From Daucus carota subsp. sativus (Eukaryota; Streptophyta; Magnoliopsida; Apiales; Apiaceae), in contig NC_030383.2 in NCBI RefSeq assembly GCF_001625215.2, forward strand, positions 59,386,949-59,450,948: DNA of 64,000 nt, in the 5' to 3' direction. Both the position numbers and the translations under genes were made by a program. This document shows, in pieces, positions 1 to 64,000 of the stretch. Each line of letters starts with the position of its first letter. The stretch's first letter is position 1. The notes beneath the pieces are model-generated. The model was not told the DNA's origin, did no database searches, and was given only the letters and a program-made list of their open reading frames with translations.

Positions 1-393
1 GCATTCCTAGCATTACAATAACCTCATGTTCATCCAGTTCTCCCTGTACATATACATTAACGTATGAAAAGATATATCATGCACGGCCATAAAGAGATTT
101 CTGTTTGTATTAAGATATCTTCCTAAAACCTCATGCTACTGCGACATGGACGTAATAAGATCATATAATATATCTTGACCGTGTGAGTGTGTGTTTACCT
201 CGAAAATGGTAACTCTTAGGGATTTAAATTCTCTGCGAATGTCCAACTTGGAGGGATTGCAGGAAGGTTTGAGAGGGCGAACATAAACATAAGTTGGATG
301 ACCAGCTGCAACACAGGCTTTCACCTGGTACGTACCATAATATCCAGTTCCTCCGAATATGAGTATCTTGCTCTTCTTCTCAACATCACCCAT
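1..393 (-). CDS. Isoflavone-reductase-like / eugenol-synthase-like NADPH reductase, 5' exons only (cut by window edge)
   Basis: Exon 1 is 393..199 and exon 2 begins at 43 and runs off the window; the intron is 198..44 with GT and AG borders on the minus strand. The start ATG is at 393-391. Residues near 10-20 read KSKILIFGGTGYYG, the Rossmann NADPH-binding glycine motif of the NmrA-like/PIP reductase family (isoflavone reductase, phenylcoumaran benzylic ether reductase, eugenol and isoeugenol synthases). It is followed by GHPTYVYVRP and, across the splice, VTIFE-GELDEHE. GELDEHE is typical of eugenol-synthase-like members. The family glycine motif is usually GGTGYIG; here the Ile is Tyr. The catalytic Lys and substrate pocket lie outside the window, so the exact substrate cannot be named. 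The family is known for soluble cytosolic phenylpropanoid enzymes. Confidence 0.85.
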
Positions 394-1619
394 TCTTTCA
401 GTCTTCTTTACAAACTAACTAATGTTTTTCTTTTTCTTAATTCAACATCTTTAAGCACCTTCTTGAAATATATATCCGCTTGAATTTATAATAAAATATT
501 ACTAGAATGTTGTTGGTAAGCCAGTGGTAGCTAGGTGTGTTGATCTGAGAGTCTGTTATTTGTTTGTCTTGCATTATTCATTAGGGTGGCCAATACAATA
601 AAACGCTAAGTTACCCGGACACGGGTACAGATCCAAGAGTCAGATTCGTAGTTTTAGGATAATTAGGATTCGTGGACATGGATCTGAAATTAGACTCGGG
701 TACGGGGACTCGGCACTTAAGCTCCACGCAAGTAAAACTTCATATAGACTGATTTATTGTACATTCATAATAATAGTGTCTACTGCACATAAATCACATA
801 TGTTGAATATTGAAGCATAAAATCAATAGAAAAACATAGAAACAAGTCATTCACGGATCTTGATCTCTATAAACAAGTTGAAACAAGATCTAAGTTTTCA
901 TTTTGACCTAGGATGTTACAAGGTGAGGTGTCCGGTTGTAATAAGAAGGATCCGACACAGATCCCATACCCACACCCATGTCATGTCCGGTGGACACGGG
1001 TATAAGCACAAAAATGGAGAGTCTGGGTAACATATTAAAACCATTAATATTGTTCAGCAAAAGGTTACTAGATATATTGTTTTCTAACCATGCAGTAGTA
1101 CTCTTGGCTTAATAATCTGTGTGAAATAATTGTCTTCGTTATATTATTAGGCATTTCATATTTTGATTACATATCCTCAATTGTAACTAACCATATCCTT
1201 TGAAAGCAAGGGCCTCCAGTGAGTAATCTTCCTTGTAATCTTCTATTTAATTTATTTCTGACTCTTTCTTTGGTGAGATCAATAGACATTCTCTCCTCTA
1301 AACCCGCTGTACCGAACATCTATTCTATCTTAACCTCAGTTTTGCTTAAAGATGTAAAACTCTATCTCTTAACCTGTCAAGAAATCAAAGTCAAGGCACA
1401 ACGCCACTCCAATCAGTACTGCATGTCACACTTAATGACAGTACCCTTGAAATTGTTCATCTCCAAAATTGTGTTTAATTGACATGAATGGAATAAAGAC
1501 CAAATGGAATGAAGAAGGAACGGAATAAGATAGGAAAGATTAATAAGAATTTCATTCATTAATTTTTTTTTTTAATCAAAATTCAGTTAGAATGCAACGA
1601 AAGTAATATAAAAAATTTA
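394..1619. other. Intergenic, no gene seen
   Basis: Upstream of the reductase gene. Apart from the inverted-terminus segment at 610-1031, this is AT-rich DNA with no reading frame that resembles a known protein. Confidence 0.5.
610..1031. repeat. Candidate small transposon with short inverted ends
   Basis: The left end reads GTTACCCGGACAC and the right end, reverse-complemented, reads GTTACCCAGACTC. The interior repeats CGGACACGGGTA-like words near both ends (615-630 and about 985-1000). No clean target-site duplication was found, so the boundaries and class are uncertain. Confidence 0.35.
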
Positions 1620-2033
1620 GAGTAAATTTCAGAGTTATCGCGAAAGTTTACATCGATTTTCAAAACGTTGCCTAGAGTTTCAAATTCTTAAAAAGATGGC
1701 CAAACTTTGGCTTCGCTTTTTAAAAGTGTGGCTCCCGTTAAATGTCACTAACGGCTGCCTAACAGGAGCCACATTTTTGAAAAGCAGACCAAAGTTTGGT
1801 CACTTTTCTGAGAATTTGGAACTCATTTTTACCCTTTTGTTCATTCCAAATTCTCAGAAAAGTGGCCAAATTTTGGTCAGCTTTTAAAAAATGTGGCTCC
1901 CATTAATACATTTAACGGGAGCCACACTTTTAAAAATCGGAATCAAAGTTTGGCCATCTTTTTGAGAATTTGAAACTCTGGCCAACTTTTTAAAAATCGG
2001 TGTAAACTTTGGTCACAACTTTGAAGTTTACTC
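1620..2033. mobile_element. Mutator-type (MULE) foldback MITE, 9-bp TSD
   Basis: The two halves (about 1622-1835 and 1840-2033) are long imperfect reverse complements of each other, so the whole element can fold into one hairpin. Each arm holds, in order, a GTAAA..TTTCA end, a TTTACACCGATTTT-like word, GGCCAAACTTTG and GTGTGGCTCCCGTTAA. The 9-bp direct repeat AAAAATTTA is at 1611-1619 and 2034-2042, the target-duplication length typical of Mutator elements. The left end has two extra bases (GA) relative to the right. No transposase is encoded, so this is a non-autonomous element. Confidence 0.8.
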
Positions 2034-3010
2034 AAAAATTTATAATCTTTTAAATTTTAATAAATTAGAGTGATTTGCAATTGCTTAATACAGAGATGAA
2101 GTTAGATATGATGCTACTGTGTTTGAATGTAATGAACTCATCCCACCTGTTTCCAATGTAGTGAAATTAACCAGATGAAATGAAATGGGCCTGAGAATGG
2201 GTATTTCGATTCCTTTGTTCTGATCAAACAACCGAAATTCTATTGTATCCCGTCATTCCATTTCATTAAGGCTCTGATCAGATTTCATAAACTGTCTCAG
2301 CAGATGTATTTATATCTAATCTCTGAAATGTAAATGTAATATAAAGTAGATTTGTCAACAAGTCTTCTATGCAGAGATGAAATAAAAAGTAATAGCTAAA
2401 GATTTATCATTATCAAAGAACTTGACGTTTTAGTCTTAAGGGATGGACAAATTAAAAAAGCACAGTTCAAATTTTATCTGGGCAAACAAAGCTAGCTACT
2501 ACCGGCTAATCTGTACTCACATTGGAAAGCTACGAAAGTAACTCCTCACTTTTCCTTCCACTCACTTCCTCTTGTATTATTTGCTATTAAATTTCTCTGA
2601 CTAATGTTATGTATCTTAAATTCTGTTTTCATTTTTTTTTTTGAATGACATGATGGACAAATGATCAATTTTAATTGAATAATTTATGGACATACAGAAA
2701 ATCCCATTATTATTAGTGTAAATGGAACCTTTCAAAAAAAATATTTGAAAATACTTTTTGGATACTATTTTCACTTTTTTATTATCAGCGGATTGATCAG
2801 CTAATACATCGTGAATTTGATCAAATAAGTACTACATGTACCACTTCGAAGATTATGAACAACTTTAACAGACGAGAGTATTAGACAAGTGAGAGATATA
2901 TCTGGAAAGACAGAAGCAATAACTAAGATATACTACAAGTGTACGCGCTTCTTTCTTGCTCATAAAATCTTTACAAGCACATAATTTACAAAACTTCTAA
3001 AGAAACATAT
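2034..3010. other. Intergenic, no gene seen
   Basis: AT-rich spacer between the foldback element and the LTR element. I see no coding region or strong repeat structure in it. Confidence 0.5.
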
Positions 3011-3015
3011 AATCC

Positions 3016-3906
3016 TGTTGGGGATTATAGTGTTTCCCTCATTTACATATCCTTTCACTCTCAAATATTCCAACCCCTTATATGTTTTTTCTTTCTCCTA
3101 TTTATAGACCCCTTGGTCAGGTTATGGGCTTTGGGCTTTTATCCTCTTAGTGGGCTAGGGCCCAACATTTTGTCCCCCCACAGTTAGAGCTCATCTTTAG
3201 ATGGGCTTATTGTTGTTGTAATTCTCCTCTTTTATTTTGTGAGTGGGCTTGTCTTTTCATCTTCAGCCGTGTCTAGCAGAGTGCATCCAGATTGTGGATT
3301 TTCCAAAAAAGAAAATCTTGGAAAACCGCGCCTTTTGTCATCCGTGCCAGACTTTAAATCTTTTGTCTTCCCTGTACGTTACCCTCTGTTTTGGATTTGA
3401 CTGCTTTGGGTTTCCACGGTTACTTTCTCTCTTCTTTTCTTGAATCTTGTTTTTATGTCTTCTTCCCCCATGAACCACTCTTCGTCTTCTCCTCTTGTTC
3501 TTGATGCCACTGGCGACACTATCTTTGACGAGCTTGCGCCTTTGTCCTCCGTTCAAGTCCCACTCTCCTCTTCTCATAATCTTGCCACTTTGGAGAGTGA
3601 TTACGACGCTCTCGAATCTGTTGATCCCGAAATCTTGGAAATGTCTCGCCGGACTCCTGCCAAGGTGGGATCTTCCACCCCTACTGCAGGTATGTCCAGA
3701 GATTTGATAAAGCTCTTTCGTGCGAAGCCTGCCTTTAATTATCGGAGTATAATTGAGGAGGATTCTGCTGAGTTATTGGAGAAACTTGAGAATGGTTGTG
3801 ATTTGGCGAGTGGATATGAGTACCACTTGCCCCGAGGTGGTGATCGTTTGTGGCATATGCCCCGAGGTGGTGATCGTTTATCCTCTTAGTGGGCTAGGGC
3901 CCAACA
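3016..3906 (+). mobile_element. Deleted LTR retroelement with intact 5-bp TSD
   Basis: The element begins TGTTGGGG and ends CCCAACA, and is flanked by the 5-bp direct repeat AATCC (3011-3015 and 3907-3911). A putative 5' LTR spans 3016-3167 and ends GGGCCCAACA. The last 30 bp of that LTR recur exactly at 3877-3906, which looks like the surviving end of the 3' LTR. The internal part (3168-3876) carries a 145-codon reading frame that runs directly into the LTR remnant, as expected if a deletion joined gag-like sequence to the 3' LTR tail. An alternative is one 891-bp solo LTR with an internal 30-bp repeat. I saw no primer-binding site matching initiator tRNA-Met. Confidence 0.7.
3455..3889 (+). 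pseudogene. Truncated gag-like ORF inside the LTR element
   Basis: An open frame of 145 codons begins at ATG 3455. The protein starts Ser-rich (SSSP repeats), then has an acidic, low-complexity stretch and a short conserved-looking part, RDLIKLFRAKPAFNYRSIIE. It ends with a 27-bp near-tandem duplication encoding PRGGDRL twice (about 3828-3878). The stop is supplied by the LTR remnant. Its place inside an element with a TSD suggests the N-terminal part of a retroelement gag or of the plant 'putative gypsy-type transposon' proteins. I do not recognise a zinc knuckle, protease or reverse transcriptase. Confidence 0.5.
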
Positions 3907-3921
3907 AATCCTACTAATTAA

Positions 3922-4944
3922 TCAGGACAATAAACTCCCGAAAAGTAAGAACAACATCGCCAAGGATATCGAAATCCTAGTAGCTCTATCCACCATCTCC
4001 AACCTCCTCTCAATCTTCTGCAACTTCTCCCTCCTCTCTTTCCTCTTCACCAAGTACTTCTCATACATCTCTCTCTCCTCCCCATCTCTCCCTTGCCTCC
4101 TCTCTCCACTCTCCAAAGCATCTTGCAAGATCACCAAACCATCTCTCCCACTCAAACAACTCTTATCCAAATCCTCCATCTTGAAACTCACTTGCCCTAC
4201 ATGCACCTCCCCATTCTCTACTCTCCTCACGCACTCCACCTCAATCTTGCATTGCACCATCTCTCTCGACTTCCCTTTTCGGCCCCCTGCGAGAACTTTC
4301 ACGTACCGGACTTTTATGTCCCCCGTGACCCAATGCTGCCGAACCAAAACAGGCCTTAAACTCGACACGTTCGCCGCCATTCTTCCACTCGTGTCGATGA
4401 CAATCCAGCTCAGTTTCAAGTCTCGGCCTAGACGTGCCAAGAAGTTTTCGTCCTCGGTGTCGAATTTTCCAGGCAACTTCAATGCCTCGTCGCTTAAAAG
4501 ATCAACCGAAAACGGCGCATCAAGAAAAGCCGCCGAATCGGTATCTAGGGCAACAACTTTTGTAAAAAGCGGCTTATTTTGATAATGAATATCAACGGCC
4601 GAAACCAACTCGGTGGTCTTTCGGTGACCATCTGTGAAGAATTTGTGGTGAAGAGTAGGGAACGAGTCGCTGAAAAACGACCGGTGACCCGCGGGGAAAC
4701 TCGCGATCACCTCGGCGAGACGAGGGTTGTTTACGGAAGGCCAAATAGACTTGCAAATTTGCTTCCATAAATTCTCGCCTGTGCAAATATCATGAAGCTC
4801 GGATGAGACGCAACTCGTAGTGAAGAGGCTTTGAGGGTCGAGCTTTGCAAGAATATGTGTTTCTAGAATGTCGTCATGAAGTTCCGTCAATGCGGCGGCC
4901 GTAGATTCCACCGCGGCGGTGACGTCGGGAGTAGAGGCGGACAT
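3922..4944 (-). CDS. F-box protein, At2g27310-like (copy A)
   Basis: Single-exon gene of 340 codons. The F-box lies at residues 21-64 (ELHDDILETHILAKLD...LWKQIC), the module that docks SCF ubiquitin ligases through SKP1. The middle contains the block shared by all four paralogues here: SAVDIHY near 115 and LSWIVID...AANVSS...PVLV..HW near 180-205. The C-terminus is basic and charged, then hydrophobic over the last ~18 residues (ISISLAMLFLLFGSLLS), like a tail anchor. Length and intronless structure match the Arabidopsis At2g27310/At2g36090 group, whose substrates are not well defined. A TATAAAAG box lies about 70 bp upstream (5012-5019). The LTR element ends 10 bp beyond the stop codon, so it should alter the 3' UTR. 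Confidence 0.9.
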   Translation of the reverse strand: MSASTPDVTAAVESTAAALTELHDDILETHILAKLDPQSLFTTSCVSSELHDICTGENLWKQICKSIWPSVNNPRLAEVIASFPAGHRSFFSDSFPTLHHKFFTDGHRKTTELVSAVDIHYQNKPLFTKVVALDTDSAAFLDAPFSVDLLSDEALKLPGKFDTEDENFLARLGRDLKLSWIVIDTSGRMAANVSSLRPVLVRQHWVTGDIKVRYVKVLAGGRKGKSREMVQCKIEVECVRRVENGEVHVGQVSFKMEDLDKSCLSGRDGLVILQDALESGERRQGRDGEEREMYEKYLVKRKERREKLQKIERRLEMVDRATRISISLAMLFLLFGSLLS

Positions 4945-5011
4945 GGAGAATATATTCTACGTGATTTTAGCCTTGTGTAACGCGTATGCGTTCTGAAAAT
5001 GGAGTAGTACT

Positions 5012-5019
5012 CTTTTATA
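5012..5019 (-). promoter_or_regulatory. TATA box of F-box copy A
   Basis: TATAAAAG on the minus strand, about 70 bp upstream of the F-box start codon at 4944. Confidence 0.5.
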
Positions 5020-5228
5020 GACTGAATGGAAAAACTTTGAATGTTCAACTACGTAAAGAAGTCCAAGTTGTATGGCGCTTGACTAACTTGTTTTTTAGAT
5101 TAGAAAATTGTTTGTGCACGTTAATGGTGCACTAGTGAGATTTTCAATGAAGATTTTACAACGTGAAAGTAGTAGTTTTAAATGCATGAATCAAGATTTG
5201 GGAAGATCCTTGTGTGGTTAGCATAATA

Positions 5229-5480
5229 TTTAGCGGGTATTTGGGATCAACTTTAAAGCCGAGTTTCTCGATTTATAAGTTAGAAGCACTTATTTGTACC
5301 GTTTGTGTAAAAAATAAATAAACACTTATAAAAAGCTAGGAATGCTAGCTTTTGTTTCAGGGTTTCTACTTATTTCCCAAACACTTTAATCACTTATAAA
5401 TCTTATCTTACTTCTAACGTCTACTCCACTTATTTATTTTAAACAAGAAGCACTTATTTTAAACTCACCCAAACGGCCTC
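5229..5480. repeat. Possible hAT-like MITE
   Basis: The left part has GGGTATTTGGGATCAACTTT and the right part ends CTCACCCAAACGGCC, a common pair of ends for small plant elements. The interior repeats ACTTATAAA / AAGCACTTATTT words. The ends are only loosely inverted and no TSD was confirmed. Confidence 0.3.
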
Positions 5481-5611
5481 TTAAATTTTTTGGTTTTACC
5501 AACTATTTGGTTGTTATAAGGCTGTTTGCGAGAGAAAACTCCGAGCCAGGTATTATTTCTAAATTTCTTCCGAATACGTCTTAAATCACATATAAAAATT
5601 ATACATATATA

Positions 5612-5913
5612 CTCCCTCCGTCCCACCAGATTCTTTACAGTATCCTTTTTGGGATGTCGCATCCAATTCTTTACATTTCAAAACTTACCAAAAATAGTTA
5701 ATGGGTCCCATCACTTCCCCACTTTTCCTTCCTTTTCACACTACTTTTACTACATTTCACACTACTTTTACTCCACTATCTCCTTTTTATACATTAAAAA
5801 TCAATGGATCCCACCACTTCACCCACTTTTCTTTCACTTTTCCACTACTTTATACATATTTCTTAACCTCCATGCCCAAACCAAACGTAAAGAATTGGCT
5901 GGGACGGAGGGAG
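5612..5913 (+). mobile_element. Stowaway MITE (302 bp), TA target duplication
   Basis: Begins CTCCCTCCGTCCCACC and ends GGGACGGAGGGAG with TA on both sides (5610-5611, 5914-5915). This is the Stowaway (Tc1/mariner) terminal signature. It is an inverted copy of the element at 6216-6496 and carries an extra ~20-bp internal duplication (CACTACTTTTACT repeated near 5739-5773). Confidence 0.9.
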
Positions 5914-6215
5914 TAAAAATCACATGAACGTGTAAAAGATGGAAGGAAAAATATTTATTTGATAAAAATTGAATCAATATGAATTTCAAAACCAAAAAGG
6001 TTGCACATTTATATATGTGAATAATATAAATTAAATCAAGTTGTTTGGTATTTGCGAGCAAACTCGAATATGATTTTGGGTTCTGACATTGCTATTTGTG
6101 GAACGGATACCGGAAAACTATTTGACTGAAATCGTTTAAAATCTTGAGAAATTGTCCGACAAGTGTACCGTCACTTTCCGTTTCTAGATTGAGTATAAAC
6201 TAATCCTCGTTAATA

Positions 6216-6496
6216 CTCCCTCCGTCCCAGCCAATTCTTTACGTTTGGTTTGGGCACGGAGGTTAAGAAATATGTATAAAGTAGTGGAAAAGAGGAAGAA
6301 AAGTGGGTGAAGTGGTGGGACCCGCCAATTTTTAATGAATAAAAGAGAGATAGTGGAGTAAAAGTAGTGTGAAAAGGGAGGAAAAGTTGGGAAGTGGTGG
6401 GACCCATTGACTATTTTTGGTAAGTTTTGGAATGTAAAGAATTGGATGGGACATCCCAAAAAGGAAACTGTAAAGAATCTGGTGGGACGGAGGGAG
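6216..6496 (-). mobile_element. Stowaway MITE, inverted sister of 5612-5913
   Basis: Same family as 5612-5913 in the opposite orientation, with TA flanks at 6214-6215 and 6497-6498. By eye the two are above 90% identical. They form an inverted repeat with arms of about 280 bp separated by about 300 bp. Confidence 0.9.
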
Positions 6497-6542
6497 TACT
6501 ATCGTTTCGAGATATTTCATGTCCCGTTAATTCTCTGTGTTA

Positions 6543-6804
6543 CTCCCTCCGCCCCTTTTTACATGTCCCTTTTGGAAAAAAAAATTGTCCCAAATTACTT
6601 GTCCACTTCTCTTTTAAAAGCAATTTTTTGTATGTTTTTTCAAAATGTAACAATTTCCAATGTTTGACTAGCATATATATACACACAACTCTATCTAATT
6701 CATTACATTTATTAGGGATATGTATGAAAACAAGATATCCACCTAACATTTTCTTAAGATGCGTTATTTTTTCAAAAGGGACAAGTAAAAAGGGACGGAG
6801 GGAG
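6543..6804 (+). mobile_element. Stowaway-type MITE (ACATGTCC subfamily)
   Basis: CTCCCTCCGCCCC at the left and GGGACGGAGGGAG at the right, flanked by TA (6541-6542, 6805-6806). Subterminal TTTTTACATGTCCC / GGGACAAGTAAAAA relates it to the element at 55141-55398. Confidence 0.85.
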
Positions 6805-6900
6805 TATTGATAATTGACTCGATACGTGTTTATAAATTTATATAAATATAATTTGTTTTTAATAATTAAAAGCTATATGTTAAATTATAAGACTATATTT

Positions 6901-6922
6901 TATATATATATATATATATATA
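6901..6922. repeat. (TA)n microsatellite
   Basis: Eleven TA units in AT-rich spacer. Confidence 0.9.
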
Positions 6923-7001
6923 TTAAGATGAGTCAAATAATGAAAAAAAAGGGTAAAAAATTGAGAAGTAGAAATCAAATACTCTTACGTGATATTGATA
7001 C

Positions 7002-7345
7002 TAAGAGTATCTCTGATGGGAGTGCTAACTAAAATTGCTTAAAATGATAAATAATCAAAAATATTTTTAATTTATTTTTCTCTCACTTCATTTGTATTAT
7101 TACCAATTTTTACATAAAAATTTGTTCCAATGATTGGCAATCAAAATTACCACATATTTATACAAGTATAATAAGATAGGAAACTATATATTTTAGAATG
7201 GTGCCAAAAATTTGCTATTTTATAATTGACACTCATTCCACTATAACGGAAAGCCTATAACGGAAAGCCAACAAAAATGTCATGTCAAATCATGCCACGT
7301 GACACTTTAACAGTCTTCTTGACACCTCCATGGAGTTACTCTAAG
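7002..7345. mobile_element. Candidate MITE with AGAGTA..CTC ends
   Basis: The left end, AAGAGTATCTCTGATGGGAG, and the right end, CTCCATGGAGTTACTCTAA, are imperfect inverted repeats. The word GATACT flanks both sides (6996-7001 and 7345-7350), a possible target duplication. The same end type (AGAGCAACTCCAATGG) reappears near 51047. Superfamily unassigned. Confidence 0.45.
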
Positions 7346-8280
7346 ATACTGTGGGCTAAAAATAATATAATCAGCGCATAGCCTTCTGCTCCCGAAGAAG
7401 CTTCCTTGAGTTTTTGGTAATGTAATACAGTAGTATATCAGTGTTGTAAATAACCGGTCCCTTGTCTTTTGCAGCTCACGCATGTTGACTATAGTACGTA
7501 TTATTCAGGCAGCCACTTTTGACCGGTAACGAGATTTGATTTGACACGAAGAAATGTGAGGTTCAGTCTGAGTTGAGGATATCTTATCATTCTGCTTACC
7601 TGTCGGATCTCTTGTTTTGATTATTTAACGTTAAACATGATTTTTCTTCGGATATTGATGGTTTAATATCCCTTGGTCTTCCTTATTTCTTTTACGTTAT
7701 TTTTAGCACACTTTTAAAGACTTATTTAAAGTACAGTTGCATAATATATTTTTTAATTTTTTCTCAAAATAAAAGTTTGATGTTTAAATTTTCATTCAGA
7801 AAAGGAAAATTTTTTAAAAAAATTATGAAACTATGCTTTATAGAAATTTCAAAATACGTTCAAACAGTACACGTAAACAACTTAGAAGTACGGAGTGAGG
7901 AGGGGGTAATAGGGCAGCCAAGCACACCTTTAATCAACCAACGAATTTGACAAGACTGGTTGTTACGGTTACGGTGGATTAATTTGGGTTAGTTTAAATT
8001 ACTCTCTATGTCATTTAATTTCGTATGTTCACTATTTGGCACTTATTTCAATATTTTCATAAAATATAATTTTGTGATTTATTTTTAAGATTTTACCAGT
8101 CTGAATAAAATTTTAAAGATTAAATTTTTATTCAGAAAAAAAATTAAAAATAAGTTACTAAACTAGTAAAGTGCATTAAAGTGCATTTTTGGAAGAAGAT
8201 AAAAACAATTATTTCAAAACCTGAATATTTTTAAAATGATTTAAATTAAAATCAATTTCACCCCCTGAAAACAGGATCGC
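7346..8280. other. Intergenic, no gene seen
   Basis: AT-rich. One degenerate Stowaway-like end (ACTCTCTATGTCATTTAAT, near 7997) has no matching partner. No coding region is supported. Confidence 0.45.
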
Positions 8281-9909
8281 ATACAGGCTATAGTATTGAA
8301 ATCAGAAACCAAACCATCAAATCTCATTACAACTTAAACTATATTATCAGCTAAACCTCGATAAAAAGGATAGCCAATAACCAATTTAACAATCTATTTT
8401 TACAACTTAATCAAATTTAGACAACACCAATTACCACTAGTCTCAAACACTTCATCCTGGATTTTCTTCCTGATTATCAAGTTGACTTTAATCACTTGCG
8501 ATGCTCGCCTAGCCTTACACTTACGCTTAGTTTAAACATGCGAACCATCCTTAGCCCTAGCTGAAATGGTTAGAAGAAAATAGCAAGAGTGAGCAACAAT
8601 GCTCAGCAAGTATATATGTGAGAAACACAGGATATATAAATGAAATTAATCAGGTGATTGCATTGGAATCAATCTTTGAATAATTTAGGAATAACAATAT
8701 ATCAAGATTCCTGGAATATACAACTCAACATGAATAGTAATCATCACAAATGAGCAATCAAAATAAATCAAAATTTGATTAAACAATAAGGGTCACTTTA
8801 AATTGAACATCAGAAATTATTCTTTTCAAAACTCCAAATATCATTTACAAAATCTTTCACATATATTTCATTATATTCAAACATTCTTTCATCACAACAT
8901 AATTTTCATAAAAATATTAATCTGATTGGATTTTACTCGACATTTCTGGACAATATGGGTGATCAGCCACGTAAAATCCACATACCGGACATAAAGTCCC
9001 TCTGGACATCAATTTGGAACCCAATTAGGCAACTCTTTGGCCTTTTACGCTGGACTAGTAATACTAGCCTCTTACGCCATCTTATAATTACGCTGGACCG
9101 GCATCACTCGGCCTCTTACGCACCCAATCACATTTAGAAACATTATTAATCAAAACTTATACTTTTAAAAGACATCCATTTTTTTTCCAAAACCACTTCT
9201 CAATTCACACAATTCCTTCTTATTTTTAAAACTTACCCTTTTGATTATTTAAAACATTTCAATACCAGCTTGTCAAAACTTTAAACATAATGGCAAAACC
9301 TTGAAGTAAGGTTCAAAGGGAATTCAATAAAGTTGACTAGTAATCAAGTTTCATGCTTCAACGCATATACGCAAAAGGACAGAAGATCAGGCTTATGTTG
9401 TGAAATCAATTCGAGAACAATATCGAATAAATAACTTCTTTAAATTGTCAAGGGATTAAATGAACTAAACGAGAGACTGACCGATCAAGAAATAAAGAAA
9501 CCGGCTCTTTAAATATTGAAGAGGGATATGAATACTTGCTTTATCTTCGATTCCAAACTCGGACATCTGATATTACTATGTACCGTACAATCATTCCTTT
9601 TGCTTAGATTTGACAAGATATTGTCTATGCCATAGTTTCGTCTTATTAGATCATTCCTGATTTGACTTGCTTTGCAATTCAACTACTTATTAACGTCCTC
9701 GATACGCGCGTCTAGCTCGGTTCCACTGAGATTAAGACACACGACGATGGGCAAGGTTCGGGTTGCCGGAAAATTGGAAAGTGGTGGCTGTGCGATATTT
9801 CGGCAGTGGTCGGAAAGTGGAACAAAATTGTTGTTGGAGTGAGAGACAGAGTCGGTAGAAATTGAGAGGGATGATAGAGACTTACGAGAGGGAGAGAGAC
9901 TGATGTTTG

Positions 9910-9991
<82 letters not shown>

Positions 9992-10812
9992 CGGTGGAGT
10001 AAAATAAAGGGGTGTGCCTCTTTTTACTAACCAATCAACCCGCTTTTATATGACTTATCGGAACAACTCGTAACAAAATATCTTCAAAACTTCACTGAAA
10101 TGTTTTTATAAATCCCGTAATATTACAAAACTAATTAAATAAATTTTTCAGGATTTATAAAGCACTATTGAAATTTATACACAATTTAGAAATTAATTGT
10201 GTTTAGGAAATAGTTAAAAATCTAATTCTCGTCAAAATACTATTCAGACAATTTTGTAAATTCTTAAAAATAATTATCTTGATCACAAGACAGTAAAAAT
10301 GATTTTTGAGTTCATTTCTGTAATTTTTTTAAAAATTCAATTACCACAATATATTATCTCTGAAATTTAGGAAAATCATATTTTTAACTACCAAATAAAT
10401 ATTCTATTCAGCCAGCACACGTCAATTACACACTTATCACATATAAGTTGAATAAAGGTCATCAAATTAACCAAATAATAATTTTGGTAAAGTACACAAA
10501 AATGCTTACTTGAATCTAAATCTAAAATGCACATAAACATATACCGCATTTAATAATTAAATCTCACAAAATTTTCAGGTAATATCCTTATGCACATAAT
10601 TTGCTCAAATTTCAATTAACTCGCACATAGTAATCATTCACATAATAATTCAAATAATAATAATCTTTCACTATCTCGTTGCCCCGAAAAATAGATATAT
10701 CACATATCATTTTATTAACTTATCAGACTGAAATAAAATGAAATATAAGCTTCATTCCTCTCATTTTGAAATGTAATATCAAAATAACTTCTGAAAAGTC
10801 CGAATTATTACA
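8281..10812 (-). other. Possible LTR-retrotransposon-derived block, boundaries unresolved
   Basis: On the minus strand a TG dinucleotide at 10812 opens TGTAATAATTCGG. Further on, the (TA)n tract and a CT-rich leader with CCGGCAACCCG-like words (about 9880-9740) resemble a promoter and transcribed leader. This is how long dicot gypsy LTRs often read. No second end, primer-binding site or target duplication was found, and no protein-coding domain is present, so the call is tentative. Confidence 0.3.
9912..9989. repeat. (TA)n microsatellite, 78 bp
   Basis: Uninterrupted TA units. Both outer flanks begin TAGGC, similar to the flanks of the (TA)n modules at 57-62 kb. Confidence 0.95.
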
Positions 10813-10894
10813 CGGCCCCCTCCGCCACTGGTGTTGCAGCATCTGTACTTTGTAGTCTTGGCCCTCTTGGTTATGAATCGTTCTTAAAGAACTG

Positions 10895-11207
10895 CTCCCT
10901 CCGTCCCTGTGAGTTATATATATTGGGATCGGATACGGAGACCAAGAAAAAGTGTAAGAAATGAGTAAAGTTAAATGGAAAGTAGGTAAAGTGGTGGGAT
11001 CCATATATTTTTTAATAATAGATTTGAGATAGTGGAGGAAGGTAGTGGGTGTAATAGTGTTTTTATTATTATAAAATGGAGATAGTGGAAGAATGTAGTG
11101 GGTGTAGTAGTGTTTTATATTATAAAAAGTTGCTATTTTGGGAATGTATAGAAATGATGGGACATCCAAAAAAGGAAACTGTATAGAATTGATTGGGAGG
11201 GAGGGAG
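10895..11207. mobile_element. Stowaway-like MITE
   Basis: CTCCCTCCGTCCCTGTGAG at the left and GGGAGGGAGGGAG at the right. TA follows on the right (11208-11209) but TG precedes on the left, so the left target site has mutated. The interior (AGTGGGTGTAGTAGTG, GATAGTGGAAG) is shared with 24374-25391 and 33455-33731. Confidence 0.8.
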
Positions 11208-11560
11208 TAACTACTAAGCAGTTTGATCAGCCCTCTACACGTTCTTTTAGGAACTTCACTTCCATCAAACGTTATAAGATTATATCTTCAGAGTTCGTTA
11301 TAAGCCCAAGGAAGGTATCGAACTTGTAGGCCCACTAACACAATATCAACTTGGATGCTAAGTTACAAAACTTCGATATGACAATGAGCGATTTTTAAAA
11401 AATATTCTTTTTCGAGAAATTTTCAAGACATATTTAATTATCGGAAATGATTATAATGAATGCCAAAAGTTGGGTTTTTAATAATGAAAATTTGTATAAG
11501 AAATGTTCTATATTGAAATAATCATTAATTAATGTACATGTGTAGTGTTTATTTATGTTA

Positions 11561-11819
11561 CTCCCTCCGTCCCAAAAAGCTTTTCTCGTTTGATATTTCG
11601 GGACTGTTCATAACATGAGACAAATAACTAATTTACGTATAATCTATAATACTAAATATAGTCATGAGTGATCTTGTTGGGTTCGTATTTACGAGTACTT
11701 TAATACAGTGAAATTTTTATATTTAATACTAATATAAAATTAAAAATATTAATGATAAAAAGTGTGTGTTGGCAAACGTGAAAAAGAGAAACATGAAAAG
11801 TATTTAGGGACGGAGGGAG
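11561..11819. mobile_element. Stowaway MITE
   Basis: CTCCCTCCGTCCCAAAAAGC to GGGACGGAGGGAG, with TA on both sides (11559-11560, 11820-11821). Confidence 0.85.
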
Positions 11820-12063
11820 TAGCAAGCTAGGTGTCATAAGCTATGAGGTAGTGCTAACTTGACTGAAATTTAAGGTTTCGTAAGCATTTGGCGGGATATA
11901 TATCGATTTCGCAAGATATAACGTTTTTACCTGGCTTGAGCTCTGCTCTAGTGAATAATTTACTCAGAGATTAATTGGGATTTAACTTGAAATTCATAGA
12001 CAATATACTAAAAATTCATAACTTCGGGGCAGACTAAAGCCCTTATTATTTGTAATTATAGTA

Positions 12064-12293
12064 CTTCCTCTATCCTAAAATAAGTGTTTCTTTAACTTGT
12101 TGCACGTAATTTAAGAGGTAAAAATACATACTTTCACACATTATTTTTCAAATTTTTTCTTTAAATAAAAATATAGATACTAAACTTTTATTTAGAAAAG
12201 AAAAATTTTAAAAATAATATGTAGAAGTATAATTTTTTACACCTCAAATTATGTGAAAAAAGTCAAAAAAAACTTATTTTGGGACAGAGAGAG
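12064..12293. mobile_element. Degenerate Stowaway MITE
   Basis: CTTCCTCTATCCTAAAATAAG at the left and TTTGGGACAGAGAGAG at the right, flanked by TA (12062-12063, 12294-12295). Subterminal AAAATAAGTGTTTCTTTAAC-like sequence is inverted at the other end. Older than its neighbours, judging by the diverged ends. Confidence 0.65.
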
Positions 12294-13513
12294 TACAATA
12301 TAACACGATAATACATAAATCTCTAGAGCTAGCTAGTGTCTCAAAACTTAATGTCATTAAATTACAGATATCATATTGAAAAGTTAGGGTTTGTAGTCTC
12401 TTGGGAGTCAATTTTTTTAATTAGGTATATAGTTCCTCTGTCCAACCTTCATCTCGATTGATGAAGCCATCTGGCTCTTTTAACTTTTCTTCTATTTATC
12501 AGGTTTTTAATAAAATAAAAAAATCTGGTCCCTTTTTGGGTAAATATTTCTTGTTATGTACCTTATTGTCACAGTTGTTATTCGTCCTCATTTTTTTGAT
12601 CTTATTATATTACGATATATTTGTGTGATTTATTATTGATTACGATAATTTTCTTAAGAAAAACTTGTATGATATTTTGTTTAATCCTTAAGGCTCGCAT
12701 TAAATATGACACGACGTGGTGAATATTATAAAAGCTCACTTTTTATTAGTAAAAAATTGTTCATATTTTGAAGGCAATTGTTCCTCCAATATAGTTAATG
12801 TAATTGATAGTTATGAACATTGAGTAACAAATTATATTTATGTAAAGGTCCATTGCGATGCTATTCGTAGCTAATATGTACGTAGGTTGAATTGCTCGAG
12901 ATTAGATACGATTATAATACATTTTAAAGTATCTGCATAGTTGGTAATTGATCAATATCGCATTTCGTTAATTTAGTTGCAACCTGTTGGTGCTATTATT
13001 GGTTAACCGACGATAATCGTATTATAAATATAGAAAGGCGTAAAGCTTTTAGATCGAGATTAGATATATTGATATGCAAAGTACTGTACCTTTTGCGTCA
13101 TTAAGAATTCGTGATTCTCGTATTTCTTATTGCAATGTGTATATTAAAATCTTAGAACATTCTAGCCACACGTAGGGCCAAATGAGGCATGCCAGCACAA
13201 GAGAACTACGAGCAAGACACGTTATCTATTCAGATAATTTTAAAAAAGCGCTTCTTGTTTAAAATAAAAAATATATATAAGTAATAAGTAATTAAGATTT
13301 ATAAATCATTAAACTTTATGGAAAGAGGCCGGACTACTCAAACAAAATGTATTATCAGCCATTTAAAAGTATTTTATCTAAACAAGTGAAGAAAAGTAAA
13401 AGTCGGTTTTTTATCGGAAAAAATCTAAAGTGATTGTGCCCAAACAAGCACACAATCAATATTTAAAGGCTCATTCATGCACTCTCCTTCACAACATACA
13501 TTTGTGTCTAAAA
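12294..13513. other. Intergenic, promoter side of F-box copy B
   Basis: AT-rich spacer upstream of the F-box gene. No other gene or recognisable repeat was seen. Confidence 0.45.
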
Positions 13514-14527
13514 ATGGCTTTAAAAGTTCATACTCCCAACAATTTTGTGAATACCACGAAGATCACTGATCTCTATCCAGAGATCATGCTAGCCCATATC
13601 TTAACCCTAATCGATCACTCATCTCTAGCCTCCACTGCCCTAGCCTCAACACAGCTGCATGCATTGTGCAACCATGAATATATCTGGACTAAAATTTGCA
13701 ACTCCAAGTGGCATTCGACTAAATTTCCAGTTGTACGGGACGCCATCTCCTCATTCCCTGGTGGTCATCGCTTATTCTTCGCCGACGCGTATCTGATTCT
13801 TGAGTTCAGCAGTGACTATAAGTACTTGAGCTATAATCAGAGGATAAAACACCTGATATCTGCAGTGGATATACAGTTCGAACACAAGAATGTTTATTCG
13901 AAAGTTGATGTCATAGACACTACTAACGAAAGTTTCGCAAGTTCAGTTTTCGAGGTCGAGGTGCTAGACCGAACGAAGTTTGTTAGGTTACCAATGAAGA
14001 GCGAAGATGAGGATGACAGTCATATCTCAAATCTGAAAATGAACATGACATTGAGTTGGATCCTGATCGATCCAACTCAGAAACGGGCAGCTAACGTATC
14101 CAGTCAGCTGCCCGTTTCAGTGAGGCGACACTGGATTGGCGGTGACATAGAGGTAAAATACGCCATTGTCATGCCTCGCTATAGCGGAGCAGGTATGTCA
14201 GAGTTGGTGGAGATAAGAATAATTGTCATGCTCGAATGGGAGGAAGACAAGACAAAATTAAAGTTAAGGAAAGTGAGTCTACAAATTCGTGACATGGACA
14301 ATATTTGTTTGCAAGGGAGTGAGAGTTTGAGAATATTGCAAGAGGCTATTCAGTGCAGAACAAGAATAAAAGCACAGAGGGCTGAGGTCATCGATAAGTA
14401 CAAGATTTTTGTGAACAAGAAAAGGGCAAGAAGAGAAGGAAGACAAAAACGAAAAATTAAAATAACAGGCCCACTATTAGCTACCATTGTTGTGGGTTTG
14501 GTTATACTATGTTTTCGATGTTTTTGA
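13514..14527 (+). CDS. F-box protein, At2g27310-like (copy B)
   Basis: Single-exon gene of 337 codons. An in-frame ATG exists 84 bp upstream at 13430, but I chose 13514 because it sits in a good context (AAAATGGCT) and lines the N-terminus up with the paralogues; the upstream extension has no counterpart. The F-box is near residues 17-60 (DLYPEIMLAHILTLIDHSSL...IWTKIC), followed by SSFPGGHRLFFADA, SAVDIQF, and LSWILIDPTQKRAANVSS..PVSVRRHW. The C-terminus is very basic (KKRARREGRQKRK), then hydrophobic (GPLLATIVVGLVILCF), a probable tail anchor. Predicted SCF substrate adaptor; target unknown. It is the only plus-strand member of the four. Confidence 0.88.
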   Translation: MALKVHTPNNFVNTTKITDLYPEIMLAHILTLIDHSSLASTALASTQLHALCNHEYIWTKICNSKWHSTKFPVVRDAISSFPGGHRLFFADAYLILEFSSDYKYLSYNQRIKHLISAVDIQFEHKNVYSKVDVIDTTNESFASSVFEVEVLDRTKFVRLPMKSEDEDDSHISNLKMNMTLSWILIDPTQKRAANVSSQLPVSVRRHWIGGDIEVKYAIVMPRYSGAGMSELVEIRIIVMLEWEEDKTKLKLRKVSLQIRDMDNICLQGSESLRILQEAIQCRTRIKAQRAEVIDKYKIFVNKKRARREGRQKRKIKITGPLLATIVVGLVILCFRCF

Positions 14528-14698
14528 ATTAACGTTGTAATTAATCCTATGGCAAAAATAAGAGCAGATGGCAGAAAACTTGAGTAGTTTACTTAAAAGC
14601 ATGTCTGGAAATAAGTTTATAGAAGGGCCATTGCTCAAATTTCAATGTGTTTATGAGTTTTTTTGTGTGTTCTTCTAGTTCGTTTGTTGCTTTGTGAC

Positions 14699-15059
14699 TT
14701 TTAAGTACTTGGTTAAAGGATCCTATTCCAGCATCTGGACAATTAAAGGAATATAAAGTAGTATAGAAATAGTAATCCCATTGATTAATGTATATGTAAT
14801 GTAGTGGTATGTAGGTATAAAACTATAAGAGAAGTACCAATTATATATGTGCAGCAAAAAGCCTTCTCGAACAGACAAGTGAATCTGGTTTTGTGTGTCT
14901 TTAGACTTTTGATTTTAAACGTTATTAAAATTCCATTCGATCAATAGGGACCTGTGACCATGGAAACGCCAATTCTGGAGGATAAAAATGGTGAAATAAC
15001 TATGACTGATGTTAATATCTCAATCTCAATTTATAGGGAAAAAAGCGACATATATCAAT
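14699..15059 (+). repeat. Direct duplication, copy 1
   Basis: About 360 bp that recur at 15516-15872 in the same direction. Shared landmarks are AAGTACTTGGTTAAAGG, AAAGTAGTATAGAAATAGTA, and a short frame beginning ATG at 14959 (METPILEDKNGEITMTD). In this copy the frame ends soon after. Confidence 0.85.
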
Positions 15060-15088
15060 GAAAAAATTTCTCCAAAACATTTCTACGA

Positions 15089-15290
15089 AAATTTCTCCGA
15101 GTACATAGGCAAGCTTTTTCGAGAAAGATTTCCCAAGAATTTTCTAAAAACATATTAAGAAAAAAATTTCTCCAACTTACTTTTTTTGGAATTTTTCTCA
15201 AAAAGACATTTCTACTCAAATTTTTATCATAAAAGAAATCCTTTCGTGAAATTTAATCTGATAAAGAAAAAATCTGTAAAATTTTAATAT
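15089..15290. repeat. Dispersed repeat, copy 1 (pair with 18334-18533)
   Basis: The segment from the TCTCCGAGTACATAG-like word to AAAAAATCTGTAAAATTTT matches 18334-18533 in the same orientation, including TTTTTCTCAAAAAGACATTT and TTTTTATCATAAAAGAAATC. Confidence 0.8.
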
Positions 15291-15515
15291 GTTAGTCTAT
15301 GAGTGATTTTAAGAACATGAGTGATGGAAATTTCTGATTTGGAGTCTACTAACGTACAAAAATCTTAATAAATTGTTTCTTCGTGTTCTTAAGGTTAAAA
15401 TACAAATTTCTACGAACTCAAAATTTAAAAACTTTCACCATCGATATTTTTGAAATCACTTGACGTAAATTGACATATCAATTATCAAATCCTTTATCAC
15501 TCGTCATTTAGTGGC

Positions 15516-15872
15516 CTTTAAGTACTTGGTTAAAGGCTCTTATTCCAGCATCTGCAGAATTAAAGGAACATAAAGTAGTATAGAAATAGTACTAATCTCA
15601 TTGATTAATGTATATGTAATGTAGTGGTATGTATAGGTATAAAACTATAAGAGAAGTACTATATGTGCAGCTGAAAGCCTTCTCGAACAGAGACAAGTGA
15701 ATCTGGTATTGTGTGTCTTTAGACTTTTGATTTTAAACGTTATTAAAATTCCATTCGATCGATAGGGACCTGTGACCATGGAAACACCAATTCTGGAGGA
15801 TAAAAATGGTAAAATAACTATGACTGATGTAATATCTATATCAATTTATAGTGGAAACACGACCTATATCCT
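15516..15872 (+). repeat. Direct duplication, copy 2
   Basis: Repeats 14699-15059 about 817 bp downstream with few differences. The ATG at 15778 opens METPILEDKNGKITMTD and the frame stays open for 66 codons (to 15975). I do not recognise the peptide. The copied upstream part reads like an untranslated leader, so the unit could be a duplicated first exon of an unknown gene. Confidence 0.85.
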
Positions 15873-16048
15873 TAAAAAAAAATTTATTTTTTTTGTCATA
15901 AGACTTTCACGTCACGTCAGTGAATTGTACCGAAATACAATACCGAAAGGATCGGAGAGCTTCTTTCATACATGAAAAAATTTCATCTAATCAAAGGACA
16001 TGTTGAAAAACCCCACAAAAATTAGATAAAAACTTTGATGTCCAAAAA

Positions 16049-16299
16049 AAAACACTCGAAAGAAAAGATCTGCGGAACTAAGAGGAAAGGAAAATTACTT
16101 TCATGTCTACTGACTAACCAAAGGTCATGCAGAGATGGCCCCTGAAATTTAGCCAATAAAACTTCAATGACTGAAAAGAAAACCCCGATGAAAACAAAAA
16201 TCCTTGGAAAGGAAAAAAGAGGGCGAAAAAAAGGAGGAAAAGAAGAATCAAGCATGAGAGGTTATGCCAGGCACCGAAATCGTTAATAAACGACAAACA
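16049..16299. repeat. Direct repeat X, copy 1 (left of LTR)
   Basis: Starts AACACTCGAAAGAAAAG and ends ATAAACGACAAACA. It matches 17252-17524 in the same orientation, with small indels. The copy abuts the LTR start. Confidence 0.85.
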
Positions 16300-17251
16300 T
16301 GTTATACAATCTGTGCAATAAATCAGAACTGTGTACGTGTGTGCAAAGCATACAAAAGCAGAAGAACGTAAGGAGACAGAAAATAAACGAAAGATATGCG
16401 AATAGAATCCGAGTCTAGTGCGTAACTGTCTCCTTAAAACGTATTTCGCCCTCACCGTATGCCATGAACGATCGCCTCCCAGGATAAAACGGATTGGCGA
16501 TGCAAGAAGCACCTTCGACGAACCAGAACAAGACTGAGAACTATCACCGACGGCTAGGGTTTTTGGATGCGAGAGGCTGTGTATTTTCGTGTGTGTAAAC
16601 CCTAATCTATAATGAATATATATAGGCAATGCAAGACTTGTGCGCTACGCTTCGTAATTAATTAAAACGCGTTTAATTAATTTACGCGGTTATAAATTAA
16701 ATCCGTAATCAAAACGAATTAATTTAAACCAAGCAATTAATCCGAAATCAAATCAGAATTAATTTCTGTCAATTTAATTGAGCTCAGGCCCAGTGGAAAA
16801 ATAAATTCAGCAAAACTAGTTCGTAATTCTTCGGGCCCAGATTTTGCTGCATTCGTGTCCGCAGGTCGCACACACGGAAAAGCCTGAGGTTTGCGAAGCC
16901 ACAAAATTTCCCTCGAAATCCCACAATTTGCACACACCCCCCCTGCGCGCACGTAGGTGGTGGAGCATAACTTACCAAACACAAGTTAAACACCTCATAT
17001 GTGTTCTACTATATAAAGCCATGGAAGGCCCATATTCTTTTCTATGTGGGATACTAGTTTTCTTTTCCAATTTTCCACTAACAAGAAAGCAACTTTGGAT
17101 CATCACAACTCATCCAATCCTTAGTCGTTTTGAGTGAATAAACATGCATTGGAAAGCTCTCTCAGAGGAGAACATAATCCAAGCATAACCCGCCACGAAC
17201 ATGTAGCCGAGCCTCACTCAAATTGATGCTCAAAATGACAATATTCCAACA
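16300..17251 (-). mobile_element. Copia-like solo LTR (952 bp)
   Basis: Read on the minus strand, the segment begins TGTTGGAATATTG (17251 downward) and ends ATTGTATAACA at 16300, the TG..CA borders of an LTR. A TATATATATTCATTATAG promoter-like word lies near 16625, followed by a leader containing AGGGTTT and CCCTAGCCG. It has no 5-bp target duplication. Instead, 250-bp direct repeats (16049-16299 and 17252-17524) abut both ends. No retroelement protein is present, so it is a solo LTR or the residue of a rearrangement. Confidence 0.6.
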
Positions 17252-17524
17252 CTCGAAAGAAAAGATCTGCGGAACTAAGAGGAAAGGAAAACTTTCATTC
17301 AAAAAAGTCTACCGACTAACCAAAGGTCATGCAGATATGGCCACGAAAATTTAGCCAATAAAAATTTAATGACTGAAAAGAAAACCCCGATGAAAACAAA
17401 AATCCGTGAAAAGGAAAAAAAAGGGCGAAAAAAAGGTGGAAAAGAAGAATCAAGCATGAGAGGTTATGCTAGGCACCGAAACAAAGTCATCTAAATGACA
17501 CAATCGTTAATAAACGACAAACAT
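17252..17524. repeat. Direct repeat X, copy 2 (right of LTR)
   Basis: Second copy of the segment at 16049-16299. It is about 20 bp longer because of an insertion containing CAAAGTCATCTAAATGACAC near 17482-17503. Confidence 0.85.
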
Positions 17525-18333
17525 AATCGCAATATACGATCAAAAAGCCATCAACCATGGCACTCCCTCGAAAGGGACACAATTATTAAAACTAAAGACG
17601 AATCATATATAAGACACATATATATTAAAAGGCACTAAAACAAAAAATTTCGAACTCATGCCATTATCGTGGGGTCAATTCATACAATCCTTACCTTATC
17701 GAATATAAATATATGTATTCGTCGGTTATGGCTAAAATTGAATCAAAGTCGCATAACTAATCCCTGACTCATCTCAATTGATTTACCACCAAATCAAAAT
17801 TTTGAAAATCGACTAGATCTGAAATCTTGGAACGGATCCGATGGGGAGAATTATTGAGAAAACGAGAATAAATCAAGCAAAATAAACTGATTCGGAGCTT
17901 TTCATCGGTGAAAATCGATGAAATCTCCGACGGCGGCAGGGAATAGAAGAGAGAATTCTATCGAAAGTTTAGAAAACATTAATCGAAGCAAAAACAGGAA
18001 AAAGAAATCATGCGGTCTAAAGACTGGACCATATAAACAGAGATAAAATAAAATTGTTCAGCAGAAATATTCATAATTTAAATATATAAATAACTAAATT
18101 CGGTCTAAAGAATACGGGAACAGATAAATTTGTTAAATGGACGTGTTTGAAATTTGAGTAATTTACACCTTTGCACCTGATAAATTTAAGCGCTCAAACA
18201 AAATTTCTTGTTAAGATGAACTCTAATGTTTAAAAAGTCCTTCGAAATACACCCTTTTGACCATTTCCCGTTAAGTTGACTCTTAAATGTAACGGCTGTA
18301 GGGGTAAAACAGTAATTTTGAAACTTTTTTGAG
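17525..18333 (-). other. Non-coding; possible gene leader fragment on the minus strand
   Basis: Minus-strand sequence around 17950-17800 (CTGCCGCCGTCGGAG, then GATTTTCACCGATG) has the look of a 5' UTR and leader intron, but no coding exon follows. I cannot assign it to a gene. Confidence 0.25.
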
Positions 18334-18533
18334 GAAATTTTCCCGAGTACATAGAGAAAGCTTTTACGATAAAGATTTCCGGAGAATTTTCTATAAACAT
18401 ATCGAGAAAAAAAATCCAACTTATTTTTTTTTTGGAATTTTTCTCAAAAAGACATTTTTATACAAATTTTTATCATAAAAGAAATCCTTCCGTGAAATTT
18501 AATTTAATAAAGAAAAAATCTGTAAAATTTTTA
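18334..18533. repeat. Dispersed repeat, copy 2 (pair with 15089-15290)
   Basis: Direct-orientation match to 15089-15290, about 3.2 kb away. Confidence 0.8.
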
Positions 18534-19239
18534 TCATATTTCTAATTATTTTTTCTATTATTTCTTCAGTTTTGACGTTAATATTGATTAAAAGCCGTTA
18601 ATCAAATTTTTATTGAGGGACTTGAATCAAATTGTTTATAAATTTAGACATCAAAAAATGAATATTTTAATTGAGGGACCTAAACCATAAACGATCTATA
18701 GTTTAGGGATGAATAAATTAAATTTTTTCGGGTTAATTTTCTAGTTCGTCACTGAAGTGTGCAAGTATTAAGTTGGTCATTGAACTGAAAATAGTATCAA
18801 GATGGTCACTAAAATGACCATAAATATAAAACAACGTTAGTCAAGAAAAGCACAATTTTGAATTTTTAATAGAAAGCCCATGGCCTCAATATTCATCTAA
18901 TTTTTTGAATCTTGGGTTACCGTTGGCCCGACAGTGTCAGGCCCGATGAGCAAAACATATTCCTAGTTCATACTCATAAAAGATGTTTGAATGCAATCTT
19001 TTTGTATTTCATAATAATTATAGGTAGCATCTTTTTGGATAGTGACTTTTTTTTATTATCAGTTACTTAAAAAACGTATACTTTTTAATATTTTATATTT
19101 TTTTTCATAAAAATATTTTTATACTAAAGGAATAATTGATGCAGTGGAACATGTGTTATAAGTAGGATGTGTTAACACCAGCTTAATCATCAGACTCAAA
19201 AAAATATATACATATAACTTGAGAGACAGAGTATAAAAA
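18534..19239. other. Intergenic, upstream of the GARP gene
   Basis: AT-rich. Near 18770-18850 there are words such as TTGGTCATTGAACT and TGGTCACTAAAATGACC, typical of small-element debris. No gene was seen. Confidence 0.4.
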
Positions 19240-20674
19240 ATGTATTCTGGAATGCTCATGACAACTTCAGGCATGTATAAGAACTATCATCATCAACAGC
19301 AGCAAATGAGTGACAAGAACACAATTGTTCCACCAGGATTTGCACCGATTCCACCGAGATTAGGTAAAAATCTATATGAAAATTTTCATGACCAGCCTCA
19401 GAGTTCCATCCATCTGGCATATCATGAACATGTATTGGTGAACCACACTCTGAACGAAAGTTTTGATTTTGAGAATCATCAAATGAAAGATGACACACCA
19501 CTTTACCCTAAAGGCTAAAGGTTTCCTCTATGAAAATTCTATGCAACAACACGCCATGATTAATTCTTCGGCGAGTCAACAGGCAATTGCTCCACAGGTA
19601 GAGAGACTTAGTGATGAGAATGTTTTGATAGTGGAAGTAGAAAGTCCGATATTGCCAATGAGTAAGCCAAGACTCCGGTGGACGCCGGAGCTGAATGAAC
19701 GCTTCACTCGTGCTGTAGAGGAGCTTGGTGGCTATTTTAGTAAGTAAACGATGTCTCTTTCTCCTTTGCATATCAATTTGTTTTTTATATTTGTATCTAT
19801 ACATTACACATACATACATTCTCTTTGTGTTCAATTGAATGGTTAAATTGGATTTGGAAATTGTTGTATTTTTAACTTTTCGATTACATTGGTGCTTGAA
19901 AGATATTTCTTACTAATTTTTAACCAAAAATGATAAATTGAAATAATGTTTATTGACTATATAATGGCATCTTCGGGACGTCTCACGCTCTGGTTTACCT
20001 ATTGATATTATGGTAATTTTATAAAATATTTTTCTAAAATTAATTCAATGTTAAATATGTAAAAAATTATCATATAGTGTAGGTTCTTTTTCATATTACA
20101 GATTTCAATATATCTATGCGTTGGTGTATGTCATGTATAATTTCGTGAAGGCATGAACTTTGTTCTCTTTGCAAATAGTTTACGCTTCTTCTTTTTTTTC
20201 TATAGGCATATTAAGAAAACCACATTGGTTACATTTTTGGTAATTTGAAATGAATATTCTTAATCAATATTTTCTTACCTTTTTAATGGTGAATATAAAA
20301 AATTGAGAAAAGATTATAAAGGAATATGCAAAAATATCTTTTCCCATATGTTTAGAATTATTCTAAATCTGTGAGTATCTTTTGCCGATGCACTACTGAT
20401 GATCATATAATTATATTAGTGAAAGTAAGAAAAATTGTGTTGTTATTTTAATGTATGTTTTGTCATAATCTTTTCACATATTTAAATTCTGTGAAAAGAT
20501 ATGATGATACATTTTTATTTACTTTTTGAGAAAGTCATTTTATATCGATATAATTTGATCATTAAATTTACATGTATGATTTTAAAATTTGTTGTAGAAT
20601 CCAAACCGAAGGCGATATTGCAAAACATGAACGTAAGGGGGTTAACGATAGAACAGCTAAAGAGTCATCTCCAG
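19240..20674 (+). pseudogene. GARP (G2-like / MYB-related) transcription factor, frameshifted
   Basis: Exon 1 starts at ATG 19240 and reads to a stop at 19516-19518. The second frame continues from there to 19739, where an A|GTAAGT donor ends the exon. Exon 2 is 20598-20674. Spliced in phase 1, the domain reads PRLRWTPELNERFTRAVEELGG then YFKSK then PKAIL..MNVRGLTIEQLKSHLQ, the full-length B-motif of GARP factors (family form GG-xDKAT-PKAIL..LKSHLQ). The break is a 7-bp tandem duplication, CTAAAGG CTAAAGG (19508-19521). With one copy ignored, the frames join seamlessly. The expected next exon (KYR.. coiled-coil) is not found: the next acceptor (20782) gives only ten residues before a stop. 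Related intact proteins bind DNA in the nucleus. Probably a decaying copy; a sequencing error at the duplication is possible. Confidence 0.75.
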
Positions 20675-21361
20675 GTAAAGTAATCATTGAATGTTAAAAG
20701 ATATTACCCGAATAGAGAGTCTAAGTAACCTCTAACCGACATCTTTTTAAGAGTTTATCTAATGTGATTAGTTTTTCATGCAGAGGGTTCCAAAAAGCAT
20801 TCTTCGCACTTCATAATCTGCTAGTGGAATCCTGAGTGAGTAATTGTGCTAGTTTTATTTATAATTAATTATTTTCAGTGATCGAAATAACACAACTATT
20901 TCTGTTTCACAATTCTCAGATGGCTAGACTCCTCGTACGTCCAATTTTGAATAAGACATTGAAAGGCCTGGAAGATTGCAGATGAGTTGTGAGGTGGGCT
21001 TTTCTAATGAAATTTGTGCCTTTTGTTTTTTATAATAGTCTGTATAGAATTCATAAAATATTTAAACTATTTTTCTAAAAATAAATTGGTAGTGTCTGAA
21101 TAACCATTGTAACTACAGGATTTTACCAGTCAATGAGCACCCTGCTAATAATGTGAAGTTCAACTTCGAAGCCTTCTGTTTTTTGAAAAGTTCACGGACA
21201 TCAACTATCATCAAATCCTTAAGAACGCTCTGTGTGATAGAGATGCTCATGATATGAAGTTCAAACATTTCTATTTTGGTGAGATAATTTACGTCTTTTG
21301 AGATGGTTACAGATATTATATTCTCTGAAAAACTGTTCTTCGCATGCTTCTGAAATTGTTA

Positions 21362-21363
<2 letters not shown>
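20675..21363 (+). other. Downstream of the GARP relic, no clear exon
   Basis: Contains splice-like sites (acceptors near 20782 and 20919) but no sequence recognisable as the MYB-CC coiled coil. It may hold decayed 3' exons of the GARP gene. Confidence 0.3.

Positions 21364-21409
<46 letters not shown>
21364..21409. repeat. (TA)n microsatellite
   Basis: 46 bp of TA bordering the left end of the module at 21410. Confidence 0.95.
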
Positions 21410-21412
<3 letters not shown>

Positions 21413-21597
21413 GATTGCTCAAAAAAGAACACCCTAAAAAGAAGAACACTTTATAATTGCATATAGAATCTTATCCAAAACTTGAATTAAATTCTAATTT
21501 TAAGCTAATTAACCTTTTATTATGAATAATAATAGTATCTGACATGTTTAACAATAAATATGAATTAAAAATAACATGATTTATGTAATATTAATCG

Positions 21598-21678
<81 letters not shown>

Positions 21679-21870
21679 TCTAATTTGGATTCTATAATAT
21701 TTCATATTAATAATTTGGATGAGTTTGGATTTTAGATTTCATATATTATGTTCAATTGGTGTTTAATTATGAAATTATAATCTTAATAAATCATTTTTTT
21801 TATGAAAAATAAAGTGTTATGATAGTGTTCTTTGTTGTTCTTTTTTAAAAAAGTGTTCTGTGTGGATTTA
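21410..21870 (+). mobile_element. (TA)n-associated non-autonomous element, same family as 61141-61547
   Basis: Begins GGGGATTGCTCAAAAAAGAACACC next to (TA)n and ends with GTGTTCT..TTGTTCTTTTTT. Landmarks in the same order as in 61141-61547 are AGAATCTTATC, AAGCTAATTAACC, ATTATGAATAATAATAGTATCT and AGTGTTATGATAGTGTTCT. A second (TA)n (21604-21675) lies inside, where the other copy has only five TA units. No coding capacity. Confidence 0.7.
21604..21675. repeat. Internal (TA)n microsatellite, 72 bp
   Basis: Expanded tract within the element at 21410. The homologous position in 61141-61547 is a short ATATATATAT. Confidence 0.95.
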
Positions 21871-22190
21871 TAACAATTTTTATATACATAATAAACAACA
21901 AAATTTGATCATATTTAAATATTGCTGTCTATACCTATCGTTATTTGAGTATATGTGGTTTTGTTGAATTATGTCCAATCATTTTGTTATCGATTAATTG
22001 GAGTGTTTCTTCGTGGATCAGAATCTACGAAATTCTTGTGCTTTTATGTACCCAGGCCCAGCAGATACGAAAAAGCATTCGAGATAACGACAAGCAGACA
22101 CAACAAACAAAAACCAATCAAGTTCGCAATAATTCAATAAAATAATTTAAAGTGTAACAAGAACTCCATTATTGTACTATACACATTTTT

Positions 22191-23222
22191 CTAATTGGGA
22201 AAAACATTTAGGCTGACGATTAAGAAGACAAAAGCAAAGAAATAAGCAACCCATGAAAGTCTATACACCATGTTCAGCGTCCTTTCGGTCCTCTTTTTTC
22301 CTTCAATTTTCTTTCTTTTTAATTCCAAATATTTTTCATACGTCTCTTTCATTTCTCCTCCATTTGCTTTCTTTCTTTCACCTCTCTCCATGGCTTCCTC
22401 CAAAATTTTGAGAGACTTTTCTCCACTCAAACGCCTCATATGCATGTCCTCCATGTACATATTGAGCTCCCTGAATTTAACATATTTTCCTTCTTTACAA
22501 CCGAATGTCGCCACAATTCTACATTCGACAAGCTCCGACGAATTATCTCCCGAAAGAATTGTCGCAAAAATTACTTGTATGTCATATCCATTCCAATATG
22601 GTTGGACAGACACCGGCCCGAAACTCGACACGTTTACCGCGCGTTTTCGAGTCGGATCAATAACAATCCAACTCAATTTTAGGTTTTCTTGAAGCTCTAG
22701 CAATATGCACTTATCTTCATCACTCTCGAATTTTAACGGAATCTTCACGGTTTCTTTGTTCTCAAGCATGTCCACCCAAAACGAGAAATGCCGAAAGCTC
22801 TTGTCACCCGTGTTCGTAACCACTACTTTAGAAAAAATTAGTTCATCCCCGTAGTGTATATCAACGGCTGAAATTAGTTCCGGCATGTCGCCTTCAGAAA
22901 ACGGGGTACCCTGAGTACGTTTGGTTTGGTCAGGTCGGATTACAGGAAATGCATCGGAGAAAAAAGAGCGGTAGCCACCGGGGAACGTGGAGATCGTCTT
23001 TCGAACAAGAGGGTGTTTGATAGAATCCCACGTCAAGTCACAAATATCTCTCCACAAATTTTCTTTGTTGCAAAGATTGCGTAACATGTGAGAAGCCGAC
23101 GCTGCGCAGGCCAGCGATGCGCCATCGAATTTCGTTAATACGTGACTCTCTATCACATCCGTATGCACGGCGCCGATTGTTGTGGCCGCTCCGCCTTGAT
23201 TAAAAGAACTCGAATGATCCAT
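22191..23222 (-). CDS. F-box protein, At2g27310-like (copy C)
   Basis: Single-exon gene of 343 codons starting at 23222. The F-box is near residues 18-62 (AVHTDVIESHVLTKFDGASL..LWRDIC), followed by FPGGYRSFFSDAFP, ELISAVDIHYGDE and LSWIVIDPTRKRAVNVSS.GPVSVQPYW. The end is Lys/Glu-rich (KYLELKRKKIEGKK), then strongly hydrophobic (LSWVAYFFAFVFLIVSL), a likely C-terminal membrane anchor. It is closest by eye to copy D (shared GGAATTI.AVH N-terminus, NLCN/TLCN and ERKKA/LRKKA blocks). TATATATA at 23286-23293 is a suitable TATA box. Predicted SKP1-binding substrate receptor; target unknown. Confidence 0.9.
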   Translation of the reverse strand: MDHSSSFNQGGAATTIGAVHTDVIESHVLTKFDGASLACAASASHMLRNLCNKENLWRDICDLTWDSIKHPLVRKTISTFPGGYRSFFSDAFPVIRPDQTKRTQGTPFSEGDMPELISAVDIHYGDELIFSKVVVTNTGDKSFRHFSFWVDMLENKETVKIPLKFESDEDKCILLELQENLKLSWIVIDPTRKRAVNVSSFGPVSVQPYWNGYDIQVIFATILSGDNSSELVECRIVATFGCKEGKYVKFRELNMYMEDMHMRRLSGEKSLKILEEAMERGERKKANGGEMKETYEKYLELKRKKIEGKKRTERTLNMVYRLSWVAYFFAFVFLIVSLNVFPN

Positions 23223-24373
23223 TCAATTTAGATTACCTTTCGAAACGAAGATTTATTTTGTGGAAATTTGAGTAAAGATAAGAGATATATATACAGGTAG
23301 GCCTTAGGTAGATAAATACACAATATGGCATTTAGGGCCCGGTCAACTATTGCTAGTCCAAATGTAAGACGTGTTTGGTCAATAAGATTCTATTTTATGC
23401 CAACTTGTTTGATGTGAACACACTACTATTCAAATTTACAGCAGTGGCAGTTCTTTGATGTGAAGATTTTTCGTGGCATTTGGACGTGGCCAAGAGGTGT
23501 CTCGTTGTCGATCAACATGCAAAAAATCATAGTTAGCAGAAAGACGACGATGGTTCGTAGTAAATTACGGGGATCTTTCTTAAACCTCATGCTGTGTCTG
23601 TTTTAAAATTTTTAGAGGAGACACGTATCGTAAGTATGACAAAACCTAATATTATAAATGTCTATTAATATATTTTTTGATTTAATTTTAATTTTTGATA
23701 TAATGTACTTTTTTCATTCCCTTTTTTTGTTTACATGAGTAAGACAATGAGATAAAGAAAATATATAAATTAGTAGAAAAGATAAAAACTAAGGGGGCCA
23801 AATTACGAACATATATAATAATATTTAATGGATAAATATTGAAGAGTGAATTAAAGTAGCGAGTAATATCGAAATATTATATTATAAAAGGTTTAGTGTT
23901 TATAAAAAAATTTGACACGTAAGGAAAGACGAATCAAAAAAAATTTGAAATATAAGGAAATAAATAAACATTATAAATAAATATCAGAGAGAATAATGTA
24001 ACATGATACAACAAACACTTAAAAGCAAAGTAGTGGATAACATACTCATCCCTCCATTCTCATTTATCACCACATCTTTCTGGCAAATATAAAAAATTAT
24101 CATATCCTTCTTGTGCACTTTTACTCTGGAAAAGAATTGTGAGTGGCACCGGCACATATCAACATCGGGCAAAACGACATGGACAACCTGTTTCAATGAT
24201 GTTTCAATTCCATTGTGTAGAATTTGCTTTTTGTTGTGTAAAATTATTCAGAATTTATTTATAATAATTTGTAGAATTTATTTATAAGAATTTGTAGTCC
24301 TGTTCCAAGTAAGAAAGCGGGTGGTCGAAAATATACGGTGGGCAGGAGTTTTGCCCCTTCTTTTTAACTCTTA
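23223..24373. other. Intergenic, no gene seen
   Basis: Promoter side of copy C followed by AT-rich spacer. A degenerate Stowaway-like pair may span about 23708-23960 but cannot be bounded. Confidence 0.4.
23286..23293 (-). promoter_or_regulatory. TATA box of F-box copy C
   Basis: TATATATA about 65 bp upstream of the start codon at 23222. Confidence 0.45.
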
Positions 24374-25391
24374 CTCCCTCCGTCCCATTTTATATAGGCT
24401 GGTTTGACTTTTACGGAAATTAAGAAAAATGTACTATATGTAGTTGAAAAGTGGGTAAAGTGGCGGGACCTATCAATATTTTATAATAGATATGAGATAG
24501 TGGAGGAAAATAGTGGGTGTAATTAGGGGTGAACATCGGCCGGTTTGGACGGTTTGAAGGGTCTAAACCAAACCAAACCGAAATAATCGGTTATTCAAAA
24601 TCTCAATCCAAAACCAAACCATTATGTTTAAAATCCAGACCAAACCAATCCGTTTAAAACGGTTCGGTTCGGTTTAAACCGTTTTTTATATGTAAAACAA
24701 AGTTAGCAACAAAATTAAATTTTAACTTGAAAAATTCAATTTATATTTTCTATTTAATCATATTTAAAGAGGATACAAGAATATATTAGCTTGATAGATA
24801 AAAAGAGACGGAAGAAAATAAAAAAATGTGATTCATATACTTTTATAAAAATATAAATAAAAAGAAAGGAAACATTATACATACATCGAAATTAATATCA
24901 TAAAATAGAATAAATAATATTTTTATAAAGAAATTTTTTACTAGGATACCTTTTATATGTTTAAGATTTTACATTTTTTCGTAGATTATAATTTTATTTT
25001 TAATAATACATTATTAGTACATGTATATTAATATTTAAATCTACACATTCGGTTCGGTTCGGATTTATCGGTTGGTTTGGAGGTAAAAACCGAAACCAAA
25101 CCGAAATAATTCGGTTTTTATAATTTGAAACCATAACCAAACCAAACCGTTATTAAACCGTTAAATTCGGTTTGGACGGATTGGATCGGCCGGTTTCGGT
25201 CGGTTTGGAGAATTTTTGCTCACCCCTAGGTGTAATAGTGTTTATTTATTAAAAAGAGAATATAAAATATAGAGGTAGTGGGTGTAATAGTGAAAAGTAG
25301 TGTTAAAAAATAGTAAGTATTATGGGTTCATTCATTTTGGGACGTCCTAAAAATAATGAGATCACATAAAATGATGAGACGGCGGAGGGAG
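24374..25391. mobile_element. Stowaway MITE interrupted by a hAT element
   Basis: Outer ends are CTCCCTCCGTCCCATTTTAT and GACGGCGGAGGGAG, with TA on both sides (24372-24373, 25392-25393). Removing the insert at 24524-25228 and one target copy leaves an element of roughly 305 bp, like its relatives at 10895 and 33455. Confidence 0.85.
24524..25228. mobile_element. hAT-type MITE (705 bp), 8-bp TSD, nested
   Basis: Ends are TAGGGGTGAAC and GCTCACCCCTA, an imperfect inverted pair. The 8-bp duplication GGTGTAAT is at 24516-24523 and 25229-25236, typical of hAT elements. Both subterminal regions are packed with AACCAAACCG / CGGTTTGG words in both orientations, likely transposase-binding repeats. 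No transposase gene. Confidence 0.88.
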
Positions 25392-25679
25392 TACCTAGTT
25401 ACATGAAACAATGGGACGCAAACCATTACATAACACCAAGGTCGAATATATATTTTTGACGAAATTTTAAATTTTTGGTTCTTGGGCGTGCCATTATTCA
25501 AATTTTTTGGTCAAAAGTTGAATTTTTTTGATGAAATTTAATCACAATTATTTTCGACCGTTTGGTCACATTTGACCAGTCAAAAATGGTAGTCGAATTT
25601 AACAGGTGGAAAACGTAAATAAGTTCGACTATTTTTTATTTTTGACTCCTTTATAATATTGATTGCCTATGATTCGGTC

Positions 25680-26225
25680 CAGTGTTGTGAAACACGCAAA
25701 ATAAAAAAAACGCAAGCTCCAATTTTGAAGCGCAACTCGTAAAGCGCGATTACTCGCGCGATTTTTAGACAAAAATGAAATTATCTATATAATTATATAA
25801 TTCCGAGAATGTTACTTCTAATATTAGTTTCAAACAAAATAATAGTTTCAACATAATGGAAATATCACATAAACTATCATATTATCAATCAATAACATTT
25901 AGTAAGTCAAAGGCTTCCGAATCGTTTAGCTCGATCTCAGGTCCTTCGAATTCTCTCTCTTCCTCATCATCATCTTCATCTATGAGTTGTGAGGCAGTAG
26001 GTTATAATTTATAAAGATACAAGTAGGGTTTTTTTAACTTCGGGGTATTTCAGTCATTCTATACTTTTGCGAGTTTTTGCGCTTTTTACAGCGAGTTTTT
26101 GCGAGTAATCGCGCTTGACTCGCGATTTTTGGACAATTTCAAAATCACGCTAAATCGGTCATACGCAGCTCGCTGGACCTTCGCTTACTCGCGAAGCGCG
26201 ATTAATCGCGATTTTCACAACACTG
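25680..26225. mobile_element. hAT-type MITE (546 bp), 8-bp TSD
   Basis: Inverted ends are CAGTGTTGTGAAA and TTTTCACAACACTG. The 8-bp duplication ATTCGGTC is at 25672-25679 and 26226-26233. The subterminal parts hold many GCGAGT, CGCGATT and AAGCGC words in both orientations. Non-autonomous. Confidence 0.9.
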
Positions 26226-26233
26226 ATTCGGTC

Positions 26234-29200
26234 GAATTTTGCTTTTTTCAACCATAAATGGTTGAGTACTTGAGTATAGGTTTTTTCGACAAGATTACGT
26301 TTGGGGATCAAAAATAGTCGATTTTTATGTAGGACATGTTCCTTATCCAATATAATAGTTTCATATAAATTTTAAATTATGAAAAGTACATTCTAAACTA
26401 AATTATATATTTTCTCGTGATATATTTTAAAATTTTTGGTTGCATGATAAATAAATAACAATAATTTGAATAATTTAGTCATAAAAAGTGTTTTAATTTG
26501 ACGATCATATTTATATTTTGCTAGTTATACACGGATTAATTTTAAAAACAAGAAAATAGAACGTATAGAGTGGGGGCAGATTTAGAATTTAAATTTGTAA
26601 GGGCAAAAAGAACGACGAGACGGAGGAAGTTTATGTCTTTGTCTTCAATCATGTGAACAAAACTGCAATTCAGTAATTTTCAATAAATTAAATATAAAAA
26701 TTCTATAAAATTTATTAGAGGAAAGTACACATACCGTTCCCGTTATGACTCCGTCCCGTTAGCCCCGCCCATCCGAACACTCTTCCTCCTACTTTCCCAA
26801 CTTCTGCTTCTGCACATGTAAAATTTATTGGAGAATTCAAGCTTTCTAGTAAAAGTTAGAGCTAACAAACATGAGAAAAAATTGTCTGTGACCGATACCA
26901 AACTCGGGAAATAAAAAATTAATAGAGCCAGTTGTGCGTTTCTTTACTTTCTATGATGACTTTAGAAGAGTGACAATTCAGAGGCTCATCAATTTTAAAT
27001 TCGCATTTTCGTTTTTATAAGTAGCCGAATAGGAGGCCGGGTCACCGACTGACCGTAGCTGGGTCAAGTGAATGTTTTAAGTTCGCCTCCGAGATTTGGA
27101 CTGAGACTACAATATTATAAGTATGTTAAATGTAAATTATACTTTCTTTTGTGAAAGAAATAAAATCTTTATTTACTTTAATCGAAAATCAATATACTAG
27201 AATTCATATTTAACTATGAATATATTTGATCTATGTTTCATAAATTTAAAAAATTGGTCAGACTTACGAGACTCACGGTTGAATATTTATATAAGTACTT
27301 CGATAATTCGAATCCAGCCGGATTAGTGTGCTTCAAAATTTGGCACGGGTCAAATGTCAAATTTTAATCATTTTCCAGGCAGTTTACGCATTTCAGCTTT
27401 CTGCAAGCAAAGTCGGCATTCCAGAAATTAAGGTGGTGGTGCTCTTTCCAGGAAAGATCATATTCGATAAATTATGGTACCGTTGCTTTTTCTAGGAAAG
27501 ATCACATTCGAAGTAAAGCCTATTCTACAGTGATATATATCCGTTTGCAATCAATATATATCCATTTGGCTGCTTGATAGAAAAAGCTGGCCGGTGCCTT
27601 GTAGATTAGGTAGTGTCGTCGTCATCAGGTTTAGGCCGGTATGAACAATACGCGAAATTCACAAAAAAGAAAAACAGTAAGGTGCGCTTTAGCTGAACTT
27701 AAAAAAGGAATTTACTCTCCCTAGTCCTTAATATAAACTTTTTACGCATAATTTTAGAAGATTTGACTATATATTTAAAATTATTCAAAAAATTTATTTT
27801 CAGAATAATAATATTTATGTCATATTAAACACGAACCCGATCGGAAACCCGTGGATTTGGATTTGAATTTGATATGCGAACACGATTGTATTTGTATTTG
27901 GATTTTAAAAATAATTTAGATTCGAATTTATATATCTTAGATATCTGAACCAATCCGAGCCATTGTCATTTCTAAACAGAGGAAACATGAAAATCTAAAA
28001 AAAAATATCACACTCCTCTGTCTCCCTCAATTGTTTACATAGGGAGAGAGGATTCGACATATATTTTATACTCTCATCAAATTTAATTTCATAATAAATT
28101 ATTTAAAAACACTGGACGCAGTATTGGCCTGTCTCCACCAAGCATTCAAGCAATGAAGCCCTGCTCGGAGCCCCAGAACACTTTTCAGATAATAAATACT
28201 GAAGATAACCTGCATGTCAACTGTGCAAGATTACGACCGTGAAATATTATGTACGGGATTTTTTGGATAAACTTAAAAAAATTTATTCATTACTTAAAAC
28301 AAAAAGTGGATTAAAAGTGATAATTTAATAAGTTAATAAAACGTTTACAAAAAACGAAAATTTTGATAGACAAGTTAACATTTTCGACTTTTTAAGAGTG
28401 CTTCTACCTATTTACAAAAACATGTCAAAAAGAAGAGAAGTCAGAAGCACAAGCCGCTTCTGTTAAACAAACATGGGCTATAACTGAACAACACGACTCT
28501 CAAAAGTTTTCAAATTTTTTTTACATAATATGCATTTAAATATAAATTGTATATTTATCAGTGTTTCAACTAATGTTAACTAAGATATCTTAAATTTTGA
28601 GCTTGACGAGTACCTGAACCGAAGAAAACCCATTTACTTATCACCAGAGTATAATTGGCCAATTGCGGACACATGAAAAAACTCAGGATAAAAATGGTCC
28701 ACAATAGCGACTGAACATAGCTTAATTGATGCTGAGAGCTGTCATGAACTCATGGGTGCTCGATCGACTGTGAACTTGTTAGTCTTGAATATCACCGCTG
28801 AAAGGTTCTGATTACTAAATAAAGCCCTGTTCCGCTAAATATCTTGCTACAAAAATCTATAAGCAGGTTGTAAATCGATCCAAATTAGCCGATATCTCAA
28901 CTTATATTCGGTTTGAAAATATAATAAATATATTATATTTATTTCAAAAATCATCCAAATATGACAAGGAAAAATAAATTCGAATAAAATATGATTTCGC
29001 ATATGAACATTCGTATACCGGCTTAGATCAGGTTTCATAACTAGAATAGAAAAAATAGCTACTTGAATCATGGTGCGTTTGTTTCACAACAACGTTATGG
29101 TAGTTGCACCATCACCCGTACTTTGAATTTAATTAGGGATTTTCTATGGTGTGCTCAAGGACACACAATAGTCCCTAACTCTAATAAAAATAGTTCATTT

Positions 29201-31136
29201 TGATTGGTGGATAAACAATAAATGATATGATTATGGCCCCATGCATTCACATCAACTCTACCAATCAAAATAATCCATTTTTATAGAACCGATTTACTAA
29301 TTAAGTGCTAGGTGTTTCAATCAGTGGTACAAAAAGCTGGAGGACTTGGACCGAGTTTGTCTAAGCTTAAAGTCATCTCATAAATTCATCTATGTTTTAA
29401 TGTGTTTGTGTAATATATTAAAAGTCGGCTTTAAATCAGAAATAAGTCAGAAATTAACTTAAAGTCACAATTAAATTTGAGGTAACTTTTTCAGTGACTT
29501 AATTTTTTTGAACTTTTTTTTGATAAAAATTACTCACAAATCATAAGTTACTTGTAAATCACTTTTATATTTTATTATTATATTTTTAATAACTCATAAA
29601 TATTAATAAGTCAAAATTATCCAAACTGATATTTTAAATACCCAACTTATCAAATGAGTCACGTTACGTCATAAATCACGCTTAAAAGTTGTTTGATTAT
29701 TTACACATCATTTAAGTGTTTGATCATATAACAAAAATTAATCGAGAATTTAACAAAAGTATATCTTTTTATAATTTAATATCTCTTAAAAATATTTGTA
29801 AAAAAACTATCCACAACTAAAAAGTATTAGATGCAACTTTTTCACATGATTCAGCAACTTCTCTTAAAAAAATTTGGAGTTGTTTTCAATTATATTGGAT
29901 ATGAATTTTAGTTGTATCTAATTAAACAAAACTATTAGAAAGATAGTAGTTTCATAAAAAAATTATAAAATAAAATTATTTTTACAAAAACCTATAATTT
30001 TATTATATTTTTCAAAAATAATTTTCCATTTTCAATAAAAAATAATATAAATATTTTATTTTAAAATTTTATTAATATTAAATATACTATCAAGATTCTT
30101 AAACTTACACATAAAAGTACTCAAACAAGAACAGGGAGCAGTACTTGCAAATTGCAATACATTGCAGTAACTGGATCAGTAGTTTTTTATATAACTTTTA
30201 CACTTGACTGCTCCTCGAAAAACAGATAGATTTTAAAAGATTGTGTCGGTCGAGGTAATTGGCATCCTATAACCAAAACATAAGCATCACTCAAGTTACA
30301 ACAGACGCCTAAGGTTAATAATGTGTCTGTTTTGAATACGCATACGCGACTCTTATTTAGGATGATGAAATCAAGCGAGCAGTAAAAAAGTGATTCTCGT
30401 CATAAAAATTTGAGATTTCCTTATACTCATCCCCTGTTTTACACGTATAGTATGAGTAAAAAAGTGTAACCGCTCTGCATCAAAATGCTTCTGTGCTCTA
30501 CGATTCACATTCTTTTTTCAATTATGTTGGTAAAACTGACGGTGAAAAAATCACTCAGATTTATAATGTCAGATTGTGAAAGATCAGAATCAATTCAAGT
30601 GGTGGACATTCAAATTCAGAGAAAGAAAGAAAAAGTCATGCATGTTTTCTACTTCAAATTTACTCAACAAGATTATCTATCGGTTTAAATCAAAATCAAA
30701 CTTCAAAATCAAATTTCAATAGTTTGATTTGGCATGATCTTTTGCGGAAATTAGTGCGTATCAATGGATCCTCACGGACGTTGGTTCGTCGAATGATTCG
30801 GCAAAATTTCACGCGGTTTCTAAATAATTTTGGCGAGGCAATTATATTCTTGTGGTGAGGATGTCTGAATTCGTGTCAACATAGTTTACAGTGGTATTAT
30901 ATGGGGTTGGGGAAGAAAAGAAATAGATTCCGTTAGATTGGTGGAGGTACACAAGAAGGAATCAAGTTAATTCAAGAAAGTGTTCATCAATGGCGGTTCT
31001 TATCCAGTTTGATATCTTCGTTTCAGATCGTTATCACCCATCATCGACAGGTAAATCCCATGTGAAGAAGATCATGGGCTAAGGTATTATATTATTATTA
31101 TATCACACACAATTTTATTCATTGTGTATTAAACCG
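26234..31136. other. Long gene-poor stretch
   Basis: AT-rich with scattered transposon debris: Stowaway-like half-ends near 27715 and 28016, and GATTTTCTATGGTGTGCTC near 29140, which resembles one end of a plant MITE without its partner. The two copies of TCTAGGAAAGATCA(C/T)ATTCG near 27446-27512 are a small direct repeat. No coding region of recognisable type. Confidence 0.5.
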
Positions 31137-31256
31137 ACAGTCTTCACGGAAACAGTCTCTCTACTTGGGGTAGGGGCATGATCTGCGTACATCTTAACCC
31201 TCCTCAGACGACTCTACTCTAAGCGGCATATACTGAGTATGTTTGGTTTGGTTTAG
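31137..31256 (+). mobile_element. SINE 3' fragment
   Basis: ACAGTCTCTCTACTTGGGG, TAGGGGCATGATCTGCGTAC, then ATCTTAACCCTCCTCAGAC and TATACTGAGTATGTTTGG follow the order of the 3' body of Au-type plant SINEs, which end in (TTG)-like tails. The tRNA-derived head is missing. Confidence 0.6.
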
Positions 31257-31728
31257 TTATATTGGTCAACGCCAATTGTTTTTACGAGCTTATGAAAAAA
31301 TCATGTTTGGACCAATGAACCTAAGGAAGGATCTATTAATAAGTATGGGAGACACATGTTCATCCTAAAATTCTTTTGACATTTTTATATTTTAAAATTT
31401 TATTAAATTATAAATATATCTCTAAAAAATTTTAAAATATCTACTATATATTTTTTAAAAATTTGCTTGATTCACATGCTAGATCTGTCCGAGTGAGCGT
31501 TCCTCTCTATGAAACGTTAATATCTCTAAACTAGCGAGCTGCAGATGCCAAGAACTCAAAAATGCACTTAGCAAACCATATTTTTATCATTCCATCACAC
31601 ACATGAAAAACCAGTTCTTGAAAAACAAACACAAAGAAACTATGTACAAACTGGAATCACAAAGTCTAGCACTATCTAATATTCCATGTAGTTTACCTCG
31701 GTACTTATTTATAATTACCTAGTTTAAA

Positions 31729-32724
31729 CTATTCTTCAGCGAAGGGATTAGAGAAACGCCAAAGAAAATCCATAAATCTGTCCACAATATTTTCCTTTTT
31801 CACTTCATCTCTCTTCTTTCTCTTCAGATCAACAAATTTAGCATACATCTCTTTTTCTTCTCCTCCAGTTGCTTTCTTTCTTAATCCATTATGCAGAGCC
31901 TCTTTCAAAATCCTCAAGCTCTTTTCGCCATTCAACCGCGTCCAATCCATGTCCACGACGCATAAACTCAGCTCCTTAAGTTTGATATTTTTCCCTTCGA
32001 AACGAAATATTGCTGTCACTCTACACTCAACAAACTCTGTTGTGTAAATGCCTCTGTTATCACCCGAAACAATTGTCGCGTATTTCACCTTTATTCCACT
32101 CCCATCGACCCAGCATGGTCGCACAGATATCGGCCTCAAACTCGACACGTTGGCTGCCCGTTTTAATTTCGGATCAATAATAATCCAGCTCAATCTCAGC
32201 TTCTCTTCAAAATCCAAAATGCATTTCTTCTCGTCTCCTTCATATTTAATTGGCATTTTCGAAGTACCTTCTCCGTCAAGCAAGTCGATGCAGAACTGTA
32301 GCCCAAGAAAGTTACTATCACTCGTATCCGTCGCCTTTACATTACTGTAAACCGGATCATTACCATAGTACATATCAACAGCCGAGATTAGTTCCGAATT
32401 GTGTACTTGACCTATGTAGCTCCCCTCACTAGGATTCGGGCGAAGAAGAGGAAACGAATCGGAGAAAAAAGATCGGTAACCACCCGAAAACGTAGAGATA
32501 ATTTGTCGAACAAGAGGGTCTTTTATGGAATTCCATGTAGAATTACATAGATCTTCCCACAATTCATCTTGATTGCAAAGAGTGTGTAAAAGGTGGGAAG
32601 TAGAGGCCGTAGAGGCAAGAGCCGGGCCGTCGAATCTTGTTAAGATGTGTGTTTCGATGATATTTTGGTGCACGGCGGTGATTGTGGTGGCTGATCCGCC
32701 CTGTTTATCAGAGTTTGAATCCAT
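31729..32724 (-). CDS. F-box protein, At2g27310-like (copy D), lacking the C-terminal hydrophobic tail
   Basis: Single-exon gene of 331 codons from ATG 32724. The F-box is near residues 18-61 (AVHQNIIETHILTRFDGPAL..LWEDLC), then FSGGYRSFFSDSFP, ELISAVDMYYGND and LSWIIIDPKLKRAANVSSLRP. It is nearest to copy C. After the Lys-rich segment the protein ends DRFMDFLWRFSNPFAEE, without the strongly hydrophobic last segment seen in copies A, B and C, so this product is probably soluble. A TATATA box at 32801-32806 lies about 80 bp upstream. Expected role: SCF adaptor; target unknown. Confidence 0.9.
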   Translation of the reverse strand: MDSNSDKQGGSATTITAVHQNIIETHILTRFDGPALASTASTSHLLHTLCNQDELWEDLCNSTWNSIKDPLVRQIISTFSGGYRSFFSDSFPLLRPNPSEGSYIGQVHNSELISAVDMYYGNDPVYSNVKATDTSDSNFLGLQFCIDLLDGEGTSKMPIKYEGDEKKCILDFEEKLRLSWIIIDPKLKRAANVSSLRPISVRPCWVDGSGIKVKYATIVSGDNRGIYTTEFVECRVTAIFRFEGKNIKLKELSLCVVDMDWTRLNGEKSLRILKEALHNGLRKKATGGEEKEMYAKFVDLKRKKRDEVKKENIVDRFMDFLWRFSNPFAEE

Positions 32725-32800
32725 TCGAATTCGAGCTTCTTTGATATTTCAGTTTATTTCTGTGATTTGAAAGTGAATAAGTAGATATAAATTCGGCAAT

Positions 32801-32806
32801 TATATA
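32801..32806 (-). promoter_or_regulatory. TATA box of F-box copy D
   Basis: TATATA on the minus strand, about 80 bp upstream of the start codon at 32724. Confidence 0.4.
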
Positions 32807-33454
32807 GCCACCTAACTTACGGTTGTCAAAAATTTAATACAACGCCCATCTTGTTGCATGCATGTGGGCACGCTGGTCATTTCCCCAAGTGAAAGGATAA
32901 ACATGCACTGTCGCGTACCCCAGTACTTTTTCTTAGCCAAAAATAAGAGAGTAAGATTTTTGTTTTGCTGGTCGACATCAACAATTAATTTAATTAATTT
33001 CAATGTCTGCAATTATTTCTATTTTATTATGTTATATCTTGTTTGATAGATTAAATTGTGTCATCAATTACATTTTGAAATAAAATCAATCCTGATTTAT
33101 ATCGTTAGGGTCCAAAGATCAGTATTAAGTATTATTAAGTTTTTATTTTATAGTATATAATTATTGCTAACATATATGAATAAGGATGAGATATCTTTAT
33201 CTTTACTAATACCAACACTTTTTTTACACGAAACCGACAAAATTTTTTAGTTAAGTGGGCCAATGGATTATACAGGAGAGATATGTAGTCATGGACATAA
33301 GGTTTGGGCTTTTCACTTTGACACCATATATGTGCTTATATGTGCTTCTGTCAGAATGGGCCTTTAGTTTCGTTGAAAACTAAAGGAAAGTATCATCTTT
33401 ATGTGATTGTTTTATAAAGACTTTCTGATCAACGAGGGTTTGTTTTATGGGATA

Positions 33455-33731
33455 CTCGCTCCGTCCCTTTGAAGAGTATACATAATTGGACACAGAGATT
33501 AAGAAAAATGTATAAAATAAGTATAAATAGTGAGAAGAGGAAGAAAAGTGGGTAAAGTAGTGAGTCCCATCAATATATAATTGATAGATTTGAAAAATTA
33601 GTTGAAAGTAGTGGGTGGATGGGTTTTTTAAATTATAAAAGTCTGCTATTTTGGGAAAATTTTGAAATGTATAGAATTGAGTGGGACATCCAAAAGAAGA
33701 AAGTGTATAAAATTAAATGGGACGGAGGGAG
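33455..33731. mobile_element. Stowaway MITE
   Basis: CTCGCTCCGTCCC to GGGACGGAGGGAG with TA flanks (33453-33454, 33732-33733). Body related to the elements at 10895 and 24374. It lies about 300 bp upstream of psaO. Confidence 0.85.
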
Positions 33732-33879
33732 TATTTGATTGGCCATAGCCCATAGAGTAGCACTAGACATGCATGTTTAGTAAACTGCCACACTGGCAAG
33801 TGGCAACCACTGGATCGTAAGACAAGTGGCAGCTACAAAGTCCATCTGGCCCTAATAATCCATTTTATCCACTTAAGTC

Positions 33880-33885
33880 CACGTG
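33880..33885 (+). promoter_or_regulatory. G-box CACGTG upstream of psaO
   Basis: CACGTGG core 162 bp upstream of the psaO start codon, with TTATCC (GATA-type) at 33909-33914. G-box plus GATA motifs are common in light-responsive promoters. The functional link is inferred. Confidence 0.45.
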
Positions 33886-34046
33886 GCATGTTGTAATTGA
33901 GTGACATATTATCCGAGCAATCTAAATCCAACAAAAATCCTTCTATCCACCACACATGCAATAGATCAAAACTAAAAAGAATTCCAACAATAATAAATCA
34001 AGCAGTGCCAATAACAAGCCTTTGGTCAGAATCAACACAACCAAAA

Positions 34047-35418
34047 ATGGCAGCAACAACTTCCACCATTGTGGGCTTGGGAACCTCCTCTCTGTCTTCT
34101 CCATCTCACCTTGTTTCCGCTAAGCAAACTGTCAGCTTGACATCAGGTATGCATTGTTAAAACTTTAATTTATATGTATATTTGTTATAGGTGAAGTTTA
34201 ATTATATGAATTTCATTGGTTTTATGTAGGGTTTTTGAGATCTCCGGTGGCAGCAAGAAACCCGTTGAGGCTAGCACAAGCTTCGGGAGGGAAGTTTACA
34301 TGGTGAATACCCTTTTGATTTTCTACAGATTAAGTAATGCTAATAAATTACGACATTATACGACATTATATCATTGTTCTAAAAGTCGGTGCTTAATCAT
34401 GATTAATCATTTTTTAATCTTTGTTTTGTAAGTCACCGAATTGATTAAATTTCTGATTATTCAGCTAATCATCCATCAATTTATTAATCCAATTAATCTT
34501 CGAGTAAACCTTATCCTGTATTTTTATCTGTTAACTTCGATTTCTACTTCTTACATTACAGCATTATGTCTTAAAAGTTAAAGTATATAAATCAAAGATA
34601 TTGTTGTCCGAGAGCTTGATGGGATCATGCACATCATAAATATAGTATGGAGTTTATAATTGCGTTGTAACTTTTTGCATGTCGCAGAGTTAATTTGTGA
34701 AGTATTTAACAAGTCAATTACTGAATTCTCTCCCCTATATATGATTTTCGAACTCAACAACTAAAAACCTTAAACTTATATATATTAGGCTAAATGTATA
34801 AGAAATTAAGGCACTAATTTTAAAATTAATTTTTTTGTTATTTTTTTGGCAGTTTCGAGCAGAACTGGCTCCGTAGGGATTTGAATGTGATCGGTTTTGG
34901 ACTGATCGGATGGCTTGCACCATCAAGCATTCCTATTATCAATGGCGATAGCTTAACCGGACTCTTCTTTAGCAGCATTGGAACTGAACTTGCTCACTTC
35001 CCCAGCCCTCCTGCTCTAACTTCTCAGTTCTGGTAACTCCTCAACACTTCCCTGGATTCGACTAAATTTTTTTATTTTTTTTTAATAGCACGACATCTTA
35101 ATTGTATACCCCTTTGATCATTCAAGAACTCAAATTGGCCCAAATTTTTAGTCGAATATGAGTAAAATTGATAAATTAATAAAATAATTTTTAAAATCGG
35201 GAACTCATCGAGAAAACTTTCGATAAATTAGAGATTTTTAGGACAATAATTATATTAGTATATGCTAATTTTTTCTTTAAATAATTATTTAACTTAACCT
35301 CATAAACTGATGTGTTCATGTACACAGGTTGTGGCTTGTTACATGGCATTTGGGTTTGTTCATCTGCCTAACTTTCGGGCAAATCGGCTTTAAGGGAAGG
35401 ACCGAAGATTACTTCTAA
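34047..35418 (+). CDS. PSAO: Photosystem I subunit O (PsaO), nuclear-encoded, complete
   Basis: Exons 34047-34146, 34230-34302, 34853-35032 and 35328-35418 join (all GT-AG) to 147 codons plus stop. Residues 1 to about 55 are Ser/Thr-rich and serve as a chloroplast transit peptide (MAATTSTIVGLGTSSLSS..). The mature part has the PsaO signatures: FERNWLRRDLN, GFGLIGWLAPSSIP, GLFFSSIGTELAHFP, FWLWLVTWHLGLF and a FKGRTEDYF end. Two hydrophobic helices cross the thylakoid membrane. PsaO sits on the PSI side that accepts light-harvesting complex II during state transitions. The protein matches the family closely over its length with no lesions, so the gene is likely functional. Confidence 0.97.
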
Positions 35419-35671
35419 TCATTGATGTAATCGTACTTAGTACTATTGTTTATGTATTTGTGGAACCCTTGTATGTATTTGTGTATGTTAATGCTCTTTA
35501 ATCATTTTCCAACCGTTGTACCTTTCTTTACCCTGTCAAAAAATTAGCCTCTAATTTAATCTTCGTCAATATATCTCGCCATAAATTTGCATTCGGTTGA
35601 AATCATAAAACGGAGATAATCACATTTCGCAAAATCATCATATTAAAAACATTCGGACATCTGATGGATTA

Positions 35672-36631
35672 GAGCTATTAACCAAAAAACCCAACTAACT
35701 TGTCATTTTTTTGCCAAAAAACCTTTGAATCTTTTTTCACTAATAACCCAAATAAACTTTACAAAATCTTTGAAAAAAATTAACTAGAGTTACTTACAGC
35801 TGATGTAGACTAACCATGATCATATTATATCTTATGTGGCAAATTAATTACAATTAATCAAAAAATAGTAAGAATAACTAAAAAAATATATCAGCACCAG
35901 CATTGCTCTGGTAATTCACTATAATGCAGTTCCTTAATACACACGGTAACTTCACTATTATTCACTACTATAGTGAACGCTTGAAATTTGATTGGATAAA
36001 TGAATTCAGGAATAACAAAGTTTAAGAAAAATTATGATATTGTTGGCTTGCGTTGTAAGTTCAATATGTCAGATTTTTATGTCTATTGATTTTCAATCTT
36101 TAAAATCTAATTTCAGAATGTTCTCACTAAAAGACATGATTAAATACAAAAGTCTACTATGATTCTCTGTATCTCCGGTATGTGTGCATAACTCTTTCAA
36201 AATCACATACATGCCTTGCAGATTGCTCGTGACTATAATTCTGAATATCAAAGTCACCGAGAAGTTCTAATCAGTTCCGGGATTTAGCAATTATATAAAA
36301 TCAAATTTGTTTGTATAAACATAATTTTGTTAAAGACGATGAAACCCTTGGATATTCAATGGACTTATGAAATCAGAATATTATAAATTATTAAAAGATA
36401 AATTATTATTATTATTAATGAATAGGCACGACATGGCACACATGTGTATAAAAAGATATAAATCAGGGAAAGATACTTGATAAGTCAGATCGGCAGATTT
36501 AACCATGGTTTATTTTGTATCTTTTTTATATATTTTTAATAAAATTTATTGGGGTTGTTAATGAAAACAGAAGTTTAAAGGTTTTTTGGCAAAAAAATGA
36601 CAAGTTGATGGGGTTTTTTGGTTAATAGCTC
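35672..36631. mobile_element. Mutator-type (MULE) non-autonomous element, 9-bp TSD
   Basis: Terminal inverted repeats of about 53 bp begin GAGCTATTAACCAAAAAACC on each side and include ACTTGTCATTTTTTTGCC. The 9-bp direct repeat GATGGATTA at 35663-35671 and 36632-36640 is the Mutator target-duplication length. The 960-bp interior has no transposase frame. It sits between psaO and the first AKR gene. Confidence 0.88.
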
Positions 36632-36927
36632 GATGGATTATGATAAATTCAGATCTCGCAGACTTCTTCACATATATAATCATCCCCGAAAGTCAATTTA
36701 TCGAATATAATCATTCCCGAAAGTCAATTTATTTGAACGTAATTCGTAGTTATACATGAAAATTTGTTCACGTTTACTGTATTTGAAAATTTGTTCTGCT
36801 GGGCATTTAATAGAGTCCCAGCAGCATGCCCTACAAAGTCAACATTGACTATGTATACTTTGCATGAAGTAAACAACGTCACTGCCTACATCAAATATCT
36901 CTCAACTATCATCTCATGCTTTGCGCC

Positions 36928-36937
36928 TATATATAAA
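36928..36937 (+). promoter_or_regulatory. TATA box of AKR copy 1
   Basis: TATATATAAA about 65 bp before the start codon at 36998. Confidence 0.5.
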
Positions 36938-36997
36938 TGGAGTATGCAATCTTGAAGCACTCACACAACACATATTATCTGGTAAAAGAAGAGATCA

Positions 36998-38719
<1,722 letters not shown>

Positions 38720-39397
38720 AAATGTGCAATGGTCCAATTCCATTACTTCTGATCCTTGAGAATCTTTTGGCAATAGTGTTCTCCAGATTTATCTTCTAAG
38801 CAATGCTTAATGCTTGTTGGGTTACTTTATTTGTCTTATGATAATTAATGATTGTTGTTTCGAAATTGAAGTTGAAATAAGAGTTTTTTGCTTCCCAATC
38901 ACCCTACTATTGTTACTATTGTTAAGAAGATATCATGTTAAGTGACCAGTTCTCCAAAAACCTCGAGCATGCAAGCTTACTTGGTTTATCATAAACAATT
39001 GAGCGCATGTTTGTCGTCGTGCACATTGAAAAAGAGATTACAGGGGACAAGATCCGCTATTAGTGCTAATTACGTTTGTTTAATATTTTGAACGTCAAAG
39101 AAGAGCATCATTTGTAGAACTCAAGACACCTGCGAATGCATATCAAAAGCAGTATCAAGAAACAAAGTAAATAAGTTGCACCATAATGTGTTGAACTATG
39201 TTGTACCCGACTGTCAGACTGAAGAATTTATATTCTATCGTGATGAGAGAGAGTCGAACCAAATACCTCCACTGGGCTATTCCATCGCTCTGGTTAACCA
39301 AAAAATATTAATATTATTAGTATCAGAGTTTTAGCTATTAGACCTGAATCTTTGTTTCCAAGTTTTTGAAAGAAAAACTCGAAAACTGGGAGTGATC
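38720..39397. other. Spacer between AKR copy 1 and the NLR relic
   Basis: Contains the AKR 3' UTR and AT-rich DNA. No further gene was seen. Confidence 0.45.
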
Positions 39398-42300
39398 ATG
39401 GTCGGAGTGTCTGACATTCCATGCGTGGGTAAGGTTGTGGACAGAATATCTGATGCCACAGTTAACGCACTGTTTCGCGGGTTGCGTTATATGTTCTGTT
39501 ACAAGGCTCTAGTTGATGAACTTAATTCTGAAATTAGTAAAGTTAACATTGAGGAGGTGAGGGTGTCGAGGAAAGCTGCTGCGGAAAGAGACAATGGCAA
39601 AATAATCTATGATCATGTATTGGAGTGGCAGAAAGAGGTGAAAGAAATCCAGGAGAGTACTAATGAGTTTTCGCCTTCATGGAGGTGCATTCAGAGTCTG
39701 CCAATTCCTAATCCCATTTCCCGTTTTCGACAGGGTAGGCAGGCGGTAAAGAAGGCCAAAAAGGTGAATGAACTCCTGGACTCCGGAGTGAAGCTTATGG
39801 AGAATGAAATTGCTTATCATCCAGCGGTTGTAAATGAGCCAAAACCCGAAACTGCATACCAAAGATTTCAATCCAGAGAAGGTGCTTATGGGAAACTATG
39901 GGATGCTCTGGTGACTGAAGGCAGTGCTCCGATTCTTGGCCTCTATGGAATGCCTGGTGTTGGCAAAACTAGAATGATGGAGCAAATTTGGAGTGAAGCC
40001 AAGGAGAAAAAGATCTTCAAAAAGGTCGTAAGAGAAGACGTGGGCAGTGAAACGTTGGATGTGATCAAAGTACAAAATCAGATTGCAGGGTATCTGGAAT
40101 GCAATTTTGAGTCTCAAGATAATGTGGACCGGAGAGCTTCTCAGCTGAAACATAGTTTATTGAATAAAGGCAAGATCCTCTTGATATTAGACGATGTGTG
40201 GAGGGAGATCCCCTTTGATGTTATTGGAATTCCATGTGAGGATGAAATTAGTTCCATGGGTAGTAAGATCCTCCTGACATCGCGAGAGAAAGATGCATGC
40301 TTGCGCAACAAATGCAAAGATCCTGTCAAGATTACAATCCTGACAGAAGAAGAAGCGTGGGATTTGTTTAAAAACACTGTTGGGGCTTGTCAGATTGAGT
40401 CACTGCAGGATGAATTCCTGGCGCGGAGAGTTTCTCTTAAATGTTCAGGTTTACCCCTTGTCATTCGTGCAGTTGGGAAAGCATTGTTATTTGCATCTCA
40501 CAATTCATGGAAAGATGCCCTAGCTCAGCTTGAGAAGGGAAGTGTCGAAAAAATTGCAGGCATAGATCCACATGTATATGCTTGTTTTAAACTGAGCATC
40601 GACAGGTTAGAAGAGGATGCCAAGTCATGTCTTTTTTTGTGTTCCTTGTTTCCTGAAGATGCTGACATTTACGTCAGGAAGTTGATCTAGTTAGCAAAAG
40701 GCGCTCAGCTTGTACTTGACGGTGAGTCTAGAATATGTGCCATGGTTGATATTCTCAGAGCATCTTCTTTGTTGCTTGACTGTGAAGAAGATCATGTAAT
40801 GAAAGTGCATGACCTCATCAGAGACACTGCAAGAACTTTGGCTGTCAGAGACCCAAAGTACGCTTTCTTATTCTTAAGATGTGGCTCGCGGTTGCCTGAT
40901 GATGCTGATTATGGTACTCGGAAACTATTGCATTTACATCAGGAGAAGAATGAGATTCAATATCCTAATGATCTGGTGTGCCCAGATCTGCATAGCCTGT
41001 GGCTACTATGCAATAAACAGGCACAACTGTTCTCAGGTGGCTTTTTCAATATGTTTAACAATCTCAGATTTTTATTAATCGAAGGTATGGTTTCTTCTTT
41101 CGAGCTGCAATTCTCTCTTCAACCATTGGCTCAACTTAGGACGCTTATTCTAGATGATTGTGACATTACTCACATTAATCAGGCAAAAAATAATTGTTTC
41201 CCCGAAAAACTAGAAACTCTTTGCTTCTGGAATTGTGATCTCCCAGTGCCTCTAAATTTACCAAACCTGAAATATCTCCGAAAGCTGGAAATAGAGCAGT
41301 GGAGAGGTGGAGTGCAGATGGTTCCAAATACCATTTCTAGTTTATCAAGTCTTGAGGAATTGCATATACCAAATGCATTCGAGATTCGGGGTGATATATC
41401 TGCTGTTCCCGAGCCCACATTGGCCGAGATCACTAAATTGACCAGTCTGAAAAGTTTGCGGCTCTTCTTCAGGGTTCCTGAATCTTTTCAAGACACAAAG
41501 GTATTTCAAAATTTACTTGAATTTAATATATGTGTCCCAAGGCCAAGTAAAGATGTTTGTTATCTTTTAAATACCGGTGTTTCTGTCAAGAGATCTCTTG
41601 AGTTAAATGGCAATCAGTTAGAAGCCTTGGTAATTCTGGTAGAGAGGGCTGAACAAATTCTCTTGCGGTGCACTGATATTAATGTGAGTAGCATTTGGCA
41701 TCGAAACAGAGAAGCATTTGCAGACTTGAGATACCTGTACATTCACTACTGTGAGATTGAGTTTCTAGCACGGATGTCAGAGGATATGATTCGAAGGATG
41801 TCAGAGGATATGATTCGGCCTAGTCTTCAACCATCGATATCTTTCTCTAAACTAAGCATTTTACAAATTAGAGGCTGCTCTGCAATGAAATACCTCTTCT
41901 GCAGCAGAGTTGCGAAATGTCTTATGCAACTTCAACAGCTCTGCATAGATGACTGTCCCCTTTTGGAAGCAATAGTCACGAATGAAGGCACGAGTGACGG
42001 ATACAGCATCAACTTGTTCAAATTAAAATCATTAAAGCTAACAAAGTTGCTAAGACTCAAAAGCTTTTACAGGGAAGAGAAAGATATGGACGATTCTGTC
42101 ATTTCGTCTGTACAATTTCAGCCTCTCTTTGATGATACGGTATGATATAATTCAAGTAAAGTATGTAAGCTTAGTTCAACTTTTATTGTTTTCAATTATG
42201 CGTGAAACCATTACCAGAAGTGTATATTAACGATGAGATATGTGCAACAGGTTGCGTTCCCTTGGTTGGAAGAACTTCATATTGTGGATTCGAGTCATAT

Positions 42301-43900
42301 AAGTGATATTTGGGGGAAACAAAATTATGAAGACAATTTATCCTCCTTTTGCAGACTCAAAAGCATTAATTTATGGGAGTGTAATAAACTTGAAAGTGTG
42401 ATTCCACATGCCATGATGCAGAGGCTGCAGAATCTGGTATGCCTAGACGTATCATTCTGTAGATCTTTGGTATCTGAAATTGGTACCAATGGCTGCAATG
42501 TTGATGCAAGTCCACTGGTAGCACTACGTCGTATGCATCTCCGCGGCTTGCCTTGTTTGACAAAGACAGGGTTGAACTCTACGGAGCATTCTGGAGCCAT
42601 GACTCTGTATCCTAATCTCCAAGATTTAAATATATGGAATTGCAATAGCTTGAGAAACGTGTTCTCTCCTCGTATAGCTAGAGATCTTACGCGACTTGAG
42701 AAAATGTGTGTAGAACACTGCAAGGCGATGGGAGAGATTATTGGACAGCGTGAACAAGGGGACATCACGGATATGATCCTGTTCCCTAAGCTGTCGATTT
42801 TGAAGCTCGACTCTTTGCCAACTTTAAGCAGCATTGGGTGTTACAAGGTATTATAATCATCTCTAAGCTAATCAAATTTACCAGCCTAAGTTGGCTTTTA
42901 GAACTGTGACTGACATTGTTTTTGTAGGTTGAATTCGCGAACTTGGTGGATTTGGAACTCAGAGGTGTTAAATTTAACTTTGAAGAAATGGAATTTGGCA
43001 GAGATGATTCCACTAGCGGACTCATACGTTTGCATGTAAGTTGTGATAACAACATTCAACTCCCAAGTAAATGGAAATGTAGATTACATAATCTGGAAAC
43101 AATGGTATTAAATCACTGTTGGTGGCATGAACTGAACTCTCTGCAATTCCAGAGATTAAAAGTGCTCAGTGTTAGTAACTATGGAGGCGCTACCCTTTTC
43201 TCCTTCTCAATTTTCAAAAGTCTACAACTCCGCAAATTAGTAGTATCAAATTGTGCTTTACTGGAAGATATTGTGGAGGATGCAAGGGGGTGATGAACCT
43301 TCTAGCGCGCAGAAGATAACTATTACACTCTACAAGCTTGAATCAGTGATTCTTCAAGATTTACCAAAGCTCAGAACTTTTATCCACACTGCAAATTATG
43401 ATTTTCATGTGCCGGCCTTAAAGAAGGTGAAAGTTAGTAACTGCGGACTCACTACTCTTTTCACCTGCTCTGTCTTTGCTAAACTCCAACAACTCAAGAG
43501 ATTAAAGGTATGGAAATGCCGATTGTTGGAAGACATTGTTGAGGATGCAAGAGGTGATGAAACTCATGTCACATGTGACAAGATTATCACCCTGTCGCGA
43601 CTCTCTTCAGTTATGCTTCGTGATTTGCCAAACCTCAAAAGTTTCAGTCGCTCTGTAAGGTATGGTTTTAATATGCCAGTATTAGATGAGCTTTATCTGC
43701 AGAAGTGTCCGCGGGTGGAGATGTTTACTTCCTTGGAAACCAGCACAGGACTGGTATCAGTATATAGTGAATGGCACAAGGGGGAAAAAGTTGCAGACCT
43801 GAACAACTACATAACACAAAATCGCGAAAGAGGAAGTGATTTCAACAATAGTGCTGGAGAGCCTAATTCAAGAACACGAAACAGAAGCAGAGAGAGTTGA
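39398..43900 (+). pseudogene. CC-NBS-LRR disease-resistance gene (At4g27190-like), two disabling lesions
   Basis: Exons 39398-42139, 42251-42847 and 42928-43900 with GT-AG borders. Order: N-terminal coiled-coil-like part, P-loop GMPGVGKT (about residues 184-191), kinase-2 LLILDDVW (about 262), RNBS-B GSKILLTSRE, GLPL motif CSGLPLVIRA (about 350), and VHD in the MHD position (KVHDLIRD, about 469), then leucine-rich repeats. Lesion 1: an in-frame TAG at 40688-40690 between GLPL and MHD, where a few residues also seem missing. Lesion 2: a run of five G (43286-43290) shifts the frame in exon 3; the paralogous repeat later in the same exon (EDIVEDARGDE) shows that four would keep it open. Intact relatives are cytosolic immune receptors. 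It lies between AKR copies 1 and 2. As written it can give only the N-terminal half. Confidence 0.88.
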
Positions 43901-44213
43901 AGTCAAGCAGCCTCGTGATTGTAAAGTTAAAGAGGAAGATGAGTTGTAGATAGCAGCCTGGGGAATAGAAAGTTCAAAGGAGCAGCATTAGCCCTCAGCT
44001 TCATGTGCATATATTATTTCAACAAACCATTTTTTTTTTTTCAAGTGTTTCTGGGCCTGTTAATAAAAGTCACAACATGCCCTCTTTCCTGGAAAAGGGC
44101 TGTGTTTTTCAATCTAGCATATCAGCCACAAGCTACTATTCAATATCAAGACTTTAGTACAAGTGCACAACCTAAAGTAAATCTGTCAAATACTCCTCAT
44201 GGTTCAAAAAAGG

Positions 44214-44221
44214 AATATATA
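44214..44221 (+). promoter_or_regulatory. TATA box of AKR copy 2
   Basis: TATATAAG about 135 bp before the start codon at 44352. The interval also holds a CACGTG G-box at 44308-44313, and the leader word TCTTGAAGCACTC is shared with copy 1. Confidence 0.4.
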
Positions 44222-44351
44222 AGCTCCTTTATGCATGCCTAATTATGCCAGTATCTATTCTTGAAGCACTCTCACACAAGTAAGTCTTGTCCGCTATTAG
44301 TCAGGGCCACGTGCCACTCTTTCACACAAAAAAACGCGCACACAGTGATCA

Positions 44352-46032
<1,681 letters not shown>

Positions 46033-47560
46033 GGACACCCAATCTTCCATTAACATCAGTTCAAATTCGTAAATAACTTTCTGCATTGAATTTTCCGGAT
46101 GAATTCTTTGAGCGAGGCGTTTTGTCTGTCAGGTTTATATAAGCCCTGTTGTATTTCAGTTGAATATAAGTCCATTTTTCCATTTGCAGAGTATTTACTA
46201 TTGTTCTGTTTATCTGAAATGTTGCGATACTCTGTAGCTTCAGATTAACAAGTACAACTGCAAATCCATCTTTAAAATTACATGTTTACTTAAAACCGCA
46301 TAGAATCCTCAGTAAAAATGAAAACCTAGGAGATCAATTCAAAATCTGATGGAGTCCAAGGTTATTTTAATATCTTCTACTTCATCATTAGTACCAAATA
46401 TCCTGTTGAAAAAGGCGATTTTGCTTCGGGAAAAAGGAGAATCAAGAAAACCAGTAGCATGTCAGAAGATGAGTACCAGATTACGCATTCCACTGATCTA
46501 TGAAAGTATCCTCTTTTAGAAAATATGGAGGCGTTTGTTTCATGGTTCATGAATCCTGAACGTGAAGAGAAAGGGCAAAGAGCTCAAGCAATTGTTGAAA
46601 GAAACATCAATAAATCAAAAGTCATATTCTCACTTCTCACAATTGTAGACACTGCCGTCACGACTGCATCAACCAAATGTGTGTATAATTTCAGCTGATC
46701 CAAATGAATTATTACATGGCAGCTGGTCCAAAACACACGAATGATACTAGCATACTCTGGCGGGAAAAGAAATGCTATAAATGAAAACACCATATGAGGT
46801 AATTTTCCGCAATACTGCAGCACCCATGAATATACATAGAAAACTTAGAATTAAGTTGTTCAACGCTTTTCTTCCGCTGAATATATGCTACGAACGTATG
46901 TCAGGACCCGGACCTTACATGAATGCATTATGGTCTTGTAAATCAAATGTGGCTTTTACTCAGACAGCCGCCTTTGACAGCAACAACTGATGTGAAGTCC
47001 ACAGAGAAGAATTTTAACAAATTCGAAAAAATTCGAATCTTTTTCCAACTATACTGGTCTATTATTACCCTGCATAACTTGTCAACTTGTATTGCAAACA
47101 CAGCTTTGAATCAAGACCTTTTGAAACAAGTTCAAACACATTACTTTGCAAGTACATGATATACAAGAATATCATAAGTTTTGAATTATTGGTCAAAAAT
47201 ATCATTCTATATTCTATTTTCCTTATAAAATTTGAAGTAAAAATTAAAATTGTTTCATAATTGTATGCATGACCTTTTATGGTAAAACTGTGTGGTATAT
47301 ACTAAGATACTTTGGAAATCTATATTGAACTTTTCGATCCAATGACTGTATACATTTTGTCGGTCCTGATTTTGCAAAAGTAGAGAGTATTTATTAGTAA
47401 ATGAGGTCACTGCCTACCTCAAAAATCTGTATAGTATCATGGGTTTTGCAGAAGGGGACATGCATCAAGCAGCCTCTCCTGTATCATACCTTGAACTTTT
47501 GTTGATTTTTAGTACTATATATACTCAAATATGCAGGATGAAGTGATACAAACAATCAAA
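46033..47560. other. Spacer between AKR copies 2 and 3
   Basis: No gene is supported. The short frames present do not resemble known proteins. Confidence 0.45.
47515..47523 (+). promoter_or_regulatory. TATA box of AKR copy 3
   Basis: CTATATATAC-like box about 170 bp upstream of the start codon at 47689, followed by the CT-rich leader. Confidence 0.4.
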
Positions 47561-47668
47561 TCTCTCTCTCTCTCCCTCACCCTCTCTCCCTCACCCTCTC
47601 CCCCTCTCTCCCCCTCCCTGACCATTCTCTCTCTCTCTCTCCCCCTATCTCTCTCTCTCACACACACA
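47561..47668 (+). repeat. CT-rich polypyrimidine tract in the AKR copy 3 leader
   Basis: About 100 bp made almost only of C and T (TCTC runs with CCCTC interruptions), ending in (CA)n, between the TATA box and the start codon. Copies 1 and 2 lack it. Confidence 0.85.
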
Positions 47669-47688
47669 TTTTCTAGTAGAAGAGATCA

Positions 47689-49401
47689 ATGGCTTCAACA
47701 TTAGCAGTGGTACCAAGAATAAAGCTGGGCTCACAGGGCCTTGAGGTTTCAGCTCAAGGTTTAGGTTGCATGGGCATGACAAACGCTTACGGCTCAGCCA
47801 AACCAGAGTCTGAAATGATCCAACTTATTAACCATGCAGTCACCACCGGTGTCACATTCCTAGATACCTCCGACTTATACGGCCCTCACACTAATGAAAT
47901 TCTGATCGGAAAGGTAAATCTTGTTTTAAGAATAGAATTCATATTAAATTGTTTTTGCAGTACTGAAAATATTTAAGAATATGCTCAAAATTATAAGCCA
48001 CAAAAAAATTGTTGATTCAGGCGCTCAAAGAGTTCGGATTGAGAGGCAAAGTGGAATTAGCTACCAAATTTGGAGCAACCGTGAAGGATGGCAATATTGA
48101 CATTCGTGGAGATCCAGGCTATGTTCGTGCAGCTTGTGAAGCCAGTTTGGCCCGACTTGGAGTGGAATGCATTGATCTTTATTACATCCATCGCATTGAC
48201 ATTCGTGTTCCTATAGAAGTCACCGTATGTTCCTTCAACCATAGAGCGAAATTAAGAATTTGCAGAATATAGCCAATATTATGAAAACAGAATTGTTTTC
48301 TTGTTTTTTCCCTTTTGCTTAATGAAGTTTTTTTTTTATAAGTTTAGGTGCATTGCATTTAAAACTTTCTTCTAATACTTTCTGTTGTAATCTGCTAGAT
48401 GGGAGAACTCAAAAAACTGGTTGAAGAAGGCAAAATAAAGTACATAGGTTTGTCCGAGGCTTCTGCTAATACAGTTAGAAGGGCTCATGCTGTTCATCCC
48501 ATAACAGCTTTGCAGATGGAATGGTCGTTGTGGTGTAGGGATTTGGAAGACGATATAGTTCCATGCTGCAGGTGAGTGAACATAATTATGTTTATTCAAA
48601 ATTTCTTTTTAGAGATCTTTAAGGCAGAACAGATCATTAACTTGTTACTTATGTCTCTGTTTTTGCTTAGAGAGCTTGGTATTGGCATCGTCCCATACAG
48701 TCCCATCGCAAGGGGATTTTTTGCTTCAGGCCCTGAGCTGATTCAGAATTTGGCTGAAGATGACTGGCGTAAGGTTTGTGCAAAAAACAAATCTAATTTG
48801 TTGTGAAAATTTACTTCCTGACAAGTCTTTTCATTATTCTTGAATATTCATTCGTGCTGAAATATCATGTTGTTTTGTTATGTCACCAATAGGTCTATAA
48901 AACCTTAACTTCTCAATAGAGGGCTTAATGTTAATACCGTGTTTAAGTGTTAGTCACTCTGTCCGACTGTCCCCTATGTTGTTTACTTTGGTAGACGGGG
49001 ACTGACACATTTTAAGGCTCCTATTAAATGTAGTTTTACAAACTATTTTAAATTTTTTGCAGACTGTGCCAAGGTTCCAACCTGAAAATCTTGAGCATAA
49101 TAAGCGAGTATATGAGCAGTTGAGCAGAATGGCGTCAAGGAAAGGGTGTACTCCCTCACAGTTGGCACTCGCCTGGGTCCAAAATCAAGGGAATGATGTT
49201 TCACCAATACCTGGTACAACCAAGATAGAGAATTTTAACCAAAATGTAGCAGCTTTATCCGTGAAACTAACAAAAGAGGAAATGGCTGAACTGGAATCGT
49301 TCGCTCCTGCTGATGTTGTTAAGGGAGACAGGAATGCTAACATGAAGTATACCTGGTTAAATTCTGAGACACCTCCTTTGTCCTCGTGGAAATCTGAATA
49401 A
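47689..49401 (+). CDS. Aldo-keto reductase, AKR13 type (copy 3)
   Basis: Five exons: 47689-47913, 48021-48224, 48399-48571, 48671-48773 and 49063-49401, giving 347 residues. Intron positions and phases are the same as in copies 1 and 2. Catalytic Asp59, Tyr64 (TSDLYG), Lys91 and His132 (YYIHR) are all present, with [14 protein letters not shown] and [13 protein letters not shown] in the C-terminal half. Exon 5 begins [10 protein letters not shown]. By eye it is closer to copy 1 in the second half (AEDDWRK, WKSE ending). The leader carries a long CT tract. Predicted soluble NADPH reductase; substrate unknown. Confidence 0.93.
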
Positions 49402-50403
49402 AATGTGCAGTGTTCCATTCTGATCACTTCTGATTCTTGAAGAACTTTCTGCATGGTTTTTTCAGGGATTATCTTTTATGTTAAAATTTTGTGCTTGTTG
49501 GCTTTAGTTAAAATTTGATTATTGGCTCAGTTATTATAATTCCTATTTGTTAGGAATCAGTAGTTGAGTACTGTTGTTACATTGAAAGTTTCAGCAATTT
49601 CTTTAAAAAGCTGTGTGTGTGTGCCTACTGCCTAGTGGTGCTTCGGTTGAATATAAGTTTCAGTCTTCCCTACAATCTCCTATTGTTTGGTTTTTGGTTG
49701 CAGCATGTCTTATTGTCTTCTGAGTTCTGATAGTTTTGAATTATGACAGAAAAGAATGTAGACAACTCAAGCTCATCCTATTTCCGACATGCTTCTATAA
49801 TTTAGTCAAGGACTCTCTACACTTGACAGTTGACAGCATCAATGTAAGGAGACGTTTCCTCATTTTCCTAGATATATAATCATAATTTATTTATCCGTAC
49901 CCGATAAACAAAAACGGGTGGAACCGTCCTAGAGTTAAGTATGGTCACCAAAATTGAACTTCAGATATCCATTCTTTCACTGAACATATCATTTTAATCA
50001 CTAAAATCGTATAAAATATCAAATAAATATTTCTAAAAATTTGTCTCATTAAGTTCTACACATTTTTTTTCAACGCTAATATAATCAAATAAAAAGTGGT
50101 GAATTCTACTATATTTGATAATCTTTATAAATTTGAAAAAAATATTTACTATTAAGTTTAAAATTCACTATAATTTAATCTTATTTAAATAAAAATATAT
50201 AGTAAATATTTTTAAAAAAATCTAGATATATTATCTAAAATACTAAAAATCACCATTTTTCATATGGTTATAGTAGCGTTGAAGGAAAATATGTAAAACT
50301 TAATAAAAAAAATATTAACTTTCTCGACACATATTTAAAAATGTGTATGATATTTTATACGATTTTAGTGATTAAAATGATAACTCTAAAAAATAAATCT
50401 AAG

Positions 50404-50461
<58 letters not shown>

Positions 50462-51050
50462 CTTCACTTTAGTGACCAATTTGATATTTAACCTCGTAAA
50501 AATATACTCCGGATTGTTTGGGCTCGTTCAAAGAAGTGGGTCAGCTGGATAGTTAAAAAGAGATTTATATAATATGAATAATAGTTTGATATCTAGAATT
50601 TATTGATATAATAACTTTTTATTATAACAAAATTTGATATTAAATACTATCTGTTGAAGTGATATTATACATTCTAGTAAAATCAAATTTTAAAATTAAA
50701 TATAAATCATTAAAAAAATTGAATTTTTAATTGATCCAATTCTGACTTAAAATTCAAAAGTAATTTATAAACTTTTTATAAAACGACACGTATATTACTT
50801 AGACTAAGTTAAATATATGAAAATATTTTTCAATTTAGCCTATTTATGAGGCAAAATCTAAATTAAATACATGAAAATATTAATAAATTGATCAAAATCT
50901 AAATCAACCTCGCCATATATTTTTTTTTCAACATGTAAAAAAAGATACCATATTTTTTCTTTTTTTGAAAATAAGAAGATACCATATCTAAATCCGCATT
51001 TATCACATATCTGATATCTCCCCTTTAACAAAAAGAATAAGAGCAACTCC
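49402..51050. other. Intergenic; holds an inverted-repeat structure and a (TA)n tract
   Basis: The segment ATCATTTTAATCACTAAAAT (49988 on) is repeated inverted at about 50346-50385 (ATTTTAGTGATTAAAATGAT), making a foldback of about 400 bp. The (TA)n at 50408-50458 follows. No gene was seen. Confidence 0.55.
50408..50458. repeat. (TA)n microsatellite
   Basis: 51 bp of TA units next to the foldback segment. Confidence 0.95.
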
Positions 51051-51350
51051 AATGGAACATCTCCCTTACCTGTAATGAGCCTAAGTGGAAAAAAATAGGA
51101 GTTTGAGTAAAAAATTTTCACTCCAACCCTTCTCTCCTTACCTAAAATAAAAAGTAAGCCCCTATTTTTTCCACCTCATCTCCCTCTCTCATTTTCTTTA
51201 ATTTTTCATTTTCCCTCCCTTTTTTATCTATCTCATCATAGTAAAAATTCTAATAAAATATTTTTTTTTTCAAATATAAGGATGATTACAGGGAATACCG
51301 TTAGAGGAAAACACGTTTTTGCTTACTTATAGGTAATCATTATTTTATTA

Positions 51351-51587
51351 CTACCTCCATCCCAAATTAGATGTCCCTGTTGACTTTGGGCACGTAACTT
51401 TAGGTGCATTGACCGTCTACTTCCAAAATTTATTTTTTTATTTTTTCTTTTATAAATGGAAATTTCATATTTTAATTTTTATTTGCAAAAATAAAATTTT
51501 AAAAATAAGTCACGTATCTATGCGGTCAATGAACCTTAAATTGTGTGCTCAAAATCAACAGGGCCATCTAATTTGGGATGGAGGGAG
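51351..51587. mobile_element. Stowaway MITE
   Basis: CTACCTCCATCCCAAATTAG and CTAATTTGGGATGGAGGGAG are inverted ends with TA flanks (51349-51350, 51588-51589). It may be nested in a larger small element that starts AGAGCAACTCCAATGG near 51047. Confidence 0.85.
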
Positions 51588-51865
51588 TATATTTTACTAT
51601 TTTAGGGGTTCAAAATAGGTAGGGTTGCTTTAATAAAAGAATTCTGTATACTGCCTTGAAAAACACACAGATACAGAAATACACACAAAGATAAAAGATT
51701 CTCTGCATTTCTGAAAAATAAAGAAAAAAAAGATACCAATATTCTTGCCCCTGGGCAACAATCATTTATACATACACTCATTTATCATATAAAAATCTAT
51801 ACACACAGTCAAACTTGTTTATTCACGATTCTTGGGCGACCCAATTGAAAGCTTGAGCAACAGAG

Positions 51866-54674
51866 ATGACGATCGGCTCAGGAGGATCTGGCATCGTGGG
51901 TATGTGTAAATCTTTCATTTTTTTCATGTTTGTGCTCATATATGTATGTATATTCACTTTTCAGTACTTTTGAAATCTGGGTTTGTAAAAAGTTTGAATC
52001 TTTTTGTGTTCTTGATTTGGATTCTTTGGAATTTTTTATGATCTGGGTATTGTATGTTAATTTGATTTTTTTGGGTGTTTTTTTATTTGATTGAGTTTGT
52101 CGGTGTTTCTTGATTATATATATGTTAATTGATTGATAAGTGAGGGAGTGTTTTGATGATTTATGAATTGTTATGTTTAAAATTTTTTAGAGTTTTTTTA
52201 GTGAATTACCCCGTGTTTAATTAATGTTTCTTAGAAGAAAAAGTGTGGAATGAAGGAAATAAAAATTTATGAAAATGGGGATGATTTATACAGTTTTTAG
52301 CTCTACCTAGCTATAATGGCAAAGGCTGGGCAAAACCCTTTGAATTGTTGGGAATTACTTTTTTTTTAACATTGCTTTCTGAGACCCTATAACCTTCTTT
52401 CGGAGTAGAAAGAAGTGTGCTTGATGATACTATGATAGTTAGGAACTGGAAAGCTGCTTATTGCCAGCTCTGATAGGGGGGATTTGGCAATGGTGGGTGA
52501 GAAACTAGGGTTTGGGATAGATTTATTAAATTTCCGCTGCAAGATAAAAACAGTTCAAAAATATAGTTGGTTTACTTTCTTAATTCAAATAAAATTAAAT
52601 AGATAGTGAGAATGCCTTACATGTAATTATCACAGATTATTTCCTGAAGTGAAGGACTATAGATAGTCTCTAATTAATTGGCATACAGAGTTTATGGTAC
52701 ACTCTATTCTGTCATGATGTCAATGTGACATCAAATAGTAGTTGTTGGCCATTTGATCTAAGCCATTCAGCATCATGGTGTAAGGCAGTTCCCAGAGTTT
52801 TCCATTTTTATGTATTTATATATATATATATATATATATATTTTTGGGGGGGGGGGGGGGGGGTTGACTTGGTGTTGGTTGTATGTACTGTGCAGTTTGT
52901 TTCATTAGATTTCTATGCTTTCCAAGAGCAATTTCTCTCTGCTGCAAGTAACACTGGGGGATCGCAATCTGTTAGAATTACAAGAAATCGTGATGAGTAT
53001 TTTGTATGTGAGACTAGTTAGAGTTTCTTGCACCAGTCATTGTATATATTCAAGTGTGAGTTAATGAGTTTAACTAAATCTATGAATTTATAGCTGCAAC
53101 CCTAAAACATGTCACTAAAAGTCTTGCGTAAATGTGTATCATGATTATAGCCACATATTGATGCAAGGACTTTAACGTTCATTAAATTGAATGCTAAAAC
53201 AGATTAGGAGCAGTAAAACTGCGATTCTAATTTAAGTACATGGGATCAAAATTTCCTATAATAATGCTACCATAATATGTACTTACTTGTGTTTGTTATA
53301 TTAATAGAGGTAGCAGGGAGGATTTACTAAATATATCAAAGTAATGCAGGAATATATACTTCTCTCCATACTAAATTTAAATATACATCTGATACAGAAT
53401 GGACCAACACGGAGCATTGTTGTTTGTACATACTTTTGCTCTTATCGTAATTAATTTTATTCATGTTTTTCCATTTATAACTGCAGTACCGAGGAACTTC
53501 CGATTGCTAGAAGAACTTGAACGTGGAGAGAAGGGTATTGGTGATGGTTCTGTAAGCTATGGGATGGACGATGCAGATGACATATACATGCGCTCATGGA
53601 CAGGAACTATAATTGGTCCTCATAATGTAAGTTGATTCTGCACCGACATTTATCACAAGCACTTTCCTTTGCTTATAAAATCCAGTCAGTCAACACTTTT
53701 TCCTTTCTTATTCATTTGCTAAATGATACTCTTACCATTTGATGCTTAAAACTCTGTTGTGATCATCTTGGCAGTTTTTATGCATCTTCACTCCTAGTAA
53801 CCTATATAATTTAATGGCTTTATATTGTAATTGTAATTTAATATATTTTTATACTGCTCTAGACTGCACATGATGGTCGCATTTATACGGTGAAGCTGTT
53901 TTGCGACAAAGATTATCCAGACAAGCCTCCTACTGTTCGTTTTCATTCTCGCATCAATATGACCTGTGTGAATCATGATACTGGATTGGTAAGGTTCTTG
54001 ACATTGTTCTTTTCACTTTTTGGACATGCTTGTAGAAATTTGTTATGGTCCATAAGTAGTAAAGTATGCTGTCTTCCAGAATGTTTTAAAATAGCAGGAT
54101 GCATGCATGTAAGAATTAACAGAAAATGAATAGTATCTCAATCTTTTTCCAAATGATAGTGCTTGCAATGATTCAGTAATTTGGTGCTATGATTATGAAT
54201 TATATTCAATCTTTCGGTTGACTGCCATTGGCTAGAAATTTTAGATGACATTGTTTAACTATAAAATCATCTTTTTCTCGTAAAATTGGAGGGTTGTCTC
54301 TCTTTCTCCCTATATACATATAATGTATAGTTAACTTCTCTCTATGGGCACAAAATCAATGTCACATCTACATTCAAGTGTGTTCTACATGTATTATATC
54401 TAAGTTAAGAACCATCTATGGTAGAAGCCTACAAGGTATCTTGGAGTCTTTCGAGAAAGTAAACAGCCAACTGCTACCTCTCTGTGTTTCATTACCTCTA
54501 TCATAACTAAACCAAGACTATAAATGGCAACAGGTTGAAGCAAAGAAGTTTGGGATGCTAGCTAATTGGCAACGGGAATTCACAATGGAACACATATTGA
54601 CTCAGTTGCGCAAAGAAATGACCACCTCTCAGAACCGAAAGCTTGCCCAACCTCAAGATGGAACCTACTTCTAA
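51866..54674 (+). CDS. UEV1: Ubiquitin-conjugating E2 enzyme variant UEV1 / MMS2 type, complete
   Basis: Exons 51866-51899, 53487-53626, 53863-53988 and 54534-54674 with GT-AG borders encode 146 residues. The protein follows plant UEV1 throughout: [72 protein letters not shown] and a [13 protein letters not shown] end. The HPN motif and active-site Cys of true E2 enzymes are absent, as expected for the variant subunit that pairs with UBC13 to build Lys63-linked ubiquitin chains in DNA-damage tolerance and signalling. Intron 1 is long (1.6 kb) and holds a (TA)n followed by an 18-base G run. No lesion was seen. Confidence 0.96.
52818..52863 (+). repeat. (TA)n followed by an 18-base G homopolymer in UEV1 intron 1
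   Basis: TA units (52818-52841), T5, then eighteen consecutive G (52846-52863). It is G-quadruplex-capable on the coding strand. Confidence 0.85.
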
Positions 54675-55050
54675 AGAAGACCCAACTGCTGAATGTGCCT
54701 GTTATAGTGCAAGCCAAACATATCATTAGCCAGGACCTTCTCTGTATTGGTCATATATAGAGTTCTTGCTTTTCATCGTTAAAACCATATTTGCTTCTTT
54801 TTTTTTTATTGGAATTTTGGATTGGATTATCGAATCTGAATTTATTCAGTTTTCTTTTCAAGTGATTGGTTTTTTTTTCTTTTGCACTGTGCTCCTGAAT
54901 TAAAAATGTACGAGAGAAGATTTTAAAAAAAAAATAAATAAATTCTTTCTCCAGAGTTTTATTAAGAGTAAAGAGAAAAGAAAAATCTCTCACGTTCACC
55001 CAAAATCTTCTCTTGCGGGATGATTTGGAGGGGAACTTTCAAATTTATTA
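54675..55050. other. UEV1 3' flank
   Basis: 3' UTR and AT-rich DNA; no gene. Confidence 0.4.
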
Positions 55051-55584
55051 CTCCTTCCGTCTCATTTTAACTGCTTTTTTAGAATTTGATTGTTGTCCCA
55101 AAATATGTGACTTTCTCTTGTTTTCATACACTATTTGGTACTCCCTCCGTCCCCTTTTACATGTCCATTATGCATTTCGAGGAGTCAAATTGACCAATTT
55201 TTGACTAAATATTACAAATTATTTACTCATTATTTTTAAAATCTGAAAGTTGCGTATTAAAATACACTAAATGTACTTTCTATTGATATAATTTTTATTA
55301 TTTTTCTCAATTATCTGATACATGTAAAGTTCAGTCAAAATAAAGTCAATTTGACTGGTCAAAAGTCAAAGTGGACATGTAAAAAGGGACGGAGGGAGTA
55401 GGTGAATTTCAATTTTGCCCCTCATTAAATGCAGCTTATATTTTCAATGCAATACAAATGGTATTTTAGTTTGACTTTTATTAGGGGTAGCTAGGTAAAA
55501 GTATTCAAATAAACATCACAATAAATGTAAAAATTGGTTTGTGTGCATCTCTCTAAAAAAGCAGTTAAAATGGGACAGAGGAAG
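55051..55584. mobile_element. Stowaway-type MITE interrupted by a second one
   Basis: Outer ends CTCCTTCCGTCTCATTTTAA and TTAAAATGGGACAGAGGAAG, with TA on both sides (55049-55050, 55585-55586). Subterminal CTGCTTTTTTAG / AAAAAAGCAG is inverted. The insert at 55141-55398 splits it. Confidence 0.8.
55141..55398. mobile_element. Stowaway MITE nested in another
   Basis: CTCCCTCCGTCCCCTTTTAC to AAAAAGGGACGGAGGGAG with TA flanks (55139-55140, 55399-55400). Same ACATGTCC subfamily as 6543-6804. Confidence 0.88.
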
Positions 55585-56426
55585 TAATACTTTTCAAAGT
55601 TTTCTCCCTCTTTATAGTAAATTCGGGAGCACAATATTCTTTCTTTTTTTGTCATAATTTTTTATATTCTTCTTAATTTCTCTTCAGTCTCCTCTCTTTT
55701 TTTTTTCAAACTAAAATAGTGAGGCTATGAATATGGGTGAATTTGTTTGGCATGATTTTGCTCAAGTACAGAGTAGCAAATCAGAACATTATGCAATGAA
55801 TGATACTTTTACTCTGGGAAAATGTTTGCCTTGCATGATTTGCTGAGTTGGTTATAACTTTTATATGTGTAAACAAGACTTTAAATATTTGGAAACACCA
55901 ATGAAGTGACATTTGAGGATATGTAAGCTCATTTGTGTTGGAGAAGTTGATCTGATTTTACTTTTGAAGTATAGCATTTGCCATTTGATACGAGAGGACT
56001 TCAATACATGAATTGCGTGGAGATGGGGGAGAAAACAAAAATAACAACGTTTCGGTTACATTAATGAGATCGTGTTTAAAAGTCTTTGTTGGGCAGGTTT
56101 AAAAAATATGGGTGAAATCTGAAACATTTTTGACTGGAAAGCAGGAGAATAAGAAACTGACTTATTTTAAGTGGTTTACATCATTATTGTTTACTTTGAA
56201 CGTAACATATATAATTTGTAATTTTCTTTCTAAATAAATTCAAACTCTTAATTTGTATTTGAAAATTTTCATTTGAGAATATATGTTTAATTATATTTTA
56301 TATATGTTAAACGTATTCAAAAATCTTCTGAACATATAAATAAAAACAAACGTAATACGTGATCATTGATATCTTGTCCACTTTCTAGTCGTGGAATTTT
56401 ATTCTCGAGTAGTCATTTATTTGATA
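55585..56426. other. Intergenic, no gene seen
   Basis: AT-rich spacer between Stowaway elements. Confidence 0.4.
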
Positions 56427-56654
56427 CTCCCTCTGTCACTCTACGATGTTTATGTTTACTTTTTGCACGTATTTTGAGACTCTCATAAAATATAGTTTCA
56501 TAATTTTTTGTCAAAATTTTCTTTTTCAAATAAAAGTTTATATATCAATTATTTATTCAGAGCAAAAAAATTAAAAATATATTATGTAACTATGCTTTAA
56601 ATGAGTGTTGAATAGGGTGTCAAAACTAACGAAAAGAAATGAGGAGACAGGGAG
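56427..56654. mobile_element. Degenerate Stowaway MITE
   Basis: CTCCCTCTGTCACTCTACG at the left (TA at 56425-56426) and GAGGAGACAGGGAG at the right, where the target site has become TT. Subterminal TTTGCACGTATTTTGAGAC and an inverted counterpart are diverged. Confidence 0.65.
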
Positions 56655-57110
56655 TTTCGTCAAAAAGAATTCATGGTTCAATCTTATTCTGGATACAGTT
56701 TGAGCAGCAAAATGTGACCCACGTATAGCGGGACCGACCACAACTGTACGCAGAAGTTGATTTTATGTCATTTGGTAAATTTGAATTGAATGATTAATAT
56801 ATCTGAATGATCTTAATAGATGAATGAATAATATTGTTTGATAAATATATTTGAAAAATCTGAATAATATATCAGAAATATGATAATTTGTTTTAATAAA
56901 ATAAATTTATTAAAATTTGAATTAAATATTATCCCTTGATTTTAATAGGATGAAAACTTAATTAAACCTATGTAAAAGGAATATTACACATATTATTATT
57001 CAAAAGAATTATAGAGTTCAAATTAATATTGAATACTATTATATTATTTTAAATTTTTTGAAAGATTATATTATTTTCAGTTGATTACAAACAAAACTTG
57101 TGATAGAATT

Positions 57111-57113
<3 letters not shown>
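56655..57113. other. Intergenic, no gene seen
   Basis: AT-rich lead-in to the (TA)n module chain. Confidence 0.4.
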
Positions 57114-57152
<39 letters not shown>

Positions 57153-57155
<3 letters not shown>

Positions 57156-57608
57156 ATAGTATCAAATAAAAACTTTTTTAAGTTACAAACTTACAAACTT
57201 TTTTTTATTCTCCTATCGTGTTAATCCTTAGTCATAGAATGTATCCATGTTGAAAAATCTTGAAAAATCATCACAATTTTTAGAAAAAACGAGTAAATAA
57301 ATCGTGCATTCAACACATTTGTAACTAGGGTTCAACATCGTGTGTTGAACACTAATTATCATTATGTTGAATATATCAATAAAGATGCTTAAACTATACC
57401 TCTGGGGTTTGGGTAGGGTCTAGAATCATAAATATTAGTCATATAATACGTTTAACTTAGTTCTTACATTAAAAAATTAGTTTATGTACTTCTCCAACAC
57501 AATTTTAATCGATGTTCAACAAAATATGTTAAGAAAATGTTGAACTCAAATTATATATGTGTTGGACGCATAAAGTTTGTAAGTTTGTAAGTTTGTACCA
57601 GAACTCAC

Positions 57609-57611
<3 letters not shown>
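57153..57611. mobile_element. (TA)n-bounded module 1 (459 bp)
   Basis: Left end GGGATAGTATCAAATAAAAAC; right end (reverse complement) GGGGTGAGTTCTGGTACAAAC. Subterminal ACAAACTTACAAAC repeats are inverted at the two ends. Non-coding. Confidence 0.6.
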
Positions 57612-57664
<53 letters not shown>

Positions 57665-57668
<4 letters not shown>

Positions 57669-57751
57669 CCAAGTTTTAGATGAGATTCTATATTCGATTC
57701 CAAAGTGTTCTTCTTTGTTCTTCTTTTAAGAGTGTTCTGTTTTGAGCAATG

Positions 57752-57754
<3 letters not shown>
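57665..57754 (-). mobile_element. (TA)n-bounded module 2, truncated end of the 61141 family
   Basis: The 90 bp are the reverse complement of the first ~90 bp of 61141-61547 (GGGCATTGCTCAAAACAGAAC...AAAACTTGGATTA). The rest of the element is missing. Confidence 0.75.
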
Positions 57755-57833
<79 letters not shown>

Positions 57834-57898
57834 GGGCTGTTATACAGCCACCGTTAGATAAGGAACCACCAGATCTGGGCCGTTGGATGACAAAGACT

Positions 57899-58036
57899 CC
57901 CCGCAATGAAACATTGCGGGTACTCAAGACCCCGCAATGTTTCATTGCGGGTACTCAAGACCCCGCAATGTTTCATTGCGGGTACTTAAGTCCCTGCAAT
58001 GAAACATTGTGGGTACTTCAGTCCAACATTGCGGGG
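57899..58036. repeat. Palindrome array, cluster 1
   Basis: Four ~22-bp palindromes at 57899, 57930, 57961 and 57992 (exact 31-bp steps) and a half copy at 58024-58036. Loop triplets are AAA, TTT, TTT, AAA. Confidence 0.95.
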
Positions 58037-58457
58037 AACTCTGAAACATTTTACTTCCCTAAACTATTCTTCCACTACTTTAGTTTTAGTTAACATTTTT
58101 ACTTTCATTTTAAATTTTAAATTATTTTTATTCATTTTAAATATACGATTATCTTCATTAATTCAATATATATATATATATATATATTAAAATTTAAATT
58201 TAAATATTATTATTCAAAATAATTATATCACTAGAATGTATAATAATATTAAATTATTTGTATATCACAAATATTTTAAAATATTTAATTGTTTATAATT
58301 TTAAATTACAAAATTATTTTTTCTTAATATTTTTTGAAAATTTTAATTATTTTATATGTTATATTTGTTTAAAATTTTAATTTTAATTATTATACTAATA
58401 CATTATATCACCCCGCAACAAAATTATTTGTAGACTTGTGACTATCCCATCTCCCAT

Positions 58458-58577
58458 CCCCGCAATGAAACATTGCGGGTACTAATACTCCCCGCAATGT
58501 TTCATTGCGGGTACCAATACACCCCGCAATGTTTCATTGCACAGAACTTTTACTCCCCGCAATGAAACATTGTGGGG
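58458..58577. repeat. Palindrome array, cluster 2
   Basis: Four copies at 58458, 58490, 58522 and 58555 (32-33-bp steps). Loops AAA, TTT, TTT, AAA, the same order as in cluster 1. Confidence 0.95.
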
Positions 58578-59307
58578 ATCGTAATTAATGTTTTTACCTA
58601 CCAGTAACAACAAAATTACTCTATCACCTTCTCTCATTTCATTTTTTGAATTTAATTTATTATTTGTTGTTTGATTTTTTTTATTATTAATGTAATACAT
58701 TATGTTTTTGTTTGATATTATTTTATTATGATTTGAAATCATTTGAATTTTTAAAAACATAAATAAAATATTAATTAAATTTTATGTTTTTTGTTTTGAA
58801 ATTATTTTATTATAATTCGAAATCATTTGATTTATTATTAAAATAAATTATATTATTAATTAAAGTATGTTTTTAATTGAGTTTTTAATTTTTTGGTATT
58901 GTTTTATTATTATTCGAAATCATATGAATTATTATTAAAATTAAAGTATATTATTAATTATATTATATAATTAATTTAATTTCTTTTTATGAAATTGTTT
59001 TATTTATTCGAAATCATTTGAGCTAATATTAAAATTAAAAAATATTTTATTATTCATTTTATTAATTAAATTAAATTATTTTGTTATTAATATAAAATTG
59101 AATTTTTATAACCATAATTTTTAAATAAATATATAGAAAAATAACATTCTTATTCATAATGTCAAATTAATATGAAATAAAATTAAGTTAAATTACCAAT
59201 TTCAATATACAATAAAATTTATTTATTATTTATCATTCACAATGTCGTAGAACCGGAAAGTGCAGTGTTCGAATCGTGAGCTATGTGCCTTGGAGTATAA
59301 CATACTG

Positions 59308-59500
59308 CCCGCAATGATTCATTGCGGGGTATCTTTTAAAAAATAAACTAAAACAAATACCCTATCCAACTCACTCAGCCACCTTTCAAATGAAAATATA
59401 AAACCCCACAATGATTCATTGCGGGGTACATAATCCCCACAATGTTTCATTGCGGGTATGAAATTTAGGTAAACTATCCCCGCTATGCTTCATTGCGGGG
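59308..59500. repeat. Palindrome array, cluster 3
   Basis: Four less regular copies at 59308, 59404, 59435 and 59478. Some stems carry a mismatch (CACAATG, GCTATG). Confidence 0.9.
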
Positions 59501-60279
59501 AAGATAATATTATTTTTTTATTCCAAATATTTGAAAAAGTTCAATAAATTGTAAGAATTTATTCAACTTGAGCTAGAGAATATTAATATATGTGTTCTTA
59601 TTAATATTTAAATAATTTAAGTGACATATAATAATAATTTAGATATTTTTCTTTGATTTGTATTTGTTCGAGTATATTTGAAAAAACTACTTGTACATAC
59701 GAGAATTGGAAAAAGTTAATAATTTGTCAAAAATTATACTAATTATATGCGTTCTTACTAATATTCAACCAATTTAAGTGATGTTTATTCATAATTTCGA
59801 TATTTACCTTTGATTTGAATATGTTCGAGTACATTTGAAAACACTACCAGTACCAAAGAGAATTGGAAAAAGTGAATAATTTGTAATAAAATAATTCAAC
59901 TTTAACTACAAAAAGTTAATTAACCTTAAAAGAGCATGTGAGCTACATAGTTCAAACATGTGTTCGATATATTTAGGAAACAAGCAGTAGTATTCAAATA
60001 AGTAAAATTATTAGTATAACAAAATGACATAAAATAGTTAATAAGATAAAAATATATAGAAATTAGATAGAAAATTATTCATATATTGTACTAAGAAAAA
60101 TCAATATTTTCTCTTATTTCTAACCTTAACAATATACACATTTTTTTTTTGACAAACTTTAACAATATTTTTAGTTTAATTTAAAAATGTTAAATGATAA
60201 CAATTTAATATAACAAACTCTACAAGGCATATGATATGTGAAGGAAGGGGTAAAAGGGTCCAGGGAATAAAATGAGACT

Positions 60280-60385
60280 CCCTGCAATGAAACATTGCGG
60301 GGACTTGTATACCCGCAATGATTCATTGCGGGGTCTTTCATACCCGCAATGTTTCATTGCAGGGTTGCAATGTTTCATTGCAGGG
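60280..60385. repeat. Palindrome array, cluster 4
   Basis: Copies at 60280, 60312, 60343 and a shorter one at 60367, about 95 bp from the right end of the module. Confidence 0.95.
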
Positions 60386-60478
60386 AGCCTTTTTTTTAGC
60401 CGTAGGATCACAAAATGGAGGGACGTGATCTGGTGGCTGGAAACCGGACCCTATCCACCGGTGGCTGTGAACCGGTTT

Positions 60479-60524
<46 letters not shown>

Positions 60525-60528
<4 letters not shown>

Positions 60529-61128
60529 CTTGCTCCAGTACAAACTCCTTACTGTACAAACGTACAAACCAGTGATTATGACAATAATATTTAGTGATTA
60601 GCAGATTTTAATTTAACAAATACATACATACATCCATCATCACCGCCACCACAATCACCTCCAAATCACCACCACGACGACTGCCCAGCGCCTCTCTCTC
60701 TCTCCACCATCCACCACCAACCACCACTGCCCAACACCTCTCTCTCTCTCTCTTACCCACCACCACCAACCACCACCACCACCACCACTACCAGTGGCTC
60801 TCTCTGTGTGGTTGTTCGCTCACCGATTAGTGCTATACACACACAAACACACACATTCACCACTTCTTTTCTCATCTCCCTCAATCGTGTCTCTCTCCCT
60901 CAATCGTGTTTCTAGCACTGCCCTCGCATCGGCGTCGCGGCTGCTGCCGGCCGCGCTGCACCACCACTCGGCTATGCCGCCCCATAAGTGCTCCCCTCCC
61001 CTTATCTCTCCATCAGACCCCCTTGGTAGATTTAGTGATTCTGTTCAATCATTTAGTGATTCTTTTCAAGTCATTTAGTGATTGTTTGTACGTTTGTACA
61101 CTAAGGAGTTTGTATTTGAGCACTTGCC
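60525..61128. mobile_element. (TA)n-bounded module 4 with GC-rich interior
   Basis: Left end GGGTCTTGCTCCAGTACAAAC; right end (reverse complement) GGCAAGTGCTCAAATACAAAC. Subterminal TACAAACGTACAAAC and TTTAGTGATT repeats are at both ends. The middle (60640-61020) is CCACCA- and CTCTCT-rich, with a very GC-rich piece near 60920-60985, unlike the surrounding DNA. The open frames there are not recognised. Confidence 0.65.
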
Positions 61129-61140
61129 TATATATATATA

Positions 61141-61544
61141 GGGCATTGCTCAAAACAGAACACTCTTAAAAGAAGAATAAAGAAGAACACTTTGGAATCG
61201 AATATAGAATCTTATCTAAAACTTGGATTAAATTCTAACTTTAAGCTAATTAACCATTTATTATGAATAATAATAGTATCTAGCATGTTTAACAACAATT
61301 ATGGATTAAAAATAATATGATTCCATGTGATATTAATCATGTAAAGAATATATATATGATTCTATTCTGGATTCTGTTTTGGATTCTATTCTGGATTCTA
61401 TAATATTTCATATTAATAATTTGGATAGATTTAGATGTTTGATTTCATATATTAAGTTTAGTTAGTGCTTAACTATGTAATTATAATCATAACAAATCAT
61501 TTTTTATGAAAAGAAAAAGTGTTATGATAGTGTTCTGTGTTGTT

Positions 61545-61547
<3 letters not shown>
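61141..61547 (+). mobile_element. (TA)n-bounded module 5, full-length relative of 21410-21870
   Basis: GGGCATTGCTCAAAACAGAAC at the left and AGTGTTCTGTGTTGTTCTTT at the right, an imperfect inverted pair. Contains a local repeat of GGATTCTATTCTGGATTCT. Non-coding. Confidence 0.75.
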
Positions 61548-61595
<48 letters not shown>

Positions 61596-61597
<2 letters not shown>

Positions 61598-61992
61598 CTA
61601 ATGATCAAATACATACCACTAAATGTGAACCTTAAATAGGAACTAAGAGAAACAAGGCCTATATGACATCACCCACCCTCTAAATGTCATCACCCACCCC
61701 CTAGATGTCATCACCCATCCGGGGACTACTCTCGCCCCCACTCAATCCACCTGGGACCACTAAAATCTCATTATGGCTCCAGACAGGACTCAGAGGGGCT
61801 CTAGACAAGCTGAGAGCCAATGCTTTACCCCACCCCCTCCTCACTAGGGCCCACCCCCGTCCACTAGGTCCCACCTAGGCCTTGTCAAGGCCCACCTAGG
61901 GGCCCATTCTTGAGGCCCACAAATCATCCTATGCTCTTAAAAGCATTATTTCACATTTAAGGATGTATTTAGTAGTTTGTACTGGAGCAAGA

Positions 61993-62015
<23 letters not shown>
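61596..62015. mobile_element. (TA)n-bounded module 6 with C-rich interior
   Basis: Left end GGCTAATGATCAAATACATACC; right end (reverse complement) GTCTTGCTCCAGTACAAACTA after a (CT)n tract (61992-62015). Inside, ATGTCATCACCCACC repeats three times at about 22-bp steps (61661-61730), and the following 200 bp are rich in CCCACC and GGCCC. Confidence 0.6.
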
Positions 62016-62052
<37 letters not shown>

Positions 62053-62056
<4 letters not shown>

Positions 62057-64000
62057 CAAATAAAATTGTACAATTTTTTGTAAGATCTGTATTTCTGAAT
62101 CATTCTTTGCCCGATGTTAGAATGATCGGGTCAGCTGTATATGAATAGTTCAGAATATAAACTATGATAGCCAAACAATCTGAATTTAGATTAATCGCTA
62201 AGATGACTTCATTCAGCTCTGTTAAGCTCAAAACAAAATGAGCTCTTAACCTTAGCTAAGGAAGACCCAAGATCCAAGTTATCGTTGTATTATAAGGGAA
62301 AAAAGAAATAAAGAAAGTTATCATTGTAAATCTGGAGATAATATTATTAAAGGGTTTGTCTAGCGTGTCATGGACACTAAAAGTACAAATTTTATATTTA
62401 TGACTTATTTTGAGTGGTGTGATTGTTGTATATGTAAAAAGATCCACAACTAAGTATATGCCCATAAATACATCTTAGAAAAATCGATTATTAAAACTTA
62501 TGGAACTAATTGTGATTCTAATGAGTAATGACCATTGATCTATTTTGTAGGAAAACTTAATAAACACAGTTCAGAAAATATCATAATAGAATCTCAGTTA
62601 AAATTGAATCATATTTACAATGCACTTTATTGGTATTCAAATCAAATTTAAACTCAGGGAAACTCTAACTAGATCTTGAGAATCTTATTGACATCCATCA
62701 AACCAGTATAGTACTTAATATATCGATCCTAAACTTGTTCAAATTGATCAGCAAAGTTGATCATATTAGAACTCATGAATTTTATTGATATTTTATTCAT
62801 TATTTTTCTTTAACTTTTGGATGCACCATGCATGAGAACTAAATATACAACTGAGTAACACTATGCATGCAAGATTGAAACTTGAAAGTATAAAAAATAC
62901 CTATTTAACATGACTCGCTAGATAATTTTTCTGTTGATGACTAATTTTTGTGAAAAAATCTAATAGAGAAATTGTTTGGAGATACTAGAGAAAAAGAACT
63001 AGTTTAAACAAAAGTCAATTAGATGAACAATAATATTATACGATCATATTACAAAAAATAATGTAAAATGAAGTATTATAATAGCTTATTTGTTCATATT
63101 ATTTACTTTATTATTGATTTTATTCTGGTTATATATATTTTTATATAATTGGGATAAGGTTATAAGTAAGATTATCAAGAAGAAGTTTCTAACAAATCTT
63201 TCCGCTTATATTATATATTATTGTTAGCCAATTAAAAATTTTCTGATTATAACATATGTATATATACTTTTGCTTTGAAAATGAATAGACACAAGATGTG
63301 TTATTTGAAATGAATGTCACATGCTTAGAAATTCGTACTGCAAAATGTTTGTTACATGTTAGAACACGGTAAGTTCATGTAAATTATCTATATAAATATA
63401 ATTATGTCACTTACCTAATAATTATAAATAGTAGTTATTGATCATAGGATATTGGTGAAAATTAAATATGTATTCATAATATTTTTCAGTACCCGCGTGT
63501 TCTTCAAATATAACATATAAATTTAAAATTTTATATAAATTTGATATGAGACATAATCTGTATTTGATATAAAGATACCTTCATCTTAAATACTATTTGA
63601 TATGAAACATGAAATTATTGTTCTAGAATTTGGTGGTTAGTACAAATTAATCGCTAATCAATTGATATTTCATAATTTGTCAAACTAATTAAATATCTGA
63701 TTATTAAATTAATTTATCTAATTAATTTAATTAATATTTAACTATTTCATGTTTCTATCCATCAAATCTGATTTGGTGTTTTCCATGATGCTCCATAAAA
63801 TATATAAACTTGTGGAATTTAATACGATCAGGTTAAATAAAGTGGTAGGAAACGCATCTTGTTTAATTTTTTCATGCATACCGTAATGACTCAGTGCGAT
63901 AACTTTGCTTAATCGCTGAGAGCAAGTTCACTAGATTACTTCTCTCATTATTTATTAATTTTTTAGGTAATTTATTTTGAATATCAACTCCAATAATAAT
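62053..64000. other. AT-rich terminal stretch, no gene seen
   Basis: No coding region, RNA gene or clear transposon border recognised up to the window end. Confidence 0.5.

Follow-up and report, generated by a model that had tools for sequence, protein, structure and literature searches.

Arrays of short palindromes near the ends of a probable Mutator-like element bounded by TA microsatellites

Introduction

The systems closest to the locus studied here are Mutator-like transposons of two kinds, and the account given here follows the available passages of the papers cited. SaTar elements are non-autonomous, target microsatellites, stand in modular rows, and are described from guayule, rice, sorghum, and citrus (PMC5907723). 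Their targeting is argued to differ from plain cut-and-paste, and circular intermediates with homologous recombination were put forward as a speculative proposal (PMC5907723). Pineapple elements are of the same TA-targeting kind (PMC8449440). Traits of the SaTar/MuTAnT class include members outside microsatellites with 9-10-bp target-site duplications, and an autonomous relative that carries a mudrA-like transposase and the same terminal inverted repeats (TIRs).

The second kind comprises foldback or composite-TIR elements such as Muta1 and Tm1, for which a transposase of the Mutator/Phantom kind is characteristic. An imperfect palindrome at the terminus and nine 12-bp subterminal tandem repeats make up the TIR of Muta1 from Aedes, and short subterminal tandem repeats were found in 10 of 12 long-TIR Aedes families (PMC5225508). 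Palindromes are mentioned in the foldback-type ends of FARE1 of Arabidopsis (PMC4486113) and in the ends of Mcmar, a Tc1/mariner-like element of a nematode (PMC3169594). The TIRs of plant MULEs are said to harbour transposase binding sites (PMC3310237).

Results

The gene content of the window, that is, the whole stretch of 64,000 nucleotides analysed, marks it as plant DNA (F-box, NB-ARC, and RPS2-like leucine-rich repeats). Four long frames spread over 29 kb, at 3922-4956 (-), 13400-14527 (+), 22191-23222 (-), and 31729-32748 (-), are mutually alike by eye; Pfam returned an F-box for the first two and no match for the last two. A disease-resistance gene with NB-ARC and RPS2-like LRR parts runs over consecutive frames at 39335-43900, and the stops between these frames may represent introns, a pseudogene, or an assembly error. 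At 52841-52865, a (TA)12 tract is followed by a few T and then by a G run.

The palindromes lie in an element of about 2.65 kb with a GC content of 26%, designated E3 (57832..60480). On three points E3 agrees with the SaTar/MuTAnT elements. TA microsatellites border it on both sides, (TA)38 on the left (57755..57830) and (TA)22 on the right (60481..60524). Its TIRs are imperfect, with an alignment score of 89 against a shuffle maximum of 44; the left tip occupies 57832..57898 (+) and the right tip 60386..60480 (-), and both contain ACAGCCACCG and CCACCAGATC, a motif that occurs within the window in these two ends only. Finally, E3 stands in a row of unlike stretches linked by TA tracts, from 57114 to 62051, none of which is interrupted. 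We consider it probable that E3 belongs to the TA-microsatellite-targeting, non-autonomous Mutator-like class (SaTar/MuTAnT/Micron), an assignment made by class resemblance at a site where the TA tracts hide any target-site duplication. The first-pass annotation had known of no named family for this arrangement; the host element fits into a published class.

The interior of E3 is AT-rich, and the 2-kb bin that covers most of the element has 22% GC. It contains a further (TA)11 tract at 58166, tandem repeats of 84-97 bp at 58676-59082, and a 157-bp tandem duplication whose copies are 83% alike (59587..59893). A small hairpin, GGCTGT-TAT-ACAGCC, lies in the left tip (57835..57849, exact bounds set by eye) and was not seen by eye in the right tip. 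None of the 22 overlapping E3 frames of at least 40 aa looked transposase-like on inspection by eye, and a Pfam search of nine frames of the window returned no transposase.

Four of the eight stretches examined exceeded the shuffle maximum in the TIR test. Besides E3, these were E5 (60525..61128), with a clear TIR (85 vs. 35), E7 (61596..62015), with a weak one (40 vs. 34), and, barely, E1 (57152..57611; 53 vs. 52). The TIRs of E2, E6, F21a, and Fx were not above shuffles at the bounds used, some of which are uncertain. E6 (61141..61547; 52 vs. 62) lies between TA tracts and has a MuTAnT-like left tip, and by eye its left end is of one family with E2 (57664..57754), a 91-bp end fragment with no TIR of its own. 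Stretches of this TA-bounded family, with the tip GGGCATTGCTC or GGGGATTGCTC, are found at 57664-57754, 61141-61240, and 21410-21510; they are alike by eye, and their tips resemble the MuTAnT TIR mask by eye. By eye, the two ends of this E2/E6 family are oriented towards E3 and E5, so neither represents one element split by E3 or E5.

Some neighbours carry short repeats of their own. E5 has three subterminal copies of AATCACTAA at 22 and 21 bp, near two helical turns, and E7 has repeats near both ends, one of 21 bp (2.9 copies, 61658-61717) and one of 20 bp (2.3 copies, 61829-61875). The 8-bp tandem repeat AAGTTTGT at the end of E1 (3.1 copies, 57573-57597) is not helically phased.

Sixteen copies of GCAATG-NNN-CATTGC were found in E3, 11 exact and five with one mismatch in the 6+6 core (GCAATGNNNCATTGC). 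The units are close to CCCGCAATG-NNN-CATTGCGGG and form four clusters of four. Cluster 1 (57899..58014, + strand; GCAATG at 57903, 57934, 57965, and 57996) has spacings of 31, 31, and 31 bp and the loops AAA, TTT, TTT, and AAA. Cluster 2 (58458..58577, + strand; 58462, 58494, 58526, and 58559) has spacings of 32, 32, and 33 bp and the same loop order. Cluster 3 (59307..59500; 59311, 59408, 59439, and 59482) has spacings of 97, 31, and 43 bp and the loops ATT, ATT, TTT, and CTT, and cluster 4 (60280..60385, - strand; 60284, 60315, 60346, and 60367) has spacings of 31, 31, and 21 bp and, read on the + strand, the loops AAA, ATT, TTT, and TTT. Half-unit relics follow cluster 1 (CATTGCGGG, 58027..58035) and precede cluster 2 (CCCCGCAA, 58411..58418).

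The palindromes are real and non-random. With a 3-nt loop, a stem of at least 9 bp, and at most one mismatch, E3 contains 13 hairpins, compared with a mean of 0.115 and a largest value of two in 200 dinucleotide shuffles of E3; seven hairpins are perfect, compared with a mean of 0.005 and a largest value of one. Additionally, E3 contains 10 copies of CCCGCAATG and 12 of CATTGCGGG, and neither occurs in the remaining window. The exact and one-mismatch matches carry this point; a scan that allowed three mismatches gave 37 matches against 23.55 expected, a number reached in 1 of 100 shuffles, and on its own counts as weak evidence.

The description in the first-pass annotation largely stood. Its sixteen hairpin palindromes were confirmed far above shuffles, and so was the loop order common to clusters 1 and 2; its distances of about 70 and 95 bp from the element ends were measured as 67 bp (left end to the start of cluster 1) and 95 bp (end of cluster 4 to the right end). 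Two statements were too uniform. The spacing of 31-33 bp holds for nine of the twelve within-cluster spacings, the other three being 97, 43, and 21 bp, and the stems, reported as near-perfect over 9-10 bp, keep all nine inner pairs in seven of the 16 units and six to eight of them in the other nine.

When the left end was compared with the inverted right end, the alignment continued inward from the tips and matched the palindromes one by one. The spacers of clusters 1 and 4 had identities of 0.60-0.70 in inverted and 0.40-0.50 in direct orientation (six pairs), and both clusters have a tandem period of 31. Because their spacers match in the inverted register, the most fitting interpretation is that clusters 1 and 4 form the opposite arms of a single composite TIR; this also gives E3 the tandem subterminal repeats of foldback/composite-TIR elements. 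The arrays would thus be tandem repeats of a composite TIR in which each repeat is a 21-bp palindrome, as judged from the alignment.

We interpret clusters 2 and 3 as additional copies of the array inside the element. We also considered them as relics of nested copies with tips of their own, and rejected this origin, since the tip traces inside E3 are weak: the gap of 97 bp within cluster 3 yielded two short fragments (p 0.04 and 0.01), and the stretch between clusters 3 and 4 yielded a third (p 0.05), all uncorrected over 16 tests. A derivation of the palindrome from the GGGCATTGCTC tip of the E2/E6 family was likewise rejected; the common part is CATTGC only, and the G run lies on the opposite side (by eye).

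The arms differ far less than the DNA between them. In 84 between-cluster pairs, drawn from all units except the truncated one at 60367 (15 units), arms differed at 2.8% of non-CpG sites and at 25% of CpG sites. The 10-nt spacers, compared ungapped between clusters, differed at 51% of positions (11 pairs, leaving out cluster 2 spacers of 11-12 nt and cluster 3 spacers of 22 and 76 nt). With gaps, spacers of 8-14 nt had a between-cluster identity of 0.55 direct and 0.54 inverted (29 pairs), compared with 0.50 after shuffling, and a within-cluster identity of 0.75 (seven pairs). Changed arm sites in all 16 units amounted to 10 of 64 at CpG and 5 of 224 elsewhere, and all ten CpG changes were transitions. 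We read this pattern as arms that probably stayed constant while the family moved and then decayed as methylated DNA in this copy; the CpG sites of the palindromes would accordingly have been methylated. Homogenisation among the units could be a partial source of the contrast between arms and spacers.

The shared loop order of clusters 1 and 2 had been explained in the first-pass annotation by duplication of a whole four-unit block, and this explanation found no support. Corresponding spacers of the two clusters have identities of 0.64, 0.64, and 0.58, about as high as the 0.42-0.73 of non-corresponding spacers; an old block duplication that was later homogenised may nevertheless have occurred. 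The same order would arise by chance in 1 of 16 cases if loops were random, so block duplication is not needed. Compensatory evolution of the stems was rejected as well, as the 16 units contain one compensatory double change, located in the truncated unit.

Among the 16 loops, seven are TTT, five AAA, three ATT, and one CTT. Units 1 and 2 of cluster 1 are identical in their arms and in the following 10-nt spacer (28 of 28 sites), and yet all three loop bases differ, AAA versus TTT. To judge from these sites, a single inversion of the loop between palindromic arms is likelier than three joint transversions; the ATT loops leave a stepwise route open, by which the change may also have come about.

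At 10.5 bp per turn, the spacings of 21, 31-33, and 43 bp lie within 0.14 turn of whole turns, and the spacing of 97 bp is off by 0.24. The chance that both odd spacings (43 and 21 bp) would fall near whole turns is about 0.08, as tested post hoc, and most of the short spacings are tandem copies of one another. Whole-turn phasing, even with the E5 and E7 repeats, is suggestive only.

As DNA, the three single units that were folded had energies of -10.1 to -10.5 kcal/mol. Folding z values of the cluster pieces ranged from -5.0 to -12.8 for DNA and from -6.0 to -12.9 for RNA, compared with -0.8 and 0.0 for two control stretches of E3. Where the arms are intact, AAA-loop and TTT-loop units are complements of each other along their full 21 bases. 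We rejected the idea that the loop order had been selected for maximal stability: in RNA folding, the real order ranked fifth-equal of 16 in both clusters 1 and 2. As other orders fold more stably, selection for folding is not apparent.

Discussion

We tentatively favour the reading that the palindromes serve as phased sites at which a dimeric transposase or helper protein binds, within the composite TIR of a TA-targeting Mutator-like transposon, which we regard as plausible and hold with clearly less confidence than the class membership of E3. In this mechanism, each palindrome would bind a symmetric (dimeric) transposase or helper, spacings near whole turns would place the dimers on one face of the DNA and thereby draw the two ends together, the arrays would grow and shrink through tandem copying, and hairpins would sometimes extrude and flip their 3-nt loops. 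The binding-site reading is favoured by the position of clusters 1 and 4 in the TIRs, by the constant arms beside near-random spacers, and by the near-whole-turn spacings; the subterminal repeats of E5 and E7 near two turns and the precedents of Muta1, Tm1, and plant MULEs also favour it. Against it stand clusters 2 and 3, which are far from the ends of E3, the out-of-phase spacing of 97 bp, and the unphased 8-bp repeat of E1. Moreover, homogenisation instead of binding could have conserved the arms. A binding array was already among the suggestions of the first-pass annotation, and the composite TIRs, the arms, and most of the short spacings now speak for it, with the binding itself putative.

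The main rival, which we consider a serious possibility, is a neutral minisatellite in a dead or passive element, where slippage and hairpin-driven template switching would multiply the unit with no protein to read it, and where recent copying, hairpin-templated correction, and exchange among units would keep the arms alike. Tandem copying did happen, as the alike or identical spacers within clusters (mean 0.75) attest, and E3 contains the other tandem duplications of 84-97 and 157 bp. The loop flip points to hairpin or template-switch events, and the arms are decaying at CpG sites (10/64 vs. 5/224 at others), all of which fits a neutral array. However, plain copying and drift would not leave near-constant arms beside near-random spacers, for which homogenisation is needed; clusters 1 and 4 stand in register within the two TIRs, and the two odd spacings also lie near whole turns.

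Two further explanations give the hairpin itself a role. Arrays of cruciforms or single-strand hairpins might act as signals for replication- or recombination-linked mobility, for example under the circular-intermediate model offered for SaTar targeting in the available passages of PMC5907723, where circular intermediates and homologous recombination remain a speculative proposal. The folding of single units at about -10 kcal/mol as DNA, the AAA/TTT flip, which suggests extrusion or template switching, and the 22% GC of the bin over most of E3 are consistent with such a role, but the arms are conserved in sequence and not just in pairing, the sole compensatory double change lies in the truncated unit, and at least one inner pair is lost in nine of the 16 units, so we find it improbable. 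Alternatively, transcripts of the clusters might form 21-bp stems between AAA and TTT units, with loops of about 10 nt, and feed small-RNA silencing. In its favour, the RNA of the clusters is much more stably folded than shuffled controls (z -6.0 to -12.9), and in clusters 1 and 2 an AAA unit and the TTT unit next to it are complements across the 21-mer, without a mismatch in three of four pairs when only intact arms are counted; MITE-derived miRNAs are known in plants, according to the available passages. Against this, the actual loop order shares fifth place among 16 in stability, and Rfam returned no match in the window at gathering thresholds; a hairpin RNA is the least probable of the explanations considered. 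Hairpin formation as such, also proposed in the first-pass annotation, gained indirect support from the loop flip and from folding.

Returning to phased binding sites, a bolder extension would be that phased palindromic ends extrude in vivo and leave the flips as a record, and that TA-targeting Mutator-like elements, including E5 and E7, use whole-turn subterminal arrays for end pairing; we consider this extension rather unlikely. Such ends bear on how Mutator-like elements choose TA microsatellites. Regularly spaced, near-identical palindromes would lend themselves to direct binding and footprint tests, and the loop flips would serve as natural traces of hairpins that had extruded in nuclear DNA.

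Comparison with Known Systems

In its setting, E3 is closest to SaTar, whose TIR elements also lie between TA tracts in rows without nesting; it differs in that the guayule and rice families listed are 380-1900 bp long and that a palindrome array is not described in the available passages (PMC5907723). MuTAnT of Medicago shares the TA-microsatellite target and foldback-like modular TIRs, but its members are mostly 200-300 bp, and the available passages do not describe an array of short palindromes (PMC4486113). The MuTAnT mask GGGGTTTGCTAGAACA is similar by eye to the tips of E6 and of F21a, the stretch at 21410, and not to the tip of E3 (PMC4486113).

In the structure of its ends, E3 is nearer to composite-TIR elements. 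Tm1, a Mutator/Foldback element of root-knot nematodes, likewise has composite TIRs in which the number of tandem repeats varies, but the repeats are of 13-15 bp and are not described as palindromes in the available passages (PMC3169594). Muta1 differs in its spacers of 3-4 bp, in its 8-9-bp target duplications, and in repeats that the available passages do not describe as palindromes (PMC5225508). Plant MULEs with multiple TIRs carry extra internal end sequence, a possible parallel to clusters 2 and 3; according to the available passages, however, they repeat whole long TIRs, whereas E3 repeats the arrays only, with weak tip traces (PMC3310237). Unlike those of E3, the repeat periods of Muta1, Muta5, and Tm1 are about 14-16 bp, as given in the available passages, and do not correspond to whole turns.

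In En/Spm (CACTA) elements, TNPA binds arrays of a subterminal motif near both ends. E3 resembles En/Spm in having short-motif arrays near both ends; the superfamily, motif, and tips are different, and E3 has no CACTA tip. For the flipped loops, the nearest likeness is in plastid DNA, where Kelchner and Wendel reportedly described minute inversions in hairpin loops in 1996. There, too, the sequence between palindromic arms flips, but the loop is of about 25 bp, compared with the 3-nt loops of E3 in a nuclear-type transposon, according to the available passages of PMC2903610.

The core-plus-arm pattern CCCGCAATGNNNCATTGCGGG had no match in viral contigs and occurred at one site each in 10 prokaryotic contigs, with about four expected in 257 Gb at even base composition. 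At least one of six E3 sequence strings was matched in 76 papers; among the 20 of these that were listed, only a 10-base string was found, in papers on other subjects. The first-pass annotation had known of no such arrangement, which is correct in part. Tandem repeats in Mutator-like ends are published for Muta1 and Tm1, and, in the available main-paper passages of the literature searched, palindrome arrays were not found in such transposon ends apart from the mentions for FARE1 and Mcmar; identical short palindromes arrayed at 31 bp were not met there. As far as these passages extend, subterminal arrays in which near-identical short palindromes recur about every three turns and carry flipped loops are unusual and appear to represent a new form in a known transposon class.
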